In this document: piece by piece, positions 1-64,000 of the stretch | Layout of the letters: every line of letters begins with the position of its first letter | How positions within the stretch are numbered: the stretch's first letter is position 1 | DNA from: Methanomicrobiales archaeon | Lineage (GTDB): Archaea > Halobacteriota > Methanomicrobia > Methanomicrobiales > JACTUA01 | Length of the DNA stretch: 64,000 nt | Direction of reading: 5' to 3' | Assembly: GCA_030019205.1 (NCBI GenBank) | Contig: JASEFH010000002.1 | Coordinates: forward strand, 124,001-188,000 | Position numbers and translations under genes: made by a program | Notes under the pieces: generated by a model | Seen by the model: the letters and a program-made list of their open reading frames with translations, nothing else | Told to the model about the DNA's origin: nothing | Databases searched by the model: none

Positions 1-1
1 C

Positions 2-199
2 GATCTCCCCGTGAACCCGAGCGGCGGCCTGAAGGCCTGCGGGCACCCGGTGGGAGCCACCGGCATCAAGCAGATCTGCGAGATCGTCCGCCAGCTGCGC
101 GGCGAGGGGGGCGGACGCCAGGTGGATGGCGAGATCGGGATGACGCACAACGTGGGTGGAACCGGAGCCACCGTTGTCGTCCATATCCTGGGGGTGTGA
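2..199 (+). CDS. Acetyl-CoA acetyltransferase (archaeal thiolase), C-terminal fragment
   Basis: The frame is open from the window edge and ends with TGA at 197-199, so only the last 65 or so residues are present. The segment [18 protein letters not shown] followed by [12 protein letters not shown] is the hallmark C-terminus of SCP-x type thiolases; the Cys and His of KACGHPVGA belong to the conserved active-site block. In archaea this enzyme condenses two acetyl-CoA to acetoacetyl-CoA as the first mevalonate-pathway step. It is followed directly by a DUF35 gene and, across trm5, by HMG-CoA reductase, which fits that role. HMG-CoA synthase is expected just upstream, outside the window. Confidence 0.9.
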
Positions 200-201
200 G
201 G

Positions 202-600
202 ATGTCGGTCGCAGGATTCTGGAGAAAGATACCCCACCGCTACAACCTGCTCGGCACCCGCTGCGAGACCTGCGGGCGGCACTTCTTCCCGCCCAGAACG
301 TTCTGCCCTGAATGCCGGCGCGACGGGAGGATCGTGGAGCACCTCTTCAAGGGGACGGGGACCGTCGTCACCTACACGGTGATCCGCACGGCGAGCGACC
401 AGTTCGACCGCTCAACGCCCTACGTGCTGGCGATCGTGCAGCTGGACGAAGGGCCCCGGCTCACGGCCCAGATCGCGGTCCGCCCGGAGGACGTGCGGAT
501 CGGGATGCCGGTCCGCCGTGTCTTCCGCCGCATCGCCGCGGACGGCGACAGCGGGATCATCCACTACGGGACCAAGTTCGTCCCCGTGGAGCAGCCGTAA
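202..600 (+). CDS. DUF35 OB-fold / zinc-ribbon protein of the thiolase-HMG-CoA synthase complex
   Basis: This is a 132-residue protein with an N-terminal rubredoxin-like zinc ribbon (C21-x2-C24 and C35-x2-C38, seen as CETC and CPEC) followed by an OB-fold (about residues 45-130) typical of DUF35/COG1545. In archaea, DUF35 proteins scaffold acetoacetyl-CoA thiolase with HMG-CoA synthase and allow substrate channelling (known for methanogens). The gene begins 2 nt after the thiolase stop. I chose ATG 202; GTG 196, overlapping the thiolase stop, is an alternative. It ends 3 nt before the convergent trm5 gene, in a short AT-rich stretch. Confidence 0.9.
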   Translation: MSVAGFWRKIPHRYNLLGTRCETCGRHFFPPRTFCPECRRDGRIVEHLFKGTGTVVTYTVIRTASDQFDRSTPYVLAIVQLDEGPRLTAQIAVRPEDVRIGMPVRRVFRRIAADGDSGIIHYGTKFVPVEQP

Positions 601-603
601 AAA

Positions 604-1530
604 TCACTCTTTTCGCACGCGGACGTCGTAGACCGCGTGCCAGCGGGAGGGGGAGTAGGAACGGACCATCCGCTCCGTCTCCACCACCCCCCCGTGCTCC
701 TCGATGAGCGCGCGATACGCCCCCTCCTCCGACTGGAGCGCGTAGAAGTGGATGGTCCCCCCCCGCCGGCAGAGACGGAATGCCGTGTCGAGAAAGCGGA
801 ATGCGGCGAGCGGCAGGTTCATGACGACCCGGTCGAAGGCGCGGTCGAAGATGCTGTCCAGGCGGGCGGCATCCGCGAGCACGGGCAGGACGTTCGTGCG
901 GCGGTTCAGGCGGATGTTCCCGATCATGAGGTGGACCGCGGCCGGGTTGATATCGACTGCCGCCACATGGTCCGCCCTTGTCGAGAGGACGATCGAGAAC
1001 GGTCCCACGCCGGCGAACATGTCCAGGATCCGCTCGCCGGGGGCGATCTGCGCGAGGACGCGCTGGCGCTCGCTGGAGAGCCGGGCGGAGAAGTAGGCGA
1101 GGGCGAGATCGATCTCGAAGCGGTGGCCGTACTCGGTATAGCGCGTGCGGGTGGTGGGAGTGCCAGCCAGCACCTCGAAACGGCGGGTGCGGTACTCCCC
1201 CTCCACGTCGGAGAGCGGGAGGAGGACGGTGTGCAGGGAGGGGCGCAGCTCCAGGAGCTGCCGCGCACCTTCGCGATCCGCCTCTTCCATCAGAGCGATC
1301 CCCCCCACCTGCTCGTGGTGCGGGAGTTCGGGCTGCTCCGGTAGCGCTTCGAACACCTCGCGCGCCGCCCCCTCCACGGGCTCGGTGACGGGAAGGACGA
1401 GCGTATCCCTCTCCGTGCGCGGGCGGAGGCGGCGGTCGAGATGCCCGCTCTCGATCAGCGAGCGGCGCACCTCCTCGCCCCGGGCCTTCGGCACCCGCAC
1501 GCCCCACTGCTCAACACGCACGGCAATCAC
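604..1530 (-). CDS. trm5: tRNA (guanine(37)-N1)-methyltransferase, Trm5 family
   Basis: The 308-residue protein has the Trm5/TYW2 layout. An N-terminal region is followed by a Rossmann methyltransferase domain with SAM-binding motif I (DMFAGVGPF), an acidic motif II (AAVDINPAA), and the catalytic-loop motif NLPLAAF. The C-terminus (YSPSRWHAVYDVRV) is typical of archaeal Trm5. The family methylates N1 of G37 in tRNAs reading CNN codons and prevents +1 frameshifting. The start is a GTG, and a TATA-like sequence shared with the divergent hmgA promoter lies just upstream. Trm5b is the most likely subtype, but Trm5a/Taw22 cannot be excluded from sequence alone. Confidence 0.88.
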   Translation of the reverse strand: MIAVRVEQWGVRVPKARGEEVRRSLIESGHLDRRLRPRTERDTLVLPVTEPVEGAAREVFEALPEQPELPHHEQVGGIALMEEADREGARQLLELRPSLHTVLLPLSDVEGEYRTRRFEVLAGTPTTRTRYTEYGHRFEIDLALAYFSARLSSERQRVLAQIAPGERILDMFAGVGPFSIVLSTRADHVAAVDINPAAVHLMIGNIRLNRRTNVLPVLADAARLDSIFDRAFDRVVMNLPLAAFRFLDTAFRLCRRGGTIHFYALQSEEGAYRALIEEHGGVVETERMVRSYSPSRWHAVYDVRVRKE

Positions 1531-1535
1531 CGCCC

Positions 1536-1546
1536 ATCTAATATCT
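1536..1546. promoter_or_regulatory. Shared TATA region between trm5 and hmgA
   Basis: The 35-nt divergent gap contains the AT-rich word ATCTAATATCT. It sits about 25-28 nt before ATG 1566 of hmgA, which suggests a leaderless hmgA transcript. It lies too close to the trm5 GTG for a long leader on that side. Assignment is by spacing and composition only. Confidence 0.5.
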
Positions 1547-1565
1547 GTAGAACGTAAAACTATTC

Positions 1566-2774
1566 ATGGATGCTTATTTTGAGAGGCTGAAATCCGGTGC
1601 CCTCAAACTCTACGCCTTGGAGCGCGAGCTGCCGCCGCACGAGGCTGTGCGGGTGCGGCGGGAGTTCGTCGAGCGGGAGAGGGGTGTGCAGCTCCCGAAA
1701 CTCGGGGCATACGCGATCGGAATCGAGCGGGTGGTGAAGAGGAACATCGAGAACATGATCGGGGCGGTCCAGGTGCCTGTCGGCGTGGCCGGTCCCCTGG
1801 CGGTGCGGGGGGAGTACGCGAACGGGGAGTTCTACCTGCCGCTCGCCACCACGGAGGGCGCGCTCGTCGCTTCCGTGAACCGGGGCTGCGGCGCGATCAC
1901 GCGATCCGGCGGGGCCGACGTGCGCATCCTGCGGGACGGGATGACCCGGGCGCCGGTCTTTGCCGCACGGGACGTCGTGCATGCCCGCGATGTCGTGGCC
2001 TGGGTGGAGGGGCACGCCGATGCGATCCGCGCGGCGGCGGAGTCGACCACGTCCCACGGGCGGCTCCTTTCGGCCACCTGCTACGTGGCAGGAACGAGCG
2101 TCTTCGTACGGCTCGAGTACGATACCAAAGATGCCATGGGCATGAACATGATCACGATTGCGAGCGAAAAGGTGGGCGAGGTAATCGAAGAGGGGACGGG
2201 AGCCCGTCTGATCGCCCTCTCAGGCAACATGTGCACTGACAAGAAACCGGCGGCGATCAACGCGATCGAGGGGCGGGGCAAGACGGTCGTGGCGGGCGTC
2301 CACCTCCCGGATGCGCTCATCGAGGAGATCTTCAAGACGGACGCCACCCGCATGCTCGAGGTGAACTACCGCAAGAACCTGGTGGGATCCGCGCGGGCGG
2401 GCTCCCTGGGCTACAACGCCCATGCGGCGAACGTCATCGCCGCGACGTTCCTGGCCACGGGCCAGGATGCGGCCCACGTGGTGGAGGGCTCCAGCGTCAT
2501 GACGACCGCGGAAAAGACCGATGCAGGGATCTACGTCTCGGTCACCATACCCGCCCTGCAGCTGGGCACCGTCGGCGGCGGGACGGGCATCGACACCCAG
2601 CGGGAGTGCCTGGAGATCCTGGGTGTATACGGGGGAGGAGACCCGCCGGGGGCGAACGCCCGGAAATTCGCCGAGATCCTGGCGGCAGGTGTGCTCGCCG
2701 GGGAACTCTCCCTGCTCGGCGCCCTCGCCGCCCAGCATCTCGCCCGCGCCCACAAGGCCCTGGGGCGGGGATGA
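1566..2774 (+). CDS. hmgA: 3-hydroxy-3-methylglutaryl-CoA reductase (class I)
   Basis: This 402-residue soluble archaeal HMG-CoA reductase makes mevalonate for archaeal lipid isoprenoids using NADPH. All class I catalytic elements are visible: Glu97 in TTEGALVAS, the Lys of CTDKKPAAIN (about 226), Asp301 in TGQDAAHVVEG, and the C-terminal His396 in HLARAHKAL. DAMGMNM marks the dinucleotide-binding region and GTVGGGT the CoA-side loop. Length is as expected for archaeal enzymes lacking the membrane anchor. It lies close to the thiolase and DUF35 genes, separated by the convergent trm5. Confidence 0.97.
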   Translation: MDAYFERLKSGALKLYALERELPPHEAVRVRREFVERERGVQLPKLGAYAIGIERVVKRNIENMIGAVQVPVGVAGPLAVRGEYANGEFYLPLATTEGALVASVNRGCGAITRSGGADVRILRDGMTRAPVFAARDVVHARDVVAWVEGHADAIRAAAESTTSHGRLLSATCYVAGTSVFVRLEYDTKDAMGMNMITIASEKVGEVIEEGTGARLIALSGNMCTDKKPAAINAIEGRGKTVVAGVHLPDALIEEIFKTDATRMLEVNYRKNLVGSARAGSLGYNAHAANVIAATFLATGQDAAHVVEGSSVMTTAEKTDAGIYVSVTIPALQLGTVGGGTGIDTQRECLEILGVYGGGDPPGANARKFAEILAAGVLAGELSLLGALAAQHLARAHKALGRG

Positions 2775-3320
2775 GAATACTTACTTTATCGAATTCGTTG
2801 AGCGCCTGCTGGACGGGGATCGTCTCTGCCGGTGCGCTGCCTGGATGCCCCTGCGTCGCAGTCTGTCGGGTTCGTTGCTCCACTAGCGACGTGCCCGCCT
2901 ACGCCTTGCACAGCACCAGGACGATCCCGTGCTGCCGATCATCCCTACGGGCAACAGGAGCGGCCGTTCCCCCTCCCCCGGTGCGACAGGCCTATGGGAG
3001 GGGGAGAATGGATTGCATCGTCGATGCGCCAGGAGCGATGCGTGCCATCGACCCGGCGAGTCGAACGGTCTCGATCCTACCGCATAGCATAGGCGGGGGA
3101 AATAGGAGATCGGGAGCGCACATTCCCCCGTTCTTTCAGGAGAGGATATCGCAGAAAGGACCGGCAGCGTCCTGCGGACGTGCACCCCGATGCTTGCGCA
3201 GCCTGTTTTTGAAAAAGACTCATCCTCGGCTCGTATGCCCGTCGGAGAACGACCATCGTGTTCCGAACTGTATCGTGGATCCTTCGATGCTATCCGGCAT
3301 TCCCGAACTGCAGGAGGGCA
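2775..3320. other. Intergenic region, no supported gene
   Basis: The 546 bases between hmgA and rimI contain open frames on both strands, but none shows a recognisable domain or a convincing start context. The region carries one copy of the dispersed G/C-rich repeat (2960-3005). It is downstream of both flanking genes, so it may be decayed sequence. Confidence 0.6.
2960..3005 (-). repeat. Dispersed intergenic repeat, copy 1
   Basis: Read on the minus strand it has CCCATAGGCCTGTCGCAC followed by a G run. On the plus strand CCCCCTCCC and GGGAGGGGG form an inverted repeat around an 18-nt loop containing GGTGCGACAGGCC. The tag GTGCGACAGGCCTATG is nearly identical to GTGTGATAGGCCTATG in the copy at 25716-25776 and to CCCATAGGGCTGTCGCGC at 18233. 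Confidence 0.55.
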
Positions 3321-3803
3321 TCAATAGTAGAACTCCCGCATCATCAGAATAGCGTCTTCGCCGTCCGAGTAGTAGGCCGGAACCCGGTACACCGGGTTGT
3401 AGCCCAGATGGCGGTAGAACCGCTGGGCCGCCGTATTCGAGGCCCGCACCTCGAGGATAACCCCGCTCACACCGGCGACGGCGAACTGGTGCTCCGCCCT
3501 CCGCACGAGTTTTGTGCCAATACCGCGATTCCTGCATTCCGCCCTGACGGCGAGGTTGCAGATGTGTCCGTAGATGCCGTCGCCCATGTCCTCCATCGCT
3601 CCGGCGAGGAACCCGACGATGTGCCCGTTCGACTCGGCCACGAAGAACGAGGAACGGTTCCACTCCATGGTGAGGATGAATGTCTCCGGATCCCAGGGTT
3701 CGATGAACGAGGCGTTCTCGATCTCGCAGATGACAGGAATGTCAGATGGACGCGCTCTTCGAATATTTACGGAGTTGCTGGATGGAACGCTGTTGCTGGA
3801 CAT
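3321..3803 (-). CDS. rimI: Ribosomal-protein-alanine N-acetyltransferase-like GNAT protein
   Basis: This protein of about 160 residues is a GNAT acetyltransferase. It starts VNIRRARPSDIPVICEIE, followed by PWDPETF (typical of RimI), the core YGHICNLAV, the acetyl-CoA loop RNRGIGTKLV, and ASNTAAQRFYRHLGY before the last strand. Archaeal RimI homologues acetylate protein N-termini (Ard1/Naa10-like). The frame stays open to 3857, but ATG 3803 is preferred: it gives a normal N-terminus and sits about 20-25 nt from a TATA box on this strand, whereas the longer form would overlap the divergent gene. Confidence 0.85.
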   Translation of the reverse strand: MSSNSVPSSNSVNIRRARPSDIPVICEIENASFIEPWDPETFILTMEWNRSSFFVAESNGHIVGFLAGAMEDMGDGIYGHICNLAVRAECRNRGIGTKLVRRAEHQFAVAGVSGVILEVRASNTAAQRFYRHLGYNPVYRVPAYYSDGEDAILMMREFYY

Positions 3804-3818
3804 GGCTGGTCGTATCTG

Positions 3819-3832
3819 GATATCATATAATA
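3819..3832. promoter_or_regulatory. Divergent TATA region between rimI and the DUF1015 gene
   Basis: The word ATCATATAATACAA can serve as a TATA box in both directions: about 20-25 nt from rimI ATG 3803 on the minus strand, and about 25 nt from an expected start site near 3850 for the plus-strand gene. Confidence 0.5.
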
Positions 3833-3878
3833 CAAACAGGTAAAAATGTTTACCCACAACTACTATAGGCAGGTGCTT

Positions 3879-5135
3879 ATGGTCAGGATTTACCCTTTCG
3901 GCGCAATACGCCCGGATTCCGATCTGGCTCCCCGTATTGCCTCGGTTCCGTATGACGTTGTGAGCGCGGAAGAGGCTTCTTCTGAGATCGATCGGAATCC
4001 CCTGAGTTTCCTGCGGGTAATCCGATCCGACGCTGAACTGCCCGAACTCCCTGCAAACGACGGACGGGTCTACGCCCTCGCGCAGAAGAACATCGAGCAG
4101 ATGCTCTCGAACGGAATGCTCCGAGAGGACGCCGACCCTTCATTTTACATCTACCGTGTGATCGACGGCAGTCGCACCTATACGGGGCTCGTGGCCTGCC
4201 TCTCCGTGGACGACTATATCGAGGGGCGCATCCGCCGGCACGAGCTGACACGCTACGACAAGGAGGCGGACCGCACGCGGCACATCGATGTCGTGAACGC
4301 CAACACAGGCCTGGTCTTCCTGCTCTACCAGGATCCGGGATCGATCTGCCCCTACCTGGAGGAGCTCGTCCCGGCCTCGCCGAAGGTAGCGGAGGTGGCG
4401 GCGAACAACAGGTCTATCCACCAGATTTTCCCCATCACCGATGCGGCCGAGCAGAAGCGGCTACAAAACCTGTTCGCCGGCGTTCCCTGCCTCTACATCG
4501 CCGACGGGCATCACCGTGCCGCCTCTGCAGTGAACGTCGCCCGGCAGCGGCGGGCAGCTGGCACCGCGAGCCGGGAGGCCCAGCGGTTCATGGCGGTGCT
4601 GTTCGCCCACGACAGGGTGAAGATCCACGGCTACAGCCGCCTGGTGCGTGACCTGGGCGGCATGTCGGTGGATGAGTGCCTGGAGAGACTGAGAGAGGTC
4701 GCGGAGGTATACCCCTATGGCCCGATCGAAGGCGCGAAGTACCAGATCCCCCCTTCCCGTTCGCGGGAGGGCTTGCACATCTTCCACATGTACCTGGCAG
4801 GGACATGGTACGAACTGGCAAGATCGGTCGACCCCGCAGCAGACGCCATTCACGCCCTGGATGTGACGGTGCTCCAGGAGAAGATCCTGCAGCCGCTGTT
4901 CGGAATCGCGGATCCCCGTGCGGATCCCCGCCTCCACTACATGGGAGGCGCAAAACCCCTCTCCGATCTGGAGCAGATGGTGGACGGCGGGCAGTATGCG
5001 GTCGCGTTCGCGATGCAGCCCGTGACGGTGGAGCAGGTCTTCTCCATCGCAGATGCGGGAATGGTGATGCCCCCCAAGTCCACCTGGTTCGAGCCCAAAC
5101 TCCTGAGCGGGCTCGTGGTGCACCGCCTCGACTGA
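3879..5135 (+). CDS. DUF1015 family protein
   Basis: The protein has 418 residues and begins VRIYPFGAIRPDSDLAPRIA, the characteristic DUF1015 (COG4198) start, with ASVPYDVVS soon after. The most conserved family motif, IADGHHRAASA, is present near residue 220. The family is widespread in bacteria and methanogens, its biochemical function is unproven, and nothing in the context resolves it. ATG 3879 follows an AGGTG Shine-Dalgarno sequence at 3872-3876; an upstream in-frame ATG at 3846 would add 11 residues without a ribosome-binding site. Confidence 0.85.
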   Translation: MVRIYPFGAIRPDSDLAPRIASVPYDVVSAEEASSEIDRNPLSFLRVIRSDAELPELPANDGRVYALAQKNIEQMLSNGMLREDADPSFYIYRVIDGSRTYTGLVACLSVDDYIEGRIRRHELTRYDKEADRTRHIDVVNANTGLVFLLYQDPGSICPYLEELVPASPKVAEVAANNRSIHQIFPITDAAEQKRLQNLFAGVPCLYIADGHHRAASAVNVARQRRAAGTASREAQRFMAVLFAHDRVKIHGYSRLVRDLGGMSVDECLERLREVAEVYPYGPIEGAKYQIPPSRSREGLHIFHMYLAGTWYELARSVDPAADAIHALDVTVLQEKILQPLFGIADPRADPRLHYMGGAKPLSDLEQMVDGGQYAVAFAMQPVTVEQVFSIADAGMVMPPKSTWFEPKLLSGLVVHRLD

Positions 5136-5142
5136 AAGTACG

Positions 5143-5156
5143 AACATTCATAAAAT
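5143..5156 (+). promoter_or_regulatory. hisG promoter (TATA)
   Basis: CATTCATAAAATC lies about 25-30 nt upstream of the hisG ATG at 5179, consistent with a very short or absent leader. Confidence 0.45.
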
Positions 5157-5178
5157 CAGCATCCCCCATTTTTTCGGT

Positions 5179-6051
5179 ATGATCACAATCGCCCTACCCA
5201 AGGGGAGCCTGGAGCAGCAGACCCTGCAGGTCTTCAAAGAGGCCGATCTCGAGGTGAAGCGGACGGACCGTGACTACAGCCCGCGGATTGCCGACGAGCG
5301 GATCGGGAAGGTCAAGATCCTCCGTCCGCAGGAGATCCCGTCCTACGTCCAGCGCGGCTACTTCGACCTGGGAATCTCCGGACTGGACTGGGTGCGCGAG
5401 AGCGGCGCCGAGGTTGTGGAGGTGGCCAACCTCTCCTACAGCAAGGGGGGCGAGGGAAACGTTCGGATCGTGATCGCCGTCTCGGCGGACGAGCCGATCG
5501 ACTCCGCGACCGAGATCCGTCCCGGAAGCCGGGTGACGACCGAGTATCCCAACATCACGAAGGCATTCTTCGAGTCCCTGAGTATCCCTGTCCAGCTCTT
5601 CCCCTCCTACGGCGCTTCGGAGGCAAAGGTGCCCGACCTCATGGACGTGGTTGTCGACCTGACAGAGACCGGGACGACCCTGCGAAGGAACGGGCTGAAG
5701 ATCGTCGGGCAGATCATGGAATCCTACACGGTTCTGATCGCCAACTGCGACTCCTGGGCCGATCCGCTGAAGCGGAAGGCGATCGAGGAGATCCGCACCC
5801 TCCTGATGGGCGTGATCGAGGCCCGGGGGCAGGTGATGCTCACCATGAACGTCCCGGCAGCGGCTCTGGACGAAGTGACCGCCCTCCTGCCGGCGATGAA
5901 GAGACCGACGGTGAGCAGCCTGCACGGCCTCGACTACTTCAGCCTCCAGACGGTGGTGCCGAAGAACCGGGTGAACCAGCTCATCCCCCGCCTGAAGTGC
6001 GCGGGGGCGGAAGATATCCTTGAGATCCCGATCACGAAGATTGTGCGGTGA
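5179..6051 (+). CDS. hisG: ATP phosphoribosyltransferase (long form)
   Basis: The 290-residue enzyme catalyses the first committed step of histidine biosynthesis, joining ATP and PRPP. It starts MITIALPKGSLEQQTLQ, has the YFDLGISGLDWV region, and carries the PRPP-binding segment VVDLTETGTTLRRNGL near residues 158-173. A C-terminal HisG_C regulatory domain (about residues 215-288) includes SLHGLDYFSLQTVVPK. That domain identifies the hexameric long form, allosterically inhibited by histidine, which does not need HisZ. No other his genes are adjacent. Confidence 0.95.
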   Translation: MITIALPKGSLEQQTLQVFKEADLEVKRTDRDYSPRIADERIGKVKILRPQEIPSYVQRGYFDLGISGLDWVRESGAEVVEVANLSYSKGGEGNVRIVIAVSADEPIDSATEIRPGSRVTTEYPNITKAFFESLSIPVQLFPSYGASEAKVPDLMDVVVDLTETGTTLRRNGLKIVGQIMESYTVLIANCDSWADPLKRKAIEEIRTLLMGVIEARGQVMLTMNVPAAALDEVTALLPAMKRPTVSSLHGLDYFSLQTVVPKNRVNQLIPRLKCAGAEDILEIPITKIVR

Positions 6052-6085
6052 ACCCGATCGACGGCCGAACCCTGTTTCAATCCTG

Positions 6086-6091
6086 TTTTTT
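6086..6091 (+). terminator. Oligo-T terminator after hisG
   Basis: A run of six T follows the hisG stop by 35 nt (TCCTGTTTTTTGGG). This is the usual archaeal intrinsic termination signal. Confidence 0.45.
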
Positions 6092-6717
6092 GGGCAATTC
6101 TCCCCCCGTACCCGCCTGAATGCATTCTCATCCCGGCAGCTACGCCGGGGTAATCCAGACTCCATCCCGTGATCGCCCTGCGACGGGAGGCGGTGCGAGA
6201 AAGTCGCGCGCAGCGGATTATGCGCTCCCGATATCCGGAATCGAACGGCACTGGACGTAATCCTGTCGCATTATTGGGGCGACGCGTCGGTGTCGCCCGT
6301 TCATCGATGCGACATGCGGATCGGAGGGTATCTGCATCCAGGACGGTGCACCAGGATCTCCACGGATGAACACCCACGGTTCTGCTCATCGCTGGGTCGG
6401 TATGAGGATCGATCGGCGTCCGATCCGTCCCTCGATCTCCTGCGCAGGCCGTATCGCACCGAAGGGGGAGGGGTCATGGAGGGGAGTGCCCCCGCAATCG
6501 ATAGGTCTTTCGTCAAGGGGCAAGACCGACCGTAACGAACCTCGCCAACGGAGATGGTCCGGGTCCGGATTAGTCTGGCTCGCGACGGTTGCATCTCGTC
6601 CAACCAGTCTTACCGGAATTCCGGGGAATGGGTCGGAAGGAGCGATTGCCCCCTCCCCGGTCGCTGCGCCGAACGACCTGCGACCGATCGCGGGTGTGGG
6701 AAGAGATCGTGATTCGA

Positions 6718-6742
6718 TGCGGGGAACGATGGGTTCCCCGCA
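6718..6742. repeat. Perfect 10-bp inverted repeat (hairpin)
   Basis: TGCGGGGAAC and GTTCCCCGCA are exact reverse complements separated by GATGG. No T run follows, so it is unlikely to be a terminator. It lies in the middle of the gene-poor stretch. Confidence 0.6.
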
Positions 6743-7262
6743 GTCATTTCGCCTGGGGGCGGCATCCCGTTACAGCCGCCGATTCGGTTGGCATTGCACC
6801 GAACTGGGCAGATGGGAGGGCATTTCTTCCGGCAGAATGCTCCGGATCCTGCCTGTCGCAGGGACGGCAGCCCGATCCCACAGCAACGATACTGCGGGGG
6901 GAAATGGATCGGCCTCCCGGACGGGAAGGCCTGATGAAGTTCAACCGCGGCGACTCGGAACGAGACGTATCGCTCTCAACCGGGCAGCATGCCGCGAAAG
7001 GAACCGGTCCATGCGCCGGTCAGGTTCGGATGCAATGCCTCAACCTTCAGAACCGGGGTTTCCTGTGTTTGGGAAGACACTCGCGGCAGTATACGGGTCT
7101 TCCCTCCGTTGGCTTGAAGGGAACCTCGCACTCCCTTCCGCAATCAGAACAGATCGCTTTATGCATCTCTCTGGGCCCGAAGCTCCGGGGGCCTCTAAAA
7201 CCTCTGTCATTCATCCTATAACTCATGCAGACTGGAATCTGCAGATCAGTGTGAACGAATCC

Positions 7263-7274
7263 GGTATAAATAAG
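7263..7274 (+). promoter_or_regulatory. Strong TATA-like box upstream of the pilin-like operon
   Basis: CGGTATAAATAAG is the best TATA match in the region. Transcription from it would start near 7295 and give a leader of about 235 nt to the lipoprotein ATG, or a separate small RNA. Confidence 0.4.
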
Positions 7275-7480
7275 TATGCAAGGGCGATCTGCCGGAGATG
7301 GGGCCAGTGCGTCCCGATCACGGATTGCAGTATCCCGCTGGCCCGCCGGAGAAGCGGAAGGTGCCCTCCCGAGGGCCGGGCATGCACCGGCACGCGTATT
7401 CCTTCAGATATTCGAGCGATGGATATCTCCAGCCTTAAATAGATTAATTCAGGAATATCATCCAGCAATCAATTTAAGAA

Positions 7481-7489
7481 TGTTTATAT
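7481..7489 (+). promoter_or_regulatory. Proximal TATA box of the pilin-like operon
   Basis: GTTTATATT lies about 45 nt before ATG 7531. The predicted start site is near 7510, just beside a GGAG at 7508-7511. A further TATA-like word, CCTTAAATAG, is at 7432-7441. Confidence 0.5.
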
Positions 7490-7530
7490 TTGACCTTGTG
7501 AAACAAAGGAGTACAAAAGAGCGACTCGCC

Positions 7531-8109
7531 ATGAAATCTGCCATTCTTCTGCCTGTCCTGGTTATCGCCTGTTGCCTCTTTTGCGGCTGCATGGAGACGC
7601 AGGAGGCCGCTCCCGCGACTTCCACCGCCACGGACCGGGGGATAGCAGACATCACATCGCCCTATATGCCCGGCTCCTCGACCCTTGCGGATGCAATGAG
7701 GGAGCTGGAGTACTACGACTCCCGGGGCCTGATCGACGCCAGCAACCTCTCCATCCGCCAGGTGAGCGGATTCAAGGTGGGGGCGGACGGCAGCGCAGGC
7801 ACGTGGGTTCTCGGTGTGCAGCGGGAGGAGGGCGCAGAGCTTCTCGTATACACGAACGATGAGTGGAGAAGCAACGTCTGGGAAGCGGATCTACCGGAAG
7901 GGGAGATCGATCTGGACCGTGTGCTCTCCCCCGAGGCGCTCTACGAGCAGCAGCGGGACGTGATCGGGGAGGCGATGCATCTGCGGAACACGACCGAGAG
8001 CTCTCTCCACCTGGAGGGTGAAATCTACACAGTGACTGTCGCATCAAAGACGGATTTCGCTGTGATCTCATTCAATGCCGTTACGGGGGAATTGATATCG
8101 ACGTTATGA
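7531..8109 (+). CDS. Lipoprotein heading the pilin-like operon
   Basis: The protein has 192 residues. Its N-terminus MKSAILLPVLVIACCLFCGC is a lipoprotein signal with lipobox-like FCGC, so it is probably membrane-anchored outside the cell; the linker after the Cys is rich in A, T and S. The mature part has no motif I recognise; its last 60 residues (EGEIYTVTVASKTDFAVISFNAVTGELI) look like a small beta-domain of the PepSY kind, but that is only an impression. An in-frame extension to 7276 is unlikely because it lacks a signal. The stop overlaps the next start (ATGA at 8106-8109), so the genes are translationally coupled. Confidence 0.75.
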   Translation: MKSAILLPVLVIACCLFCGCMETQEAAPATSTATDRGIADITSPYMPGSSTLADAMRELEYYDSRGLIDASNLSIRQVSGFKVGADGSAGTWVLGVQREEGAELLVYTNDEWRSNVWEADLPEGEIDLDRVLSPEALYEQQRDVIGEAMHLRNTTESSLHLEGEIYTVTVASKTDFAVISFNAVTGELISTL

Positions 8110-9212
8110 AGGACGAGAGCGGACAGCTCCCGATCGATTTTCTGGCCGGGTTCACCATCTTCATCCTGGGGCTGATCGTGGTCGCGGCGATGGTTCCCGG
8201 GCTCCTCGTGGGCCTGCAGCGGGCGACGGCGATCGACTACGATGCCGTCGCCTACCGCACCGGCGCTATCCTGACGCAGGACCCCGGGGACCACTATCTC
8301 CCCCGGTATGCTACGCCCTGGGAACTGGAGAATGAATCGACAGAGTTCGGCAAGGACCAGATCGTGCGGTTCGGCCTTGCGGTATCCAAGGACACGCCGG
8401 GCATCCTCTCGTATACGAAGGTGGAAAAATTCTTCAATGGCACTTTCAAAGACGATCATGATGTTTATCGCCAAAAGGCAATATTTGGAGATATCCCCTA
8501 TCAGTTCAACATCTCATTGAAGCTACTTGATGGATCTAAACGCTGGCAGGTTGGAAACCCTCTTCCAGATCACAGCTCCTATGGATACATCCGGCATGTC
8601 GTCAAGATCAAAGAGTGGAGCTCCGCCACATTCATTGTCTCAGAAACCGACTCAGTAAAATATCCTTTAAACACATCCTTTAGCTCATCACCGACGCACA
8701 ACACAACGTTTGAACAGTTCACAGTCAGGATAAACTTCACCGAGCTCGCAGCACGAAAAGATCAACCGCAGTATGAGGTCAATCCGGATATTGAACGAAC
8801 AACCATTACCATTCGGAATGTGACGGCGCCATTAAACCAGACAGTATCCACCAATATCACGGAAATTGGACTATACAAAGGAACGACTGCACTTCCTCTC
8901 GGCGATATTCAGTATTGGTTCGCGATTAACGGTAATGGCAACTATACTCTCGAACCGAATGAGCCGATTAATAACCAGACATATATGACTTTAATACTGG
9001 ATCCCATATCGAGATTGCCGCTTGGTCAGAATGATCTCCTGGACATCAAGTTCAACGTATCCTATCAATTCCCTGAAAATATGACTGAGCTAAGCAATGA
9101 GGATATTGTAGCCCGCAATTATACAGTGCTGAACAGCACGTATTACTACAATTATTCGACGATTACGCAGCCTCCGCTCAAGCCCGCCGTCCTGGAGGTG
9201 GCGATATGGTAA
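8106..9212 (+). CDS. Large pilin-like surface protein 1 of the operon
   Basis: The 368-residue protein starts KDESGQLPIDFLAGFTIFIL: a short charged segment and then one hydrophobic helix (about residues 11-35), the layout of archaeal type IV pilin-like or pseudopilin proteins. The DE-x-GQ motif recurs in the next two genes. The remainder is predicted extracellular, with many potential N-glycosylation sequons (NGT, NMT, NYT, NST). DNA from about 8450 to 9170 is clearly more AT-rich than the start of the gene. The stop overlaps the next ATG by 7 nt. I recognise no named family and infer an envelope filament or secretion role. Confidence 0.75.
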   Translation: MKDESGQLPIDFLAGFTIFILGLIVVAAMVPGLLVGLQRATAIDYDAVAYRTGAILTQDPGDHYLPRYATPWELENESTEFGKDQIVRFGLAVSKDTPGILSYTKVEKFFNGTFKDDHDVYRQKAIFGDIPYQFNISLKLLDGSKRWQVGNPLPDHSSYGYIRHVVKIKEWSSATFIVSETDSVKYPLNTSFSSSPTHNTTFEQFTVRINFTELAARKDQPQYEVNPDIERTTITIRNVTAPLNQTVSTNITEIGLYKGTTALPLGDIQYWFAINGNGNYTLEPNEPINNQTYMTLILDPISRLPLGQNDLLDIKFNVSYQFPENMTELSNEDIVARNYTVLNSTYYYNYSTITQPPLKPAVLEVAIW

Positions 9213-9748
9213 ACGACGAGGGGCAGCTCTATACCCTGGAGGGGATCGCTGCGGCCTTGATCATGCTTGTCAGCATGTACCTCGTCCTCGGCACTACAGT
9301 GGTGTACACGCCGGGAGACACGCACATCACCGATATGCAGCTGGAGCAGCTGGGCAGCGATGCTCTTCGGATGATGGATACGCCTTCATCCATCGGCAAT
9401 GAGAGCGATCTCGTCAAGTGGGTGAAATATCAGCAGGGAAATTTATTCGCCCAGAATTTCACTTCTTATATCCAGAGCAGAGCGACAACCACCGATACAG
9501 GATTGCAGTTCAATGCCACGATTTGTTATCGGCAAAAAGATTCGACCAATATCAGCTGCTATCCTTTCGCAAATTCAACCCAGCCATATAGCGGTCGGGA
9601 CCCTGCGGTCCGCGTGACACGATGGGTTCAAGTTGAGTGGGATAATAGTGCTTCGACGCCTTCTATACCTCCCCCTCCTACCCAACCAGGGATAGATGCC
9701 ACTCGACCACAAGTAGTTCTCTTGGAGGTGCTCATATGGAGAAGCTGA
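9206..9748 (+). CDS. Pilin-like protein 2 of the operon
   Basis: The 180-residue protein starts VNDEGQLYTLEGIAAALIML, again a short hydrophilic head with DEGQ and a hydrophobic helix (about residues 11-35). It continues with TDMQLEQLGSDALRMMD, a segment I associate with pilin-operon proteins of haloarchaea. The C-terminus ends in VVLLEVLIWRS after a proline-rich stretch; the preceding gene ends similarly in AVLEVAIW, which may be a shared assembly feature. It overlaps the next gene by 13 nt. Confidence 0.75.
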   Translation: MVNDEGQLYTLEGIAAALIMLVSMYLVLGTTVVYTPGDTHITDMQLEQLGSDALRMMDTPSSIGNESDLVKWVKYQQGNLFAQNFTSYIQSRATTTDTGLQFNATICYRQKDSTNISCYPFANSTQPYSGRDPAVRVTRWVQVEWDNSASTPSIPPPPTQPGIDATRPQVVLLEVLIWRS

Positions 9749-10119
9749 ACGACGAGGGCCAGTGGATCATTCTGATCGCATTTTTGGTGAGTGTGGCGAT
9801 CTTTTTCCTCGCTCTGGTATTGAACCAATCCACGGTTATCGGGCAGACAACCGCCGAAGGTGTGCTGGAGTTCCCGAAGAATGATATCCAGGATCTGCGG
9901 GATGAGATCTTGAGTATAGAGGATAGATGGAGCGTTCTTTCGTCTTCAGATAAACAACGAATAATCGAAGACATTGTTCTTCTCGCCCAGCACCGCAAGA
10001 ATGCTATCGTCGATTTCCAGATAGGTCCTGAGGTCTGGATTTCAGGAACCAGGTATAACACGGTGAAAATCCACTACAACAACGGGGTGACGGTTTTTGA
10101 TGAAACGCTCTACCACTGA
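9736..10119 (+). CDS. Pilin-like protein 3 of the operon
   Basis: The 127-residue protein starts MEKLNDEGQWIILIAFLVSV, repeating the DEGQ head and a single N-terminal hydrophobic helix (about residues 9-31), then a predicted helical region (FPKNDIQDLRDEILSIEDRW) and a short C-terminal beta part. Size and layout fit a minor pilin or pseudopilin. It overlaps the previous gene by 13 nt and the next by 20 nt. Confidence 0.75.
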   Translation: MEKLNDEGQWIILIAFLVSVAIFFLALVLNQSTVIGQTTAEGVLEFPKNDIQDLRDEILSIEDRWSVLSSSDKQRIIEDIVLLAQHRKNAIVDFQIGPEVWISGTRYNTVKIHYNNGVTVFDETLYH

Positions 10120-10549
10120 ACGGGAGGAATCGGAGGCAGCTGTCACCACGATGGTGGAGTACATGTTGATCAGCGGCATCCTCGTTCTGTTGCTGATTGT
10201 GATCATGTTCATGGCGAACGAAGTGTTCATGGAGAGGCCCGCAAACCAGGTGCGTTACTACGCATTCACGGACATCGGGAACGGTATCAGCACCCGCATC
10301 GTGGATATCTATCTGATCGCCCCCGAAAACGGCACGATTGAGACCATGTTCGATATCCCCGACGATGTCATGCTGACCCCCTATTTCGTGGACGTTGAAG
10401 GGACCCAGCAGAATCAGGAGATCATGGTACACCGCGGCGATGTCAAGAGTTACATCTCGCTGGCGGGAATCGGGGCCACGAAAGGTGTGACGGGCAACAC
10501 AACCGGAAGCGGGTGGAACAGGATAATTTACGACTCCAAGGGAGTGTAG
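10100..10549 (+). CDS. Pilin-like protein 4 of the operon
   Basis: The 149-residue protein starts MKRSTTEREESEAAVTTMVE and then has a strongly hydrophobic segment (YMLISGILVLLLIVIMFMA). The acidic residue at +5-like position before a helix resembles class III signal peptides of archaeal pilins. The rest, including YYAFTDIGNGISTRIVDIYL, is predicted outside. ATG 10100 is preferred over TTG 10097. It overlaps the preceding gene by 20 nt and ends directly before the last gene of the operon. Confidence 0.75.
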   Translation: MKRSTTEREESEAAVTTMVEYMLISGILVLLLIVIMFMANEVFMERPANQVRYYAFTDIGNGISTRIVDIYLIAPENGTIETMFDIPDDVMLTPYFVDVEGTQQNQEIMVHRGDVKSYISLAGIGATKGVTGNTTGSGWNRIIYDSKGV

Positions 10550-10558
10550 GTGCAAGAT

Positions 10559-11338
10559 ATGATGAAGATCGATAGAGAACAGGCTGTATCGGAAGCGATC
10601 GGCTTCATGGTGCTCTTCAGCCTGGTGACGCTGGGCATCGCCCTCGTATCGCTGTACGGCTACCCGGTGCTGATGCAGCAGCAGACCAGCGCACACGAGC
10701 GGAACATGGAGCAGACGATGATCGTGCTGCAGAACGATATCAAGAGTCTCTGCTACAAGAACGTGCCCTTTAAAGAAACATCCTTGAGTGTGGGAGGGGG
10801 CTCCCTCTATGCACACAATTCCGGGGCACTGGAGCATCCAAGTCAGACATTCACTGTCAGTTATCCTCCCGGCCGGGAGATTATACAGGACTTCAAGCCG
10901 GGGGAGTTAATTTATGAATCCGACGCCGGGGACGCCATGCTGATCATCGAGAATGGTGCGGTCATTAAGAAGCAGGAGGACCAATCCGGCTCGGTTATGC
11001 TCGCAGAACCTCGATGGTTCTATGACAATGATACAAAGACTCTGGTGATTAACAACATCGAGATTACAGCAGATGGCGTTCTCTCGCGCACGGGCGTGGG
11101 TGTCGTACGGATGCAGGTCAGCTCCCCCGAATATAACGAAACGGAAATCGACGTGGGCGATACCGTTGAGATCGAATACAAACCTGCACCGGGAAAATTT
11201 GATTATTCGACTGCCTGGAGAAATTTCCTGACAGGATCATCGTTGGAGATGGTCCCCGCGGGCTCCAACAAATATAGACTAGACGGTGTCCAGAAGCTCA
11301 TCGTAAAAACATACAGTATCAACATCTTAAGCCTCTAA
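10559..11338 (+). CDS. Pilin-like protein 5 (AVSEAIGFM type) of the operon
   Basis: The N-terminus KIDREQAVSEAIGFMVLFSL closely resembles the archaeal type IV pilin N-terminal pattern (AVS-x-x-IG before a hydrophobic helix), which is processed by a PibD/EppA-like peptidase. The mature part of about 220 residues has beta-rich segments (VIKKQEDQSGSVMLAEPRWF). ATG 10559 or 10562 follows an AGGTG at 10548-10552; GTG 10550, immediately after the previous stop, is an alternative. It is the last gene of the operon and is followed by several T runs. Confidence 0.75.
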   Translation: MMKIDREQAVSEAIGFMVLFSLVTLGIALVSLYGYPVLMQQQTSAHERNMEQTMIVLQNDIKSLCYKNVPFKETSLSVGGGSLYAHNSGALEHPSQTFTVSYPPGREIIQDFKPGELIYESDAGDAMLIIENGAVIKKQEDQSGSVMLAEPRWFYDNDTKTLVINNIEITADGVLSRTGVGVVRMQVSSPEYNETEIDVGDTVEIEYKPAPGKFDYSTAWRNFLTGSSLEMVPAGSNKYRLDGVQKLIVKTYSINILSL

Positions 11339-11342
11339 AGAC

Positions 11343-11396
11343 TTTTTAGGTCTCAAGTTTTTGCTCTATCCAAAAGGTCAACCCAAAACATTTTTT
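11343..11396 (+). terminator. Multiple T runs ending the pilin-like operon
   Basis: Runs of T5 (11343-11347), T5 (11358-11362) and T6 (11391-11396) follow the last stop within 60 nt, a typical archaeal terminator region. From 11397 to 11632 I see no supported gene. Confidence 0.5.
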
Positions 11397-11632
11397 AGTC
11401 TCATGATTGCGGGGGGAATGCATGGCAATCGATCGTCTGCTCGACTCCGCAGCATTTTGGGATGTCCTCCAATGTAACCGATGATTATCAATATGGATTC
11501 AGGATGAACCCGGTAAGCAGATTGGAATGAGAGAAGAGCCCGGATATGCGCACGATCGAGAAGCTCGCCGATACATTTCCCGGGTATCTTGCTGATAAGA
11601 TTGCCAGAGGAGTAATTTTCCGGGGATAGGGT

Positions 11633-11941
11633 TTATAAGTATTTATTCCGCCGCAGCCACTCCACCTGCGGTCCCGTATAGCGGTAGATGATATCGCACT
11701 TCTCGTCCTGGAAGCTCCAGGGGACCACGATCAGGATGTCCCCCTCCCGGATCCAGACCTTCTTCTTGATCTTGCCCTTGATCCGCCCGAGGCGTGTGAC
11801 ACCATCGAAGCACCGCACCTTGATGTGGTTCGCCCCCATCATCAGTTCCGCGCACCCGAACATCTCGCGGTTCCGTTTCTGCGGCAACCGCACGCGTACG
11901 ACCTCATCGCTGGGCTGATTGTTCGGTTTCTTTTCGGTCAG
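11633..11941 (-). CDS. Translation initiation factor aIF1A, apparent non-AUG (CTG) start
   Basis: This is archaeal initiation factor 1A, an OB/S1-fold protein that binds the small ribosomal subunit A site. Conserved text includes RVRLPQKRNREMFG, ELMMGANHIKVRCFDG, RLGRIKGKIKKKVWIREGD and the C-terminal CDIIYRYTGPQVEWLRRNKY. The first canonical in-frame start is GTG 11893, but that would cut inside the conserved RVRLP block. The frame stays open upstream and encodes a normal hydrophilic tail (TEKKPNNQPSDEVVR) preceded by CTG at 11939-11941. No in-frame ATG, GTG or TTG exists further up. I propose CTG as the start (102 residues); GTG 11893 (86 residues) is the fallback. Confidence 0.8.
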   Translation of the reverse strand: MTEKKPNNQPSDEVVRVRLPQKRNREMFGCAELMMGANHIKVRCFDGVTRLGRIKGKIKKKVWIREGDILIVVPWSFQDEKCDIIYRYTGPQVEWLRRNKYL

Positions 11942-11960
11942 TACATCATCCCCGTTGCAT
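11938..11960 (-). promoter_or_regulatory. Interlocked mini-ORFs before aIF1A
   Basis: On the minus strand, after a GGTGGGG Shine-Dalgarno-like sequence, an ATG at 11960 opens M-Q-R-G-stop. Its stop overlaps the ATG of M-M-Y-stop (ATGA), and that stop overlaps the proposed CTG start of aIF1A (CTGA). TATA-like words lie upstream at about 11998-12012 and 12022-12032. The arrangement suggests termination-reinitiation coupling onto a weak start. Confidence 0.4.
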
Positions 11961-12238
11961 CCCCACCGGGATCCTGTTTGAAATACGTAATTTTTGTCCT
12001 ATAAGAATATATCTGTTCCTCTTAATAAATTACCCGTGATACTGCCGCGAGAACCGATAATCGGCAAGAATCCGAACAGAACAATAGCAGGGCATGGCAG
12101 GGCGCAGCACGAGGGGGGTGAAGAAAGCCCGTGCGAGGTTTCATGATTCCGATGTGCGAGCGGGTAACTTGATCTGGCTGCCCGACTCGGAGTTGTCCTG
12201 CGATTTTCTGTTCGCAGCAGGCCAGTCACTGCGGCGAT

Positions 12239-13144
12239 TCATCCGGAATATTCCTGCATACACGCCCGTATCAGCCCCTTCACCCGATCCTCCATACCCG
12301 GCACCTTCTGCACGTCCCGCAGCCTGTCCATGTCATCGACCCGAATCTCCCCGGACGGCTGGATGCCGAGGTTCCGCAGGAAGGCGTTCAGGACGGGCGT
12401 CACGCAGCGGAAGTTTTCAGGCCCTTTCCTGCCGGCAACGGACAGCACCAGACCCTTCTGCCCGGTCGGCCCTCCGGAAAGCGTCCGTTCCGCGTGGTAA
12501 GACTGGCAGCGGTCGATGAGCAGCTTCAGGCTGCCCGGGACCGTATTGGTGTACACCGGCGAGCAGACGATGACGAGTCCCGCATGCCGGATGGCGTGGA
12601 TGACGCCGGCCATATCGTCCTCGTAGATGCAGACACCGCTGTTGTAGCACTGGTAGCAGCCGATGCAGGGGCGGATGAAGAGATCGTCCGCATGGATCAC
12701 CCGGGCCGTCTTCCGGAGATCCTCCACCGCGTCCCGGCACCAGCGGGCGAGGACGCTGCAGTTCCCCCCGGCCCGCGGGCTCCCCTGTATTACGACCGCG
12801 TCGGTGGGAGGTTCGGCCGGCGTGCAGCGAATGCGGGGTTTGCGGCGGAGGTACTCGACTGCCTCGCCGGGACCGCCCCTCAACTCCTGCTCCCACTCCT
12901 CCGCCTTCCGCAGGGCTTCAGACTCCGCACGCAGGGAGACCGTCGGGGGATACTCGTAGGTGTTGGTGCGAAAGACGGCTATCTCCTGGCCTCCGATATC
13001 CAGCCGCACGGTGAAGCGCACCATGCCGGGATAGACCGACGTGAGGTCCTCCCTGAATATCCGTATCGTACAGATCTCCCCGTTGATACTCCGCACCCGC
13101 TCCAGCACGAGCCTCTCGTCGTTGCCTTCCTGCCTGTCCCCCAT
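12239..13144 (-). CDS. Isf-type iron-sulfur flavoprotein (flavodoxin-fold) with N-terminal extension
   Basis: The C-terminal 190 residues form an NADPH-dependent FMN-reductase/flavodoxin fold: QGSPRAGGNCSVLA is the FMN-phosphate loop and SPVYTNTVPGSLKLLIDR the flavin-side loop. C160-x2-C163-x2-C166-x5-C172 (PCIGCYQCYNSGVC) is the compact 4Fe-4S motif of Isf proteins, first known from Methanosarcina, which transfer electrons and can reduce O2 or H2O2. The first 105 residues (VLERVRSINGEICTIRIFRE onward) form an extra domain not in standard Isf. It looks monocistronic; the start is assumed at 13144. Confidence 0.85.
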   Translation of the reverse strand: MGDRQEGNDERLVLERVRSINGEICTIRIFREDLTSVYPGMVRFTVRLDIGGQEIAVFRTNTYEYPPTVSLRAESEALRKAEEWEQELRGGPGEAVEYLRRKPRIRCTPAEPPTDAVVIQGSPRAGGNCSVLARWCRDAVEDLRKTARVIHADDLFIRPCIGCYQCYNSGVCIYEDDMAGVIHAIRHAGLVIVCSPVYTNTVPGSLKLLIDRCQSYHAERTLSGGPTGQKGLVLSVAGRKGPENFRCVTPVLNAFLRNLGIQPSGEIRVDDMDRLRDVQKVPGMEDRVKGLIRACMQEYSG

Positions 13145-13309
13145 GCAGCCTCTTCCGTTGCCGTAAAGAAAAGGAGATGACTCTCCCTGTACAGTTGCAT
13201 CCTGCCTCTATTAAGAGTAATCCCGGCAGCGGGATCCCCCGGAATCCACCCGCAGAACGCCGCCTCTCATACCTTTATTGCCCCTCCGAGCCCATACTGG
13301 TACCATCCG

Positions 13310-14491
13310 ATGCAGTACAGGTTCGCCGATCGCATGGCCCGGGCTCCCCGCTCTTTTCTGGGCGAGCTCTTTCGCGTCTCCGCCGATCCCGGGATCATCT
13401 CCTTTGCCGGAGGCCTGCCAGGCTCCGAATTTATCGACGTGGAGGGGATAGCCCGGGCTGCCCGCGGGGTGATGGAGGACGAGGGGCGGATCGCTCTGCA
13501 GTACACCACGACGGACGGCTACCTGCCTCTCCGGCAATACATCGCCGATCGCTACCGCGCCCGGCTGGGCCTGCCCGCCGAGGCAGCGGAGATCCAGATC
13601 GTGAACGGCTCCCAGCAGTGCCTCGATCTCGTGGCCAAGATCTTCTTAAACAGCGGCGACCACGTTGGCGTCGAGCGCCCCGGGTACCTGGGCGCCATCG
13701 AGGCGTTCTCCCTCTACGAGCCGCAGTTCCACACGGTTCCGCTGGAGGAGGACGGCCTCGATCTCGAGAGTTTCGATTCGCTCCTCCATGCCTGCCCGCT
13801 GAAGTTCTTCTACGGCATCCCCAACTCCCAGAACCCCTCCGGGCGGACCTACTCGCAGGAGAAACGGAAGGCGATCGCGGAGATGCTCGACGGCAGCGAT
13901 ACCCTCTTCTACGAGGACGACGCCTTCGGGGAGCTCTTCTTCGACGGAAATCCCCGCCTGCCGATCGCGAGATACCTGCCCGAACAGACGGTGATGAGCG
14001 GCTCGTTCTCGAAGATCGTCGCTCCCGGGATGCGGATCGGCTGGATATATGCACCTGAGCCGGTTCTCCGCCAGTTCAACGTCGCCAAGCAGGCGGCAGA
14101 CCTGCACTCCAACTTCCTCTGTCAGAAGATCCTTCACCGCTACCTGGAAGAGAGCGACCTCGATACTCATGTCCGCCGGGTCGCCACGATCTACGGGGAG
14201 AACTGCCGTCTGATGTGCGACATCATGGACGACCGGTTCCCGCCCGGCGTCACCCACACCCGTCCGGAAGGGGGGATGTTCCTCATGGCGGCGCTGCCGG
14301 AAGGCGTCTCTTCGATGGAGGTCTTCGCCGCGGGAATCCGCCGGAAGGTGGCGGTTCTTCCAGGCGTGCCGTTCTACGTGGACGGAGGCGGTGAGGACAC
14401 GATCCGCCTGAACTTCTCCAGTGTCGATCCGGAGCGGATCAAGGAGGGGATGGCCCGCCTGGCCCGGGTGATTGCGGATTTGGCGGGGTAG
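13310..14491 (+). CDS. PLP-dependent aminotransferase, class I/II (LysN/aminoadipate-type)
   Basis: This 393-residue fold-type I aminotransferase begins ADRMARAPRSFLGELFRV and continues with ISFAGGLPGSEF, the start of the 2-aminoadipate / MocR-like aminotransferase group. Lys235 in SGSFSKIVAPGMRIG is the Schiff-base residue. NSQNPSGRTY supplies the Asn and YEDDAFGEL the Asp contacting PLP, and the C-terminal RLNFS provides the substrate carboxylate-binding Arg. Substrate is not resolvable from sequence; aromatic, branched-chain or aminoadipate are possible. A TATA-like CCTTTATTGCC is at about 13270-13282. Confidence 0.88.
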   Translation: MQYRFADRMARAPRSFLGELFRVSADPGIISFAGGLPGSEFIDVEGIARAARGVMEDEGRIALQYTTTDGYLPLRQYIADRYRARLGLPAEAAEIQIVNGSQQCLDLVAKIFLNSGDHVGVERPGYLGAIEAFSLYEPQFHTVPLEEDGLDLESFDSLLHACPLKFFYGIPNSQNPSGRTYSQEKRKAIAEMLDGSDTLFYEDDAFGELFFDGNPRLPIARYLPEQTVMSGSFSKIVAPGMRIGWIYAPEPVLRQFNVAKQAADLHSNFLCQKILHRYLEESDLDTHVRRVATIYGENCRLMCDIMDDRFPPGVTHTRPEGGMFLMAALPEGVSSMEVFAAGIRRKVAVLPGVPFYVDGGGEDTIRLNFSSVDPERIKEGMARLARVIADLAG

Positions 14492-14647
14492 CTGCGAATC
14501 CCCTCCGCGCACCCGCGCGGGAAAGCCCTTAAGGGATCAGGTGAAATCCTCATCGAGAGACTGTTGGCGGCTCTCTGGCGTTCTCAAGGCGAGGTCCCCG
14601 CTCCCCCTTCGTGTGACAGAGAGGCTTCCCCCCGTCATTCAGCGTCC

Positions 14648-14692
14648 CGGGCTGTCGCACGATCCCCCTCCCCGTGGGGAGGGGGGAATCGT
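14648..14692 (+). repeat. Dispersed intergenic repeat, copy 2
   Basis: GGGCTGTCGCACGAT is followed by CCCCCTCCCC, GT, GGGGAGGGGG, a perfect 10-bp inverted repeat with a 2-nt loop. It shares the CTGTCGCAC tag and the GGGGAGGGGG arm with the other copies, although the arm order is reversed. Confidence 0.55.
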
Positions 14693-14781
14693 CGACGGGT
14701 TCTCCGCGGTATCGGTGAATGCACCGGAGAGCGTCTCTACAGAGTCCCCTGCATGCAGACGGACAGGAATCGGCACCGCGT

Positions 14782-15111
14782 TCAGCCTCGCCTCTTTCCT
14801 GCCGGCCTGCGGATGCCGGCGAGCGCTTCGGCCGTCAGCCTCCCTTTCCTCCCGCGGATCGCGGATGCCCGGATCGTCGACGGATAGGCCGTCAATGCAT
14901 AGCTCGTCCCGAAGATGTCGAGTCCTCCCTCGACGAAGTCCTCGAGGGCGATGGGAGTGGATCGGGTATCCGCAGGCGCCCGGCTGGAGAGCGGAACGAC
15001 CTCCAGCGTGCCGTCCTCCCCGGCGGATACGACGACGGCCGGGCGGACCTTGCACGCTCTCCCCATGGGAATGTCCGCAAGCACGACATCGCCCGGAGCG
15101 TACCGGCCCAT
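14782..15111 (-). CDS. PemK/MazF-like toxin-family protein
   Basis: The protein of about 109 residues starts MGRYAPGDVVLADIPMG and continues CKVRPAVVVS, the typical PemK/MazF opening in which a basic-RPAVVVS stretch follows the first beta strands. TRSTPIALEDFVEGGLD and SYALTAYPSTIRASAI match later strands. MazF toxins are ribosome-independent mRNA interferases. The frame extends to TTG 15162, but ATG 15111 is preferred: a TATA-like CTTTTATGC lies about 25 nt upstream, implying a leaderless transcript. No antitoxin-like gene is adjacent, so it may be solitary or have another role. Confidence 0.7.
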   Translation of the reverse strand: MGRYAPGDVVLADIPMGRACKVRPAVVVSAGEDGTLEVVPLSSRAPADTRSTPIALEDFVEGGLDIFGTSYALTAYPSTIRASAIRGRKGRLTAEALAGIRRPAGKRRG

Positions 15112-16084
15112 GCCGATCAGGTCGGGGGCGCAGGAGCATAAAAGGATACCCTCCGCCCGCAAGGCCGAAGGTGCGGGGAGCGCAATCCGGCAGGGAGCTT
15201 TCCGTGCGGGCCGGAGGAAGGATCTGTTGGGGTTCTGGTCGCACAGGTCACGCGGCGTGCGTTCCGCCCCGCTTCGCGCTCATCGGATATAACGCCATCC
15301 TCCCGCTGCTGCCCCGGAGGAGTGCGACAGCGAGACGGCCAGAGCCATCCTTGCCCGCCGAAGGAACATCCGGGGCGGTGTGCAGCCGGAGGGGGGCGGA
15401 GTACGGACTGCCGGCGGGAAGCGGCACGACCACGGTACTCTCCGAGTGCGGCTTCACCTGCCACCGTCTGGACAGCCGGGAGATCTTCTTCCCCGCCGCA
15501 CCGGCGAAGAGAGACGAATTGCCGCCTCCGGGTCCGTGACGGCGGGTCGATCCCCGCGCCTTGCTGCGGGAACGAGCCCTTTGCCATACCAGCATCATCC
15601 CGGGGTATGTTCGTGGTCGGGTGGAGAAGAGGGCTGCCGCTATCCGCTGGCTCATGAAATATCGCACCTAACCGCGATCAGGAGACCGTCGCCGTCATGC
15701 AGGGGTCAACCTCTGCCATCGCGTGCCCGACGCGCAGGGGACCATGCGATCTTCCCGCCCTCCCACGGCAGGGACGGCACCCGACCGGACTCGCTCCCAT
15801 CGCGCGGAAGGGGCGGTGAATGCACCTCCACACCCTCAAGAACAGGCGGCAGATGCGCGGGACACCTGCGGAGGCTCGGGCTGAACCGCGAGTCCCGCTG
15901 CAGGCGCGGAAGTGTTGCTCCCGGGATATTCCGCCGGGCGCTCGATCCCGGAACAGGCCGAACCCCGCAGCAGCGCGCCTGCGCGCACCGCCGGCGACGC
16001 ACGGAGTACCCCGCTCCCGGAGGCTGCCGCCACCCGAGGGTTTATCAGGGGAGGGTTCCCAGTACACCCTGGAAATCGCGCCCC
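15112..16084. other. Gene-poor region, no supported gene
   Basis: Long open frames exist on both strands, including one in phase with the following DUF2238 gene, but their translations are low-complexity and rich in Arg, Pro and Gly, as expected for non-coding high-GC DNA. A GTGCGACAG tag of the dispersed repeat occurs near 15323. A TATA-like GGTTTATCA at 16038-16046 probably serves the gene at 16085. Confidence 0.5.
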
Positions 16085-16708
16085 ATGGAATGCGAACGGG
16101 AATCACCGGGTATCTACCTGGCATACTTCATTCAGGGGCTCATCCTCCTGAACGTCCTCGTCGCCCTCTATACCGGCGACTATTTCCTGACCACCACCAC
16201 CCTGTTCGCGTTCCTCCTGACGATGGTTCCCTACTTCGTCGAGAGGAACAGACGCATCTGCCTGCCCTGGGAGATCAACCTGCTCATCGTCATCTCCATC
16301 TACCTCCACGTGGCGGGGCACGTCAGTGAATACTACATCACCATTCCCTTCTACGACAAGATCGCCCACCTGGTATCCTCGATCACCATATCCGTCCTCG
16401 GGTTCGTCAGCGTGCTCCTCGTGGACCGCTTCAGCAGTCTCCGCCTCACACGCCCCATGATCGTTCTCTTCATCGTGGTCTTCACCATGGCCCTCGGCGC
16501 GTTCTGGGAGATCTACGAGTTCGCCTTCGACCGGCTCCTCGGCACCGATCTCCAGCACGGTCTGGAGGACACGATGTACGACCTCATCTTCAACCTCTGC
16601 GGCGCCCTGATCATCGCGGGTGTGGGCAATTTCTACCTCCGGCGGCTTACGAAGGAGCAGATCGTGGAGCAGTTCGTGAAGGCGCCCATCCCGAAGAGAG
16701 AAGGGTGA
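16085..16708 (+). CDS. DUF2238 (YjdF-like) membrane protein
   Basis: This 207-residue protein has about six transmembrane segments. Conserved polar motifs in or near helices (HVSEYYITIPFYDKIAHLVS, GAFWEIYEFAFDRLLG, HGLEDTMYDLIFNLCGA) match the DUF2238/YjdF pattern of membrane-embedded His, Asp and Glu. Function is unknown. ATG 16085 is chosen because the hydrophobic protein begins there; upstream in-frame sequence is low-complexity. The C-terminus KAPIPKREG is basic and presumably cytoplasmic. Confidence 0.75.
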   Translation: MECERESPGIYLAYFIQGLILLNVLVALYTGDYFLTTTTLFAFLLTMVPYFVERNRRICLPWEINLLIVISIYLHVAGHVSEYYITIPFYDKIAHLVSSITISVLGFVSVLLVDRFSSLRLTRPMIVLFIVVFTMALGAFWEIYEFAFDRLLGTDLQHGLEDTMYDLIFNLCGALIIAGVGNFYLRRLTKEQIVEQFVKAPIPKREG

Positions 16709-16821
16709 GACCGCCGGCTGCCCCGGCGACGTACGACCGATTCGGGCCACTTGAGGGCACGATCGGATCCCGGCGATGCGGGACAGGATCGGACCTATTA
16801 TTATTCAGGAAATTAATATAA

Positions 16822-17727
16822 TTGCGATCGAATTTGGAGTTCTCGCATACGTACCTCCTGGTGGGATTCCTGATCCTCCTTCCCACGCTCTTCGGCTACA
16901 TGGTCTGGGAGGCGCGTACGGTCGATGTGACCACGCTCTACATCGATGGTGCACCGCAGGGGATCGTGTTCGTGTCGGACCCCCATCTCAAAGACAGCAA
17001 CATCGAGCACGTTCGGAACACCATCCGCGAGATCAATGCACTTCACCCCTCGGTCGTCCTCGTCGGCGGCGACTTCGCCAACGGGAAAGAGACCGATTTC
17101 GGCCTCCATTCGATCTGGAGCGAGATCGATGCGCCGGTATACGCGGTACTCGGCAACCACGACTACCGTGTGGGGGCGACGTTCTCCAGCGGGCTGCAAA
17201 GGACGATTGCCGTCTCGATGATGGAGTTTCCCGCCGATGGCTACGACGTCGCCTCGCTGCGCGGCGCGGGCACGGACACGGCATTTGCGGATGCGCTCGT
17301 CCACGAGCTGGAGAAGAGCGGCGTGCGGGTGCTGAGGAACGAGTACGTGGATCTGTCCATTGACGGGGAGCCGCTGCGCATCGTGGGAGTCGACGACGCC
17401 TGGGCCGGGATGGCCGATCCTCCCGCGGTTCCTCCGACCGACGCGTTTACTGTCTACCTCATCCACGAGCCGCAGTGCAGGGCGGCATGGGACGGCGACC
17501 TGATCCTGAGCGGCCACACCCACGGGGGGCAGTTCATCGTTCCCTTCCTGAGCCAGATCAACAACCGGGGAATCGTCGAGCTCTTCGGCTTCCAGCATCG
17601 GGACGGGCCGCCGACCTACATCACGAGGGGGATCTGCGGCTCCAGCGTCGCCGGCGTGGATCTGCGGTTCAACTCGCGTCCCGAGATCGTGATCATCAAT
17701 CCCGCGAACGGAACGGCTCCTGCCTGA
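16822..17727 (+). CDS. Membrane-anchored metallophosphoesterase (YkuE-like)
   Basis: The 301-residue protein has an N-terminal membrane segment (TYLLVGFLILLPTLFGYMV) and then a calcineurin-like phosphoesterase domain. The metal-ligand motifs are in order: VSDPHL (D-x-H), GGDFANG (GD), GNHDYR (GNHD), a late LIHEP, and SGHTHGGQF (GHxH). Similar proteins (YkuE type) act on phosphorylated lipids such as UDP-sugar-lipid precursors, but the substrate is unknown here. The start appears to be TTG 16822, about 25 nt downstream of a TATA-like CTATTATTATTC, giving a leaderless transcript. Confidence 0.85.
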   Translation: MRSNLEFSHTYLLVGFLILLPTLFGYMVWEARTVDVTTLYIDGAPQGIVFVSDPHLKDSNIEHVRNTIREINALHPSVVLVGGDFANGKETDFGLHSIWSEIDAPVYAVLGNHDYRVGATFSSGLQRTIAVSMMEFPADGYDVASLRGAGTDTAFADALVHELEKSGVRVLRNEYVDLSIDGEPLRIVGVDDAWAGMADPPAVPPTDAFTVYLIHEPQCRAAWDGDLILSGHTHGGQFIVPFLSQINNRGIVELFGFQHRDGPPTYITRGICGSSVAGVDLRFNSRPEIVIINPANGTAPA

Positions 17728-17766
17728 AGAGGGAGCCGGCGGCACATGCGGTCCCGACACCCTCAT

Positions 17767-17973
17767 ATGTCCATACGGCAACCGTATCCCATGGAAGCGT
17801 ATGCCGGGGGGATTGTTGGGGAGATCCAGTTCTCCCGCCAGGAGCGGGGCTACTACGTGGAGCTCTTCGATGCGAGCGGCAGAAAGCGGGGACGGACCGG
17901 CTACTATATCTCGGAGGCAAAGGCAAGGGAGGCGGCACGGAAGCTGGCCGTGACTCTCGCGCGCGAATCGTGA
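17767..17973 (+). CDS. Small conserved-looking hypothetical protein
   Basis: A 68-residue frame follows the metallophosphoesterase by 39 nt. Its translation, with IQFSRQERGYYVELFDASGR and a C-terminal helix EAKAREAARKLAVTLARES, looks like a genuine small globular protein: a beta-hairpin followed by an amphipathic helix, with well-spaced charged residues. ATG 17767 is assumed; 17746 and 17791 are alternatives. I recognise no family. It may be cotranscribed with the upstream gene. Confidence 0.5.
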   Translation: MSIRQPYPMEAYAGGIVGEIQFSRQERGYYVELFDASGRKRGRTGYYISEAKAREAARKLAVTLARES

Positions 17974-18403
17974 GACAAGTTCGGGCGATGCAGGAGGGGG
18001 CAAATGCGGTATCGGATCCTCTTCTGCCGGTGCTGAATGCGGCGATGCATTCACCCGCTCCAATGCTGCAGCGAGGGGGGGACAGGGCACGATACGGCGG
18101 TAGCCGATATCCGGGCGCGCTGCACGAGGTTCGTGCCGCCCGGCTCGATACTTCCGCGCCCCTTCCCCGCGTGCTGATGATCCGTATCCGCATCTTTCCG
18201 AGGGGGCGGTGCCAACAGATTTCCCGCCCTGCATCCCATAGGGCTGTCGCGCGATGGGAAGAAGGACCGGGGAGATCTCCCGTTCCCGAACCGTCAGGCA
18301 GCGATGGGCCCGATCGACCGCCCCTCCCGACGGTGCGGCAGGGACACCGATTCGCCGCGGAGCCCCAAATCCTTATCTGCGATGCAGTACTCAAACGCGC
18401 ACG
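17974..18403. other. Intergenic region with repeat copy
   Basis: No supported gene. It contains a degenerate copy of the dispersed repeat tag at 18233-18252 (CCCATAGGGCTGTCGCGCGA) and, at 18366-18378, a TATA-like AAATCCTTATCTG about 25-30 nt before the PIN gene start. Confidence 0.5.
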
Positions 18404-19105
18404 ATGCCGCGCATTTTCCTGGATACCAACGTGCTTCTGGGCCTCTACGATGCGGACGCAGATCCCCGTTGCATATGCGCGGACCTCCGGAAGGTCAGAT
18501 CCAGCCTTGTGGCGACCCGTGTCGTCCTCGACGAGCTCCTCCGGAACCGCGACAGGATTCTCTTCCGAAACGCCGCACGCATCGAAGAGGGCGGAGTATC
18601 CCTGCTGCAGACGCCCTTCTTCCTGCAGCAGACGCAGGCGTTCTCCTCGATGAAGGAGACTGCGGATGCCTACAACCTCGCCGTCGCATCCCTCCTGGAC
18701 GAAGTCCACCGGATGATGGCAGACCCGGCCCATGATCCCGTATACAGTGCGATCTCCCGCCTGTTCGAGGATCTGCCGCTGTTCGAATGGACGGACGGGG
18801 ATGTCGAGCGGGCTCACCGCAGAAAACTGATCGGCAATCCTCCCACGAGCCAGGGGAAGAACACCCTGGGGGACGAGCTGAACTGGGAGCTGCTCCTGAG
18901 GCATGTGCGGGACGACCTGATCCTGGTGAGCCGGGACAACACCTTCCGCCAGCACGCCGCCTTCCTCGCGAAAGAGTTCCGTGAGAAGACGGGAAGGCGG
19001 ATCCGGATCACGGATAGACTCTCGGATGCCCTGACGGAGCTGGGAGAGGAGCCTTCTGAGGCGCTCCTGGCGTTCGAAGAGGGTTGGAAGAAGAGACCGC
19101 CCTGA
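18404..19105 (+). CDS. PIN-domain nuclease-like protein
   Basis: The 233-residue protein begins PRIFLDTNVLLGLYD, the first PIN acidic motif. It then has VLDELLRNRD (conserved Glu), LGDELNWELLL (Asp/Glu pair in the third motif) and LILVSRDNTF (fourth acidic strand). These are the residues that bind divalent metal in PIN RNases. The size and the GDELNW spacing resemble the DUF4935-type PIN proteins rather than short VapC toxins, and no antitoxin gene is adjacent. The start is ATG 18404, leaderless by TATA position, although the frame is open further upstream. Confidence 0.8.
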   Translation: MPRIFLDTNVLLGLYDADADPRCICADLRKVRSSLVATRVVLDELLRNRDRILFRNAARIEEGGVSLLQTPFFLQQTQAFSSMKETADAYNLAVASLLDEVHRMMADPAHDPVYSAISRLFEDLPLFEWTDGDVERAHRRKLIGNPPTSQGKNTLGDELNWELLLRHVRDDLILVSRDNTFRQHAAFLAKEFREKTGRRIRITDRLSDALTELGEEPSEALLAFEEGWKKRPP

Positions 19106-19255
19106 ACGCCGCCGTTCAGGCCGGTCCATCCCCGATGCAGTCGTACCCTGGTGCATGAGGGGGGATCGGAAAAGCGATGCCGGGAAGGTATGCCATATCG
19201 GCAGTCGAGACCATAGCCCTGCCTCTGCCCGTGGATGGGGCTTATCACGCCTGAC

Positions 19256-19495
19256 TCACAGGATCCGCTGCACTCTCCCGACGCGCCCGTCCTGCAGGCG
19301 CACCTTGATGCCGTGGGGATGGTAGGCGGAATTCGTGAGGATCTCCCGGACTATGCCCTCCGTCCGCTTTCCGCTCCGCTGATCTCTCTTGGCCACAATC
19401 AGTACGGCGGATCCCGGGCGGATGCTGTTCCTGTACCGCCCGTCCCTCTCCGAGCCCCCTTCGCGCACTGTTCGTCCCGAATCGCTCTCCTGCAT
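19256..19495 (-). CDS. YwbE family protein (DUF2196)
   Basis: This 79-residue protein is of the YwbE type. IRPGSAVLIVAKRDQRSGKR is followed by TEGIVREILTNSAYHPHGIK and VRLQDGRVGRVQRIL, the diagnostic end of the family. Function is unknown; the fold is thought to be a small beta-barrel. It has a hydrophilic N-terminal extension of about 25 residues. ATG 19495 is the visible start. It is isolated and convergent with the PIN gene. Confidence 0.85.
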   Translation of the reverse strand: MQESDSGRTVREGGSERDGRYRNSIRPGSAVLIVAKRDQRSGKRTEGIVREILTNSAYHPHGIKVRLQDGRVGRVQRIL

Positions 19496-19984
19496 GCGGT
19501 TATCCTCCGCGGAACCCTGGAAGGGCGGCCCTTCCGCGGAAACTGTCTATATCACTTGGACCCTGCCGCACTTCAAGGTATGCACGCAGTTCGCCCCACC
19601 CGGGTATGGTGGAAGGGTCTCACTCGAGGGGCCCATCGAAGGCGGAACATGCGGAACATGCACCGGGCCGGCGAACCCCGCCTGCAGATAGGCTGTCTGC
19701 CAGGGCTGACCCTGTCGCACGATTCCCGGCACAGGGGGACGGTCCGCGGGAAGGGGCATGATACGCCGGAGAGCGTCTCTTTCGGGAATGGCAGTCCCCC
19801 TGATGAGAGCGCTTCCCTTCGTCTGGCAGGGGGAGGTTCGCGGGGGTTACAGAGCCGTGGAAGGATGCGCTTCTGCTGAAGAAGGTCGATGAGTTTACCC
19901 GCAGGAGGTATTAACGTGATGCAGGTTCAATATGTACTGGCGAGATCGCAGCCGATTCGCGGGAAGTGAACTATTACAAGAGAG
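19496..19984. other. Intergenic region with repeat-tag copy
   Basis: No supported gene. CCCTGTCGCACGATTCCCGG at 19706-19725 shares the CTGTCGCACGAT tag with the repeat at 14650; a G run follows (CAGGGGGAC). Confidence 0.45.
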
Positions 19985-20107
19985 ATGCTACAGAAAACGC
20001 GAAGACACAACCATTTCCGGTGCCAGTGGTGCGGTGCAAAATTCGCCGACCGCATTGCCTTCACCGCCCACAAGCGCGCCTGCCGCACAGCGGCGAAACA
20101 GAAGTGA
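19985..20107 (+). CDS. Very small C2HC zinc-finger protein (40 residues)
   Basis: A short frame from ATG 19985 to TGA 20107 encodes a basic 40-residue protein with one zinc finger: C13-x2-C16-x12-H29-x3-C33, read as FRCQWCGAKFADRI and FTAHKRAC. The aromatic and hydrophobic spacing (F three residues before the first Cys, F and I inside) is that of a classical beta-beta-alpha finger. Basic residues flank it on both sides. Such microproteins are known in archaea, and DNA or RNA binding is likely by family analogy only. An in-frame stop just upstream (19967-19969) fixes the start at or near this ATG. No strong Shine-Dalgarno is visible. Confidence 0.6.
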   Translation: MLQKTRRHNHFRCQWCGAKFADRIAFTAHKRACRTAAKQK

Positions 20108-20761
20108 TCAACCCCCAGAACAGTTGTTACTCAAGGATTCGACGAGCGGGATGCTCTGCGTTCTGGCAGGATAGGCCCTCGGGTCTCCAGAGTATCCCGA
20201 TGCCCCTGCAGGGTATCGGCGCCCGGCAACCCTGACGCGCACTTCGCCGATGCAGGAAGAGACGCGGTGTCGAAGGCAGGGACGTGCGAAACCCGCCCCC
20301 GAGCGGGAGAGTCTCATGGGCGGCTCCATGCCCCGCGAATCCGTGCCGCCCATCGAAAGGAGCTCTCGCGAGTATGCCTCCGTTCCCCGCCGCGGCGTGC
20401 GGGCGGCAATGGCAGCCTTTCCCGCCCGCACCGCACATGCGCTTCAGCATGGGAATACCGGTTTTGACTGCAGCACCCTGAATGGCCTCACGTGGCCGCG
20501 CAAACCAGCTCGCACGAGAATAATGTGTCCAATCCGGGAACAGAGACGGCAGCCGCTGCCGGGGAGGGAACTTCCCGCACCGAATGGCGGTTCCGGGCGG
20601 AATCGGCGCATCGCCCGGAGGGGACTCCCCGGGGGCCTTCCCTGTGCCATTCGGGGAGCATAATGAGATCTTCACTGGGAGTGCAAAGCAGTACCGCCTT
20701 GCGAAAATTCTATCTCTCTCCAAGAGAGGTAATTCATCAGAGGTGGTCTGTGACTCTGGAA
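20108..20761. other. Intergenic region, no supported gene
   Basis: Open frames in several phases have no recognisable domain. Composition and translated sequence are typical of non-coding high-GC DNA in this window. Confidence 0.45.
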
Positions 20762-20968
20762 ATGCAGCGGTCTATCATGGAGTATCCTCCTCGGGATCAT
20801 ACGTCCCTGCTGCACGCGGGGGTCAGGGAGGATGCATCCTCCCCGGTGTCCACCTGTCCGAACTGCGGCAATGCGACTCACCGCCTGATCACCATCCAGT
20901 GGAAGGCGGATGGCGGGCATGCGACGTGCTGGGCATGCCGGTGGCGATGGGATATCCCGAGGCGGTAA
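20762..20968 (+). CDS. Small zinc-ribbon protein
   Basis: The last 36 codons read STCPNCGNATHRLITIQWKA then GGHATCWACRWRWDIPRR, giving two CxxC knuckles (CPNC and CWAC) about 20 residues apart, a zinc-ribbon layout. The start is uncertain: ATG 20762 gives 68 residues, and ATG 20777 is an alternative; upstream in-frame sequence looks non-coding. The Trp-rich ending CWACRWRW is unusual. Function is unknown; nucleic-acid or protein binding is only an inference. Confidence 0.5.
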   Translation: MQRSIMEYPPRDHTSLLHAGVREDASSPVSTCPNCGNATHRLITIQWKADGGHATCWACRWRWDIPRR

Positions 20969-22388
20969 TGCGGCGCTCGCAACCGGAGCGGAGCTCTGGC
21001 GCCGCACTGCAGGCAGGGACGATCCCACAGACGATGATGCAAACCCGGTAGCGGCTGGCGCATCGCCCCTGCGGGGCGCACCTTCTTCTGCCCCCTTCGA
21101 CAGGGATCGTCCGCCCCGCAGGGAGCGGATATCCCGGCGGCGATCCTGCGAGCGTTCGTCCGTCGTTTCCGACCTCTGTATGGCGCAGCATGGCCGGACC
21201 GATCTCCCTGGACCTCACGGGCAAGCGAATGCGAGGCCTGCTCCCCCTGCGGGAGGATCGAGAGGGCGATTCTCCCCTCCCGGGCAGGAGATCGCCGGCA
21301 TCTCCACCGGGTTCTTCGCACTTCGAGAGACCGCCCGCCCGTGCGGGTCGAAGCCGACCGGGCCGTCGGCTGCTTCGAACGCCCGCAAAAAACCGCGTAG
21401 TAGAGTTTAGGCTCGATATGGCAGCAGCGGAGTAGAGGTTAAATTTCTCAGCGGATCTGCCCGATGGACGGCAGCGGTGGAGACCTGCTCTGGCGGTTCC
21501 GGGATATACCGGCTCCGCAGAGGTCCGGCAGATGTTTCGGGACTGCCGGAACCAGGAACTATCCGAAGGGAGCAGCCTGCCCGCCGGGGGCCGCTGCTCG
21601 TGGCTACGGAGGCCTGCCGGCGATTCTGCCCGGAGGTTCCGCGGCGCGGATTCTCGCGCTGCAGGAGACGGCAGAGCGGCCATTTCTCGAAGCCGCAGCC
21701 GCAGAGAAAGGGCGCATGAACTCCGCTCTCTTCCCCGAAGATCCCGTTCGCTGTCTGCTTTCAGGTGGCGAAGCGGAGCGCAGTGCGGGACAGTGGGGGA
21801 GATCGCCGTGCGGCCTATCTCTCTGGAGGCATGGGCTGCACAGCATGGCGTGGCAAGCAGGTATTCGCGACGCTCGCACCGGCGGATTCTGCAGCGACAC
21901 CCGGAAGAGTCGTCCGGGCGATCGGGATCCCCGGTCCAGTATTCAGAGAACCCTCATCGCCATGGCGGGTCCGTTAGGGTCCGCTCGTCTGCCGCGCGCG
22001 GCAGCCCTGCGATGGGAAGAACGAACGCCTGCTGTTCCTCGGAGAGGGCGATGTGGCCCTCACCACGCGAATGCTCCAGGGCTCCTGCCAACCTCCGCCG
22101 GTTCCTCCGGTATGCGTGCCGTGACCCTCCACAGAGGTTCTCCCGGCGCAGGCTGACGAGGCACCCCCCGGTCCGTCCGGTGGAACAGGCGGATGCCGGA
22201 ATCCCTCCTCCCTCCACGGAGGATCGCGGATACCCGAGCTCCCGAAGGGAGAACCGCTCGAATCTTCCATCTCCTGCCCGAAGAGGCAGTTCCACCCGAT
22301 GGCGGATCTCTGCAGATCAGCTCCTCCGTCAGTCGGAAACGAACCGGGCCCGGGATTATAAAGACGTTAATAATGCGGAATCCAAGGG
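20969..22388. other. Gene-poor region, no supported gene
   Basis: About 1.4 kb with many overlapping open frames on both strands, all Arg/Pro/Gly/Ser-rich and without domains. I see no RNA gene. A TATA box near the right end (ATTATAAAG, 22355-22363) drives the next gene. Confidence 0.5.
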
Positions 22389-22838
22389 ATGATGATGAAA
22401 ATCCCATGGGCTCTCCTCCCAGCAGTTCTGGCGACCTTCAGGGTGCTGACCGCCGGCTGCATCGGCCAGAATGCGGAGCTTCCCGCCGGCGAGGCGGCTG
22501 AGGTGCTGGCATACGCAGAGCCGATCGCCGACAATCTCCTGCTGGGATTCAACGAGAACAACTACACGCAGTACTCGCAGGATTTCAGCCCGCAGATACG
22601 AGAAGGGTTGACCGAGGCCCGGTTCGCCGGGACACGGGAGAAGGTGGTATCCCGGATCGGCCTGTATGTATCCCGCGGGAGCCCCGTCGTGACACAGAGC
22701 GGGGACTACATCGCCGTGAACTACAAGGCGGATTTCGAGCGGGAGCAGGGCGTGGATGTCCGTGTTGTATTCAGGAAGGGGGATCCGTCCCACCAGATTC
22801 ATGGGCTCTGGTTCAACTCGCCGAAACTGCGCAGCTAA
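22389..22838 (+). CDS. DUF3887-like lipoprotein
   Basis: The 149-residue protein has a signal sequence ending in a lipobox (FRVLTAGC, Cys about 24), so it is predicted to be anchored outside the membrane. The mature part (FNENNYTQYSQDFSPQIREG, then VVSRIGLYVSRGSPVVTQSG) resembles DUF3887, an NTF2-like small fold of unknown role. Three consecutive ATG codons (22389, 22392, 22395) lie about 25-30 nt after a clear TATA box, implying leaderless translation. It is convergent with the P-type ATPase gene, 27 nt apart. Confidence 0.75.
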   Translation: MMMKIPWALLPAVLATFRVLTAGCIGQNAELPAGEAAEVLAYAEPIADNLLLGFNENNYTQYSQDFSPQIREGLTEARFAGTREKVVSRIGLYVSRGSPVVTQSGDYIAVNYKADFEREQGVDVRVVFRKGDPSHQIHGLWFNSPKLRS

Positions 22839-22865
22839 TCCCAGAAGTCCTTCCCCATTCCACAC

Positions 22866-25415
22866 TTACCGGGCCGCTCTCCTCCGGCGTACGCGCTTGA
22901 AAATCTCGAACCAGAAGACGCTCGCGATCCCGACGGCGATGGCCGATGCCATCTCCATCCCGTCGAGCGGTGCAAACTGGAACAGTGCACGGAGGGCGGG
23001 GATCGTGAGGACCAGCCCCAGGAAGAACACGGCAGCGGCGATCACCACCCAGAGTGCACGATTGGGCCTTTTAAAGGTTGAGACGAGCGTGCTCGACCAG
23101 GAGCGGTTGACCGCGATCAGCCCGAGGTTCGCGATCACGATGCTGGTGAACGTAAAGGCCCGGGCTTCGTCCACATCCAGACCGCGGGTCGTCAGCAGGG
23201 AGAAGACCAGCAGGAGGGCGAGCAGCACCACTCCGCCCTGGACGAGCGCCAGCAGCACCGAACTGCGGTTGAGGATCGACTCGCCGCGGGCGCGCGGAGG
23301 CCGCTGCATGAGATCGGGTTCGGCCTCTTCTGCCTCGAAGACGATGGAGCAGGCGGGATCGATGATCAGTTCCAGGAAGACGACGTGCACGGGCAGGAGG
23401 ACGAGAGGCCAGCCGAATATGATGGGGAGGAGGGACATGCCTGCAATAGGGACGTGGACGGCGATGATGTAGGCCATGGCCCGGCGAAGGTTGTCGAAGA
23501 TCCTCCGCCCCATCCGGATCGCTGCCACGATGGAGGAGAAGGCGTCGTCCAGGAGGACGAGGGAGGCCGCTTCCCGGGCGACATCCGTGCCCCGGGCACC
23601 CATGGCGATCCCGATGTCGGCCTCCTTCAGGGCCGGGGCGTCGTTCACGCCGTCCCCCGTCATCGCGACGGTGTTCCCCGTTTCCTTAAGAGACGAGACG
23701 ATCGCTAACTTCTGCTCCGGCACCGCCCGGGCAATCACGGATACGCGGTTGATCCGCTCGCGGAACTCCTGCGGCGGCAGGATCTCCACATCCGGACCGG
23801 TAAGACAGTCCCGCTGCGTGCCGAGCCCGATCTGGGACGCGATCTTCATGGCGGTGGCAGGATAGTCGCCCGTGATCATGATCACCCGCACGCCGGCCGA
23901 CTGGCACTCGGCGATTGCATCCGGAACCCCCGGGCGGACCGGATCCAGGAACCCGATCAGGCCGAGGAAGGCGAAGGGGAACTCGTGCTGCCCGGTGGGC
24001 AGCTCGCCGATCCGGAAGGAGGATTTTGCCACCCCGAGCACCCGCAGCCCGTCGCCGGCCAGGGACTGCACCTGGCGGGAGAGTTCCTCCAGCTCCGCCT
24101 TGGAGAGATGGCAGAGGTCCCCGATCGCCTCGGGTGCCCCCTTGGCGGCGATGACGTACTCCTGACCGTCCGGCGAACGCCAAACGTTCGACATCGCCAG
24201 GAGCTCCCGCGAGAGGGGGTACTCCTCCACCAGCTCCCAGCGGGCGTGCAGGTGCTCGGTTCCGGCCAGCCCATCCTGCCCCAGGCTGACGAGCGCCCTC
24301 TCCATCGGGTCGAAGGGATCCCGTTTGCTGGCGAGGATGGCGTATTCCACCAGCTCGTGGCAGAATTCCGGGAGAGAGGGATCCTGCAGGGCCGATACAT
24401 CACAGCGCTCCCCCTTCGCCATGAGCTCGACGACGCGCATCCGGTTCTCGGTGAGCGTTCCGGTCTTGTCCACGCAGAGCACGGTCGCCGAACCGAGCGC
24501 CTCGATGGCCGTCACGCGCCGGGTCAGCACCCGGTTCTGGGAGATCCTCCATGCCCCGAGGGCGAGGAAGACGGTCAGGACCACCGGGAACTCCTCCGGG
24601 AGGATGGCCATCGCCAGGGTGATGCCGGCGAGCAGCCCCCCGATCCAGTCGAACCTTGTTACGCCGTAGACGACGACCGTGATCAGGAAGAGACCGAGCC
24701 CGATGGCGGCGATGTTCCGCACGATCCAGCGGGTCTCCTTCTCGAGCGGGGTCTCGTCCACGCCGACCTCCGAGAGGGTCCTGCCGATCTTCCCGATCTC
24801 GGTGTTCCTGCCGATCGCTGTCACTTCGGCGAGCCCCCGCCCCTGGACAACCAGGGTGCCGGAGTAGACCTGCGGCTGATCCTCTCCGCCCGGCTGCGAA
24901 TAACCGCCCACTTCACCGGGGAATTTGCGGACCGGCACGGATTCGCCCGTGAGGATCGACTCGTCGACGAGGAGGTTCTTCGAGTCCAGGATGCGGGCAT
25001 CGGCCGGTACACGGTCCCCCTCCGAGAGGAGGATGAGGTCGCCCCGCACCACTTCCCGCCCCGGGATGCGCTGCCGGGTGTGGTCCCGGATCACCAGCGC
25101 CCGCGGGCTGGAGAGGTTCTGGAGGGCCTGGAGGGCGTTCTCCGTCTTCCGCTCCTGGTAGACGGTGATGCCGATGATGACAAAGACAAAAAAGAGCAGC
25201 ATCAGCCCTTCCTGGATGTCGCCGAGGAAGAAGTAGATGGACCCGGCGCCGACCAGCAGCAGGAACATCGGCTCACGGAAGACCTCCAGCAGGATCGAGA
25301 GGGTATTTCTCTTCTCCGCCTGGGGAAGCTCATTGTAGCCCTCCCGCTCGTGCCGCCTGGCAACTTCTTCCGAGGTGAGGCCTTCGAGGGTGTCGATGTC
25401 GATCGGCGGGGTCAT
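22866..25415 (-). CDS. P-type cation-transporting ATPase (P2-like), PEEFP in M4
   Basis: The 849-residue pump has an N-terminal cation-ATPase domain (LTSEEVARRHEREGYNELP), TGES in the actuator domain (SILTGESVPV), phosphorylation motif CVDKTGTLTE with Asp315, nucleotide-binding KGAPE, and hinge TGDGVNDAPAL. About ten transmembrane helices are present. The M4 ion-site motif is ILPEEFPVV instead of the PEGLP of calcium pumps, so the ion cannot be safely assigned; calcium, proton or another cation is possible. It is monocistronic, followed on the other strand by the DUF3887 lipoprotein. Confidence 0.9.
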   Translation of the reverse strand: MTPPIDIDTLEGLTSEEVARRHEREGYNELPQAEKRNTLSILLEVFREPMFLLLVGAGSIYFFLGDIQEGLMLLFFVFVIIGITVYQERKTENALQALQNLSSPRALVIRDHTRQRIPGREVVRGDLILLSEGDRVPADARILDSKNLLVDESILTGESVPVRKFPGEVGGYSQPGGEDQPQVYSGTLVVQGRGLAEVTAIGRNTEIGKIGRTLSEVGVDETPLEKETRWIVRNIAAIGLGLFLITVVVYGVTRFDWIGGLLAGITLAMAILPEEFPVVLTVFLALGAWRISQNRVLTRRVTAIEALGSATVLCVDKTGTLTENRMRVVELMAKGERCDVSALQDPSLPEFCHELVEYAILASKRDPFDPMERALVSLGQDGLAGTEHLHARWELVEEYPLSRELLAMSNVWRSPDGQEYVIAAKGAPEAIGDLCHLSKAELEELSRQVQSLAGDGLRVLGVAKSSFRIGELPTGQHEFPFAFLGLIGFLDPVRPGVPDAIAECQSAGVRVIMITGDYPATAMKIASQIGLGTQRDCLTGPDVEILPPQEFRERINRVSVIARAVPEQKLAIVSSLKETGNTVAMTGDGVNDAPALKEADIGIAMGARGTDVAREAASLVLLDDAFSSIVAAIRMGRRIFDNLRRAMAYIIAVHVPIAGMSLLPIIFGWPLVLLPVHVVFLELIIDPACSIVFEAEEAEPDLMQRPPRARGESILNRSSVLLALVQGGVVLLALLLVFSLLTTRGLDVDEARAFTFTSIVIANLGLIAVNRSWSSTLVSTFKRPNRALWVVIAAAVFFLGLVLTIPALRALFQFAPLDGMEMASAIAVGIASVFWFEIFKRVRRRRAAR

Positions 25416-25715
25416 TCTGTTTTGCAGACCGATCTGTATGCTCCCGCTCCCTAAATAGTTGCAGCTTGCGGTTATGGTGGCTGGAAAAATTAGGAAAAGG
25501 CGACCTGTCGGAAGAGCCGAATCCCTCTCTGGGATTTCTTACACACTCGTGGGAGGGGGCTTTGCCCCTGTCTGGTTAACGGTCCGATGGAACTGGACTG
25601 ACGGGGACATCCCGGATGATCCCCACTTGCGAGGCGCTACTCCGCACGTGGGAACAGTCATAGATCCCAGGGCATGCCTGAACGATTCTCCTCGCGTCAC
25701 TGTGCTCATAGCATA

Positions 25716-25776
25716 GTACAGGGAGGGGGCGCCGCCCCCTCCCCTGAGCCCCTCCCCCCCCTGGTGTGATAGGCCT
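25716..25776 (-). repeat. Dispersed intergenic repeat, copy 3
   Basis: Read on the minus strand: GGCCTATCACACCAGGGGGG, a G-rich spacer, then the inverted repeat GGGAGGGGGC / GCCCCCTCCC with a 3-nt loop (plus-strand arms 25721-25730 and 25734-25743). It aligns almost end to end with the copies at 25883 and 60301. Confidence 0.65.
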
Positions 25777-25882
25777 ATGCCTATATGAGGAGCGAGAATA
25801 GGTGTCCCCTGAGGTCTGGTTCGGCCTCGGGAACATTCTCGCAAGGGTGACGAAAAAATCTCTTTATCATTCCAGAGTAAGG

Positions 25883-25942
25883 CTTATCACACGCAGGGGT
25901 GGGGGCAGTTGGGGGAGGGGGGTGCACCCCCCTCCCCCAGCA
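25883..25942 (+). repeat. Dispersed intergenic repeat, copy 4, with a 30-bp perfect palindrome
   Basis: CTTATCACACGCAGGGGTGG is followed by a perfect palindrome at 25910-25939 whose left half is TGGGGGAGGGGGGTG. Together with copy 3 it forms an inverted pair about 105 bp apart. Confidence 0.65.
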
Positions 25943-26253
25943 AAGCCAGAACACCCTCTCCCTCGATAGACCATCTATGGGAGGATATCCTGCCCTCCCC
26001 ATGCGGGCCGCGAATCGATGAGCCAAATAGATCTGCCGCCATCGTGAACGCCAGACAGGGTCGGAGAGAGGATAAAAATAGAGATTGGATCTTTTCAGAA
26101 TCCCACGAATCTATCGCGGGGACCGGCCGGATTCGATCGCGTCCGGGGAGGAGTCCAGAGGAGCCCCGACCGCGGCCCGATAGGACCGTCTCTCTCCCTG
26201 GATCAGGCAGGGGATCTCAAGGGGGCGGCCCATGTGCAGTGCAGGGGGAATAG

Positions 26254-26279
26254 GCGTAGAAAATACGCTTCTTAAAAAA
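26254..26279 (-). terminator. Hairpin and oligo-T terminator of the secreted-protein gene
   Basis: On the minus strand a run of six T (complement of A6 at 26274-26279) follows the stop of the gene at 26300 by about 20 nt. A small hairpin (GCGTA-GAAAA-TACGC, 26254-26268) comes next. Confidence 0.45.
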
Positions 26280-26299
26280 TGGATAGGGTTCATGCACCA

Positions 26300-27532
26300 T
26301 CACTCCGCAAGACAGTGGCCCGGCCCGATTAACCCTTCGTTGTAGCTCTCCAGAGTGTCCTTCCAACTCCTTACACTGCCCTTGTCGCCGTTAGACAGCG
26401 TGCCCCAATCGTCTTTGTCATGGGATGCCAGGAACTCGTCCGCTGCTCCCACGGCGTCTACGATTGCCGTGCCATCGGCCCCGTTCGCGACGTTCAGCTT
26501 GGTGGCCAGCAGGTGGGCGTAGAGGTTGACGATGCCGTTCGAGTTGGTCCCGTGCTCCTCGCTGGAGAGGATGTACACGGCATCCGGTGTCGTGCCCACC
26601 TCGATACTCTTACCAGCCGATGCGGTTCCAAGCCAGAGAGGCAGCAACCCGGTTATCATGTCTTCCTGGGGTCCGAAACCACCACGGTTCTTCCAGTAAC
26701 CGACACCGTAGGTACATCCAGTGGTCGGGCAGACTCCGGTTGAGATAGTGACGGTGACGGAGTCAGAGCAGATCTCTCCGGAATCGCTCTCGGTCAGGGT
26801 GGCGGTGTTCATCAGATCGACAGTTTGCTCGCAGAGTGCATCGACATTCGCAATGGTAATCGAGTATTCACTGTAACCTGTGTCGGTGAAATGCAAGGAA
26901 TCCGGACCAGAGGTGCAGCTGAAACCGTCAGGGCAGGTGAGTGCGTCGGTTACATCGGCCTCGTCATCGATGTAGATGATCTCAAGAGTCGGGGAAGCAA
27001 ACTCGGATGAATTCATATGATCGTTATTCGGGGAGGCTACCGTAGCAATTACCTTGTTGCGATATTTTAAAGCGCCTGCTACAGGAGTGAATTCAATTTC
27101 AAACGAATAGGTGCCCATTTCTTTGGGGCCTAACTGGGCCGGTCTGATCGTCTGGGATGCTCCCGATAAATCCCGCCAGGAACCTGTACTAAGCCTGTAC
27201 TGCACCTGATCGACAATGGTCAGGTCGGCTGTGGTGTGTCTTTCATGAGTATTGGTCACGTTAATCTGCCCGCGGACGCCATACCGTGTAACATTCGACA
27301 CTTCCGTTCGCGTTGCATCGATAGTGTAATTGACAGAACCTGACTCTCCGACTCCCAGCGTAAGGGTGTCGAGATCGGAGGATTTCTCTACAGTCCAGTC
27401 ATACGTGATCGTCCTTTCCCAGAAGCCAGCGGCTGTACTCGTAACATCAAGAGGGGTTGGATTGGCAGCCGACACTGAAGCAGCCAGGATGCAGAGGCCT
27501 ATCATCAGGCCCGCGATGAGGTAGCGTTTCAT
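26300..27532 (-). CDS. Secreted surface protein with GYWKN-type C-terminal domain
   Basis: This 410-residue protein has a signal peptide (MKRYLIAGLMIGLCILAASV with an ASA-type cleavage site near residue 22). The middle is beta-sandwich-like and Asn/Thr-rich, with several N-glycosylation sequons. From about residue 270 it has the pattern CTYGVGYWKNRGGFGP, followed by NLYAHLLATKLNVANGAD, a module shared by secreted proteins of many bacteria and archaea, often with choice-of-anchor or DUF11 repeats. No C-terminal anchor is visible. ATG 27532 has GGAGATGAT upstream. The transcript probably starts in the AT-rich island and carries a leader of about 160 nt. Confidence 0.8.
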   Translation of the reverse strand: MKRYLIAGLMIGLCILAASVSAANPTPLDVTSTAAGFWERTITYDWTVEKSSDLDTLTLGVGESGSVNYTIDATRTEVSNVTRYGVRGQINVTNTHERHTTADLTIVDQVQYRLSTGSWRDLSGASQTIRPAQLGPKEMGTYSFEIEFTPVAGALKYRNKVIATVASPNNDHMNSSEFASPTLEIIYIDDEADVTDALTCPDGFSCTSGPDSLHFTDTGYSEYSITIANVDALCEQTVDLMNTATLTESDSGEICSDSVTVTISTGVCPTTGCTYGVGYWKNRGGFGPQEDMITGLLPLWLGTASAGKSIEVGTTPDAVYILSSEEHGTNSNGIVNLYAHLLATKLNVANGADGTAIVDAVGAADEFLASHDKDDWGTLSNGDKGSVRSWKDTLESYNEGLIGPGHCLAE

Positions 27533-27547
27533 TTCGCATCATCTCCC

Positions 27548-27570
27548 GGGGAGGGCTTGAGCCCCTCCCC
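27548..27570 (-). promoter_or_regulatory. Hairpin in the 5' leader of the secreted-protein gene
   Basis: GGGGAGGGC and GCCCCTCCCC form a near-perfect inverted repeat around a short TTGA-containing loop, immediately upstream of the GGAGATGAT ribosome-binding site. It could limit ribosome access, or be a reduced copy of the dispersed G/C palindrome. Confidence 0.4.
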
Positions 27571-27715
27571 GCATTGCCGATCGTCCCCGGAGGCGAGATC
27601 GTGCAGGAGGGATCCAGTCTGCACGGTGTAGAGCAGCTGCACCTGTCTGGGGGTCGGCAGGTGCATGGTGCGAGGGGCGCTGTCACCTCCGGGACTGCGA
27701 CAACACTGCGTCTGA

Positions 27716-27864
27716 TATTTAATTATATAAATCTACCTGAAAACCAATATTATGTCACCATATTAGCAACAGAAGTTAAATTATAATTTGATATTTAGTA
27801 ATATTTAAATATATCATTATTAAATGATACAATAATAAAAAATAATATAAATATATTTCTAATT
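27716..27864. promoter_or_regulatory. AT-rich island upstream of the secreted-protein gene
   Basis: About 150 bp are almost only A and T in a high-GC window. They contain multiple TATA-like words on both strands and short palindromes such as ATCATTATTAAATGAT. The minus-strand TATA candidate nearest the gene is TTATATAATTAAAT near 27717-27731. It is probably a strong promoter with upstream elements; an origin or foreign insertion is possible. Confidence 0.45.
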
Positions 27865-28418
27865 GATTTTTTCCAATCCTTTGAAAATGCCGGATGAAAT
27901 ACCCCCGATGGTGCCGTCGGGGAACCGCCGCCGGGGATCGACTGGCATGAAACTCCCTGACGCTTCGGTCGCTCTCCGGAGGCTTCACACTCCCGGGAGG
28001 GTCCGATCCATAACCATCGCGACGGTTCTGCAGGGGTATGTGAAAACTGCATTAAACGTCTATTTCTTCATTCTATGGCTGAATTGCCCGGCGCGCTCCT
28101 ATCCGACGCTTGTACAGCCTTGTTGTATCGAGGTCCGGCCCCTGGCAGACATCAGTCCCGCATCCGCCTGCCGGAAACCATCTGCACCGGATGCCTGCCC
28201 GATCGTGCAGCCCCTGGCCCCCCTTACGGGGGGAGAATCGAAACGGCAGCTCATCCGCGAGCAGGTTCACCAATTCCACGCGGAGGTGCAACGGCAGCAT
28301 CCAGCAGCCTCTCCCCTGGACATCAGGGCCGCATCGGACGTTCGGGGCGTCCATTCGGCCGGAGAGGACGGCGGCGCCAGGGATCCCTTAATATCTGGGG
28401 CGCATCCTTCTCTTCACC
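27865..28418. other. Intergenic region, no supported gene
   Basis: About 550 bases without a recognisable gene; open frames are low-complexity. A TATA-like CCTTAATATC at 28385-28394 lies about 25 nt before the next start codon. Confidence 0.45.
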
Positions 28419-28751
28419 ATGGAGTATCTCTATACCGCCCTCCGATTCATCGTCGGGGGTCTGATCGTCGTCGGGGTTCCGTATCTCGCGGAGTACATCG
28501 ATCCCCGGTTCGGGGGCCTCCTCACCGTCGCACCGATCGCCACCATTCTCGCGTTCATCTTCACACGCCTCGAGACAACCCACGAGATCACGCAGAGCCT
28601 GGTGGAGTCCTCGCTCTTCTTCGCGATCCCCTTCGTCCTCTTCCTGGCCTCGCTCTACCTCCTCCTGCAGCGGCTCTCGTTCGCCCCCGCCCTGATCGCT
28701 GCGCTCCTGATCTGGCTGGGCGGGATCCTGATCGTGTTCCGGCTCCTGTGA
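28419..28751 (+). CDS. DUF3147 (GlpM-like) small membrane protein
   Basis: The 110-residue protein has four predicted transmembrane helices. LRFIVGGLIVVGVPYLAEY, PRFGGLLTVAPIATILAFI and ESSLFFAIPFVLFLASLYLL match the DUF3147/GlpM pattern (G-G in helix 1, GG-x-L in loop 1). Function is unknown. The start ATG is leaderless by TATA position. Confidence 0.7.
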   Translation: MEYLYTALRFIVGGLIVVGVPYLAEYIDPRFGGLLTVAPIATILAFIFTRLETTHEITQSLVESSLFFAIPFVLFLASLYLLLQRLSFAPALIAALLIWLGGILIVFRLL

Positions 28752-28930
28752 TGCCGCATCCCCTCACGCCGCTCGGCGGATCCCCCTGCCGTTCATCGAG
28801 AGGGCGACGGTGCCGCCCTCCCGGGTCCCGAAACCGGACCCGGGGCATCCGCGGCGATCCGAGGGGTTCCTGCCCCGTTCGGGCGAAAGGCCGCGCCTGA
28901 ATCCCTGCTATCGACCGGGACCGTTCTGGA

Positions 28931-28942
28931 AAGTATTTATCC
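28931..28942 (+). promoter_or_regulatory. TATA box of the first TPR gene
   Basis: AAGTATTTATCC lies about 30-40 nt before ATG 28972. The same word AAAGTATTTATC precedes the paralogous TPR gene at 45193. Confidence 0.5.
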
Positions 28943-28971
28943 TGGCATTCCCTTCTTCAAAAAGGTAGCAC

Positions 28972-29493
28972 ATGGGACTGCTGGCACAGATCACCGGGAC
29001 CGTGCGGAAGCACCCGATCCGCTCCCGCCCCCCGCAGAAGAAGATCGAGACGGTGAGCACGGGCACGACGCTCGAGAACCTGAACGGGGAGGCGACCGCC
29101 CACGCCCGGGCCGGAAGGTACGGCGAGGCGATCCGCTGCTACGACCGCATCCTGGCGATCGATCCCAATCAGGTCCGGGCCTGGATCAACAAGGGCAACT
29201 GCCTCTGCAACCTCCGGAGGTACGACGAAGCCCTCGGATGCTACGATCTGGCGATCGCCCTGCAGCCCAGGGATCCCCTGTTCCGGACCAATAGGGGAAT
29301 TGCCCTGGAGCGGATGGGCCGAGCCCGCGAGGCAATCCGCTGCTTTACCGAGGCGATCGAGCTGGACCCGGGGTGCATCGAGGCCTGGAAGGCTCGTGGG
29401 CGGACCTGCCAGCGGATGGGCATGGTTGCCGAGGCCCGGGTATGCGAGAGGCAGGTGCAGGCTCTGGAGCAGCAGGCGGCAATCGAGACCTGA
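28972..29493 (+). CDS. TPR-repeat protein 1
   Basis: The 173-residue protein has a basic N-terminus (MGLLAQITGTVRKHPIRS) and then about three and a half tetratricopeptide repeats from residue 35. Each carries the W/L-G-Y-A/P pattern, as in AWINKGNCLCNLRRYDEALG and CYDLAIALQPRDPLF. TPRs mediate protein-protein contacts; the partner is unknown. AAAGGTAGCAC before the ATG contains a GGT-type ribosome-binding site. It is a paralogue of the gene at 45193-45720, sharing the MGLL start, repeat number and promoter word. Confidence 0.88.
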   Translation: MGLLAQITGTVRKHPIRSRPPQKKIETVSTGTTLENLNGEATAHARAGRYGEAIRCYDRILAIDPNQVRAWINKGNCLCNLRRYDEALGCYDLAIALQPRDPLFRTNRGIALERMGRAREAIRCFTEAIELDPGCIEAWKARGRTCQRMGMVAEARVCERQVQALEQQAAIET

Positions 29494-29587
29494 TCCGCCA
29501 TCGAAGGGCCACCTTCTTCAGGAGCATGCCACTCTCCCGGGAGCCGTCACGCCGCGATTCAGGAGAGCCGTTCCAGCCCTCTTCTCT

Positions 29588-31018
29588 TCAGCCGTAAATC
29601 CCGCCGATAGCGGAATGTGGAGCATATAGCGGAGCTCCCCGACCGTGGAGAAGTTCCGCATCTCCCGCAGCACCTGGACGATCGGTGCACGACGATGGAC
29701 CGGTCCCTCTCCCCGCTCTCGCGCACGCAGGCGAGACGGTGCAGGGAGAAGAGCCCGATGGCAAAGGCGAGGACGAAGAAGTCCCAGTCCTGGAGCGAGA
29801 GCGTGGGAACCGCATAGACCGCAGACGGATCCTTCCAGGCGAGCTCGCGGGCCGCGAAGAAGTCCACGCAGAGTCCGACGAGCGCCGGCGCGACCCCGGC
29901 GACAAAGGAGTTGACCACGCCGATCACGGCCAGCTGCGCCTTCGCCGTCTCGCGGGGTGCGAGTTTCATCCCGATGTAGCCGCCGGCGAGGGTTACACCG
30001 GCGGTGGAGAGCCCCATCACCCCGTGAATGAGGATGAGGAGAAGGGCGGTATACGAGTTCGGTCCCGGCACGGTGGCGAAGGTCCACCCCGGGATCGCCA
30101 GCATGAAGAGCGGGCCGGCCAGGGAGAGGGCGGGTCTTGTTGCTGTAGCGGTCGATCATCCTCCCCCTTCTGGGGTAGGAGAGGACGCTCGCCACCTGCG
30201 AGAGGACAGAGAGCCCTATCACCTCGGTGATGGAGAGCCCGATGTTCTGGAAGAGGTAGACGGTGAATAAGGGGGCCGCGAGGTTCGCCGCGAAGCTCCC
30301 GAGGGCAAGAAAGACGATCAGGTTGCGGAAGGTCTCGCCCTTGAGGGACCGGCGGAAAATATCGCAGAGAGAACTCTGTTCGTTCCCCCTGCAGCGCGGG
30401 CTCCGGGATCCGGCCGAGCATGCAGATCCCAATGTATCCGCAGAGCACGCCTCCGACGAAGATGATGGAGTAGCCGACAGGAACACCCTCGGGATGCCCG
30501 AGCTTCCACCAGTCCAGAAAGGCGCTCGCAGCCGGGGAGAGCACGATCCCGACCGGGAGGGCGAGGGTCCACCTGCGGGAGAAGAACGAACCCAGGGTCT
30601 CCCGGGGGACGAGGTCCCGCGTCCGGGAGCTCCACCTGCAGCCTCCGATAGGGGATATGGCCGCATAGAGGCCGGTCATGAGGACGAAGAGAGGAAGGGC
30701 GAGCTTCGCGTCGAAGAAGGGGGGGCAGGGCCGCGATGCCGAGCCATGGCGTTCGTGCAGCCGTTGATGTCAAAAGGCGGATCAGGCGGCGGTTCCGCAC
30801 GCGGTTGATCGCGCAGACAGCGGGAATCTGGATGAGCGCCGCCAGGATCCCGATCATCGGGTTTGAGGCCCCGAGCGGGAGGGCGAAGGCAGCCATGAAG
30901 ACGCCTCCCGTGAGGGAGACCACGGCGTGTGTGGCGATGTCGTCGTAGAGGACATGGCGGAGGGCGGCGGCCACTTCCTGGGAGAGAGGGAGGTCTTGGG
31001 TTCGATGCGGGGGAGCAT
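29588..31018 (-). pseudogene. MFS transporter, broken by several frameshifts
   Basis: Pieces of one major-facilitator protein lie in order but in alternating frames: a start MLPRIEPKTSL near 31018; LRHVLYDDIATHAVVSLTGG; LVPRETLGSFFSRRW; FLALGSFAANLAAPLFTVYL; MIDRYSNKTRPL; YIGMKLAPRETAKAQLAVIG; and an ending LRYMLHIPLSAIGGIYG. At least four or five indels are needed (about 30990, 30730, 30390, 30130 and 29690). Either the gene is dead or the assembly contains several errors; one shift coincides with a G7 run at 30719-30725. Related intact proteins are single 12-helix MFS permeases of unknown substrate. Confidence 0.8.
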
Positions 31019-31238
31019 GGTGTGAACTATCCGTGGGGTGCCGTATGATGTACGGTCTCCACCTTGAGCTCCGCCAGGGGTATCGGGAAACCGTGCGCAA
31101 CGGGTCGCCCCGGGGGATGCTGCACGGGTTCCCGGCATCATGGCCAAAAAGAGTTCCAGCGCCTCTTCAGCGTGCGCTACCAGCTCGGTGTTACGGGGAT
31201 GCGCATCGTCCGCCGCAACCCGGTGCTGTCTTCGGGGA

Positions 31239-31559
31239 TCACTTCTGCGAAATGTTCCCCGGACCGGGGATCACCAGGCAGGTGCCATTCACGCAGCCGC
31301 AGTGGCCGACCCCGCAGTCGATCGGCCCCTCGCAGCTGAGCGTGCAGACGACACCGCTGCAGTTCGGGGCTTCCGCAGCGACGGTGCAGGAGGTCGGGTG
31401 GCAGCACTGGGCCGGAACGCAGTCGGCATCCTGCGTGCAGACCGTCTGGTTGCCGGCGGGCGTGGTCGGGGTGGCGTTCGCGGGAGGCGCCGTGGTGCAC
31501 CCCGTGCAGAGGAGCAGGAGCGCGAGCCCCAGCAAGATGAAGATCGCATGCCGTTTCAT
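31239..31559 (-). CDS. Cysteine-rich lipoprotein
   Basis: The 106-residue protein has a lipoprotein signal (FILLGLALLLLCTGC, Cys about 21), a Thr/Pro linker, and a domain with about ten cysteines (CTQDADCVPAQCCHPTSC through CGVGHCGCVNGTCL). The pattern suggests a compact disulfide-bonded external domain, as in eight-cysteine-type archaeal lipoproteins. Function is unknown. It lies 71 nt downstream of the diadenylate-cyclase-like gene on the same strand and could be cotranscribed. Confidence 0.75.
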   Translation of the reverse strand: MKRHAIFILLGLALLLLCTGCTTAPPANATPTTPAGNQTVCTQDADCVPAQCCHPTSCTVAAEAPNCSGVVCTLSCEGPIDCGVGHCGCVNGTCLVIPGPGNISQK

Positions 31560-31629
31560 GGGAGGTTACTGGAGAATGGCAGGGATATCAGGGTTTCGGT
31601 GGAGCGGCGGGGTGCAATACACTTTTTTT

Positions 31630-32967
31630 TCAGCTGTGCGGCTGAGGGGGGTTCTGCGAGAACGGGCTGACCGTCCTCAGGAGCTTCCCGTCACGCAGGA
31701 TCGAGATCTTCCCGCCGCTCTGGGAGACCACGATCCCGATGGAACGGGTCATCCGCGTGATGGCGGCGATGGAGGAGTGGCGGGTGCCGAAGCCCGACGG
31801 CAGGCGGACGAGACTCGTGTCGACCGTGATGTATCGCGCCGCTGCTGCGATGGTGCCGTCTCCCTGGACGACGAAAGCGCCGTCGAGCTGCGCCAGCTCC
31901 TTGATCGCCTCCCGCATCTCGGGGCGGGTGATCCTGCGATCCTCGGGAGGATGCCCCTCGAAGGGGTTCAGGATCAGCTGGCGCGAGTGCGCCAGCACCG
32001 CATCGGCATCCCCTACGACAAACGCGGTACCGACCTTCCGCCCCTCCCGCCCCTCCAGGGCGAGTTCGAGGGCGATCCGGAATACGGCATCCAGGGTTCC
32101 CGCCTGGATGTCCGAGCCCTCCGGGATCAGATGCTGCCACCAGGAGTCCCAGGATCTGTTCAGGATAGGAGGCGGGGCAGGAAGGGTCGGGGACGGTCCC
32201 CCCGCTCCTCCTGCACCCTTCCGCCTCTGCACCAGGCTGCCTCCCGCCAGCAGGGCGATCCCGACGAGTACCAGGATGGCGAGTGGAAGGACGGGGAACG
32301 CCCCCCCTCCCGGGGGAACGGGAGTTGCGGTCTCCGTCGGGACGGGGGTCGTCGGCTGCGGGAGCGGGGTAGGTTCAGGAGGGGGGGTCGTGGGGAGCGA
32401 TGCCGGGGGCGGCTCCGTTGTGGCTGTGGGGGAAGGCGAGGGCAGGGGCAGCGTGGTGGGCTCCGGGGCGGTCGTCGGCGGAGGGGCGGGAGGGCGGATC
32501 ACGCGGATGGCCCTGCTGTAGGCGCTTCCCGGCAGGGGAAGGCCCTGTTCGTCCATCTCCTGGACCTGGATGGCGGTGAGCGAGGGGGACGCATTCGGCG
32601 GGACGCTCCCCTCCAGCCCGATCTCCACCTGGACCGGGGTATCGTTCGGGTAGGAGAGGGAGAAGCCGTACAGCACTGCCTCGCCTCCTCGAAGTTCGAG
32701 ATTCTGGCGGGAGACGCCGTCCACAACGATGGTGAAGTTCCATGCGGCCTTGAGCAGATCGGTGGAGAAGTTCAGGGTATGGTTGGCGGGAAAGCCCTGA
32801 GTGCCCGGGGATGCCAGCTGCAGCGTTCCCGATACCTGGATTGGATCCTTCGGCTGAACGCCCTCTGCAGGGGATACATCCATGGAGAGTACGGAGAACG
32901 CAGAACCCGGAGCGAGCATCCCTGCCAGGAGAACGAGAACCAGAACGAGCCGGGCACTGCTGACCAT
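31630..32967 (-). CDS. Membrane-anchored diadenylate cyclase-like protein with external domain
   Basis: This 445-residue protein has four parts: a signal peptide (residues 1-23); an external domain of about 130 residues (VLSMDVSPAEGVQPKDPIQV); a Pro/Thr/Ser-rich linker (about 165-235); and one transmembrane helix (FPVLPLAILVLVGIALLAGG, about 238-257). The cytoplasmic DisA_N/DAC-like domain (about 290-435) shows DGAFVVQGDG with DGA at 362-364, GFGTRHSSIAAITRMT in place of GTRHR, and IGIVVSQSGGKISILRDGKL. DAC domains make cyclic di-AMP, which archaea use for osmotic and potassium control. The third RHR residue is Ser here. I infer a receptor-type cyclase. Confidence 0.8.
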   Translation of the reverse strand: MVSSARLVLVLVLLAGMLAPGSAFSVLSMDVSPAEGVQPKDPIQVSGTLQLASPGTQGFPANHTLNFSTDLLKAAWNFTIVVDGVSRQNLELRGGEAVLYGFSLSYPNDTPVQVEIGLEGSVPPNASPSLTAIQVQEMDEQGLPLPGSAYSRAIRVIRPPAPPPTTAPEPTTLPLPSPSPTATTEPPPASLPTTPPPEPTPLPQPTTPVPTETATPVPPGGGAFPVLPLAILVLVGIALLAGGSLVQRRKGAGGAGGPSPTLPAPPPILNRSWDSWWQHLIPEGSDIQAGTLDAVFRIALELALEGREGRKVGTAFVVGDADAVLAHSRQLILNPFEGHPPEDRRITRPEMREAIKELAQLDGAFVVQGDGTIAAAARYITVDTSLVRLPSGFGTRHSSIAAITRMTRSIGIVVSQSGGKISILRDGKLLRTVSPFSQNPPQPHS

Positions 32968-33056
32968 AGGGACACCAAGAGTTTTTTCTCAGGGCAACAT
33001 GGAGTGCCCCCAATTAAATTGTAGTGTTTTTATCTATTGTATTGTATATTAAATTT

Positions 33057-33257
33057 TCATTCGACCGCGGATGCGGCGGGGAGCCTGAGCCGCACCATCA
33101 GTTCCGCTCGATGCTCCCGGACTTCTTCCGGTTCTCCAACTGCAAAGATGACGTCTTCCAATCCTTCGAAGGATCCGTTCCGCCATATGCGGGTGAAGGT
33201 GATACCATGCCGAGGCCGTCTCCTCTCGTCTTCACCCTCGAAGGTGCAGCTCTGTAG
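33057..33257 (-). other. Possible short coding remnant after LEA14
   Basis: Immediately after the LEA14 stop a different minus-strand frame reads FEGLEDVIFAVGEPEEVREH and RAELMVRLRLPAASAVE before its stop. The amino-acid pattern looks protein-like, but no good start codon or ribosome-binding site is visible (TTG 33161 would give 34 residues). It may be a small protein, a lost C-terminal domain, or chance. Confidence 0.25.
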
Positions 33258-33693
33258 TCTGGTTGAACGGCACCTCGAAAGCGGTGACGCCGAGATCCAG
33301 GGTGGCCGAACCCTCCACTGCAATCGTGACCGTACCGGCCCGTAGAGCCAGCAGCAGGGCCTGGATCAGGCTCCGGTTATCCAGGGTGACCGGAACGGCG
33401 ACGGCCGTTGAACCCCGGGGCGGGATCTCGAAACCTCCCCGCTCCCCATGTCCCAGAAAGACCCGCCTGCCGTCCTCGATAAGATAAAGGTCGAACGATA
33501 CCCGATCCAGGGTGGCCCCGAGGGGGTTGGGATTGCTGATGTTCAGGTGCAGGAGGAGCCCCGGGCTGCCCGGCGTGATATCCACGATCTCGAGGCCCTC
33601 CACAGTCACGGCAGGCTCCTCGTAGAAAGAAGTAAGGCAGCCGGCAACGCAGAACAGACCGACGGTAAGGAGGGGGGCGGCTATCTTTCTCAT
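33232..33693 (-). CDS. LEA14-like desiccation-related lipoprotein
   Basis: The 153-residue protein has a lipoprotein signal (MRKIAAPLLTVGLFCVAGC) and one LEA14/WHy domain: VEGLEIVDITPGSPGLLLHL, the hallmark NISNPNPLGATLDRVSFDLY, then FEIPPRGSTAVAVPVTLDN. The domain is a fibronectin-III-like beta-sandwich found in stress proteins of plants, bacteria and archaea. ATG 33693 places the signal correctly; upstream in-frame ATGs at 33711 and 33738 would add charged residues before it. Confidence 0.82.
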   Translation of the reverse strand: MRKIAAPLLTVGLFCVAGCLTSFYEEPAVTVEGLEIVDITPGSPGLLLHLNISNPNPLGATLDRVSFDLYLIEDGRRVFLGHGERGGFEIPPRGSTAVAVPVTLDNRSLIQALLLALRAGTVTIAVEGSATLDLGVTAFEVPFNQTTELHLRG

Positions 33694-33810
33694 CGCAGGT
33701 TTCACCGCCATCCCGGCACCGATACGTCCTTTTCGCACTGCCGCATTGAGGAATAAGGGAAGATCCGAAACGCCCCTCGGGGTCCGCAGGCCCCGTCCAC
33801 CGCTGCACCA

Positions 33811-36237
33811 TTACCGTGCCGGGAGCCCGAACGGCTGGTACTCCTTCAGGGTCTCGGCCATCTCCTTGAGCCGCCTGTCGACCCGGTAGTTCACGGTCCC
33901 CTCGGGGTACGATCCGTCCGCCTGCCGCTCGCCGGCGGGAACGCCGGTCAGCACCTCGATCCCCTCGTCGATGGTCTTCACCGGGTAGATCCTGAACTTG
34001 CCCGCCCTTGCCGCCTCGACGATCTCCTCTTTGAGCATCAGGTTCTGGACGTTGCTCTCGGGGATCAGGCAGCCCTGGTTGCCGTTCAGCCCCTTCGCCT
34101 TGCATACCTCGAAGAATCCCTCGAGCTTCTCGTTGACGCCGCCGATGGCCTGGACCTCCCCTTTCTGGTTCACCGAGCCGGTGACGGCGAGGTACTGCTT
34201 GATGGGCAGGTCCGAGAGGGCGGAGAGGATGGCGTAGAGCTCGGTGCTGGAGGCGGAGTCGCCTTCGATCCCGGAGTAGCTCTGCTCGAAGACGAGCCGT
34301 GCCGAGAGGGTCAGGGGCTTGTCCGTGGCGTACTTGTTGTTGAGGTAACCGGAGAGGATGAGGACCCCCTTGGTATGGATGGGGCCCCCCATCGCCGACT
34401 CCCGCTCGATGTCGATGATCCCCTCCCGCCCGATCCCGATGCTCGCGGTGACCCGGGACGGGCGGCCGAAGGCGAAGTCCCCCACGCTCATCACCGAGAG
34501 CCCGTTTACCTGGCCGGTCCGGGTTCCCTCGGTGTCGATCAAGAAGATGTCGCGTTCGATGTACTCCTCGATCTTCTTCTGGACGAGGTTGGAGCGGTAG
34601 ATCTTCTCCTCGATCGCGCGGTTGATGTGGGAGGCGGTGATCTGATCGGCGCCCTCCTGAAGAGCGTAGAAATGCGCCTCGCGGACGATGTCGGCGATGG
34701 CAGCGAATCGGGTTGAGAGCTTCAGCTGGTCCTCGGCGATGCGGGAGCCGTACTCGACCACTTTGGCGATCGCCCCGCGGTCCAGGTGCTTCAGGCTGTT
34801 CTCCCGCACCAGGTTGCAGGCAAAGTCCGCGTACTTGTTGGCGTTCTCATCGTTGCGGTCCATGACGATGTCGAAATCGGCCTTCACCTTGAAGAGCTCC
34901 TTGAAGTCCGGGTCGGCCATGTAGAGGATCTGGTAGATCTCCGGCGTGCCGATCAGGGCCACCTTCAGGTCGAGCGGGATCGGCTCGGGCTTGATCGTCT
35001 TCACCGTGATGAACCCCCATCGCTCTCCGGGCTCCTCGATCTGGATCTTCCCGGTCTTCAGCGCGGTCTTCAAGCCCTCCCAGGAGAACTGGGCCGTCGG
35101 GCTGCGGAAGAGATCCTCGACGTTCAGGAGGAGGTAGCCGCCGTTCGCCTGGTGGATGGAGCCGGGGCGGATCATGGTGAAATCCGTGGTGAGCGCCCCG
35201 AACTGAACCTCCTTCTCCAACTTGCCGAAGAGGTTCTGGTAGGTCGGGTTCTGCTCGTAGACCACCGGCGCCCCCTCGTCGCTGCCGTGGCCCACGAGCA
35301 CGTTCACCTCGTACTTCCGGAACACCTGCTCCTGGAGCTGCTGCAGCATCGCCTGGATCTGGAACGGGGCCTGTTGCTGCTGCTGTTGAGGTATACCCAG
35401 GAAGATTTCAAGGTTTTCCAGGATATCCTTCTGCACGGCCTCGATATACAGGGGAATCTCTTCGATCGCGCTGTATTTCTCTTTTAGATGCGTGAGCAGG
35501 TAGCCGATCGCATAGAGCGTCACCTCGCGGTTCAGGTTCTCGACCGCCTCGGCACCCTGCCGCTCGATCTCCTGGATCTGCCGCGAAACGTCCCGGAAAT
35601 CGACGTTGAGCTCCTCCCGCCTCCGCTGGATCTCCTCCCGTTGCTCGGGCGGCAGGGCGAGGAACTCCTCCTGCGGCAGCGGCTGGCCCCCGACGATGGG
35701 AATCGCCAGGATGCCCGCGGGGCTCGGCTGGATTAAGAATCCCTTCGCTTCGGCTCTCTTGTTCATCTCCGCCAGGAGTTCGTTTCTCTTCGCCTGGAGG
35801 GCCCCGAGGACCTCGTCCCGGCGGGTCGCGTACTCCTCGCTCTGGAAGACCTTCGGGAGCGTCCGTTTGGCCTCTTCGATGAAACTGGCCATATCCTTCT
35901 TGAAGGGTTCGCCCATGCCCGGCGGCATGCGGATTGCGTTCGGTTCGTAGGGGTTCGCGAAGTTGTGGACGTAGATCCAGTCGCTCCCCCGGGGCTTCTC
36001 CTTCTTGATCTGGTCCAGGAAACTCTGGACCGCCGTTCTCCTCCCGGTCCCCTGGGCACCGGCTGCGTAGACGTTGAACCCGGGCTGCTTTATCTCCAGG
36101 CCGAACCGGAGTGCCCGCAGCGCCCTCTCCTGCCCGATGATCTCCTCGAGCGGCCGCATCTCCTCGGTGCTGGCGCACTGTATCTTCGCCGGATCGAAGA
36201 TATTGCGGTACTTCTCTATCGGTAGCGGTTGAATCAT
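33811..36237 (-). CDS. Lon-related ATP-dependent protease
   Basis: The 808-residue protein belongs to the Lon-like COG1067 group. It has an N-terminal region with a variant Walker A (AAGAQGTGRRTAV), a long insertion rich in Gln and charged residues (about 120-330), an AAA core (GGYLLLNVEDL) and a C-terminal Lon protease domain. The catalytic dyad is visible as Ser661 (GDSASSTELYAIL) and Lys704 (GGVNEKLEGFF). ATG 36237 follows GGGTGAT directly, a strong Shine-Dalgarno. It lacks the membrane segments of archaeal LonB and is presumably cytoplasmic, degrading damaged proteins. Confidence 0.93.
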   Translation of the reverse strand: MIQPLPIEKYRNIFDPAKIQCASTEEMRPLEEIIGQERALRALRFGLEIKQPGFNVYAAGAQGTGRRTAVQSFLDQIKKEKPRGSDWIYVHNFANPYEPNAIRMPPGMGEPFKKDMASFIEEAKRTLPKVFQSEEYATRRDEVLGALQAKRNELLAEMNKRAEAKGFLIQPSPAGILAIPIVGGQPLPQEEFLALPPEQREEIQRRREELNVDFRDVSRQIQEIERQGAEAVENLNREVTLYAIGYLLTHLKEKYSAIEEIPLYIEAVQKDILENLEIFLGIPQQQQQQAPFQIQAMLQQLQEQVFRKYEVNVLVGHGSDEGAPVVYEQNPTYQNLFGKLEKEVQFGALTTDFTMIRPGSIHQANGGYLLLNVEDLFRSPTAQFSWEGLKTALKTGKIQIEEPGERWGFITVKTIKPEPIPLDLKVALIGTPEIYQILYMADPDFKELFKVKADFDIVMDRNDENANKYADFACNLVRENSLKHLDRGAIAKVVEYGSRIAEDQLKLSTRFAAIADIVREAHFYALQEGADQITASHINRAIEEKIYRSNLVQKKIEEYIERDIFLIDTEGTRTGQVNGLSVMSVGDFAFGRPSRVTASIGIGREGIIDIERESAMGGPIHTKGVLILSGYLNNKYATDKPLTLSARLVFEQSYSGIEGDSASSTELYAILSALSDLPIKQYLAVTGSVNQKGEVQAIGGVNEKLEGFFEVCKAKGLNGNQGCLIPESNVQNLMLKEEIVEAARAGKFRIYPVKTIDEGIEVLTGVPAGERQADGSYPEGTVNYRVDRRLKEMAETLKEYQPFGLPAR

Positions 36238-36643
36238 ATCACCCTGCTCCTGTTATTAGGCTCAATATCTCCCGTGTTAAAAAAGATTCCCCTATCCCAA
36301 CTTCCGGGGACGTTTATCAGGACAGATCCAGAACGAACACGATTCGTTCTGGCGATGCCGGGATGCCTTCTCCCACGGAGCGATCTCCGCGGCACCTCCG
36401 ATGCGGCCATGCAGAATTCCATCGGCCAGGGCGGGTGCGATCTCTTTCCCTCTTACAGGGTCCGGTATCGGAAATAAACGCAGGATCCGCTTACCGGGCA
36501 GTCAGCCTGCGTCAGCGCGCTGTTTTGCGACAATGGGTGCAGGAACCCCTGATCGGCCCCTGTTCGTCGTTCTTGCATGCGAAGCCCCGCTCTCGAACGC
36601 GGGAGGAGAGAGGATCGATGGCCGACCGGCAGCGGGGATCGAC
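36238..36643. other. Intergenic region, no supported gene
   Basis: About 400 bases between the Lon-like gene and the 2TM gene. Apart from a T-rich minus-strand promoter candidate near 36275-36283, I see nothing recognisable. Confidence 0.45.
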
Positions 36644-36958
36644 CTACCGCTCTCCCCGCTTCAGACGCTGGTACTCCCGTTCTGCCATCCGCTCCACGTA
36701 CGCCTTCCCCCGGAACGCACCGAAGTAGTGGACCACGATCCCGGCGCCCCACCCGAAGAGCGGAAAGATGAACCAGGGGAATGTGCCGATCCCGCCTCCG
36801 AACCACCAGAGAACGATGAGAAAGAGATTTACGGTCGCATAGATGGCGAAATGAATGTAAAACCCGATCTTCTCCTGCACGCTCTCCCGTGCCAGGGCCC
36901 TCAATTCTTCATCCGTCGGCATTCCACGCCCCCTGCGGTTAACAGTAACCGGCTCCAT
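36644..36958 (-). CDS. 2TM-domain protein
   Basis: The 104-residue protein has two transmembrane helices (FYIHFAIYATVNLFLIVLWW and FPWFIFPLFGWGAGIVVHYF) with the G-W-G-x-G-x-x-x-H pattern of the 2TM domain. It ends in a basic amphipathic tail (KAYVERMAEREYQRLKRGER). The domain is common in membrane-associated regulators, but stand-alone versions have no known function. ATG 36958 is about 25 nt after a TATA word (complement of ATAAAGA, 36981-36987); ATG 36922 is an alternative. Confidence 0.8.
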   Translation of the reverse strand: MEPVTVNRRGRGMPTDEELRALARESVQEKIGFYIHFAIYATVNLFLIVLWWFGGGIGTFPWFIFPLFGWGAGIVVHYFGAFRGKAYVERMAEREYQRLKRGER

Positions 36959-37121
36959 GCGTCTGTATGCTCATGAGGGATAAAGATTCACATGAATCCG
37001 CCCCGGGAGGAGCCCGGCGGCTCCAGGAGAGACCCTGGGCCCCGACGCTGGATCCTGGGCATGCTCAACGAGGCAGACCCCGAGAGGGCAGAAACAAAGG
37101 CTCTTATCCTCGATCGCCACC

Positions 37122-37610
37122 ATGGGCAGTGGTGAGACAGCCATGGCCCAGGAGCATGCAGCCGGGATGGTTCCCATATACAGTGCCCGCACGGGACAGG
37201 TCGAGAACCGCCGCAGGATCCGCAGGAGCGACGCAGAGTGGCGGCGGATCCTCCCGCCGGAGACCTACCGCGTCGCCTGCCGGAAGGGCACCGAACCCCC
37301 GTTCGCCAACAGGTACAACGACTTCCACGAGAAGGGGATCTACCACTGCGCCGTCTGCGGCATCGACCTCTTCCGCTCCGATACCAAGTTCGAGTCCGGG
37401 ACCGGCTGGCCCAGTTTCTGGGCTCCGGTATCGGAGCTGAACGTCCGAACGGAGGAGGATCTCTCGGGCGGGATGCGCCGCATCGAGGTGCGCTGCGCCC
37501 TCTGCGGCGCCCACCTGGGGCACGTCTTCGACGACGGCCCCCCGCCCACGGGAAAGCGCTACTGCATGAACTCGGCATCCCTGCGGTTCGTTCCAGAGAA
37601 AGCGCCTTGA
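37122..37610 (+). CDS. msrB: Peptide-methionine (R)-S-oxide reductase
   Basis: The 162-residue MsrB reduces methionine-R-sulfoxide in proteins. It has two zinc-binding CxxC pairs (YHCAVCGIDLF and VRCALCGAHLGHVF), SGTGWPSFW in the active site, and catalytic Cys148 in RYCMNSASLRF. The N-terminus is slightly extended (about 20 residues). ATG 37122 follows a TATA-like CTCTTATCC by about 20 nt; ATG 37143 is an alternative start. It stands alone, without msrA nearby. Confidence 0.93.
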   Translation: MGSGETAMAQEHAAGMVPIYSARTGQVENRRRIRRSDAEWRRILPPETYRVACRKGTEPPFANRYNDFHEKGIYHCAVCGIDLFRSDTKFESGTGWPSFWAPVSELNVRTEEDLSGGMRRIEVRCALCGAHLGHVFDDGPPPTGKRYCMNSASLRFVPEKAP

Positions 37611-38082
37611 GGCGAGACGGGAGGAGAGGGATCCCTCTCCGGGATAGCGGCACCCTCGCGGGGGAGGGGGCGAACCTTCCACCCGCACTCTCAGGAAGGG
37701 GTTGAGCCCAAGGCCCTCGGGGAAGGCAACGACGATCTCCCCTGGAGTCCATCACAGGCGGGAGAGGGGCAGAGCCTCCTCCCCCGCCTGTTGCTTTAGG
37801 GCCTGCACAACCGAGGAGAGCGGGGGGAGCAGCCGCTGAACGGCCCCGTCTGCTTTCGCGCGACAGGAGAGGTTCGTCGCTCCCGAAAGGGCCCCATCGC
37901 AATGGCGGGGTAACGGGTGGAGTGGGTGCTCCGTCCTCCCCCCTGCTGCGATGCAGCCTGCAGGATTGGACGCAAGGCAGCGGATCCCGGTTCGATCCGT
38001 GGGCGATGAGCAGGCCCGGATGACTTCCGCATCGGACACACCCCGGGCAGCCCCGGAGAGGGACTGAAGAGAAGATATTTCA
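37611..38082. other. Intergenic region, no supported gene
   Basis: About 470 bases with G- and C-rich tracts but no recognisable gene. GATATTTCAATG just before 38083 may be the promoter end of the next gene. Confidence 0.45.
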
Positions 38083-38934
38083 ATGCGGAACGGCGAATCG
38101 GTTCTCATGGACCCGCTCGTCGTTCTCTCCTTCGCGATCGCGATCCTCCTCGAGATCGTCGTGCCGCTGGGGGTTGCCTGGTGGCTCGTGCGGAGGTTCG
38201 CCCTCGCCTGGCGGATATTCCTCTACGGCGCCCTCTTCTTCATCCTGGTCCAGGTGATCCACACGCCGCTGGTGCTGTTCACCCAGACTCCCATCGCCAT
38301 CGCCCTCAACGGGATCTTTCCGGACCGCACGATCTCGCTGGCCGTCTTTGCGATCATCCTGGGGTTCCTTGCAGGCCTCTTCGAGGAAGTCGGACGGTAT
38401 CTGGTCTTCCGCTGGTTCTTCCGGCCCCGCAGCATACCGCTCTCCACGGAAAACGGGCTTCTCTTCGGGGCGGGCTGGGGCGGCGTGGAGAGCATGCTGG
38501 TCGGCGGGCTGGTCTTTCTCACCCTGCTCTCCTACGTCACCGCAGCCCCGCTCACCGATGCCCGGATCGAGGCAATCAACGAGAGCCTGGGCGGCACCCT
38601 CACCGAGGAGCAGATCGCGGCGATCGAGGCCCAGAACCAGGCCCTCCTGAACCTCACCCCCCTGGATCCCCTGGTGGGCCTCCTGGAGCGGCTGATGACG
38701 TTTCCCATCCAGATCGCACTCACCATCCTGGTGCTCTTCGCGGTCGTGCAGGGCCGCCCTCTTCTGCTGCTGCTTGCCATCCTCTGGCACACGGCCCTGG
38801 ATGCCCTGGCCGTCTTCCTGGCCGCCACCGCAGGGATCGCGGCCGCAGAGATCTCTGTTGCGGTGAGTGCCGTCATCGCCCTGGCGCTGATCTGGTACAC
38901 GTGGCCGAGAGTCCCGAAAGCCCGGAGCCTGTGA
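38083..38934 (+). CDS. YhfC-family putative intramembrane protease
   Basis: The 283-residue protein has about seven transmembrane helices. The membrane motifs AGLFEEVGRYLVFRWFF (EE-x-x-R), LFGAGWGGVESMLVGG and LLLLLAILWHTALDALAVF (H-x-x-x-D) match the YhfC/DUF2324 group, related to glutamic-type intramembrane proteases of the CAAX/ABI class. No activity is known for the archaeal members. ATG 38107 is an alternative start. The gene is apparently monocistronic. Confidence 0.78.
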   Translation: MRNGESVLMDPLVVLSFAIAILLEIVVPLGVAWWLVRRFALAWRIFLYGALFFILVQVIHTPLVLFTQTPIAIALNGIFPDRTISLAVFAIILGFLAGLFEEVGRYLVFRWFFRPRSIPLSTENGLLFGAGWGGVESMLVGGLVFLTLLSYVTAAPLTDARIEAINESLGGTLTEEQIAAIEAQNQALLNLTPLDPLVGLLERLMTFPIQIALTILVLFAVVQGRPLLLLLAILWHTALDALAVFLAATAGIAAAEISVAVSAVIALALIWYTWPRVPKARSL

Positions 38935-39289
38935 GAGTTGGGAAGAGCGGCCATAAATGCACGGACAAGTTCCGCGAGGATCGGGGGTAAACACGGGCTA
39001 TTGTGGCGGAAAGCGGTTTCGGTGGCCGGGCGGGAAGGGGATGTACGTTCGGACGGGATGAGAGCGCCTTCTCTCTGGAGCGGGAAGAGCAATCGGGAAC
39101 AGTGCAAGATTCCCGCTGGGGATGGGAACAAAAAAAAAAAAGTCTCTCAATCGCACGAATGTGTGGGAAAAAGTGGGTGCGAAGCCCAAACCCTGATGAC
39201 CGGAGAGCGGTCCTCCTGTTCAGCCAGCGATTTCTCCAGAGCCTCTGATCTGAACCTTTAAAAGCACGCGTCCCCATACCGTTCTGCCG
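38935..39289. other. Intergenic region with an A12 tract
   Basis: No supported gene. An uninterrupted run of 12 A (39130-39141) is unusual in this GC-rich window. A TATA-like CCTTTAAAAG at 39254-39263 lies about 30 nt before the permease start. Confidence 0.5.
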
Positions 39290-40717
39290 ATGCATACTCG
39301 TGCACCACCTCCCGCCCGCCGCATCCTCCAGACCAAGCCCATCTCGCAGCTCGTAGAGGGCACGAAGGGCGAGCATGCCCTGAAACGGGTGCTGAACCCG
39401 TTCGAGCTCGTCCTGCTCGGGATCGGGGCCATTGTCGGGACCGGCATCTTCGTCATCACCGGGGTTGCCGCGGCCAACTACTCCGGCCCGGCACTCGTCG
39501 TCTCCTTCCTGATCGCCGGCACCGTCTGTCTTTTTGCCGCCCTCTGCTACGCGGAGTTTGCAGCCATGGTCCCGGTGGCCGGCAGCGCCTACACCTACAC
39601 CTACGCCTCGCTGGGAGAGATCTGGGCCTGGATCATCGGCTGGGACCTGATCCTGGAGTACGCGGTCGCCATCGCCGCCGTCGCCGTCGGCTGGTCGGGC
39701 TACGTCGTCAACCTCCTCGCCGCAGGGGGGATCACGCTCCCCGCCGCACTCGTGAACCCCCCGGGTGTCGCGGGCGGCACTGTGAACCTCCCCGCGATCC
39801 TGATCATCGCCGCCATCACCGCCCTCCTGATCGTCGGGGTCAAGGAGAGCGCACGGGTGAACGCTGTGATCGTGACGATCAAACTGGCCGTGGTCGCCCT
39901 CTTCCTCTACCTGGGATACAGCCGCATCCAGCCGGTCAACTGGACCCCCTTCATGCCCTTCGGGTGGGGCGGCGTCATCACGGGCGCGGCGATCGTCTTC
40001 TTCGCCTACATCGGGTTCGACGCCGTCTCGACAGCCGCCGAGGAGGTGAAGAACCCCCAGCGGGACCTCCCCATCGGGATCCTGGGCTCCCTTCTCGTAG
40101 CCACCGCCCTCTACGTCCTGGTCTCGCTGGTGCTCACCGGCATCGTCCCGTATACCGAGCTGAACGTGCCGGCACCGGTCGCGTTCGCCCTGGACCGGGT
40201 CGGCATCCCCTGGGGCGGGGCGCTCGTCTCCGTCGGGGCGCTGCTCGGCATCACATCGGTGCTCCTCGTCCTCCTCTTCGGCCAGACCCGGATCTTCTTC
40301 GCGATGTCCCGGGACGGGCTCCTGCCGTCCACCTTCAAGGAAGTGCACCCGGTCTTTCGAACGCCCGTCAAAGTCACGCTGCTGGTGGGGCTGGTGACCG
40401 CGACCATCAGCAGTCTCCTGCCCCTGCAGGCGATCGCCGAACTGGTGAACATCGGGACACTCGCCGCCTTCATCATCGTCGCCGCCGGGGTGATCGTGCT
40501 GCGCCGCACGCAGCCCGACGCACCCCGCCCCTTCCGCACTCCGCTGGTGCCATTCATCCCCCTCCTCTGCATCGCCTCCTGCCTCGCCCTCGTCCTGGCC
40601 CTGCCCACCGTCACCCACCTGCGGTTCGTCCTCTGGCTGGCCCTGGGACTCGTCCTGTACCGGTTCTACGGTATCCGCCACAGCCGGCTCCAGGAGGCTA
40701 TGCGACAAGCAGGATGA
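39290..40717 (+). CDS. Amino-acid permease, APC superfamily (CAT-like)
   Basis: The 475-residue protein has twelve transmembrane helices. Characteristic APC text includes LGIGAIVGTGIFVITG in helix 1, AEFAAMVPVAGSAYTYTYAS, FFAYIGFDAVSTAAEEVKNP in helix 6, and FGQTRIFFAMSRDGLLP. These match the YfnA/CAT branch of cationic or broad-range amino-acid transporters. The N-terminus is a soluble tail of about 35 residues. The gene overlaps the convergent membrane-protein gene by 20 bp. Confidence 0.92.
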   Translation: MHTRAPPPARRILQTKPISQLVEGTKGEHALKRVLNPFELVLLGIGAIVGTGIFVITGVAAANYSGPALVVSFLIAGTVCLFAALCYAEFAAMVPVAGSAYTYTYASLGEIWAWIIGWDLILEYAVAIAAVAVGWSGYVVNLLAAGGITLPAALVNPPGVAGGTVNLPAILIIAAITALLIVGVKESARVNAVIVTIKLAVVALFLYLGYSRIQPVNWTPFMPFGWGGVITGAAIVFFAYIGFDAVSTAAEEVKNPQRDLPIGILGSLLVATALYVLVSLVLTGIVPYTELNVPAPVAFALDRVGIPWGGALVSVGALLGITSVLLVLLFGQTRIFFAMSRDGLLPSTFKEVHPVFRTPVKVTLLVGLVTATISSLLPLQAIAELVNIGTLAAFIIVAAGVIVLRRTQPDAPRPFRTPLVPFIPLLCIASCLALVLALPTVTHLRFVLWLALGLVLYRFYGIRHSRLQEAMRQAG

Positions 40718-41435
40718 GCGTATACGCCAGCGCTCCGGCAAAGAAGGGGATGAGGCGGCTCTGCCGCTCCGCGGGGAGCTCCTCTTTTAAGACATTCAGG
40801 ATCACGCCCCCGGCGAGGAAGGCGGCGAGGACGGCGATGAGCGCCACGGGGACCTCGGTCAGGATGCCGACCGTCCATCCGAACACCAGGGCGCCGACGA
40901 GGATCCACCGTCCGGTGCGGTTGTACTCGCCCCGGTGGTCCTTTTTCAAGCCATAGTCTGTCACGAGGAAGTGGAGCCCCATGGCGACGGCAAAGAACGC
41001 CAGGCTCTGGAGCCCGGGCCGTTCGCGGTGGACGACCAGGTAGCCGATCAACAGGTTGTAAAGTGCAAACGAGAGAATGTGCAGCCAGTACACCCGTGCG
41101 CTGGTGGTGCTATCGCGGTACCTCTGCTTCGGTCTCTTCTGGGACTCCCGCACCACCCTCTCCAGACCATAGAAGACAAGCAGCCCCAGGAGGGCGATGA
41201 TGTAGACATGGTTCTCCAGCAGGACGAAGGTCTGGGGGACAACCCTTCCCACCACCATCTGCCCGGCGGAGAGCTCGGGGAGCAGGCGGACGAAGATGTA
41301 GGCGACCGACACCCCGCCGGCGAGGGAGAGCCAGCGGCTGCGGGGGATGACGTCCAGGAACCGCAGGTAAGCGGCGGCGAGGTGGACGGCGGCGAGCGCA
41401 GCCACGGCCAGGGCAAGCCCTGCGGGAGAGGCCAT
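40698..41435 (-). CDS. Conserved multi-spanning membrane protein (ZIP-like pattern, function unknown)
   Basis: The 245-residue protein has seven or eight helices. SLAGGVSVAYIFVRLLPELS, ENHVYIIALLGLLVFYGLER, ALYNLLIGYLVVHRE, MGLHFLVTDYGLKKDHRGEY and AAFLAGGVILNVLKEELP carry conserved His, Glu and Asp residues inside the membrane, somewhat reminiscent of ZIP metal transporters; this is only a resemblance. ATG 41435 is preferred over GTG 41456 because the TATA word CTTAAATAG (minus, 41458-41466) is about 25 nt upstream. A decayed paralogue lies at 50285-50913. Confidence 0.75.
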   Translation of the reverse strand: MASPAGLALAVAALAAVHLAAAYLRFLDVIPRSRWLSLAGGVSVAYIFVRLLPELSAGQMVVGRVVPQTFVLLENHVYIIALLGLLVFYGLERVVRESQKRPKQRYRDSTTSARVYWLHILSFALYNLLIGYLVVHRERPGLQSLAFFAVAMGLHFLVTDYGLKKDHRGEYNRTGRWILVGALVFGWTVGILTEVPVALIAVLAAFLAGGVILNVLKEELPAERQSRLIPFFAGALAYTLILLVA

Positions 41436-41488
41436 GGGGGGAGATGGCGGTTTCACTATTTAAGCCGGAGGTCGTGGAGCCTGAGAAA

Positions 41489-41686
41489 AATTTTATACAA
41501 GATCCGCTATTGGCTCCCCGCAGGCTGTGGCTTGCACTATGCCAGAGTTGAGTCAGACCAACCCAGGGTTTGAAAGACTGCATTACCCGCCGAAATATTG
41601 GATTCGAACAAGACTCCGTTTATCCGGCGGGAGAACGCACAGGCTTGCAGAGGAACGCAAAAAACGTCGCACAGGAGGATGAAAAC
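41489..41686 (+). promoter_or_regulatory. Promoter and long 5' leader of the ATP-cone gene
   Basis: AAATTTTATACAAG at 41489-41502 is a strong TATA box. Transcription should begin near 41517, leaving an untranslated leader of about 170 nt before the AGGAGG Shine-Dalgarno (41673-41678). Most genes in this window are leaderless or nearly so, so this leader may be regulatory. I cannot match it to a known riboswitch. Confidence 0.45.
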
Positions 41687-42058
41687 ATGGCACAAGAGAG
41701 AGGAAGATCCCCTGCCGAGGAGCAGAGGGAGCGGATCGAGAAGATGTACGAGAGCGCCCGCAGGGAGTTCGGCGGGATCGCCGGCATGAAGCCGGTCAGC
41801 TGGCAGGAGGCGAAGGTGGCCAAGGGCACAGGCCACATCGAGGAGTTCAATCCCGATAAAATCAAAGAATCGGTGAAAAAAGCCGGCGCCGACGAGCAGC
41901 TGGCCACGGATGTTGTGGAGGACATCAAGAGGACGACCCACACGGGGATGACCACCGCCGAGATCGACCACGACGTCCAGTACATCCTCAAGCGCAGGGA
42001 CATGGATACGTACAAGAACTGGATGCAGTGGAAGGAAGAGCACCACAAGATGCCCTGA
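41687..42058 (+). CDS. Stand-alone ATP-cone domain protein
   Basis: The 123-residue protein has an N-terminal helix (EEQRERIEKMYESARREFGG) and then an ATP-cone-like domain: WQEAKVAKGTGHIEEFNPDK, ESVKKAGADEQLATDVVEDI, then TTAEIDHDVQYILKRRDMDT. ATP-cones are nucleotide-sensing domains, normally fused to ribonucleotide reductases or NrdR; here nothing else is attached. It might act in trans as a nucleotide sensor. ATG 41687 has a perfect AGGAGG 8 nt upstream. The open frame extends upstream to 41570, but that part belongs to the leader. Confidence 0.75.
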   Translation: MAQERGRSPAEEQRERIEKMYESARREFGGIAGMKPVSWQEAKVAKGTGHIEEFNPDKIKESVKKAGADEQLATDVVEDIKRTTHTGMTTAEIDHDVQYILKRRDMDTYKNWMQWKEEHHKMP

Positions 42059-42549
42059 CGGGGTTCCAGAGTAGGAACCCCAAGAGAACTCTTTTTACAA
42101 ACCCCCGGGAGATCGGGCTGGGATTGAGACCGGACCCGACAGTCGATCGCCCATGCTCATCAGCCCCGAGCACGCGGCAATGAGTGTGCCCGCTTTTTCC
42201 ACTCGACTTCGTCGCTGTCGCAGCAGGAGGGCAGGTCCATTGAGGGAGCGAATCACCATGCGTGGATCCCGGGGCAACCATATACACGGGAGACAACGAA
42301 TCCCCTGCCGAAACCACCGATGGATAATTGGACTGCTGCCATTCCGCGATCATAGGGCGGGGGAACTCCCGGGAGTGGCCATCGTGCTCGCGGATACGGG
42401 CTATTTCGCACCGCTCCGCCCCCTTCCGGGAGGCGGAGCGGCGGTGAACCTCATCATCGTGGCAGGTGCAGGGCCCATCAAGCGTTGATCGATGCCGCGT
42501 GCAGTTAATACGGCATCGAGCGGTGAAAAGGGCATCAGGAGATCGAGGA
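42059..42549. other. Intergenic region, no supported gene
   Basis: About 490 bases. A T run (CTCTTTTTAC, about 42090-42099) after the ATP-cone gene may be its terminator. Otherwise nothing recognisable. Confidence 0.45.
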
Positions 42550-43623
42550 TCATCCAGCCACGAAGGAGAGCCCGGTCAGCAGGATGATGAAAACGGCCAG
42601 GATCAGGACGATGCGGGTGAGCGCCTTTCTTGCCCGGAACCGCTGGAAGAGGTCACGCGGCCCGATCTCCAGCGTCGTCACCGCCAGGATGCTTCCTGCA
42701 ACCAGCCCCACCACGTTCTGCAGGGTCAGGATGAAGGCCTTCAGGGCTCCGGAAGGATAGATGACGAGCGCGATCCCCGTCACGACCGCCGGGGGGAGGA
42801 GCGCGGCGGCAATCGCCACCCCTGCGATCCCCTCGGGGATGCCGCGGGAGAGGGCGACGATCGTGGCGAACCCGAGGAGGATCGCCATCACGATGTAGAT
42901 CACGTTCGCGTCCATGCGGGCGGCGATCTCCGGGGTCAGCGGGAGGGGGAAGACGAGAGAGAAGCTGAACGTCACGAGCACGGCCACTCCGATCAGCATC
43001 GCCAGGAGCAGGACGATGATCCGCACGCATCTCCCGATATCCTGCATGCTCCCGATCGCCGCCTGGATGGCGAGGGCGTAGATCGGCCCGAGGAGCGGGG
43101 CGAGGAGCATGGCGCCGATGACGATCCCGATATTGTTCAAAAAGAGCCCGATCAGCCCCACCATGCCGGCGATGCCGGCGAGCAGGACGGTGCGGCTGTC
43201 CAGCCGGGTGTAGCCTTCGGTCTGCGAGACCATCTTCTCGATGGTCATGTCGCTCCGGGGCTGGCGCAGCATCCGCACGCGCTCCTTCATCTTCTCGAGG
43301 GCCGGGGAGATGACGAAATCCGGCGAGGAGACCTCGACAAGGACGTCCTCGTCGGCCGGATCCATCGTCTTCTCGATCCTGGTTATCAGCCCGGTCCAGA
43401 CGGGGCGGCTGAACTTCGAGCCCGTGCCCTTCGCGGCGTCCAGGGCATCGTAGGTCTTCTCGATCATCTCCTCGAGCATCTCGTCCAGGACAAAGACCGT
43501 GATCCGCGTCCGCCCCTGGCGCTCCTCGGTGAAATAGAGCGTGTCCTTCAGATAGGGCTCCAGTTTCTCCGCCTGCTCTTTCGATACGGTTATCGTCACC
43601 TTCTTCATGGGCAGAGCATCCAT
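42550..43623 (-). CDS. DUF389 / TIGR00341 family membrane protein
   Basis: The 357-residue protein has a soluble N-terminal half (MKKVTITVSKEQAEKLEPYL) and a C-terminal DUF389 membrane domain of about six to seven helices, including FLNNIGIVIGAMLLAPLLGP, the family signature, plus GIPEGIAGVAIAAALLPPAV. Function is unknown; a transport role is often guessed. A minus-strand TATA word (AGTATTAATGC) about 20 nt upstream favours ATG 43623; ATG 43608 is an alternative. Confidence 0.85.
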   Translation of the reverse strand: MDALPMKKVTITVSKEQAEKLEPYLKDTLYFTEERQGRTRITVFVLDEMLEEMIEKTYDALDAAKGTGSKFSRPVWTGLITRIEKTMDPADEDVLVEVSSPDFVISPALEKMKERVRMLRQPRSDMTIEKMVSQTEGYTRLDSRTVLLAGIAGMVGLIGLFLNNIGIVIGAMLLAPLLGPIYALAIQAAIGSMQDIGRCVRIIVLLLAMLIGVAVLVTFSFSLVFPLPLTPEIAARMDANVIYIVMAILLGFATIVALSRGIPEGIAGVAIAAALLPPAVVTGIALVIYPSGALKAFILTLQNVVGLVAGSILAVTTLEIGPRDLFQRFRARKALTRIVLILAVFIILLTGLSFVAG

Positions 43624-43782
43624 CGAGGGTATGGGACCGTAGCATTAATACTCTTTGTGATAGCCAGTCTGAAGGAAGAAAGACCTTCCGCAGGGCTGAG
43701 TGCATCCCTTCAGGGGGAGCAGAATGCACGGAATATTCGGGTGAGAAGGGTTCAGAAAAGGATGGGGGAGAATATTGCCGGA

Positions 43783-44934
43783 TCACTCTTCGGCGGTCTT
43801 CTTGGCGTAGCCCTTTCCGCGGGGAGTGGGGGTGACGTCGGCACCGTCACAGGTCTGATTCTGGCACTGCTCCTGGGTCCGCTTGACCTGTCCCTTGGCC
43901 TTGCCGTTCGAGGGATTCTCCTGCGGCGGGACCCCGGTCTCCTCAACGAGACCTTCCGGGTCGGGAGTGGTGGCCGCAGTCTCGATGTACTTCCTGGCCT
44001 GGCCGGGGCTCTTCATGCCCTCGGGCAGGGTCGAGATCAGCGTTGAAGCCTCTGCAGGGAGCGGATCGTCCTTCCTGAATCCCAGGAACTTCAGGATCCT
44101 GTCCAGGAAGGAATCCTGACGCTGTTCGTGAATCAGGCGAACCTCGTCGCCCCCTTCGACCCGTATCGCCTCGCCTCCCACCACGATCGTGCCCGTGCAG
44201 TCGATCGTGGCGTTCTCGGCGCTGGTGTTCACCAGATCCTGCCGGTTGAACCTGGCGATGATCCTGGCAAAGGCACTCTCGGGATCCCCGGCGCCCGCGA
44301 TCTTCAGGTCGAGGGCCGGAGCGCCGTTGCAGGTGAGGTTGCTGTTGGCAAGATCGATTGCATCCGCTGCATATTCACCCGTGATGTTCACGAAGACGTG
44401 GAAGATGCCGCGGCTCTTCAGGTTGAGCGTCTCGGGCTTGATGATGATCCGTCCGGTGAGGTCGGTCGGGGCCTTCACCTCGACCTCCGCCGAGGCGTTG
44501 TTGTCGGACGTGTCCGAGTCGTGAATGTCGTACTCCGTGATGTTCGCCCAGTTGGTGTAGGTCCCCGCAGCGGCGAACCGTGTGACGAGGGTCAGGGTCG
44601 TGTTACTCTTGCCCGCCAGGTTTTCGATGGTCCAGACACCGGTGGTGCTGTTGAATTCGCCCGATCCTGAACTGTTGGAGGCATATACCGATGCGAGGTA
44701 CACGGGGCTGCCGTTCCCGGCGAACAGTGCGTCCTCCACCGTTACGTTGGCACTTGAGAAGTCGTTGTTCGTGACGCATACCTTCCAGGTGACCGCATCG
44801 CCGGTGTAGACCGCGGATGGGCTCACACTCTTTGTGATCGTGATGTTGCTTGCTGCCGCTGCCGCAATGGTGCAGCTCAGCAGCAGCAGGCTGACGAGAA
44901 CGATCTGCGCGATGTGCATGCATCTCTTCGTCAT
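43783..44934 (-). CDS. Secreted DUF11-domain surface protein
   Basis: The 383-residue protein has a signal peptide (IAQIVLVSLLLLSCTIAAAA) and one DUF11 domain (NITITKSVSPSAVYTGDAVT, then VTNNDFSSANVTVEDAL), a beta-sandwich common in archaeal and bacterial cell-surface proteins. A second region (TDLTGRIIIKPETLNLKSRG) resembles a hypothetical-protein domain found next to DUF11. The C-terminus is charged, with no anchor. Many N-glycosylation sequons are present. A TATA word (ATATATAC, minus, about 44958-44965) makes it leaderless. Confidence 0.82.
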   Translation of the reverse strand: MTKRCMHIAQIVLVSLLLLSCTIAAAAASNITITKSVSPSAVYTGDAVTWKVCVTNNDFSSANVTVEDALFAGNGSPVYLASVYASNSSGSGEFNSTTGVWTIENLAGKSNTTLTLVTRFAAAGTYTNWANITEYDIHDSDTSDNNASAEVEVKAPTDLTGRIIIKPETLNLKSRGIFHVFVNITGEYAADAIDLANSNLTCNGAPALDLKIAGAGDPESAFARIIARFNRQDLVNTSAENATIDCTGTIVVGGEAIRVEGGDEVRLIHEQRQDSFLDRILKFLGFRKDDPLPAEASTLISTLPEGMKSPGQARKYIETAATTPDPEGLVEETGVPPQENPSNGKAKGQVKRTQEQCQNQTCDGADVTPTPRGKGYAKKTAEE

Positions 44935-44987
44935 GATCAGAGATTCGATGGCGGATCGTATATATTCCTATAATCCGGGCGGTGCAT

Positions 44988-45018
44988 GCATCGAACCGCT
45001 TGGTTCGATGGTTCGATG
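44988..45018. promoter_or_regulatory. Operator-like inverted and direct repeat
   Basis: CATCGAACC, GCTT, GGTTCGATG form a perfect 9-bp inverted repeat with a 4-nt loop; GGTTCGATG is repeated again immediately (45010-45018). It lies between the divergent DUF11 and TPR genes, just upstream of the DUF11 TATA box, a position suited to a regulator-binding site. Confidence 0.45.
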
Positions 45019-45140
45019 GCTCCAGCATACCCCGTTCTGCAGAGACCCTGCCCCGCTTCTCCCGCCTCCGGGCGCGGGCGCGGCAACTCATGATTTCCCA
45101 AAAACCGCCTGACAATCCTGTAATTTTAATCCAATCTCTA

Positions 45141-45152
45141 CAAAGTATTTAT
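45141..45152 (+). promoter_or_regulatory. TATA box of the second TPR gene
   Basis: CAAAGTATTTATC lies about 50 nt before the proposed TTG start, with an AGGTGG ribosome-binding site between. The word is shared with the promoter at 28931. Confidence 0.5.
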
Positions 45153-45192
45153 CATGACGCGTCGTTTCTCCTTTTACGAATAGGTGGTAGGG

Positions 45193-45720
45193 TTGGGACT
45201 CCTCAAGACAGTGGCCGGCACCCTCCGCGGCATCGCCCCGCGCTCGAAAAAAGGCGAGAGGGCGGCAGAAGAGGTCCGTGCAGACGCCACCATCGCAGAC
45301 CTGAACCAGCAGGGGAGTGCGTATGCACGGAGCAGCGAGTACGAGAAGGCGCTGGAGTGCTTCGACAGGATTCTGGAGATCGAGCCGCGGCAGATCCGTG
45401 CCTGGAACAACAAGGGCAACTGTTACGCCAACATGGGCATGCTCGACGAGGCTCTCGCCTGCTACGAACGGGCGCTGCAGCTCAGCCCGGAGGATGCGCG
45501 CATCTGGAACAACAAAGGAGTGATCCTGGACGCCATCGGTCGCCCGAAAGAGGCCGTCAGGTGCTTCAACCAGGCGATTGCCTTGAATCCCGATTTCATT
45601 CCGGCCTGGGAGAACAAGGGGAACACCCTGCTTCGCCTGAACCGCGTGGCCGAATCCCGCCAGTGCCAGAACCAGGCGGAGGAGCTGAAGCGCGGGTCGT
45701 TCAAGGTCGTCGACTCCTGA
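45193..45720 (+). CDS. TPR-repeat protein 2
   Basis: The 175-residue protein has a basic N-terminus (MGLLKTVAGTLRGIAPRSKK) and three or four TPRs from about residue 40 (ALECFDRILEIEPRQIRAW, NNKGNCYANMGMLDEALACY). I choose TTG 45193 because it gives the MGLL start of the paralogue at 28972 and follows AGGTGG (45182-45187); GTG 45184 is the longer alternative. Function is unknown, with protein-protein contacts inferred. Confidence 0.87.
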   Translation: MGLLKTVAGTLRGIAPRSKKGERAAEEVRADATIADLNQQGSAYARSSEYEKALECFDRILEIEPRQIRAWNNKGNCYANMGMLDEALACYERALQLSPEDARIWNNKGVILDAIGRPKEAVRCFNQAIALNPDFIPAWENKGNTLLRLNRVAESRQCQNQAEELKRGSFKVVDS

Positions 45721-45947
45721 CAGCCGCCTTTTTCCCGAGCACGACAGCGGAGAACGCCGCCTTCCCCCTCCGGGGCGACCGCATCCCGCGGGGGTCGAGA
45801 GGATGCGGTGCAGAGGGGTGTTCCATCCCTTTGCGTGGCATGACGTGGGCCAGCAAATCACGTTCGCCCATGGCGCGGGGGTCGGTATTGTTCGATGATA
45901 CTCTTAGGAGTATCAAATCCTGATGCCTTCACCACGAAAGATCAGGC

Positions 45948-46439
45948 ATGAAAAAATACAGCAGAGAAGATCAGAGACGGATGGCGGCATGGGCTGCAGA
46001 CTGCGCCGAACGGGTACTTCCGTTATTCGAGGAGGCGTATCCGCAGGACGACCGGCCACGCCGTGCCCTCGAAGCATGCCGGACATGGGTCCGCACGGGC
46101 GTGTTTATAATGGGTGAGATACGTGAAGCTTCCCGTGCCGCCCATGCCGCCGCCCGCGAAGCGAAGGAGAATCATGCGGCCAGTTTTGCTGCGCGTGCTG
46201 CAGGCCAAGCGGTGGCGACTGCGCATGTCACCCAGCACGCCTTCGGCGGTGCTTACTATGCCCTGAAAGCCGTTGCAGCAACCAACCCCGGTGATGCTGA
46301 GGTTGCAGTTGACAGGGAGCGCGATTGGCAATCGCGGCATCTTCCAGAAGATCTAAGGCAGGAATTTCTCGCCAGGGCGATCATTCAAAAACGCCCCGAC
46401 GGAATTTTCATCAAGATTGAAAAGGACGGGGATTTTTAA
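45948..46439 (+). CDS. Imm-5-like putative immunity protein
   Basis: The 163-residue all-helical, Ala-rich protein reads AAWAADCAERVLPLFEEAYP, then DRPRRALEACRTWVRTG, ASRAAHAAAREAKENHAAS and ARAAGQAVATAHVTQHAFGG. This order (RRALEA, AAHAAAR, AAGQAVATAHV) matches the Imm-5-like domain of polymorphic-toxin immunity proteins. No toxin gene is adjacent, and the family also occurs alone. Function here is unproven. Confidence 0.72.
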   Translation: MKKYSREDQRRMAAWAADCAERVLPLFEEAYPQDDRPRRALEACRTWVRTGVFIMGEIREASRAAHAAAREAKENHAASFAARAAGQAVATAHVTQHAFGGAYYALKAVAATNPGDAEVAVDRERDWQSRHLPEDLRQEFLARAIIQKRPDGIFIKIEKDGDF

Positions 46440-47087
46440 TTATTGAGAATCGGGCGCCAAGAACAACCCGAAGATCTTGCAGATTTCCCGGCATCAAAAA
46501 GAGAATCCGCCCTGTGGAGAGGGAACAGGATAAAGGTCGGCACCTCGCACGCCAGAAGCAGGCGGGTGCGCATCCTTTCCCAATTCCCGCCCCCGCAGTG
46601 CGAAGAGCCCTCTCCAAGGGTTAAAGGTCGTCGTCTCTTCCGGTCTTCCGGACCGTGCAGGATCTCCCCGATACCGATATGCATCCGCCCCGGAGAACGG
46701 ATTATCCGGCATTGGAGCCTGTCGCAGCAATGGCGGGGCATCCGCCGGCCGCTCCCGGCGCCACGAAGGAAACTGCTCTTGAGAGCGAGGTCCGATTCCG
46801 GATCTTCCGGGATTGCGGGTGCTGCAGCTCCAGAGCCGCCCAGTCCCTCCTAAAAAAACATCTCTCCGCAGTCCCCCCGTGCGGGATCGAATGCGCCATG
46901 CCGTCCCGAGGGACAAAGTGGAGCCTTGTGAGGCGCCTGGATCCTGCACCGTAGCGGGATAGGGGCTGGGGGGGCAGGAATATTCTTCGTTCCCGACGCA
47001 GGCAGGTGACCCGAACTCCAGCGGGGATTCCCCGGCCTCTCGCCATGCCTCGGGGAACGCCCGATCTCCCGCTCGACCTCGATCGCG
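46440..47087. other. Intergenic region, no supported gene
   Basis: About 650 bases with no recognisable gene. A CCTGTCGCAGCAATGG at 46718-46733 partly matches the dispersed repeat tag. Confidence 0.45.
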
Positions 47088-47471
47088 CTACCTGGACAGC
47101 GTGCGGCGGTGAAAATCGTCCCAGATGGGGATGGCAAACTCGGCGACCTCGTGCAGGTTGTACCATGCGGCATCGAAGTTGCCCCCCAGGATGTTGCCGG
47201 CCGCGAAGTCCAGCTGGTCCACCACATTCCGGTAGTATTTCTGGTACTCCTCGTCCGGCAGGTCTTTGGCGGGCTGGTCGCGGATCTGCTCCACCGCGTT
47301 CAGGAGCAGCTTCCGGATATCCTGCATGCCTCCTTCGGATATCTCGCCCCTCTGCTGCAGTTGCTCCCCAAGGCGCAGCAGCTGCCGCAGCAGCATGAGT
47401 TTTCCCTGCAGTTCGAACGCATACCAAATCCGTGGAGCACCCTCTTCGTGCTGCAATCCTCTCGGATCCAT
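47088..47471 (-). CDS. Hypothetical helical protein
   Basis: The 127-residue protein is predicted mostly helical (FELQGKLMLLRQLLRLGEQL, DIRKLLLNAVEQIRDQPAKD, DEEYQKYYRNVVDQLDFAAG), soluble and acidic, ending FAIPIWDDFHRRTLSR. I recognise no family. ATG 47471 lies about 25-30 nt after a minus-strand TATA word (ACATATATC), so leaderless translation is likely; the frame is open upstream to 47543. Confidence 0.6.
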   Translation of the reverse strand: MDPRGLQHEEGAPRIWYAFELQGKLMLLRQLLRLGEQLQQRGEISEGGMQDIRKLLLNAVEQIRDQPAKDLPDEEYQKYYRNVVDQLDFAAGNILGGNFDAAWYNLHEVAEFAIPIWDDFHRRTLSR

Positions 47472-47910
47472 GCCAATTGCATGTGCAATTACCCGATATA
47501 TGTTTCGGTTCGCCGGGAGGGGGACATGGGGAGATGCCTGCACGCGCGTTCATCCCGGTTCTCCGCCCTGTACTGCGGCCCTGCCGGTGGACTGCGCGCC
47601 GCCTGGATTGCATCTGCGATTCCCGCTCCGTTCATGGCTCCGCCGCTGCCGGGGGATGCCGCCCGGCTGCTCGGCTTCGTCTCTGCTGTTTTAAAATCTA
47701 TATTCAGAAAAAGCGTTCGAATACGGGAGCCAATACGGCAAATCCCGATAGTGAAGGTATACATATCCAGGAGACCTTCTGTTAAAATACTATGACAATA
47801 TCCTCTGCGATACGGAGCCTGTTCAAAGGATCCCGGAAACCGAAACGACAGCTGAAGGGGAGGGTGCACGCTGCCGCCCGCCGCTCTTCCCAGCGAGATT
47901 TATAGCGTTT
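47472..47910. other. Intergenic region, no supported gene
   Basis: About 440 bases. It carries the promoter of the gene at 47471 and a TTTTAAAATC stretch near 47689-47698; no coding frame is supported. Confidence 0.45.
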
Positions 47911-49986
47911 TTAGCCGCTCCCGGAACCTGTGGGCTGCTCGGAAGGTTTTCCGGCCGGAGCATCCGCCGCTCCCCCCTCCTCCCTTTTGGGCGCCTGGAA
48001 GAGGGTGGAGGCCCGCGCAACAGGCTCTGGCATGCCCTGGACGACGACGATATCGTGGGGTCTGAGCTCCGTCTCCCCGCCGGGATTGGTGATTGTCCGC
48101 TGCCCCCGCAGGATCGCAAGGATGAGCACGTCGAACCGTTTCCTGAGGTTGATGTCGCCGAGTGTCCTGCCCGCCACGGGAGAGCCGGGCTCGATTGTGT
48201 AGGTGACGATGCTGACGTTGGACATGCGGTAGATCAGATCCGAGAGCGTCGAGGGGAGTTCTTTTGGGTTGCGGAGCATCTGGTAGGTGTCCGAGCGGAT
48301 CTCCGTGATGAGCCCCTCTATGCGGTCCCGGGGGATGAGGAACTTGTTCAGCACCCGGGTGAAGATCTCCACCGAGGTCTCGAACTCTTCCGGGATTACC
48401 TCGTTGGCGCCCAGATCCTGGAGGGGCGCCACCTCCGTCAGGTACCGCGTCCGCACGATGATGTAGAGGTAGGGGTTCAGGCGGCGGCAGAGTTCCACGA
48501 TCTGCCGCGTGGAGACCGGATCGTTGATCGCGATCACGGCGATGCGGGCCGACTCGATATCGGCATGCGTCAACACCGCCTCCGTCGTGGCGTCCCCGTA
48601 GTGGATCGGCTCGCCCGCCGCCTGCTCCCTCCGCACGGTCTCCGGGTTCATCTCGATGATGACGTAGGGGATCCCGCCGGCTCGCGCCGCCCGCGCCAGG
48701 TTCCTCCCCGTCACGCCGTAGCCGATGATCACCAGGTGCGCTGTTAAGTATTGGCGGGGGGACTGCTCGACAGGGCAGCGGGCATCCAGGAGGCGGTGGA
48801 TGAACCCGATACGGCAGAGCCGATCGGAGAGCAGCGGCCCGCCGCCGATGACAAAGGGTGTCAGGGCCATCGTGATGAGGGCGGTCACCAGGAAGAGCTG
48901 GTATATGTCCGGGGCGAGGATGCCGTAGTCGAGGCCGCTCCGGGAGAGGATGAAGGAGAACTCGCCCACCTGGGCGAGGGCGAGCCCGACCAGGGTGATG
49001 GTGCGGATCGGATAGCCCAGCACGATCGGGACAACAGCAGCAATCAGCCCTTTTCCGACGATCACGCCCACGATCAGGAGCAGGACCAGCCCGAGGTGCT
49101 CCAGCAGGAATCCCACGTCGAGCAGCATCCCCACCGACACGAAGAAGAAGCTGGTGAAGATGTCGCGGAACGGCACGATGCTCCCAATCGCCTGGTGGCT
49201 GTACTCGGATCGGGAGATCAGCAGACCCGCGAGCAGGGCCCCGAGCGCGAGCGATACGCCGGCGATGGATGCGAGCCAGGCGACGCCAAAGCACATGACG
49301 ACGATGAAGAGCAGGAATAGCTCGCGGTTCCTTGTCCGCGCTATCTGGTAGAGGAACCAGGGTATTCCCCATTTCGCGGCCGCAACGAGGATGACGACGA
49401 TGAGGACGTCGATGGCGAATATCGCGTAGAGGGACTCCATGCTGAACGCCTGCACCGCGGCCGGGGAGGAGATGCTGGCAAGGAAGGGGATCGCCATGAT
49501 CATCGGGATGGCGATGATGTCCTGGTAGATCAGGGTCCCGAGGATGATGCTGCCGTGCGGGGTGGCGATCTCCCCCCGCTGGTGGAGGATCCGCAGCACG
49601 ACCGCCGTGCTGGAGAGGGAGAAGAGGAAGCCCAGGAGGACGGCCTCGGCAAACGGCATACCGGCAAGGGTCGCGAGGAAGAAGGAGAGGAGGAACGTGA
49701 GGGAGACCTGGATGGACCCGCTGACGGCGAGAAGGTTCCGCATCTGCCAGAGGTGCTTGAAGGAGAACTCCAGGCCGATGGTGAACAGGAGCAGGATGAT
49801 CCCGATCTCTGCGAGGACGTTGACCTCTTCGACGGACTGCACGATGCCGAGCACGCTCGGCCCGACGATGACGCCCGTCAGGATGAACCCAACGAGCGGC
49901 GGGATGCGGAGCGGATTGAAAAGCAGCCCCACGATGAGGGAGATCCCGAAGATGAGGACGATGGCGTTTAACAGTTGCAGTTCCAT
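47911..49986 (-). CDS. CPA2 (Kef-type) monovalent cation:proton antiporter with RCK domains
   Basis: The 691-residue protein has an N-terminal membrane domain of about 12 helices. Kef/CPA2 text includes PPLVGFILTGVIVGPSVLG, LLFTIGLEFSFKHL, FSLSSTAVVLRILHQRGE and QDIIAIPMIMA (the acidic Q-D helix). A TrkA-N domain follows with the Rossmann motif VIIGYGVTGRNLARAARAGG (about 418-437) and GDATTEAVL, and then TrkA-C. It ends in a low-complexity tail. Such proteins move potassium or sodium against protons, gated by NAD(H) or other ligands at the RCK. Confidence 0.92.
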   Translation of the reverse strand: MELQLLNAIVLIFGISLIVGLLFNPLRIPPLVGFILTGVIVGPSVLGIVQSVEEVNVLAEIGIILLLFTIGLEFSFKHLWQMRNLLAVSGSIQVSLTFLLSFFLATLAGMPFAEAVLLGFLFSLSSTAVVLRILHQRGEIATPHGSIILGTLIYQDIIAIPMIMAIPFLASISSPAAVQAFSMESLYAIFAIDVLIVVILVAAAKWGIPWFLYQIARTRNRELFLLFIVVMCFGVAWLASIAGVSLALGALLAGLLISRSEYSHQAIGSIVPFRDIFTSFFFVSVGMLLDVGFLLEHLGLVLLLIVGVIVGKGLIAAVVPIVLGYPIRTITLVGLALAQVGEFSFILSRSGLDYGILAPDIYQLFLVTALITMALTPFVIGGGPLLSDRLCRIGFIHRLLDARCPVEQSPRQYLTAHLVIIGYGVTGRNLARAARAGGIPYVIIEMNPETVRREQAAGEPIHYGDATTEAVLTHADIESARIAVIAINDPVSTRQIVELCRRLNPYLYIIVRTRYLTEVAPLQDLGANEVIPEEFETSVEIFTRVLNKFLIPRDRIEGLITEIRSDTYQMLRNPKELPSTLSDLIYRMSNVSIVTYTIEPGSPVAGRTLGDINLRKRFDVLILAILRGQRTITNPGGETELRPHDIVVVQGMPEPVARASTLFQAPKREEGGAADAPAGKPSEQPTGSGSG

Positions 49987-50284
49987 GCTCGGTCCCGTGC
50001 TGGACTCTCCGCGGTATTGCGCGTACGATCCGTAATTTTTCTGCGATCCAAGTAGATTAGGTTTTATCCTTCATGCCGGAGAATGCTGCATCCCGCAATC
50101 CATCCGGTGAAGAACCTCCGCACCGCCTCCCGGGTGCCGGACAGCCACGGACAGCCTTTCTTCCCCGGATCCGCACCCCCGGGAGCGGGATCCCTGTCCC
50201 TCCTGCGGAAGGGAATCGCGATGATTCTCTTCTCGCCGAGTCCATCGATCGCCCCCGCGGGGGGCATCTCATCGCGGAGAACTG

Positions 50285-50913
50285 GCGTTGTTACGAGGTG
50301 CTTTCCGCAGCCGCCTGCTGTCCCTGGCCGCCGGGGACTCCGTGGCATACGTCTTTGTCCGCCGGGCAGGTATTGGCGGGAGAGGTATTCGAGAGTGCGC
50401 TCGCCTTGCCGGATCACCACATCTGCCTCATCTCCCTCGTCGGGCTGGTCACGTTCTACGGTCTGGAGAAGGTGGTGCAGCCCGGGAGATCGGGAGGAAC
50501 GGAGCGGGATGTGCATGCAGGCGTCTCCTGGGTGCACAGCGCATCCTTTACCTTCTGCAACACCCATAGCGGCTACCTGCCGGTGCATCGGGTGGACCCG
50601 TGACCCCTCAGCCTGGCGTTCTTCTCCGTCGCGGGCTGCACTTTTTCGTGAACGATTATGCTCTCCGATAGGCTCACCGCGATCCCTACGAGCAGACCGG
50701 GCAGTGGATCCTGGCCATCGCCCTGATGTGCGGATGGACGATCGGGACCCTGACCCGGGTCCCGGAGATCTCATCGCCGTGCTTACGGCCTTCCTGGTGG
50801 GCGGCATCATCCCGAACACGCTCAAGGAGGAGCTGCCCGAAGGGCGCGAGAGCCGGTTCATACCCTTCCTCCCGGGAGCGCTGATCTACGCCGTTTTGCT
50901 ACTGGTCGTATAG
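50285..50913 (+). pseudogene. Decayed paralogue of the 40.7-kb membrane protein
   Basis: Fragments in shifting plus-strand frames match the gene at 40698-41435 in order: LLSLAAGDSVAYVFVR (SLAGGVSVAYIFVR), LISLVGLVTFYGLEKVV (IALLGLLVFYGLERVV), a NDYALR-type remnant, QTGQWILAIALMCGWTIGTL (RTGRWILVGALVFGWTVGIL) and LIAVLTAFLVGGIIPNTLKE (LIAVLAAFLAGGVILNVLKE). Several frameshifts separate them. The last piece is open to the stop at 50913. Confidence 0.8.
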
Positions 50914-51089
50914 GCCGCATGCAGGATCCGGACATAGAGCGTTCGAAGGCGAAGATACCCCGGTGCCCCCGCACGGTTCGTCCCGGGGCAACCATCGCCG
51001 CTGCTCACCTCCATCGAGCGGACAGGCCGAGGGGACAGATTTTTATGGTGTCGCCGCACGGAAGAACCCATCATAGGAGAGTGCGACGG

Positions 51090-52064
51090 TTGGGAGCGAG
51101 GACGGCGGGCATCGGCTACCATGCATCCCATGAGCAGTTCCCTCCCGGGCGGCTGCTCGATCTGACCCGCGCGGCAGAGTCGGCCGGGTTCGAAACCGCC
51201 ATGGCATCCGATCACTTCAAGCCCTGGAGCGAGAGCCAGGGGGAGAGCGGCTTTGTTTGGTCGTGGCTCGGAGCCGCGCTGCAGGCCACACGGTTCCCCC
51301 TGGGCGTTGTGACCGTTCCGGGGTACCGCTACCACCCGGCGATACTTGCCCAGGCGGGGGCCACCCTGGCCGAGATGTTCCCCGGGCGGTTCTGGATGGC
51401 GGTCGGGAGCGGCGAGCAGCTGAACGAGAGCATCACGGGCGAGCGGTGGCCGACCGGAACGGAGCGTGATGAACGGCTCCTCCGCTGCGTGCAGGTGATG
51501 CGGGCCCTCTGGGCCGGAGAGACGGTGACATCAAAGGGATTGGTTCGTGTGGAAAGTGCGCGGCTCTACACCCTCCCCCGCCAGCCGCCGCTTCTCCTGG
51601 CAGCGGCGACCTCCAGAAAGACGGCGGAATGGGCAGGCGGCTGGGCGGACGGTCTGATCACTGTTGGCGGACCGAACTCGGATATCGAGGGGACGATCGA
51701 GGCATTCCGCGAGGGAGGAGGCGAAGGCAGCTCCGTCTACCTGAAAGCGGACATCTCGTATGCGCGGACCGAGCAGGAGGCGCTGGAGGGCGCCTGGGAC
51801 CAGTGGCGCTACCTCGTGCACGGCGGGAACACCATCGTCAACACCCGGAGCCCGGCGCTGTTCGAGGCCTTCTCCCGGCATGTGCGGCCCGGAGATATGC
51901 CCAATCACCTGTGGATCTCGTCGTCTCTGGAAAGATACACCGAATGGCTGCGGGAATGCCTCGCGCTCGGCATCGACCGGATCATCCTCCACAACGTGAA
52001 CCGCGAACAGGGAGCCTTCATCGAGGACTTCGGCCGCGAGGTGATCCCGGCTCTGCACGCGTGA
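51090..52064 (+). CDS. LLM-class flavin-dependent oxidoreductase, copy 1
   Basis: The protein of about 324 residues is a luciferase-like TIM barrel. GIGYHASHEQFPPGRLLDLT is followed by AMASDHFKPWSESQGESGFV, WLGAALQATRFPLGVVTVPG, EMFPGRFWMAVGSGE and ADGLITVGG. It resembles TIGR03885, LLM proteins close to F420-dependent enzymes; whether F420 or FMN is used is not decidable by eye. I place the start at TTG 51090, 10 nt after an AGGAG (51075-51079), which aligns with the paralogue's start; GTG 51081 is an alternative. It is followed 9 nt later by GH15 copy 1. Confidence 0.85.
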   Translation: MGARTAGIGYHASHEQFPPGRLLDLTRAAESAGFETAMASDHFKPWSESQGESGFVWSWLGAALQATRFPLGVVTVPGYRYHPAILAQAGATLAEMFPGRFWMAVGSGEQLNESITGERWPTGTERDERLLRCVQVMRALWAGETVTSKGLVRVESARLYTLPRQPPLLLAAATSRKTAEWAGGWADGLITVGGPNSDIEGTIEAFREGGGEGSSVYLKADISYARTEQEALEGAWDQWRYLVHGGNTIVNTRSPALFEAFSRHVRPGDMPNHLWISSSLERYTEWLRECLALGIDRIILHNVNREQGAFIEDFGREVIPALHA

Positions 52065-52073
52065 GGTACCGTC

Positions 52074-54053
52074 ATGGTCCGTGCACGGGACTACAAGCCG
52101 ATCTCGGCATACGGGGCGATCGGGAACATGCGCACTGCTGCCCTCGTCGGGCGGGACGGCTCCATCGACTGGTGCTGCCTCCCCCGCTTCGACAGCCCGA
52201 GCGTCTTTGCCGCGCTCCTGGATGCGCAACGGGGCGGACGGTTCCGCGTCTCGGCGGAGGCAGCCGGCATGGGCGAGCAGCAGTACGTCGATGGGACGAA
52301 CGTGCTGAAAACGAGGTTCAGCGGCCCGGAAGGAGTTCTGGCGGTGACCGACCTGATGCCGCTCGCCGGCGATCTGCGTCAGCCCGGCACGTCCAGCACC
52401 CGCCCGGAGATCCACCGCATCCTGGAGTGCGAGGACGGTGAGGTGCTCGTGGACGTGGAGTGGTCCCCTCGGTTCGACTACGGCCGCATTCTCCCCCGCA
52501 TCCGAACGGCAGGGAGAGGCTGGTTCGCCTCCGGGGGCAACCAGGGATTATCGCTCTCGCCGCTGGAGGAGGGCAGGCTCCGGGACGAAGGCCGCGGTTA
52601 TATCCTGCGTGCGCGGTTTCGGATGGAGAGTGGGGATAGACGCGCTCTCGTTGTCCGCTGGAACACGGAGGAGACCGAATACACCCTCCGGGAGGCGGAC
52701 GAGACCCTGCAGCAGACCGCCGCGGCCTGGCGGGCATGGGCATTCACGACGAGCGATGCGGCTGGCTGGGCCGGGAGCTATCATCCCCTCCTCCTCCGCT
52801 CCAAACTGGTACTCAAACTGCTCGATCACGCAGAATCGGGTGCCATCGTGGCCGCGCCGACAACCTCCCTGCCGGAGGCGATCGGGGGACGGAAGAACTG
52901 GGACTACCGCTACGCCTGGATCCGGGACGCCTCGCTGACGGCACAGGCCCTCATCCCGCTCGGGCACGGGGAGGAGGCGGTGTCGTTCCTGGCCTGGATG
53001 GAGGAGGTCGAAAGGCTGCACGCGGATGCGGCGCTCTTTCCCCAGCCGCTGTATGCCGTCGACGGGCAGGAGGCTCCGGAACAGGTCGAGCTGCCCCACC
53101 TCGAGGGCTACCGCGGTTCGAGGCCGGTGCGCATCGGCGGGGTATCCCGGGGTCAGCTTCAGCTGGATGTCTTCTTCTACCTCCTGGATGCCGCCCTCGC
53201 ACTCTCCCGAATGGGCCGCCCGCACGGTCCGGACACCATGGGTTTCCTCCAGAGGATGGCGAACCGCATCGGCGACCTCTGGAGAGAGCCGGACCATGGG
53301 ATCTGGGAGTGCAGGGGCAGGCCACGCCACTTCGTGCACTCCAAGGTCATGGCATGGGCGGGCCTCGACAGGGCAATTGCCCTTTTCGAACTGACCGGGG
53401 CGGAGGGAGACGCGGATCGGTGGAGGCGGGAGCGGGAGAACGTGCGGAGGGATGTCCTGGCGAACGGCTACGACGAGGAACTGGGATCATTCGTCCTCTA
53501 CTACGGATCGAAGGGCCTCGACGCCGCCAACCTCCGCATTCCCATCCTCGGGTTTCTCCCTGCAAAGGACTGCCGGGTGCAGGGGACGATCGGGAGGACC
53601 CTGGAGAGGCTCACCCGGAACGGGTTCGTACATCGCTACTGCACCGATGCGGGTCTTCCGAAGGGGAATGGCAGCATGCACGAAGGTGCATTCGTCCTCT
53701 GCACCTTCTGGCTGGCGGATGCGCTCTTGCTCTCGGGGCGGCTTCGGGAGGCCCGGGGCATACTGGAGAACGTCGCCCGATCGGCAAACCACGTCGGCCT
53801 CTTCGGCGAGATGGTAGACCCGGCCGATCGAAGCATCCTTGGCAACTTTCCCCAGGGATTCAGCCATCTCGGTCTGATCACCTGTCTCCTGTATCTTGCC
53901 TGCGCCGAGGGGAGGGAGATTCAGGGGTTTGCTCCGGCGCACCGGCTGCGTCGGGAGCGGCCAGGAGTGGCAGCAACCCGTCGGGTGCCGGAGGGCAATC
54001 CGTCCGATCAGCCTCCATCCGCACGGAAGAGCCGGCGGAACGGGCGTGCCTGA
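52074..54053 (+). CDS. Glycoside hydrolase family 15 protein, copy 1
   Basis: The 659-residue protein has an N-terminal beta domain (GRDGSIDWCCLPRFDSPSVF, residues about 25-45) and a GH15 (alpha/alpha)6 barrel with RKNWDYRYAWIRDASLTAQA. The candidate catalytic acids are in EPDHGIWECRGRPRHFVHSK and in GLFGEMVDP. GH15 enzymes release glucose from starch-like polymers or split trehalose. The copy has a 35-residue basic C-terminal tail and lacks the YGE of the other copy. Substrate is unknown. No signal peptide, so it is cytoplasmic. Confidence 0.9.
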   Translation: MVRARDYKPISAYGAIGNMRTAALVGRDGSIDWCCLPRFDSPSVFAALLDAQRGGRFRVSAEAAGMGEQQYVDGTNVLKTRFSGPEGVLAVTDLMPLAGDLRQPGTSSTRPEIHRILECEDGEVLVDVEWSPRFDYGRILPRIRTAGRGWFASGGNQGLSLSPLEEGRLRDEGRGYILRARFRMESGDRRALVVRWNTEETEYTLREADETLQQTAAAWRAWAFTTSDAAGWAGSYHPLLLRSKLVLKLLDHAESGAIVAAPTTSLPEAIGGRKNWDYRYAWIRDASLTAQALIPLGHGEEAVSFLAWMEEVERLHADAALFPQPLYAVDGQEAPEQVELPHLEGYRGSRPVRIGGVSRGQLQLDVFFYLLDAALALSRMGRPHGPDTMGFLQRMANRIGDLWREPDHGIWECRGRPRHFVHSKVMAWAGLDRAIALFELTGAEGDADRWRRERENVRRDVLANGYDEELGSFVLYYGSKGLDAANLRIPILGFLPAKDCRVQGTIGRTLERLTRNGFVHRYCTDAGLPKGNGSMHEGAFVLCTFWLADALLLSGRLREARGILENVARSANHVGLFGEMVDPADRSILGNFPQGFSHLGLITCLLYLACAEGREIQGFAPAHRLRRERPGVAATRRVPEGNPSDQPPSARKSRRNGRA

Positions 54054-54209
54054 AGGGTCGCGCATTCGCGCGGCAGCCGCGGAATACCGTGCATACCTGC
54101 GGCGAATCCCAAAATGGCGGAGCTGCCGGTCCCGCCCTCACCCCCACTCCCCAAGGCTTGAGGTGCCGGCTCGGGGCGATCGCCGGCACATCCGGATCGC
54201 ACGGGAGAG

Positions 54210-54268
54210 AAACATTATTATGCGTTCTCTCTATGGAGTCCTGCCGTAGCGTTTGAATGCACGGAGGA
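54210..54268 (+). promoter_or_regulatory. Promoter and ribosome-binding site of the second LLM-GH15 module
   Basis: AACATTATTATGCG at 54210-54223 is a TATA candidate, and GGAGG at 54264-54268 precedes ATG 54276. The second module therefore has its own promoter. Confidence 0.5.
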
Positions 54269-54275
54269 GGACAGG

Positions 54276-55283
54276 ATGGACAGGCTTGAAATTGGCTATC
54301 ACGCCTCTCACGAGCAGTTTTCTCCAAGTTCCCTGCTGGAGCTGGTGCAGCTGGCAGAGGCTGCCGGTTTCCAGGCGGTAACCTCGTCCGACCACTTCTA
54401 CCCCTGGAGCGAGAGCCAGGGGCAGAGCGGGTATGCCTGGTCCTGGCTCGGGGCGGCGATGCAGGCGACGGCGATCCCCTTCGGGGTGGTGACGGCGCCG
54501 GGATACCGCTACCACCCGGCCATCGTGGCGCAGGGAGCTGCAACGCTCGCGGAGATGTTCCCCGATCGGTTCTGGCTCGCCCTCGGGAGCGGCCAGCTGA
54601 TGAACGAGGGGATCACCGGCACCCGATGGCCTCCCAAAGCGGAGAGGAACGAGCGGCTGCTGGAGTGTGCGGAGATCATCCGCAGGCTGTGGGCCGGAGA
54701 GACGGTCACGCACCACGGCCTTGTCAGCGTCGAGTTGGCACGGCTCTATACCCGACCGGAGACGCCGCCGCTGCTGTTCGGCGCGGCGATCACCCCGCAG
54801 ACGGCGGAGTGGGTGGGGGGCTGGGCGGACGGGCTGATCACCACCAGTCGTCCTCCGGAGGATCTGAAAGAGGTGGTAGACGCGTTCCGCCGGGGCGGCG
54901 GCGGCGGGAAGCCGATGTACCTGAAGGTGGACGTCTCCTATGCAGCGGACGAGGCGGATGCCCTCCGCGGGGCATGGGAGCAGTGGCGTTACAACGCCTT
55001 CCCGAGCTCGGTGAACACCGGCATCCGCCTGCCGGAGATGTTCGATGCGGCGTCCCGGTTCGTCCGACCGGAGGACATGCGCGAGAGCGTGCGCATCTCT
55101 TCGGATCCGGAGCAGCACATCGCGTGGCTGCGGGAAGATGCGAGGCTCGGGTTCGAGCGGCTCTTCATCCACAACGTGAACACCGGGCAGAGGGAGTTCG
55201 TCGAGTTCTACGGCTCGGAAGTCCTTCCCGCCCTGATCGGCAAGGAGGCTTCGCATGCCGCCGCAGTATCAACCGATCGCTGA
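54276..55283 (+). CDS. LLM-class flavin-dependent oxidoreductase, copy 2
   Basis: The 335-residue paralogue of the gene at 51090 keeps the motifs EIGYHASHEQFSPSSLLELV, TSSDHFYPWSESQGQSGYAW, VVTAPGYRYHPAIVAQGAAT and MFPDRFWLALGSGQLMNEGI. It has the same length and the same following gene. It overlaps GH15 copy 2 by 29 bp, so the two are translationally coupled. Cofactor is unknown (F420 or FMN); the methanogen background makes F420 possible. Confidence 0.88.
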   Translation: MDRLEIGYHASHEQFSPSSLLELVQLAEAAGFQAVTSSDHFYPWSESQGQSGYAWSWLGAAMQATAIPFGVVTAPGYRYHPAIVAQGAATLAEMFPDRFWLALGSGQLMNEGITGTRWPPKAERNERLLECAEIIRRLWAGETVTHHGLVSVELARLYTRPETPPLLFGAAITPQTAEWVGGWADGLITTSRPPEDLKEVVDAFRRGGGGGKPMYLKVDVSYAADEADALRGAWEQWRYNAFPSSVNTGIRLPEMFDAASRFVRPEDMRESVRISSDPEQHIAWLREDARLGFERLFIHNVNTGQREFVEFYGSEVLPALIGKEASHAAAVSTDR

Positions 55284-57216
55284 TTATGCCGCTATCGGGA
55301 ACCTCCGCACCGTCGCGCTGGTGAGCCGGTACGGTTCGATCGACTGGTGCTGTTTCCCCCACCTGGACCGCCCCAGCGTATTCGCGGCCATCCTCGACGC
55401 CAACCGCGGCGGTCGGTTTCGAATCGGAGCCGCCGGAGCCGATAGGGGGGAGCAGCGCTATCTCGGCGACACGAATGTGCTGGAGACCCGCATTCAGACG
55501 GGTACAGGTCTGCTCACGCTGACCGACTTCATGCCGCTCCGGGGGCGCATCCACGGTACCGGGAACTCGCACGGGGGCGAACGCTCCATCGCCCCCTCGG
55601 AGATCCACCGCATCCTCGAGTGTTCCCAAGGAGCGGTCACGGTGGAGGTCGAGTGGTCCCCGCGGTTCGATTACGCCCGGGCCCCGACACGGATCGAGCC
55701 TGCCGGGGAGGGATGGGTGGCGGCGAGCGATGCGGGGATCCTGGCCCTCGGGGGAGCTGTTGATGCGGTTGTCTCGGACGGGGAATTCGGGCCCTTCCTT
55801 CAGGCGCGGTTCCCGATGCACGACGGCGAGAGGCGGGTGCTGGTCACGCGCTGGGGCACGCGGGACGTTTCGTTCGACCCGGTATCGTCCGTGGATCTGC
55901 TGCAGCGGACCGCCGCGGCCTGGAAGAACTGGGCGCACCAGGAAGGTGCGCTGCACTCGGAGGCATGGGCCGGCGGCTGGCTCCCGATGCTCATCCGCTC
56001 GGAGCTCGCCCTCAAGCTCCTGACGCACGCCGAGAGCGGGGCCATCGCCGCCGCCCCGACCACGTCTCTGCCGGAAGGCATCGGCGGGGTGCGGAACTGG
56101 GATTACCGCTACGCCTGGATCCGGGATGCCTCGCTGACGGCGCAGGCGTTCATCGCCCTCGGTCACCGCGAAGAGGCGATCGAGTTCTTGAACTGGATCG
56201 TGCGGGTCTCCGAGCAGCACTTCGAGCAGGGGGAGGCGCTGCAGATCATGTACGGCGTCCACGGGGAGGCTGATCTGGACGAGCTGGAGCTGGATCACCT
56301 TGACGGCTACCGGGGTTCCAGGCCGGTGCGGATCGGGAATGGGGCGGCAAAACAGAATCAGCACGAGGTGTACGGGGAACTGCTCGTTACGGGCTATGAA
56401 CTCCTCCGGCGGGGGGAGACGCTAAATCCTGAGATCCTGACCTTCCTCGGCTGGATCGCCGACCACGTGTGCGCCGTCTGGAAAGAGCCGGACCATGGGA
56501 TCTGGGAGGTCCGCGGCGAACCGCGCCACTACGTCTATTCCAAGCTGATGAGCTGGGTCGCCCTCGACTACGCCGTGCATCTCGCCGAACGATTCGGGCT
56601 GCAGGGGGATGTCGGGCGGTGGAGGCGGAACCGGGATGCGATCCGTGACGACATCCTCGAGAAGGGCTACGATCCCGACCTGCGGTCGTTTGTCATGGCC
56701 TACGGTTCAAAAGAACTCGACGCTGCCAACCTGCGGATGCCGATGTTCGAGTTCCTCCCCTTCGAAGACGAACGCGTGCGGGGGACGGTCGATGCGACGA
56801 TGGAGCACCTGATGGAGAACGGGCTGTTGTACCGCCATAACGCAGAGGACGATCTCCCGGGAGAGGAGGGGACGTTCGCGCTCTGCACCCTGTGGCTCGT
56901 GGATGTGCTGGCGCTCTCCGGGAGGCATGCAGAGGCGCTGGAGATCTACGAGAACATGCTCGGGCATGCGAATCACGCGGGGCTCTTTGCAGAACAGATC
57001 GATGCTGAAACGGGAGAGTTCCTCGGCAACTTCCCCCAGGCCTTCACGCACATCGGCATCATCAACAGCGCCCTCTACCTCGCCTATGCCGGGGGGAGGG
57101 ATGTTCCAGGGCACGCCCCCATCGGCACTCCCGATCACCGAAGAACGCTGGGCCGCGCCCATGCGGCTTACCATCAGGCTGCAGTAGAGACTTCGGCCGA
57201 CGGGAGACAGAGGTAG
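55255..57216 (+). CDS. Glycoside hydrolase family 15 protein, copy 2
   Basis: The 653-residue GH15 protein is paralogous to the gene at 52074. It has SRYGSIDWCCFPHLDRPSVF, VRNWDYRYAWIRDASLTAQA, QIMYGVHGEADLDELELDHL, GYRGSRPVRIGNGAAKQNQH, EPDHGIWEVRGEPRHYVYSK and GLFAEQIDAETGEFLGNFPQ. It is closer to the family consensus than copy 1 and both catalytic carboxylates are in place. It probably acts on an alpha-glucan or trehalose in the cytoplasm. It is followed 1 nt later by the Nramp-like gene. Confidence 0.92.
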   Translation: MPPQYQPIADYAAIGNLRTVALVSRYGSIDWCCFPHLDRPSVFAAILDANRGGRFRIGAAGADRGEQRYLGDTNVLETRIQTGTGLLTLTDFMPLRGRIHGTGNSHGGERSIAPSEIHRILECSQGAVTVEVEWSPRFDYARAPTRIEPAGEGWVAASDAGILALGGAVDAVVSDGEFGPFLQARFPMHDGERRVLVTRWGTRDVSFDPVSSVDLLQRTAAAWKNWAHQEGALHSEAWAGGWLPMLIRSELALKLLTHAESGAIAAAPTTSLPEGIGGVRNWDYRYAWIRDASLTAQAFIALGHREEAIEFLNWIVRVSEQHFEQGEALQIMYGVHGEADLDELELDHLDGYRGSRPVRIGNGAAKQNQHEVYGELLVTGYELLRRGETLNPEILTFLGWIADHVCAVWKEPDHGIWEVRGEPRHYVYSKLMSWVALDYAVHLAERFGLQGDVGRWRRNRDAIRDDILEKGYDPDLRSFVMAYGSKELDAANLRMPMFEFLPFEDERVRGTVDATMEHLMENGLLYRHNAEDDLPGEEGTFALCTLWLVDVLALSGRHAEALEIYENMLGHANHAGLFAEQIDAETGEFLGNFPQAFTHIGIINSALYLAYAGGRDVPGHAPIGTPDHRRTLGRAHAAYHQAAVETSADGRQR

Positions 57217-57217
57217 A

Positions 57218-58642
57218 ATGCCTGGAGCACCAGGGCCTCCAGGGGAGAGAGAGATCGCGGCACCCCCTCCACGGGGGTGGGAACTCCTGCAGTGGGTGGG
57301 GCCGGGGATCATCTGGATGATCTCTGCCATCGCGACGGGAGAACTCCTGTTCACGCCGAGGATCGCCTCGCTCTATGGTTACACAGTGCTCTGGACCCTG
57401 ATCCTGGCGATCTTCCTCAAGGCGCTTCTGGCCCGCGAGATCGGGAGATATGCGGTGGTCACGGGAGGTTCTCTCCTCCAGGGTATCCGGAAGCTGCCGG
57501 GACCTGTCAACTGGGGAGTATGGCTGATCGTCCTGCCGCAGCTCTTCGTCGCCGTCACCACGATCGTCGGCATGGCCGGTGCGGCGAGTTCGGCGATCAT
57601 CCTCGCGGTGCCCGGCGGCTTCACCTTCTGGGCGATCGTGTCCCTGCTGATCTCCATCGCCCTGGTATTCTTCGGGAGGTACCGGGGCGTGGAGCGGGCC
57701 TCCATCGGGATGGCGCTCGTCATCATCGTGGCTCTGGTTATCACCGCCGGGGTTGTATTCACGGGGGCGGCCCCCCTGGCAGCGGGGCTGGTGCCGGCGC
57801 TTCCCCCGGATGTCGACTTCACCGAGGTCCTCCCCTGGATCGGGTTCATGATGTCCGGCGCCGCCGGCCTGATCTGGTACTCCTACTGGCTCACGGCCCG
57901 GGGATACGGTGCTGCGCATTACACCATCGGCAGCCGGAGAGGGACCCTGGAAGAGCCCGAGGAGGCGGTGCCGGTCATCGAGGAGGGCGAGAGCGTCGAC
58001 ATCTCCGCTCTTCCCCGCGAACAGCAGCAGCGCCTCAGGGGGTGGATCCGGATCATGACCGTCTCGACCACCATCGCGTCATCGATTGTCCTCGTTCTCC
58101 TCATCTCCCTGCTGATCCTGGGAGCCGAGCTGCTCCGTCCGCAGGGTCTCCTTCCCCAGGGGCCGGAGGTGACGGCGGTTCTCTCGGTGCTCCTCGGGGA
58201 TGTCTGGGGACCGGCAGGAGCGTGGCTGATGATCCTCGCCGCATTCTTCGCGTTCTGGAGCACGCTCGTTGCAAACCTGGACGGCTGGACGCGGATGCTC
58301 GGGCAGGGATCGATCTTCATCGCCCGCCAGTACCGGGCGGCGGGAAGATGGGTCTCGATGGGATTCTACCGCTGCGTTTACCTGTTCGGTCTCATGGGGG
58401 CGATTCCCATCGTCCTGATCTTCTTCATACCGGAGCCGGTGACGTTCCTGATCATGGCCGGCATCGTCGAAGCCATCCACATACCCGTGGTCGCGTTCGC
58501 GACTCTATACCTCAACTGGAGCACCCTCCCCGAGGAGTTCCGGCCCTCAGCGCCGGTCGCACTCCTCACTCTCGTCGTGGGGATCTTCTTCTCGGGCTTT
58601 GCCCTGTACTACTTCTCTGTCGAGTCGGCGGCACTGCTGTAA
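57218..58642 (+). CDS. Nramp-family-related membrane transporter
   Basis: The 474-residue protein has about eleven helices. WVGPGIIWMISAIATGELLF in helix 1 and GFMMSGAAGLIWYSYWLTAR in helix 6 lie where Nramp metal transporters have the DPGN and MPH motifs; those residues are missing, so ordinary divalent-metal binding is doubtful. Similar divergent Nramp-related proteins include magnesium and aluminium transporters. A soluble insert (about residues 245-275) separates helices. It starts 1 nt after GH15 copy 2 and may be cotranscribed with it. Confidence 0.8.
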   Translation: MPGAPGPPGEREIAAPPPRGWELLQWVGPGIIWMISAIATGELLFTPRIASLYGYTVLWTLILAIFLKALLAREIGRYAVVTGGSLLQGIRKLPGPVNWGVWLIVLPQLFVAVTTIVGMAGAASSAIILAVPGGFTFWAIVSLLISIALVFFGRYRGVERASIGMALVIIVALVITAGVVFTGAAPLAAGLVPALPPDVDFTEVLPWIGFMMSGAAGLIWYSYWLTARGYGAAHYTIGSRRGTLEEPEEAVPVIEEGESVDISALPREQQQRLRGWIRIMTVSTTIASSIVLVLLISLLILGAELLRPQGLLPQGPEVTAVLSVLLGDVWGPAGAWLMILAAFFAFWSTLVANLDGWTRMLGQGSIFIARQYRAAGRWVSMGFYRCVYLFGLMGAIPIVLIFFIPEPVTFLIMAGIVEAIHIPVVAFATLYLNWSTLPEEFRPSAPVALLTLVVGIFFSGFALYYFSVESAALL

Positions 58643-58795
58643 CGGGCAGGCCCGACGGTGGCGGGGTCGCCGCTGGTTCGAGCGGATCGTCTGCCGCCCG
58701 TCTCCGGGAAACGCCGCATCGGTAAGCGGGCGCCAGAATACCAGGAGCCTTACGGAATGGTTATTTATACGAACAGACCCAGGTGCTGGAGAGAG

Positions 58796-60091
58796 ATGGC
58801 CCGGGAGAGATGGTCGAGCGGAATCGGATTCATCCTCGCCAGCATCGGCTCTGCCGTGGGGATAGGGAACATCTGGAGGTTCCCCTACATCGTGGGGACG
58901 AACGGCGGCGGGGCGTTCCTGGTCCCCTACCTGATCTCCGTCTTCCTCTTCGGCCTGCCCCTCATGCTGCTCGAGTTCGCCGTCGGGCGAAACCTGCAGA
59001 CCTCGGTCGGCCCGGCCTTCCGGGCCATCAGGAGGAGGTTCTTCCCCGCGGGCATCGCCATCATCGCCATCCTCGGCCTGATCCTGAGTTACTACCTGGT
59101 GATCACCAGCTGGGTCCTTGCCTACGCGCTCTTCTTTCTGATCCAGCGGCCGGTGGACTTCGGTGACTTCACCGCCTCCTACTACCCCCTCGTCTTCTTC
59201 CTGGCTTCCGCCCTTGTCGTGTTTGCCACGGTGCGGTCCGGGGTCCAGGAGGGGATCGAGCGGATCTCGCGGTTCATCATCCCGCTCCTCTTCCTGCTCC
59301 TCCTGCTCCTCGTCGCCTTCTCCCTCGCCCAGCCGGGCGCTCCCGCAGGCATATCGTTCTACCTCACGCCGGATCTCGCATACCTCTCCGATCCGCTCGT
59401 CTGGGCGGCCGCCTTCGGGCAGGCGTTCTTCTCCCTCTCCGTGGGGATGGGCATCCTGCTCACCTACGGGAGCTACCTGGAGCGGGAGAACCTGTTCCGG
59501 AGTGCAACGATCATCGTTGTCGCCGATATCCTGATCGCGATCCTGGCGGGGCTCATGATCTTTCCCCTGGTCTTCACCTACAACCTGGATCCGGCCGCCG
59601 GGGTGAACCTGGCGTTCGTCACCCTGCCCGCGGTCTTCGGGGAGATCCAGTTCGGAGCGCTTCTCGGGGCGCTCTTCTTCTTGATGCTCTTCCTTGCTGC
59701 ACTCACTTCCGCGGTCTCCATGCTCGAGGTTCCGGTGGCAACTGTCATCGACTCGTACGGGATGCCCCGAAAGAAGGCGACCCTTCTTGTCTGCGCCATC
59801 ATCCTCCTGCTCGGGCTCCCGTCCGCCCTCAGTTACACGGCCCTGCGGCTGGAACTCTTCGGGGTTCCCTTCCTGGACATCTCCGACTACGCCTTCGGGA
59901 CGCTCGGGCTCATCGTCGCAGGGCTGATCGTGAGCATCGTCGCGGGCTGGTTCTTCGAGCCGGCGCGGCTTTTCGAGGAGCTGGGGGGGAGCGCGAGCCT
60001 GCAGCGGGTTTACCTGATCCTGGTCCGCTACTGCATTCCGTCCGTTCTGCTCGTCACCCTGATCGCCAGGCTCTCCGGGATCACTGCGTAA
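58796..60091 (+). CDS. Sodium:neurotransmitter symporter family (SNF) transporter
   Basis: The 431-residue protein has eleven or twelve helices with the SNF/NSS signature SAVGIGNIWRFPYIVGTNGG in helix 1 and NGGGAFLVPYLISVFLFGLP next to it. Helix 6 has AFGQAFFSLSVGMGILLTYG. Prokaryotic members are sodium-coupled amino-acid importers. ATG 58796 follows a TATA word (TTATTTATAC, 58764-58773) by about 25 nt, so it has its own promoter despite following the Nramp-like gene. Confidence 0.92.
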   Translation: MARERWSSGIGFILASIGSAVGIGNIWRFPYIVGTNGGGAFLVPYLISVFLFGLPLMLLEFAVGRNLQTSVGPAFRAIRRRFFPAGIAIIAILGLILSYYLVITSWVLAYALFFLIQRPVDFGDFTASYYPLVFFLASALVVFATVRSGVQEGIERISRFIIPLLFLLLLLLVAFSLAQPGAPAGISFYLTPDLAYLSDPLVWAAAFGQAFFSLSVGMGILLTYGSYLERENLFRSATIIVVADILIAILAGLMIFPLVFTYNLDPAAGVNLAFVTLPAVFGEIQFGALLGALFFLMLFLAALTSAVSMLEVPVATVIDSYGMPRKKATLLVCAIILLLGLPSALSYTALRLELFGVPFLDISDYAFGTLGLIVAGLIVSIVAGWFFEPARLFEELGGSASLQRVYLILVRYCIPSVLLVTLIARLSGITA

Positions 60092-60755
60092 TTGCGCGAA
60101 GGATAATGGCCGTTGAATCGCTCCATGCGGCCAGCGCTGTTGAAGGATTGGCAAAAAGGAGAGATGGGAGAAGCCCGCCTATATCCGCGGAGATGGGGAA
60201 ATACAATCATCGGATGCTGGATTCCCCAAAGGATCATCATAAGCGGTTCGAGCCGGGTTGAAGTGTAGAGGCCAGCCATTCCCTCTTCAAAAAATGGTTC
60301 TATCGCACTTGAGGAGGGAGGGGGGCCAGAGGGGGAGGGGGCGCGCCCCCTCCCCATCCCCCGCTGGTACGATACCCGGGATGGTCTGTCCGATACCCCT
60401 TCCTGCGATGGCCTTGATGGCATGGAGCCGCAGGTTCAGTGTGCCAGGAGGGTTGAGCGGGCCTCAGGCCCCGTTCCACGGGCGGCGTACGAACTCGCCT
60501 GCGTCTTGAGGGCCTGCCATATCGTGGCGTAGTATGCCAGACCAGCCTTCCGGAGAGGCTCTATCCATGGTATGCCATGCACCCCATCGGGGGAGAGGGT
60601 GCGATGCGCGGGACGAGAGGCGAAGTCGAACCGTCACCCCACGATATGAGGCATCTTTGAGAGAAGACGCCGGACGGCCCTTCTGCCGAACTGGCTCCCC
60701 ACCAATGTAGCCCGTGCCATCCAGAGCCGATGCCAGGATCGCCCGGCGGCCCTCT
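60092..60755. other. Intergenic region with a repeat copy
   Basis: No supported gene in about 660 bases. It contains the clearest copy of the dispersed repeat (60301-60360). The rest looks like decayed sequence. Confidence 0.5.
60301..60360 (+). repeat. Dispersed intergenic repeat, copy 5, with a 24-bp perfect palindrome
   Basis: TCTATCGCACTTGAGGAGGG leads into the palindrome at 60332-60355, whose half is GGGGAGGGGGCG. GCTGGTACGATACCC follows to the right, possibly the opposite terminus. Confidence 0.65.
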
Positions 60756-63278
60756 TCAGCCAGGTCTTCTCGCATCCCTGTCCACACAGTACTCCACCCA
60801 CTTGATCAGCTCCACGAGCGCAAAGGCGATGACGGAGAGGAGGGCGACATACGCCCACTGCGACGGGGCCAGGGGCACGGCGTTGAACCAGCCGGGAACC
60901 AGGTAGATGGCGATCAGCTGCAGGACGAGCCCGATCAACACCCCGAGGAAGATGAGAGGGTTGATCGTCAGGCTGCGGCGCACGTTCATGAAGAAGGGTT
61001 CGCGCTCCTTCTGCGCCTGGATGCCGTTGAACCACTGGAATCCCACGAATGCGGTGAAGAGGATCGCGACAGCGTTCTCGTAGGGAAACTGCCGGAGCAG
61101 GTGTTCGAAGAGCAGGAAGCTGGCGATGCCCATCACCAGCCCGAAGAGCAGGATCCTCGTTATCTGGCGGCGATCGAAGAACTGCCGCTGGGGAGGCGTC
61201 GGGGGGCGGTTCATCATGTCCCCTTCCTCTTTTATGAACGGGAAGAACTTGTCCTGGACGCCGTCCGTCACCAGATTGATCCAGAGGATCTGGATGGGGA
61301 ACAGGGGGAGCGGGAGCCCGGCAAAGATGGTCGTGCTGATGAGCGCCACTTCGGTGATCGAGGTGGAGAGGAGATAGTAGATCACCTTCCGCACGTTATG
61401 GACGATCACCCGCCCGTTCCGGATCGCATCGACGATCACCCGCAGGTTGTTGTCCACGATCACCATCTTGGCGACGCTTTTTGCCGCCTCGGTCCCGGAG
61501 CCCATCGCGATCCCGAGGTCGGCAGCCTTCAGCGCCGGGACATCGTTCACCCCGTCGCCGCTCACCGCGACGATCTCGCCCCGGTCCTGGAGAACCCGCA
61601 CCACTCTGTACTTATGCTCGGGAAGCACCCGTGCAAGCACCGTTGATGTCTTGAGAGCGGCGAAGAGTTCGCCGTCGCTCAGGGACTCGATCTCTCTGCC
61701 GGTCAGCACTGTCTCCCCCTCCTTCCAGATCCCGACCGCGGCGGCGATCGCCCGGGCTGTCAGCGGATAGTCGCCGGTGATCATCGTCACGTGGATGCCC
61801 GCCTTTCGAGCGGTGAGGACCGCCTCGCGCACCCCCTCCTTGGGGGGATCCAGGAACCCGACGAGGCCCACGATATCGTAGCGCCACATATCGGGATCCT
61901 CGCCGTGCCAGTCCCCCGCACCGAAGGCCAGCACCCGCAGTCCCGCCCCGGCCATCGCCCTGAGCCGCTCCTCCAGTTCGGGAAGCCGTTCAGGGTTCTC
62001 CGCGCGTTTTGCCAGCTCCTCGAACGCCCCCTTGATGAAGAACCGCCGTGTGCCGCCCACATCGTTTGCCGCTGCCATCAGCTTCATCGACGTATCGAAC
62101 GGGAAGACCCAGGTGCGGGGGTAGCGCTTCCGCAGCGCAGCATAGTCTGCGGCCCAGCGGGAGAGGGCGACATCGATGGGGTCGCCCATGCCCTCGCGGG
62201 CGTCGTTGCAGAGCGCCGCCGCCAGGACGAGGTCGTCGGGATTGAGGGCATAAACGTCCTGCACGGCCAGCCGCCCCTCGGTGATCGTGCCGGTCTTGTC
62301 GGAGGCGATCACCGTGGCGCTCCCGAGCGTCTCCACGGACGGGAGATGCCGGGTCAGGGTCTGCTTGCGGCTGAGGGCGACCGCCCCGATCACCATCACC
62401 AGGGTGACCACGAGGGGCAGCCCCGCCGGCACGGCGGAGACCATCTGGGCGACCAGGAGGTAGGCGATGCCGATCGCCTCCCTTCCCTGCAGGAACCCTA
62501 TCGTCCCGACCAGGGCGAGAAGGATGATCAGGAGCACGGCATACCGTACGGAGAAGTGACGAATCGCCCGCGTAAAGGGGCTATCCGGGGACGACTCCTG
62601 CGCCTTCTCCGCAATGGTGGCAAGGTAGGTGCGGTGACCGGTGAAGACTACAAATCCGCTTCCCGATCCCCGCACGACGGTCGTGCCTGCCAGCACGCTG
62701 TTGACCATCTCGTACGGCTGCGCCTCGGGGCCCAGGAGGATGCGGCTGTCCTTGGTGACCGGGATCGACTCGCCGGTGAGCGTCGCCTCATCGACCATCA
62801 GCCCGGCGCTCTCGAAGAGACGGATGTCCGCGGTGACGAGATCCCCTTCTGCGAGGTGGATGACATCCCCCGGGACGAGCTCCGAGGACGGCACCTGGAT
62901 ACGTTGCCCATCCCGCACGACGGTGACTTTGCTCTCGGTGAGTTTCTTCAGGGCCCGGATGGATGTCTCGGCACGGAGTTCCTGCCAGTATCCAATGAAT
63001 CCGTTGACCAGGATGATCGCGACGATGAGTCCGAAGTCCTTGATATCCGCGGCGAACAGGGAGATGGCGGCGGCACCGATGAGAATGTAGACGAGAAAAT
63101 TCCGGAACTGCTGGAGAAAGATCCGGAAGCGGTTGATCTCCTCTTCCTCGAGGACATTTCGGCCGAACCTCTCGAGCCTGGCACGGGCTTCCTCTGCAGA
63201 AATCCCCTGAAGGGTTGTATCGAGCCGTTTGAGTACCTCATCGGTGTCCATTGCATGGTATATCTCTCGCTCAGCCAT
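60756..63278 (-). CDS. P-type cation-transporting ATPase (P2/P3-like)
   Basis: The 840-residue pump has an N-terminal cation-ATPase domain (QGISAEEARARLERFGRNVL), TGES (ATLTGESIPV), phosphorylation motif ASDKTGTITE with Asp327, hinge SGDGVNDVPALKAADLGIAM and about ten helices. The M4 motif is AVPAGLPLV, unlike PEGLP calcium pumps and unlike the PEEFP of the other ATPase here, so the transported ion is uncertain. The start is 63278; ATG 63251 is an alternative. Confidence 0.9.
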   Translation of the reverse strand: MAEREIYHAMDTDEVLKRLDTTLQGISAEEARARLERFGRNVLEEEEINRFRIFLQQFRNFLVYILIGAAAISLFAADIKDFGLIVAIILVNGFIGYWQELRAETSIRALKKLTESKVTVVRDGQRIQVPSSELVPGDVIHLAEGDLVTADIRLFESAGLMVDEATLTGESIPVTKDSRILLGPEAQPYEMVNSVLAGTTVVRGSGSGFVVFTGHRTYLATIAEKAQESSPDSPFTRAIRHFSVRYAVLLIILLALVGTIGFLQGREAIGIAYLLVAQMVSAVPAGLPLVVTLVMVIGAVALSRKQTLTRHLPSVETLGSATVIASDKTGTITEGRLAVQDVYALNPDDLVLAAALCNDAREGMGDPIDVALSRWAADYAALRKRYPRTWVFPFDTSMKLMAAANDVGGTRRFFIKGAFEELAKRAENPERLPELEERLRAMAGAGLRVLAFGAGDWHGEDPDMWRYDIVGLVGFLDPPKEGVREAVLTARKAGIHVTMITGDYPLTARAIAAAVGIWKEGETVLTGREIESLSDGELFAALKTSTVLARVLPEHKYRVVRVLQDRGEIVAVSGDGVNDVPALKAADLGIAMGSGTEAAKSVAKMVIVDNNLRVIVDAIRNGRVIVHNVRKVIYYLLSTSITEVALISTTIFAGLPLPLFPIQILWINLVTDGVQDKFFPFIKEEGDMMNRPPTPPQRQFFDRRQITRILLFGLVMGIASFLLFEHLLRQFPYENAVAILFTAFVGFQWFNGIQAQKEREPFFMNVRRSLTINPLIFLGVLIGLVLQLIAIYLVPGWFNAVPLAPSQWAYVALLSVIAFALVELIKWVEYCVDRDARRPG

Positions 63279-63524
63279 CGCCGTACAGAATAAACACCCG
63301 TGCTCCTATTTATGCGTACCCCGTGCGGGAAATGCCGGTACAGTTAGCCCATCTTTACACAAGGCTGCACCAGAGGGGGGGGTGAGGGCGGGAATCCGAT
63401 CGTGTGCGGGAGCGTGGGGAACGGCAGAGGCCCTCGATATCCCAATATGCCAGTTCCGATCGCCTGCACCGGCACCGTGCCAGCGACAGATGCACCAGGA
63501 CGAGTGAAAAGGCAGGGGGAACCC

Positions 63525-63722
63525 ATGCACCAGATGGATAGTAAAAACGAGCAATGTTTGCCGCGGCTCATCTCCTGGAACCTGACGCACCGCTGCAACC
63601 TCCCTTGCGCCCACTGTTACCCGGATGCCGGTGCAACCGGGGATGACGAACTTTCCACGGAGATGGCGAAGCGGCTGATCGATCGGATCGCCGCCTTCAG
63701 CTTCCCGATCCCGGTACTGAGC
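63525..63722 (+). pseudogene. Truncated radical SAM protein (AhbC/NirJ-like start)
   Basis: The first 60 residues are typical radical SAM: LISWNLTHRCNLPCAHCYPD carries C-x3-C-x2-C, the 4Fe-4S/SAM site, and EMAKRLIDRIAAFSFPIPVL leads towards the expected GGEP motif. Instead, the frame runs SGAPTGSDR and continues into unrelated sequence to 63959, while another frame downstream (YSFRPLRPTREDPQRFCLGK) looks protein-like. A deletion or rearrangement probably fused the start of the gene to foreign DNA. Confidence 0.65.
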
Positions 63723-64000
63723 GGCGCTCCCACCGGCTCGGACCGAATCTGCCATGGCTCTCCTGCAGGCATTTCGGGATCCGTTTTCATGATGCTTCGC
63801 GACAAACCAGGCTGGTGGCGGCATCGGCGTCCTACAGCTTCAGGCCCCTGCGCCCCACCCGGGAGGATCCGCAGCGTTTCTGTCTTGGCAAGACGAAGCG
63901 TCCCAGCCTCTATGACGGCCGTCAACCCGAGGGGGAATGTCTCTGAATTTCCTGGATGAAAGAAATCCCGTATACCGGGCAGCGGGTCGAAGCCGCAGTC

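Follow-up and report, generated by a model that had tools for sequence, protein, structure and literature searches.

The window, as we call the whole 64,000-nucleotide stretch of Methanomicrobiales DNA analysed here, carries a gene that probably encodes a single-pass membrane receptor-type diadenylate cyclase (DAC) with surface-regulated c-di-AMP synthesis. We put the probability of this sequence-based reading at about 0.6. The 445-aa protein is read from one minus-strand ORF (window 31630..32967) with an ATG start. Its signal peptide, external beta domain, stalk, single membrane helix and DAC domain, which a sequence-only reading had described, are all present in this one protein, and the receptor-like order of domains is well supported by a Pfam match to the DAC domain (PF02457) and a confident beta-sandwich model of the external part (Table 1). 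Between residues 166 and 226 (61 residues), we counted 23 Pro and 14 Thr. Because positive charges (RRK) come after the membrane helix, the C terminus is placed inside the cell. The signal peptide, the stalk and the positive-inside rule thus predict an outside-sensor, inside-enzyme topology. Single-sequence folding of the whole protein was uninformative (pLDDT 41).

Table 1. Predicted features of the window DAC protein and their positions in the window.
Feature	Residues	Window position	Strand	Basis
Signal peptide, MVSSARLVLVLVLLAGMLAPGSA	1-23	32899..32967	(-)	Translation
Extracellular all-beta domain	24-165	32473..32898	(-)	AlphaFold2 model and homologous domains
Pro/Thr-rich stalk	166-222	32302..32472	(-)	Residue composition
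Single membrane helix, then RRK (248-250)	226-246	32230..32292	(-)	Sequence and hydropathy
Short cytoplasmic linker	247-288	32104..32229	(-)	Lies between membrane helix and DAC domain
DAC (diadenylate cyclase) domain	289-435	31663..32103	(-)	PF02457, NCBIfam DacZ model (below cut-off), PDB matches
DGA motif	362-364	31876..31884	(-)	Column counts
GTRHS motif; Ser replaces second Arg of RHR	394-398	31774..31788	(-)	Column counts
VSQSGG motif (VSEETG in CdaA)	414-419	31711..31728	(-)	Column counts

Every segment of the ORF has a high GC content at its third codon positions (0.67 to 0.86), as do the neighbouring genes. We therefore take a long ORF on the opposite strand (31033-33024) to be most likely a shadow. 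Among the genomes searched, the beta domain is joined to a DAC domain only in this one, so conservation cannot vouch for the exact fusion, and such a distribution would fit an artefact of assembly or annotation. However, the ORF is uninterrupted and its coding character is even along its length, the genome is 99.6% complete and 0.4% contaminated, and analogous fusions are present in relatives. We regard a chimeric assembly behind the fusion as unlikely, and an artefact of either kind as extremely improbable.

In the Pfam profile search, PF02457 matched residues 303 to 429 (E=5.7e-19), scoring 68.3 bits where 27 are required. The DAC domain proposed at first reading was thus found again, far above the threshold. 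The NCBIfam DacZ model (NF041371) matched residues 289 to 435 at 1.7e-30 with 106 bits, which is below its equivalog cut-off of 430. TIGR00159 (CdaA/DacA) gave 29 of the required 188.8 bits, and the NCBIfam models for CdaA, CdaM, DisA and CdaS matched weakly. Diadenylate cyclases in the PDB matched residues 361 to 435, the conserved half of the domain.

A DAC domain was found in 146 of the 150 genomes of the order, and the proteins that we read fall into two kinds. The DacZ-type proteins are about 270 aa long and mostly carry DGV, GGRHRA and VSESGG. The window-type proteins have varied N termini and mostly carry DGA, G[TS]RH[S/N/A/V/G]S and VSQSGG. We built a maximum-likelihood tree from 89 DAC domains and 130 alignment columns, in which the 75 window-type rows form one clade (support 100/98), apart from all 14 DacZ-type rows. 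Mapping of homologues in the Methanomicrobiales, which had been suggested earlier, has thus uncovered a separate clade; it occurs in the Methanomicrobiales and in Methanoperedens. With only 130 columns, the inner forks of the tree are weak, and none joins the window row to a close partner with support. The most similar DAC domain (74% in the tree alignment) belongs to L055, a 280-aa protein with a helical N terminus and no signal peptide. A whole-protein search of the genome contigs found no relative, whereas the DAC alignment search did. Besides its MIT-like DAC proteins, Methanoperedens also has a DAC of a third, divergent kind, about 212 aa long, with GTKHAAA, VSEE[ST]GW and a hydrophobic stretch at the C terminus (L200-L206). 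One DacZ-like protein, L180, carries GGRHAS.

The listed ATP contacts of Listeria CdaA are made by the side chains of Leu31, Asp71, Thr102, Arg103, His104, Ser122 and Glu124 and by the main chain of Leu88, Gly101 and Glu123; the second Arg of RHR is absent from them (PMC7288161). Our alignment is uncertain at Leu31 and Leu88, and the comparison covers the remaining positions. Nearly all of the named contact residues are retained in the aligned window DAC, with D362, G394, T395, R396, H397 and S415 in the corresponding positions. The check for a missing ATP-binding residue thus came out in favour of the DAC at these six positions; Glu123 (a main-chain contact) is Q416 and Glu124 is S417. Ser also stands at the latter position in 17 of 17 DacZ-type proteins. 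In Leptospira CdaA, the contact residues D172, R203 and S222 were picked for mutation (PMC12974146), and their counterparts are all kept in the window protein. Across the clade, the Asp of DGA (118/118) and Ser417 (118/118) are constant, Ser415 is invariant, and Gln416 is found in 102 of 118 members.

The window DAC has R396, H397 and S398 in place of the full RHR motif, and the sequence-only reading had taken the GTRHS ending as a reason to doubt activity. This doubt carries little weight, since GTRHS in place of GTRHR is the norm of the clade and the second Arg is no listed CdaA contact. In the Ser398 column, the 118 members have chiefly S, N, A, V or G, with no Arg listed. The second Arg is likewise replaced in 5 of the 17 DacZ-type proteins, including GGRHLA enzymes that are the sole DAC of near-complete genomes. 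Therefore, we do not treat this residue as a requirement of the superfamily. Changing RHR to AAA abolished the activity of M. tuberculosis DacA, a change in which Arg and His were lost too (PMC3328451). To judge from the clade, a large natural group either does not need the second Arg of the textbook RHR motif or has substituted it.

Two pocket positions show clade-specific changes, mostly Gln for Glu at the CdaA Glu123 position and Ser, Asn or Ala for the second Arg. Such an altered GTRH[SNA]S / VSQSGG pocket might yield another dinucleotide, such as a mixed or linear one. We consider this very unlikely, because the alignable ribose and phosphate contacts are kept and no DAC domain is known to us whose main product is anything but c-di-AMP.

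The same genome encodes a canonical soluble DacZ (C3:35793-36170, start MTAELMMNTAARIAA..., motif GGRHRA), so the window protein is predicted to be an additional DAC enzyme in the cell. In one family (f5), 14 genomes of at least 95% completeness carry a single PF02457 match each. We assigned ten of them to the GTRHxS kind by direct reading and the others by score. If those cells make c-di-AMP, enzymes of the clade must do so. Because Haloferax volcanii cannot live without dacZ (PMC6741144) and these genomes have a single DAC, synthesis of c-di-AMP by the clade is the simplest reading. The single-DAC lineages could instead have dispensed with the signal. We found no published assay of any clade member, and no report that the clade has replaced DacZ in whole lineages, in the open-access literature.

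The window protein belongs to a clade whose DAC domain has been fused repeatedly. REC-PAS-DAC is the commonest architecture (Methanoregula, Methanolinea and Methanospirillum). A signal peptide, PKD repeats, a membrane helix and a DAC domain are combined in Methanolinea and others, and a signal peptide, TPRs, a membrane helix and a DAC domain in Methanospirillum; MIT-like plus DAC proteins occur in Methanoperedens. The receptor-like layout itself is therefore not unique. Because the PKD and TPR versions sit apart in the tree, this layout probably had at least two origins, each involving a different external part. In addition, a TrkH potassium transporter carries a C-terminal DAC domain (GTRHGS) at L032:6678-8753 (+), at L038:368-2566 (-) and in L253, which is cut by the contig end. 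All three carriers lie in the window's own family. As predicted from sequence, this fusion is a direct physical link of K+ uptake to a DAC domain; we found no report of it in the open-access literature. Being joined to REC-PAS, PKD-TM, TPR-TM, MIT-like and TrkH parts would be typical of an output domain. In many clade members, an MIT-like helical segment directly precedes the DAC domain (L126:5707-6459, L055:216-1055 and the cytoplasmic part of L147); in L126 this segment matches PF04212 at E=1.8e-5, below the cut-off. The window protein does not have this segment.

The TrkH-DAC proteins of relatives can also be read as transporters with a regulatory nucleotide-binding domain. The window DAC might be dead or weak and might sense ATP or c-di-AMP, passing cytoplasmic nucleotide status outside or to partners. 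The missing second Arg throughout the clade, the Gln at the Glu123 position in most members and the DacZ already present in the genome would fit such a role. However, a decayed enzyme would not be expected to keep the catalytic Asp, Thr/Ser, Arg, His and Ser with little or no variation across 118 sequences, and many genomes have a window-type DAC only. We therefore hold a dead or weak domain to be unlikely and favour a catalytically active receptor.

The external domain was modelled with AlphaFold2 from a 27-row alignment as an all-beta sandwich of nine beta-strands (mean pLDDT 93.7, pTM 0.86). Pfam and PDB sequence searches gave nothing reliable, and the domain falls in no Pfam family. A fold search against the PDB gave weak matches with TM of about 0.5 to 0.6, such as the Sgo0707 adhesin (0.59) and the RetS sensor domain (0.51). 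Because these matches are weak, we claim only a beta-sandwich and no ligand. The domain family is Methanomicrobiales-wide (48 of the 61 genomes searched) and includes short proteins made of a signal peptide, the domain, a stalk and a membrane helix, as well as membrane proteins of about 370 aa. The latter (L077, L079-L081, L086-L090 and L092-L096) consist of the external beta domain, a helical segment, one membrane helix and a conserved C-terminal WDELG. In another genome (G108; L046), a protein with the same external domain (2324-2689, +) adjoins a REC-PAS-like DAC gene (278-2131, -). A joint alignment of the external and DAC domains looked misaligned and was set aside.

Proteins of this family are common in the order, and no ligand-binding family matched the external domain in the Pfam and PDB sequence searches. 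Both observations would suit a mere anchor or S-layer attachment that localises synthesis by an active DAC to the membrane without sensing. Related DACs carry REC-PAS sensor-type modules or other external domains, which suggests input and makes a mere anchor unlikely.

We suggest that the window protein works as a receptor. The external beta-sandwich on its stalk may bind a partner, either extracellular or on the cell surface. DAC domains need to come together head to head as pairs (PMC8573169). Partner binding could alter this meeting of two cytoplasmic DAC domains across a receptor dimer, in which the external domain, the stiff stalk and the one helix per chain could shift DAC pairing. In this scenario, synthesis of c-di-AMP from two ATP at the membrane would be switched up or down, alongside the soluble DacZ. 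Plausible targets would be K+ or osmolyte transporters, for example the exchanger encoded at 47911-49986.

This exchanger gene (-) lies about 15 kb from the receptor gene and encodes an Na+/H+ exchanger that also contains TrkA_N and TrkA_C domains; we take this arrangement to be like that of the c-di-AMP-regulated CpaA of bacteria. RCK-type domains are c-di-AMP receptors in bacteria. No conserved gene neighbourhood of the DAC gene was found in relatives. The adjoining Lon gene is kept in relatives, but without LEA_2 or DAC genes beside it; in the window, a LEA_2 domain protein with a lipoprotein-like N-terminal start lies upstream of the DAC gene (33232-33738, -). An MFS-looking transporter coding region (29518-31100, -) is split over three overlapping frames and is either a pseudogene or the product of sequencing frameshifts; the pieces tested had no Pfam match. 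A promoter and terminator scan, which covers sigma-70 only and is ill-suited to archaea, found nothing.

Most work on archaeal c-di-AMP has dealt with soluble DacZ, studied in vivo in Haloferax, and with M. jannaschii CdaZ. We consider it an even proposition that the Methanomicrobiales and Methanoperedens have a separate DAC clade of interchangeable signal outputs that repeatedly captured external, PAS or TrkH parts and replaced DacZ in many species, with the window protein as a direct surface-to-cytoplasm c-di-AMP receptor whose sensor domain is unseen on other DACs. A clade wired to external, PAS and K+-transporter parts would offer concrete, testable inputs for archaeal c-di-AMP synthesis. 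In PMC6741144, five archaeal DAC classes, DacV to DacZ, are cited as named by Corrigan and Grundling in 2013; DacV comes from Methanosphaerula, DacW from Methanospirillum and DacX from Methanoregula. Methanospirillum and Methanoregula also have DACs of the window clade, which probably contains DacV, DacW and DacX. The earlier statement that known archaeal synthases are soluble DacZ types was thus too narrow, given these classes, as cited there, and the PKD and TPR proteins that join a secreted sensor, a membrane helix and a DAC. No literature on DacV to DacX beyond PMC6741144 was found among open papers.

The window protein shares with DacZ/CdaZ a homologous DAC domain, a DGx motif and the Ser at the CdaA Glu124 position. 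However, DacZ is soluble, with a PK_C-like N terminus, Gly in place of the Thr (GGRH) and, in most cases, RHRA, whereas the window protein has a signal peptide, beta domain, stalk and membrane helix and lies outside the DacZ rows in the tree. Firmicutes CdaA/DacA are likewise membrane-bound with a cytoplasmic DAC, and their activity is tuned by partner proteins (PMC8573169). They differ in having three N-terminal helices and no external domain of their own; the window protein has one membrane helix after its signal peptide. With the multidomain DACs of Methanomicrobiales it shares the clade, GTRHxS and mostly VSQSGG, and several of these also combine a signal peptide, ectodomain, membrane helix and DAC. 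Their added parts are REC-PAS, PKD or TPR, and the window external domain is seen on none of them. Bacterial receptor-type diguanylate cyclases, with an external sensor, a membrane helix and a cytoplasmic dinucleotide cyclase, offer a comparison in how such a protein works, but their catalytic fold (GGDEF) is unrelated and their product is another. The window protein is new in its external part, and its output clade is of an already known type.

Follow-up and report, generated by a model that had tools for sequence, protein, structure and literature searches.

Paired genes for Fgd-like LLM-class oxidoreductases and GH15 proteins in a Methanomicrobiales archaeon suggest a possible trehalose-catabolic module

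Introduction

The closest described relative of the oxidoreductases reported here is Fgd, which binds glucose 6-phosphate (G6P). According to PMC11448927, Glu109 of Fgd protonates F420 at N1, and the phosphate is bound by two Lys and one Arg. Non-phosphorylated glucose is described in PMC6279831 as a very poor substrate of the known F420 sugar dehydrogenases (KM >500 mM), and a title cited in PMC8498797 reports that the F420-dependent G6P dehydrogenase is absent from methanogenic archaea. GH15 hydrolases liberate β-D-glucose (PMC12446779). In open-access papers we found neither a description of the family TIGR03885 or of Fgd with E109Q, nor any pairing of GH15 with the LLM class or a luciferase-like monooxygenase. 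The literature searched on bacterial TreS and TreY-TreZ clusters likewise gave no role for their LLM gene.

Here we describe a locus in a window of 64,000 nucleotides (contig JASEFH010000002.1, positions 124,001 to 188,000; assembly GCA_030019205.1), in which two LLM genes are each followed by a GH15 gene.

Organization of the locus

All four open reading frames are present and intact, and lie on the forward strand. LLM1, an Fgd-like LLM-class oxidoreductase (51090..52064), is separated by 9 bp from GH15_1 (52074..54053). After a spacer of 222 bp (54054..54275, forward strand), LLM2, of the same class (54276..55283), overlaps GH15_2 (55255..57216) by 29 bp. The two adjacent, tightly linked pairs described in the initial annotation are thus borne out, as are the two transporter genes that it placed downstream. 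An Nramp-like transporter gene (57218..58642, forward strand; NF037982, 123 bits, cut-off 50) follows GH15_2 after 1 bp, and a gene for an SNF-type Na+-dependent symporter (58658..60091, forward strand; PF00209, 1.5e-63; NF037979, 112 bits, cut-off 50) follows after a further 15 bp. The Nramp-like gene is a conserved neighbour of the module: of the 11 module loci in other genomes, 9 have a homologue with 71-78% identity and the remaining two are located near contig ends. The SNF gene is a non-conserved neighbour, its homologue being absent from all 27 related loci.

TTG at 51090 is a plausible start of LLM1, with AGGAG seen by eye ~10 nt upstream; GTG at 51081 is an alternative. An AT-rich stretch near 54210-54222, also picked out by eye, could contain an archaeal promoter from which a second transcription unit starts. 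A promoter and terminator scan of the 54054-54275 spacer, which models bacterial-type and not archaeal promoters, found none. An ARAGORN call of tRNA-Ser (50903-50996) was rejected because there was no Rfam match in the window. A defence role for the module was also rejected, as PADLOC gave one weak oxidoreductase match alone (E 2.2e-4).

The LLM oxidoreductases

Both LLM proteins passed the curated TIGR03885 cut-off of 398.7 bits (456.6 for LLM1 and 512 for LLM2, whole protein) and missed the Fgd equivalog cut-off of 420 (142 and 144.3 bits). The best PDB match of LLM1 was 9hav, Fgd of Thermomicrobium roseum (E 3.2e-74), whose entry title includes 'with glucose'. The AF2 model of LLM2 (pLDDT 86) matched 9haw best in Foldseek (E 7e-32, TM 0.87, 42% identity) and also matched 9hav. 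The equivalents of His40 and Trp44 of Fgd are present in all 99 aligned rows, and the Glu109 position is occupied by Glu in LLM1 (E-type) and by Gln in LLM2 (Q-type). The phosphate-pocket Arg common to the G6P enzymes 9hav, 3b4y, and 5lxe is replaced by Ser in LLM2 and His in LLM1, which makes G6P an unlikely substrate of either protein. Since the Fgd cut-off was missed as well, a function as G6P dehydrogenase was rejected.

CofD, which is required for F420, was above cut-off in 8 of the 77 genomes with a TIGR03885-type LLM, so that F420 is not a general requirement of the family. Glu occupied the 109 position in 5/7 CofD-bearing loci versus 12/69 CofD-less loci (Fisher p 0.005). The association was non-significant when relatedness was allowed for (three independent pairs, scored 2.2 for and 0.3 against), and a clean rule assigning Glu to F420 and Gln to FMN was rejected. 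Judged from its residues, LLM1 probably uses F420, and LLM2 perhaps a flavin.

The GH15 proteins

Both GH15 proteins combine TREH_N with a GH15 domain and are predicted to be inverting α-glucosidases and probable trehalases, GH15_1 being the divergent copy. In Pfam, PF00723 was matched with 9e-60 (203 bits) by GH15_1 and 3.4e-69 (234 bits) by GH15_2, against a gathering score of 22, and PF19291 with 1.7e-19 and 7.2e-17. E418 and E580 (GH15_2 numbering), which are assigned by motif as the putative GH15 acid and base, are invariant in 20 rows and kept in both copies. The best NCBIfam matches were TreH1/TreH2, with TreH1 the best for GH15_1 (377 bits). Since the scores of 377/314 and 355/307 bits are far below the TreH1/TreH2 equivalog cut-offs of 820/1000, the identification as trehalases stays putative. 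The AF2 model of GH15_2 (pLDDT 86) had the bacterial glucoamylase 1lf6 as its best Foldseek match (E 1.9e-17). In PDB sequences, the GH15 profile matched mainly pentatricopeptide repeat proteins, which we regard as noise, and in addition isomaltose glucohydrolase and dextran dextrinase.

Copy 1 had been noted to lack some family residues. This is true of GH15_1, which deviates at 4 of the 72 columns invariant in 19 relatives (E337Q, N356G, A358S, G368F) with both putative catalytic Glu residues retained; GH15_2 deviates at 0/68 invariant columns and the other rows at 0-4.

Conservation of the pairing and supply of trehalose

The LLM-GH15 pair occurs in 11 of the 12 genomes of the order that have this LLM, with GH15 starting 10-31 bp after the matched LLM. 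Among 80 other genome-contig loci, which span 11 phyla, the LLM adjoins GH15 in 8 (Methanobacteriota, Actinomycetota, Deinococcota), a TreS-like GH13 gene in 23, TreZ or TreY in 6, and a GDE, GH63, or GH39-glucoamylase gene in 5. Counting GH15, a trehalose or α-glucan enzyme lies beside the LLM in 42/80 loci. This tblastn count is partly circular because the reference enzymes were picked from the neighbours themselves; as a check, such a neighbour was found in 0 of 18 control loci of an LLM paralogue with 38-41% identity, whose stretches (2.5-4 kb) were shorter. The other 38 of the 80 loci have no such neighbour, though some of them stop near the LLM. At one locus (L086), a PQQ glucose dehydrogenase gene is located directly upstream of the LLM. 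The search thus establishes that the pairing occurs elsewhere, and its conservation points to one sugar pathway for oxidoreductase and glycosidase, in line with the initial annotation. The idea that an oxidised or modified sugar is the substrate gained no support; conversion of trehalose or α-glucan to glucose fits better.

GT20 was detected in 46 of 232 genomes of the order, including 12 of the 12 with this LLM; 34 genomes have GT20 without the LLM, and the link between the two is clustered in one family. The host genome encodes a fused TPS/TPP above NCBIfam cut-offs and, beside it, a TreT homologue (PF21269; PDB TreT 2x6q, E 2.8e-102), and is predicted to be able to make trehalose. No convincing GT5 glycogen synthase was found in the host genome, where PF08323 gave a partial match of 37.8 bits. 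The idea that a glycogen synthase supplies the substrate was rejected, as the PF08323 matches in this GT5-directed search were weak (53 bits at best in the order).

Proposed function

We tentatively propose that the locus is a cytoplasmic trehalose-catabolic module, in which GH15 would yield glucose and the LLM would oxidise it. GH15 would hydrolyse trehalose, and perhaps maltose or short α-glucans, and since GH15 enzymes are inverting, β-D-glucose would be set free. The LLM would bind free glucose as Fgd binds G6P and transfer the hydride of C1 to its cofactor, so that glucono-1,5-lactone is formed. LLM1, with the catalytic Glu of Fgd, would use F420, and electrons would thereby enter the F420H2 pool of the methanogen; LLM2, with Gln, would use FMN or act on a related step. 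We infer these substrates and cofactors from sequence. The retained catalytic Glu residues, TREH_N, the tight pairs with an LLM of Fgd fold, the recurrence of the pairing in other genomes, and the trehalose-making genes support the proposal. The missed TreH cut-offs, CofD in 8/77 genomes, the FMN-dependent name of the family in NCBIfam, Glu in 12/69 CofD-less loci, the 38/80 loci without a partner, the clustering of GT20 and its 34 genomes without the LLM, and the poor use of non-phosphorylated glucose by known F420 sugar dehydrogenases count against it.

It is rather unlikely that the genes share only their regulation, the LLM being a stress oxidoreductase (e.g., in carbonyl detoxification) induced along with trehalose turnover when cells face osmotic or drying stress and not acting on sugar. 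Such an arrangement would fit the ion transporters among the window neighbours and a partner that varies by phylum (TreS-like, TreZ/TreY, GH15, GDE), in some cases making trehalose, not breaking it. However, the structure nearest in fold is that of a sugar dehydrogenase with glucose, the PQQ glucose dehydrogenase at L086 directly adjoins the LLM, and LLM and GH15 are spaced by 10-31 bp or overlap in 11/12 genomes.

Less likely still, the GH15 proteins are glucoamylases acting on stored or scavenged α-glucan or maltodextrin, with the LLM oxidising the freed glucose or maltose. The fold match to 1lf6, the missed TreH cut-offs, and the GDE, GH63-like, and GH39-glucoamylase genes beside the LLM in other phyla favour such a substrate, whereas TreH1/TreH2 as top NCBIfam matches, GT20 in every module genome (12/12), and the absence of a convincing glycogen synthase from the host genome argue for trehalose.

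Origin of the two pairs

LLM1 and LLM2 are identical at 188/315 residues (60%), and GH15_1 and GH15_2 at 325/623 (52%). The DNA copies are in register, with a spacing of 3180-3199 and 70-77% identity across six repeat families, far above chance. In the LLM tree, which includes its outgroup, LLM1 does not group with LLM2 but with the GH15-adjacent LLMs of six genomes that belong to two other families of the order (98/97), and an LLM1+LLM2 clade was narrowly rejected (AU p 0.048). In these six genomes, both LLM genes are adjacent ahead of a single GH15; in this comparison, a GH15 behind each LLM is found in the window alone. In the GH15 tree, whose branching order is ambiguous, a clade of the two GH15 proteins was not rejected (AU p 0.374). 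GH15_1 has a long branch (0.84 versus 0.40).

Since LLM1 falls in a paralogue clade of greater age that is also present in six other genomes, the module is not simply one duplicated unit, and we infer from the sequences that LLM1 and LLM2 are long-standing paralogues that have stayed together rather than recent copies. The tandem duplication of the module suggested in the initial annotation may apply to the GH15 half, but a single local unit duplication is rejected for the LLM half. It is highly improbable that the two-gene unit was duplicated locally in recent times, whether to raise dosage or with decay of copy 1. The units in register, the GH15 clade that was not rejected, and the long GH15_1 branch would favour such an event; the grouping of LLM1 with E-type genes of other genomes apart from LLM2, the intact frames, and the retained catalytic residues speak against it.

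Discussion

The recurrence of the LLM-sugar enzyme partnership in distant microbes suggests a job for an LLM family without an assigned reaction, and offers it a testable function across the 11 phyla. It also raises the possibility that sugar feeds F420 reduction in methanogens, and the Glu/Gln paralogue pair is a natural experiment on F420 versus FMN preference in LLM enzymes. In the furthest-reaching and very doubtful case, this methanogen would reduce F420 with sugar through a trehalase and an F420-dependent free-glucose dehydrogenase (LLM1), alongside a flavin-using LLM2, which might even be the second subunit of the same enzyme by analogy with the LuxAB-type luciferase. A stress solute would then be a reserve of reducing power, and TIGR03885 would comprise trehalose/α-glucan-linked sugar dehydrogenases using F420 or FMN depending on the host.

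Compared with Fgd (T. roseum 9HAV-9HAY; M. tuberculosis FGD1 3B4Y), both LLM proteins share the fold and the His40/Trp44 equivalents, and LLM1 the Glu109 equivalent; they differ in falling below the equivalog cut-off, in the replaced phosphate-pocket Arg, in Gln at 109 in LLM2, and in the pairing of their genes with a glycosidase. Both belong by score to TIGR03885, a hypothetical equivalog named as an FMN-dependent LLM-class oxidoreductase, but FMN in this name is a prediction, whereas the host genome has CofD and LLM1 keeps the F420-type acid. The GH15 proteins resemble the archaeal trehalases TreH1/TreH2, glucoamylase, and isomaltose glucohydrolase in TREH_N, the GH15 domain, and two catalytic Glu assigned by motif; unlike TreH1/TreH2, they score below the cut-offs and are paired with an oxidoreductase, and copy 1 is altered in the 337-369 region. 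In the bacterial TreS and TreY-TreZ trehalose clusters, the same LLM family lies beside the enzymes, although the partner there is GH13 and not GH15.

Genes of the window locus

The genes LLM1 (51090-52064), GH15_1 (52074-54053), LLM2 (54276-55283) and GH15_2 (55255-57216), all on the forward strand, were intact in the 2.73 Mb genome (G000), in which the window lies on contig C2. Pfam and NCBIfam assigned LLM1 and LLM2 to the TIGR03885 LLM family, GH15_1 and GH15_2 to TREH_N plus GH15, and the two following transporter genes to Nramp-like (57218-58642) and SNF-type (58658-60091) proteins. The gene spacing, with 222 bp between GH15_1 and LLM2, suggests that LLM1-GH15_1 and LLM2-GH15_2-Nramp-SNF are separately transcribed units. 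A whole-genome search detected no third close copy of LLM or GH15 in this genome, and the remaining LLM matches were weak, the best being 45% over 165 residues on contig C22. A distant LLM paralogue at C22:20824-21518 (L172) matched in two separate stretches. A gene for an Imm5-like putative immunity protein (PF21805) is located at 45948-46439. The tRNA-Ser(AGA) called by ARAGORN at 50903-50996 is probably false; Rfam detected no tRNA in the window.

Pairing of LLM and GH15

The conserved LLM-GH15 pairing proposed in the initial annotation was borne out. LLM at 57% identity or more was found in 12 of 232 genomes of the order, the next group reaching at most 41%. GH15 starts 10-31 bp past LLM in 11 of the 12, with an overlap in the window; in the lone exception (G073), GH15 sits on a separate contig. 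Five of these genomes have an LLM-LLM-GH15 arrangement, and G069 is a sixth doubled case, whose second LLM is interrupted by a contig end. Among the loci examined, a GH15 behind each LLM was seen in the window only. The Nramp-like gene neighbours the module in 9 of 11 loci of other genomes, the two misses being near contig ends; it lies downstream in the window and in L146, and upstream in the remaining eight of the nine. SNF was not a conserved neighbour across these loci. Downstream of the module in Methanoculleus-like genomes (L149, L151, L154 and others) lie a gene that by eye resembles a serpin and one for a TrmB-family regulator (PF01978), which may control the module in response to sugar. 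Other order genomes carry a second GH15 locus without LLM (L157-L163; 58-61% identity to GH15_2), in most cases beside a P-type ATPase, a small cupin and a beta-propeller protein; Ca-type models matched the ATPase best, with scores below cut-offs.

Beyond the order, the LLM2 query found 103 loci, of which 80 were kept. GH15 adjoins LLM in eight (five Methanobacteriota, of which L057, L064 and L067 are also counted among the order genomes, two Actinomycetota and one Trueperaceae); in one haloarchaeal locus of the five, GH15 is divergently oriented. In another of the five, from Methanoperedens (L045:7001-8745), what follows LLM is a C-terminal part of GH15 alone (match to residues 393-640), apparently truncated. 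Within 600 bp of LLM, a TreS-like GH13 occurred in 23 loci from five phyla, TreZ or TreY in six, a glycogen-debranching-type enzyme in three, and a GH63-like and a GH39-glucoamylase-like enzyme in one each. With these 34, trehalose or alpha-glucan enzymes neighbour LLM in 42 of 80 loci, a count that is partly circular because the reference enzymes were chosen from LLM neighbours themselves; the recurrence of GH15 and TreS-like enzymes across phyla is independent of single reference picks. No such enzyme was found in 18 loci, on short stretches, of a more distant LLM paralogue from the same order, whereas the present LLM, examined over stretches just as short, had one in 10 of 11 loci. In Pelagerythrobacter (L086:4143-7999), a membrane PQQ glucose dehydrogenase gene lies immediately upstream of LLM and a TreS-like GH13 at the other side.

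Ancestry of the two copies

The initial annotation described a tandem duplication of the module; the LLM tree (41 rows, outgroup included) speaks against a single such event. LLM1 grouped with GH15-adjacent LLMs from two other families (six genomes; support 98/97), and forcing LLM1 and LLM2 into a clade cost 9.5 log units, a narrow rejection (AU p 0.048). Glu stands at the position of Fgd Glu109 in LLM1 and its six partners; Gln stands there in LLM2, in the remaining full-length LLMs of the doubled operons and in the LLMs of all five single-LLM genomes. This single-site mark agrees with the tree. Over a wider set of 99 rows, the position is Gln in 72 and Glu in 27. Thus, E-type (Glu) and Q-type (Gln) LLMs predate the split of these lineages or travelled together. 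For the GH15 tree, a clade of GH15_1 and GH15_2, such as a local duplication would give, was not rejected (AU p 0.374).

Proposed pathway

Our best account, a tentative one given slightly less than an even chance, is that an inverting GH15 would release beta-glucose from trehalose (or a short alpha-glucan) and that the Fgd-like LLMs would oxidise this glucose at C1, LLM1 likely with F420, LLM2 with a flavin or at a different step. The analysis shows the gene content, the pairing, the paralogy, the predicted fold, the active-site residues and the trehalose-making genes; what GH15 acts on, what each LLM oxidises and with which cofactor, and where the electrons go are inferred.

The GH15_2 model (pLDDT 86) matched bacterial glucoamylase, dextran dextrinase and glucodextranase. 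The motif glutamates E418 and E580 were invariant in 20 GH15 rows including GH15_1, which departs at four positions clustered at 337-368. Since no signal peptide was noticed at the N-termini by eye, the enzymes are taken as cytoplasmic. Next to a TreT homologue, the genome encodes a fusion of trehalose-phosphate synthase and phosphatase (NF011071; 1055 bits against a cut-off of 634); it gave no convincing match to GT5-type glycogen synthase. Among the 232 genomes of the order, 46 had GT20 over the cut-off, including 12 of 12 with this LLM (Fisher p 1e-9) and 26 of the 29 in which GH15 was matched (p 8e-19). The p values take no account of relatedness, and most of these genomes belong to one family. 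In the window's own family, LLM, GH15 and GT20 all occur in G000 and none exceeded the cut-off in ten others searched.

Of 77 LLM-bearing genomes searched (28 plus 49, several of them draft or metagenome assemblies; L058, L064, L067 and L087 left out), 8 had CofD over the cut-off. Most hosts thus apparently cannot make F420, and the LLM family would therefore have to use another cofactor there; FMN is the guessed cofactor of TIGR03885 in NCBIfam. Glu at the 109 position was commoner with CofD (5/7) than without (12/69; p 0.005), over three to five independent pairs, too few to decide.

The LLM2 model (pLDDT 86) superposed on T. roseum Fgd with a TM of 0.87, and its matches include an entry with glucose. 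Equivalents of His40 and Trp44 were present in 99 of 99 LLM rows. In Fgd, Glu109 is described as the acid protonating F420 N1, and the phosphate as bound by two Lys and one Arg (PMC11448927). Characterised F420 sugar dehydrogenases are reported to handle free glucose very poorly (PMC6279831), which counts against the pathway; for it to hold, the pocket of the LLMs would need to be different. Of the phosphate-binding residues, the comparison uses the Arg: that of three glucose 6-phosphate enzymes is replaced by Ser in LLM2 and, in the multiple alignment, by His in LLM1, and this loss hints at a pocket different from that of the known F420 sugar dehydrogenases.
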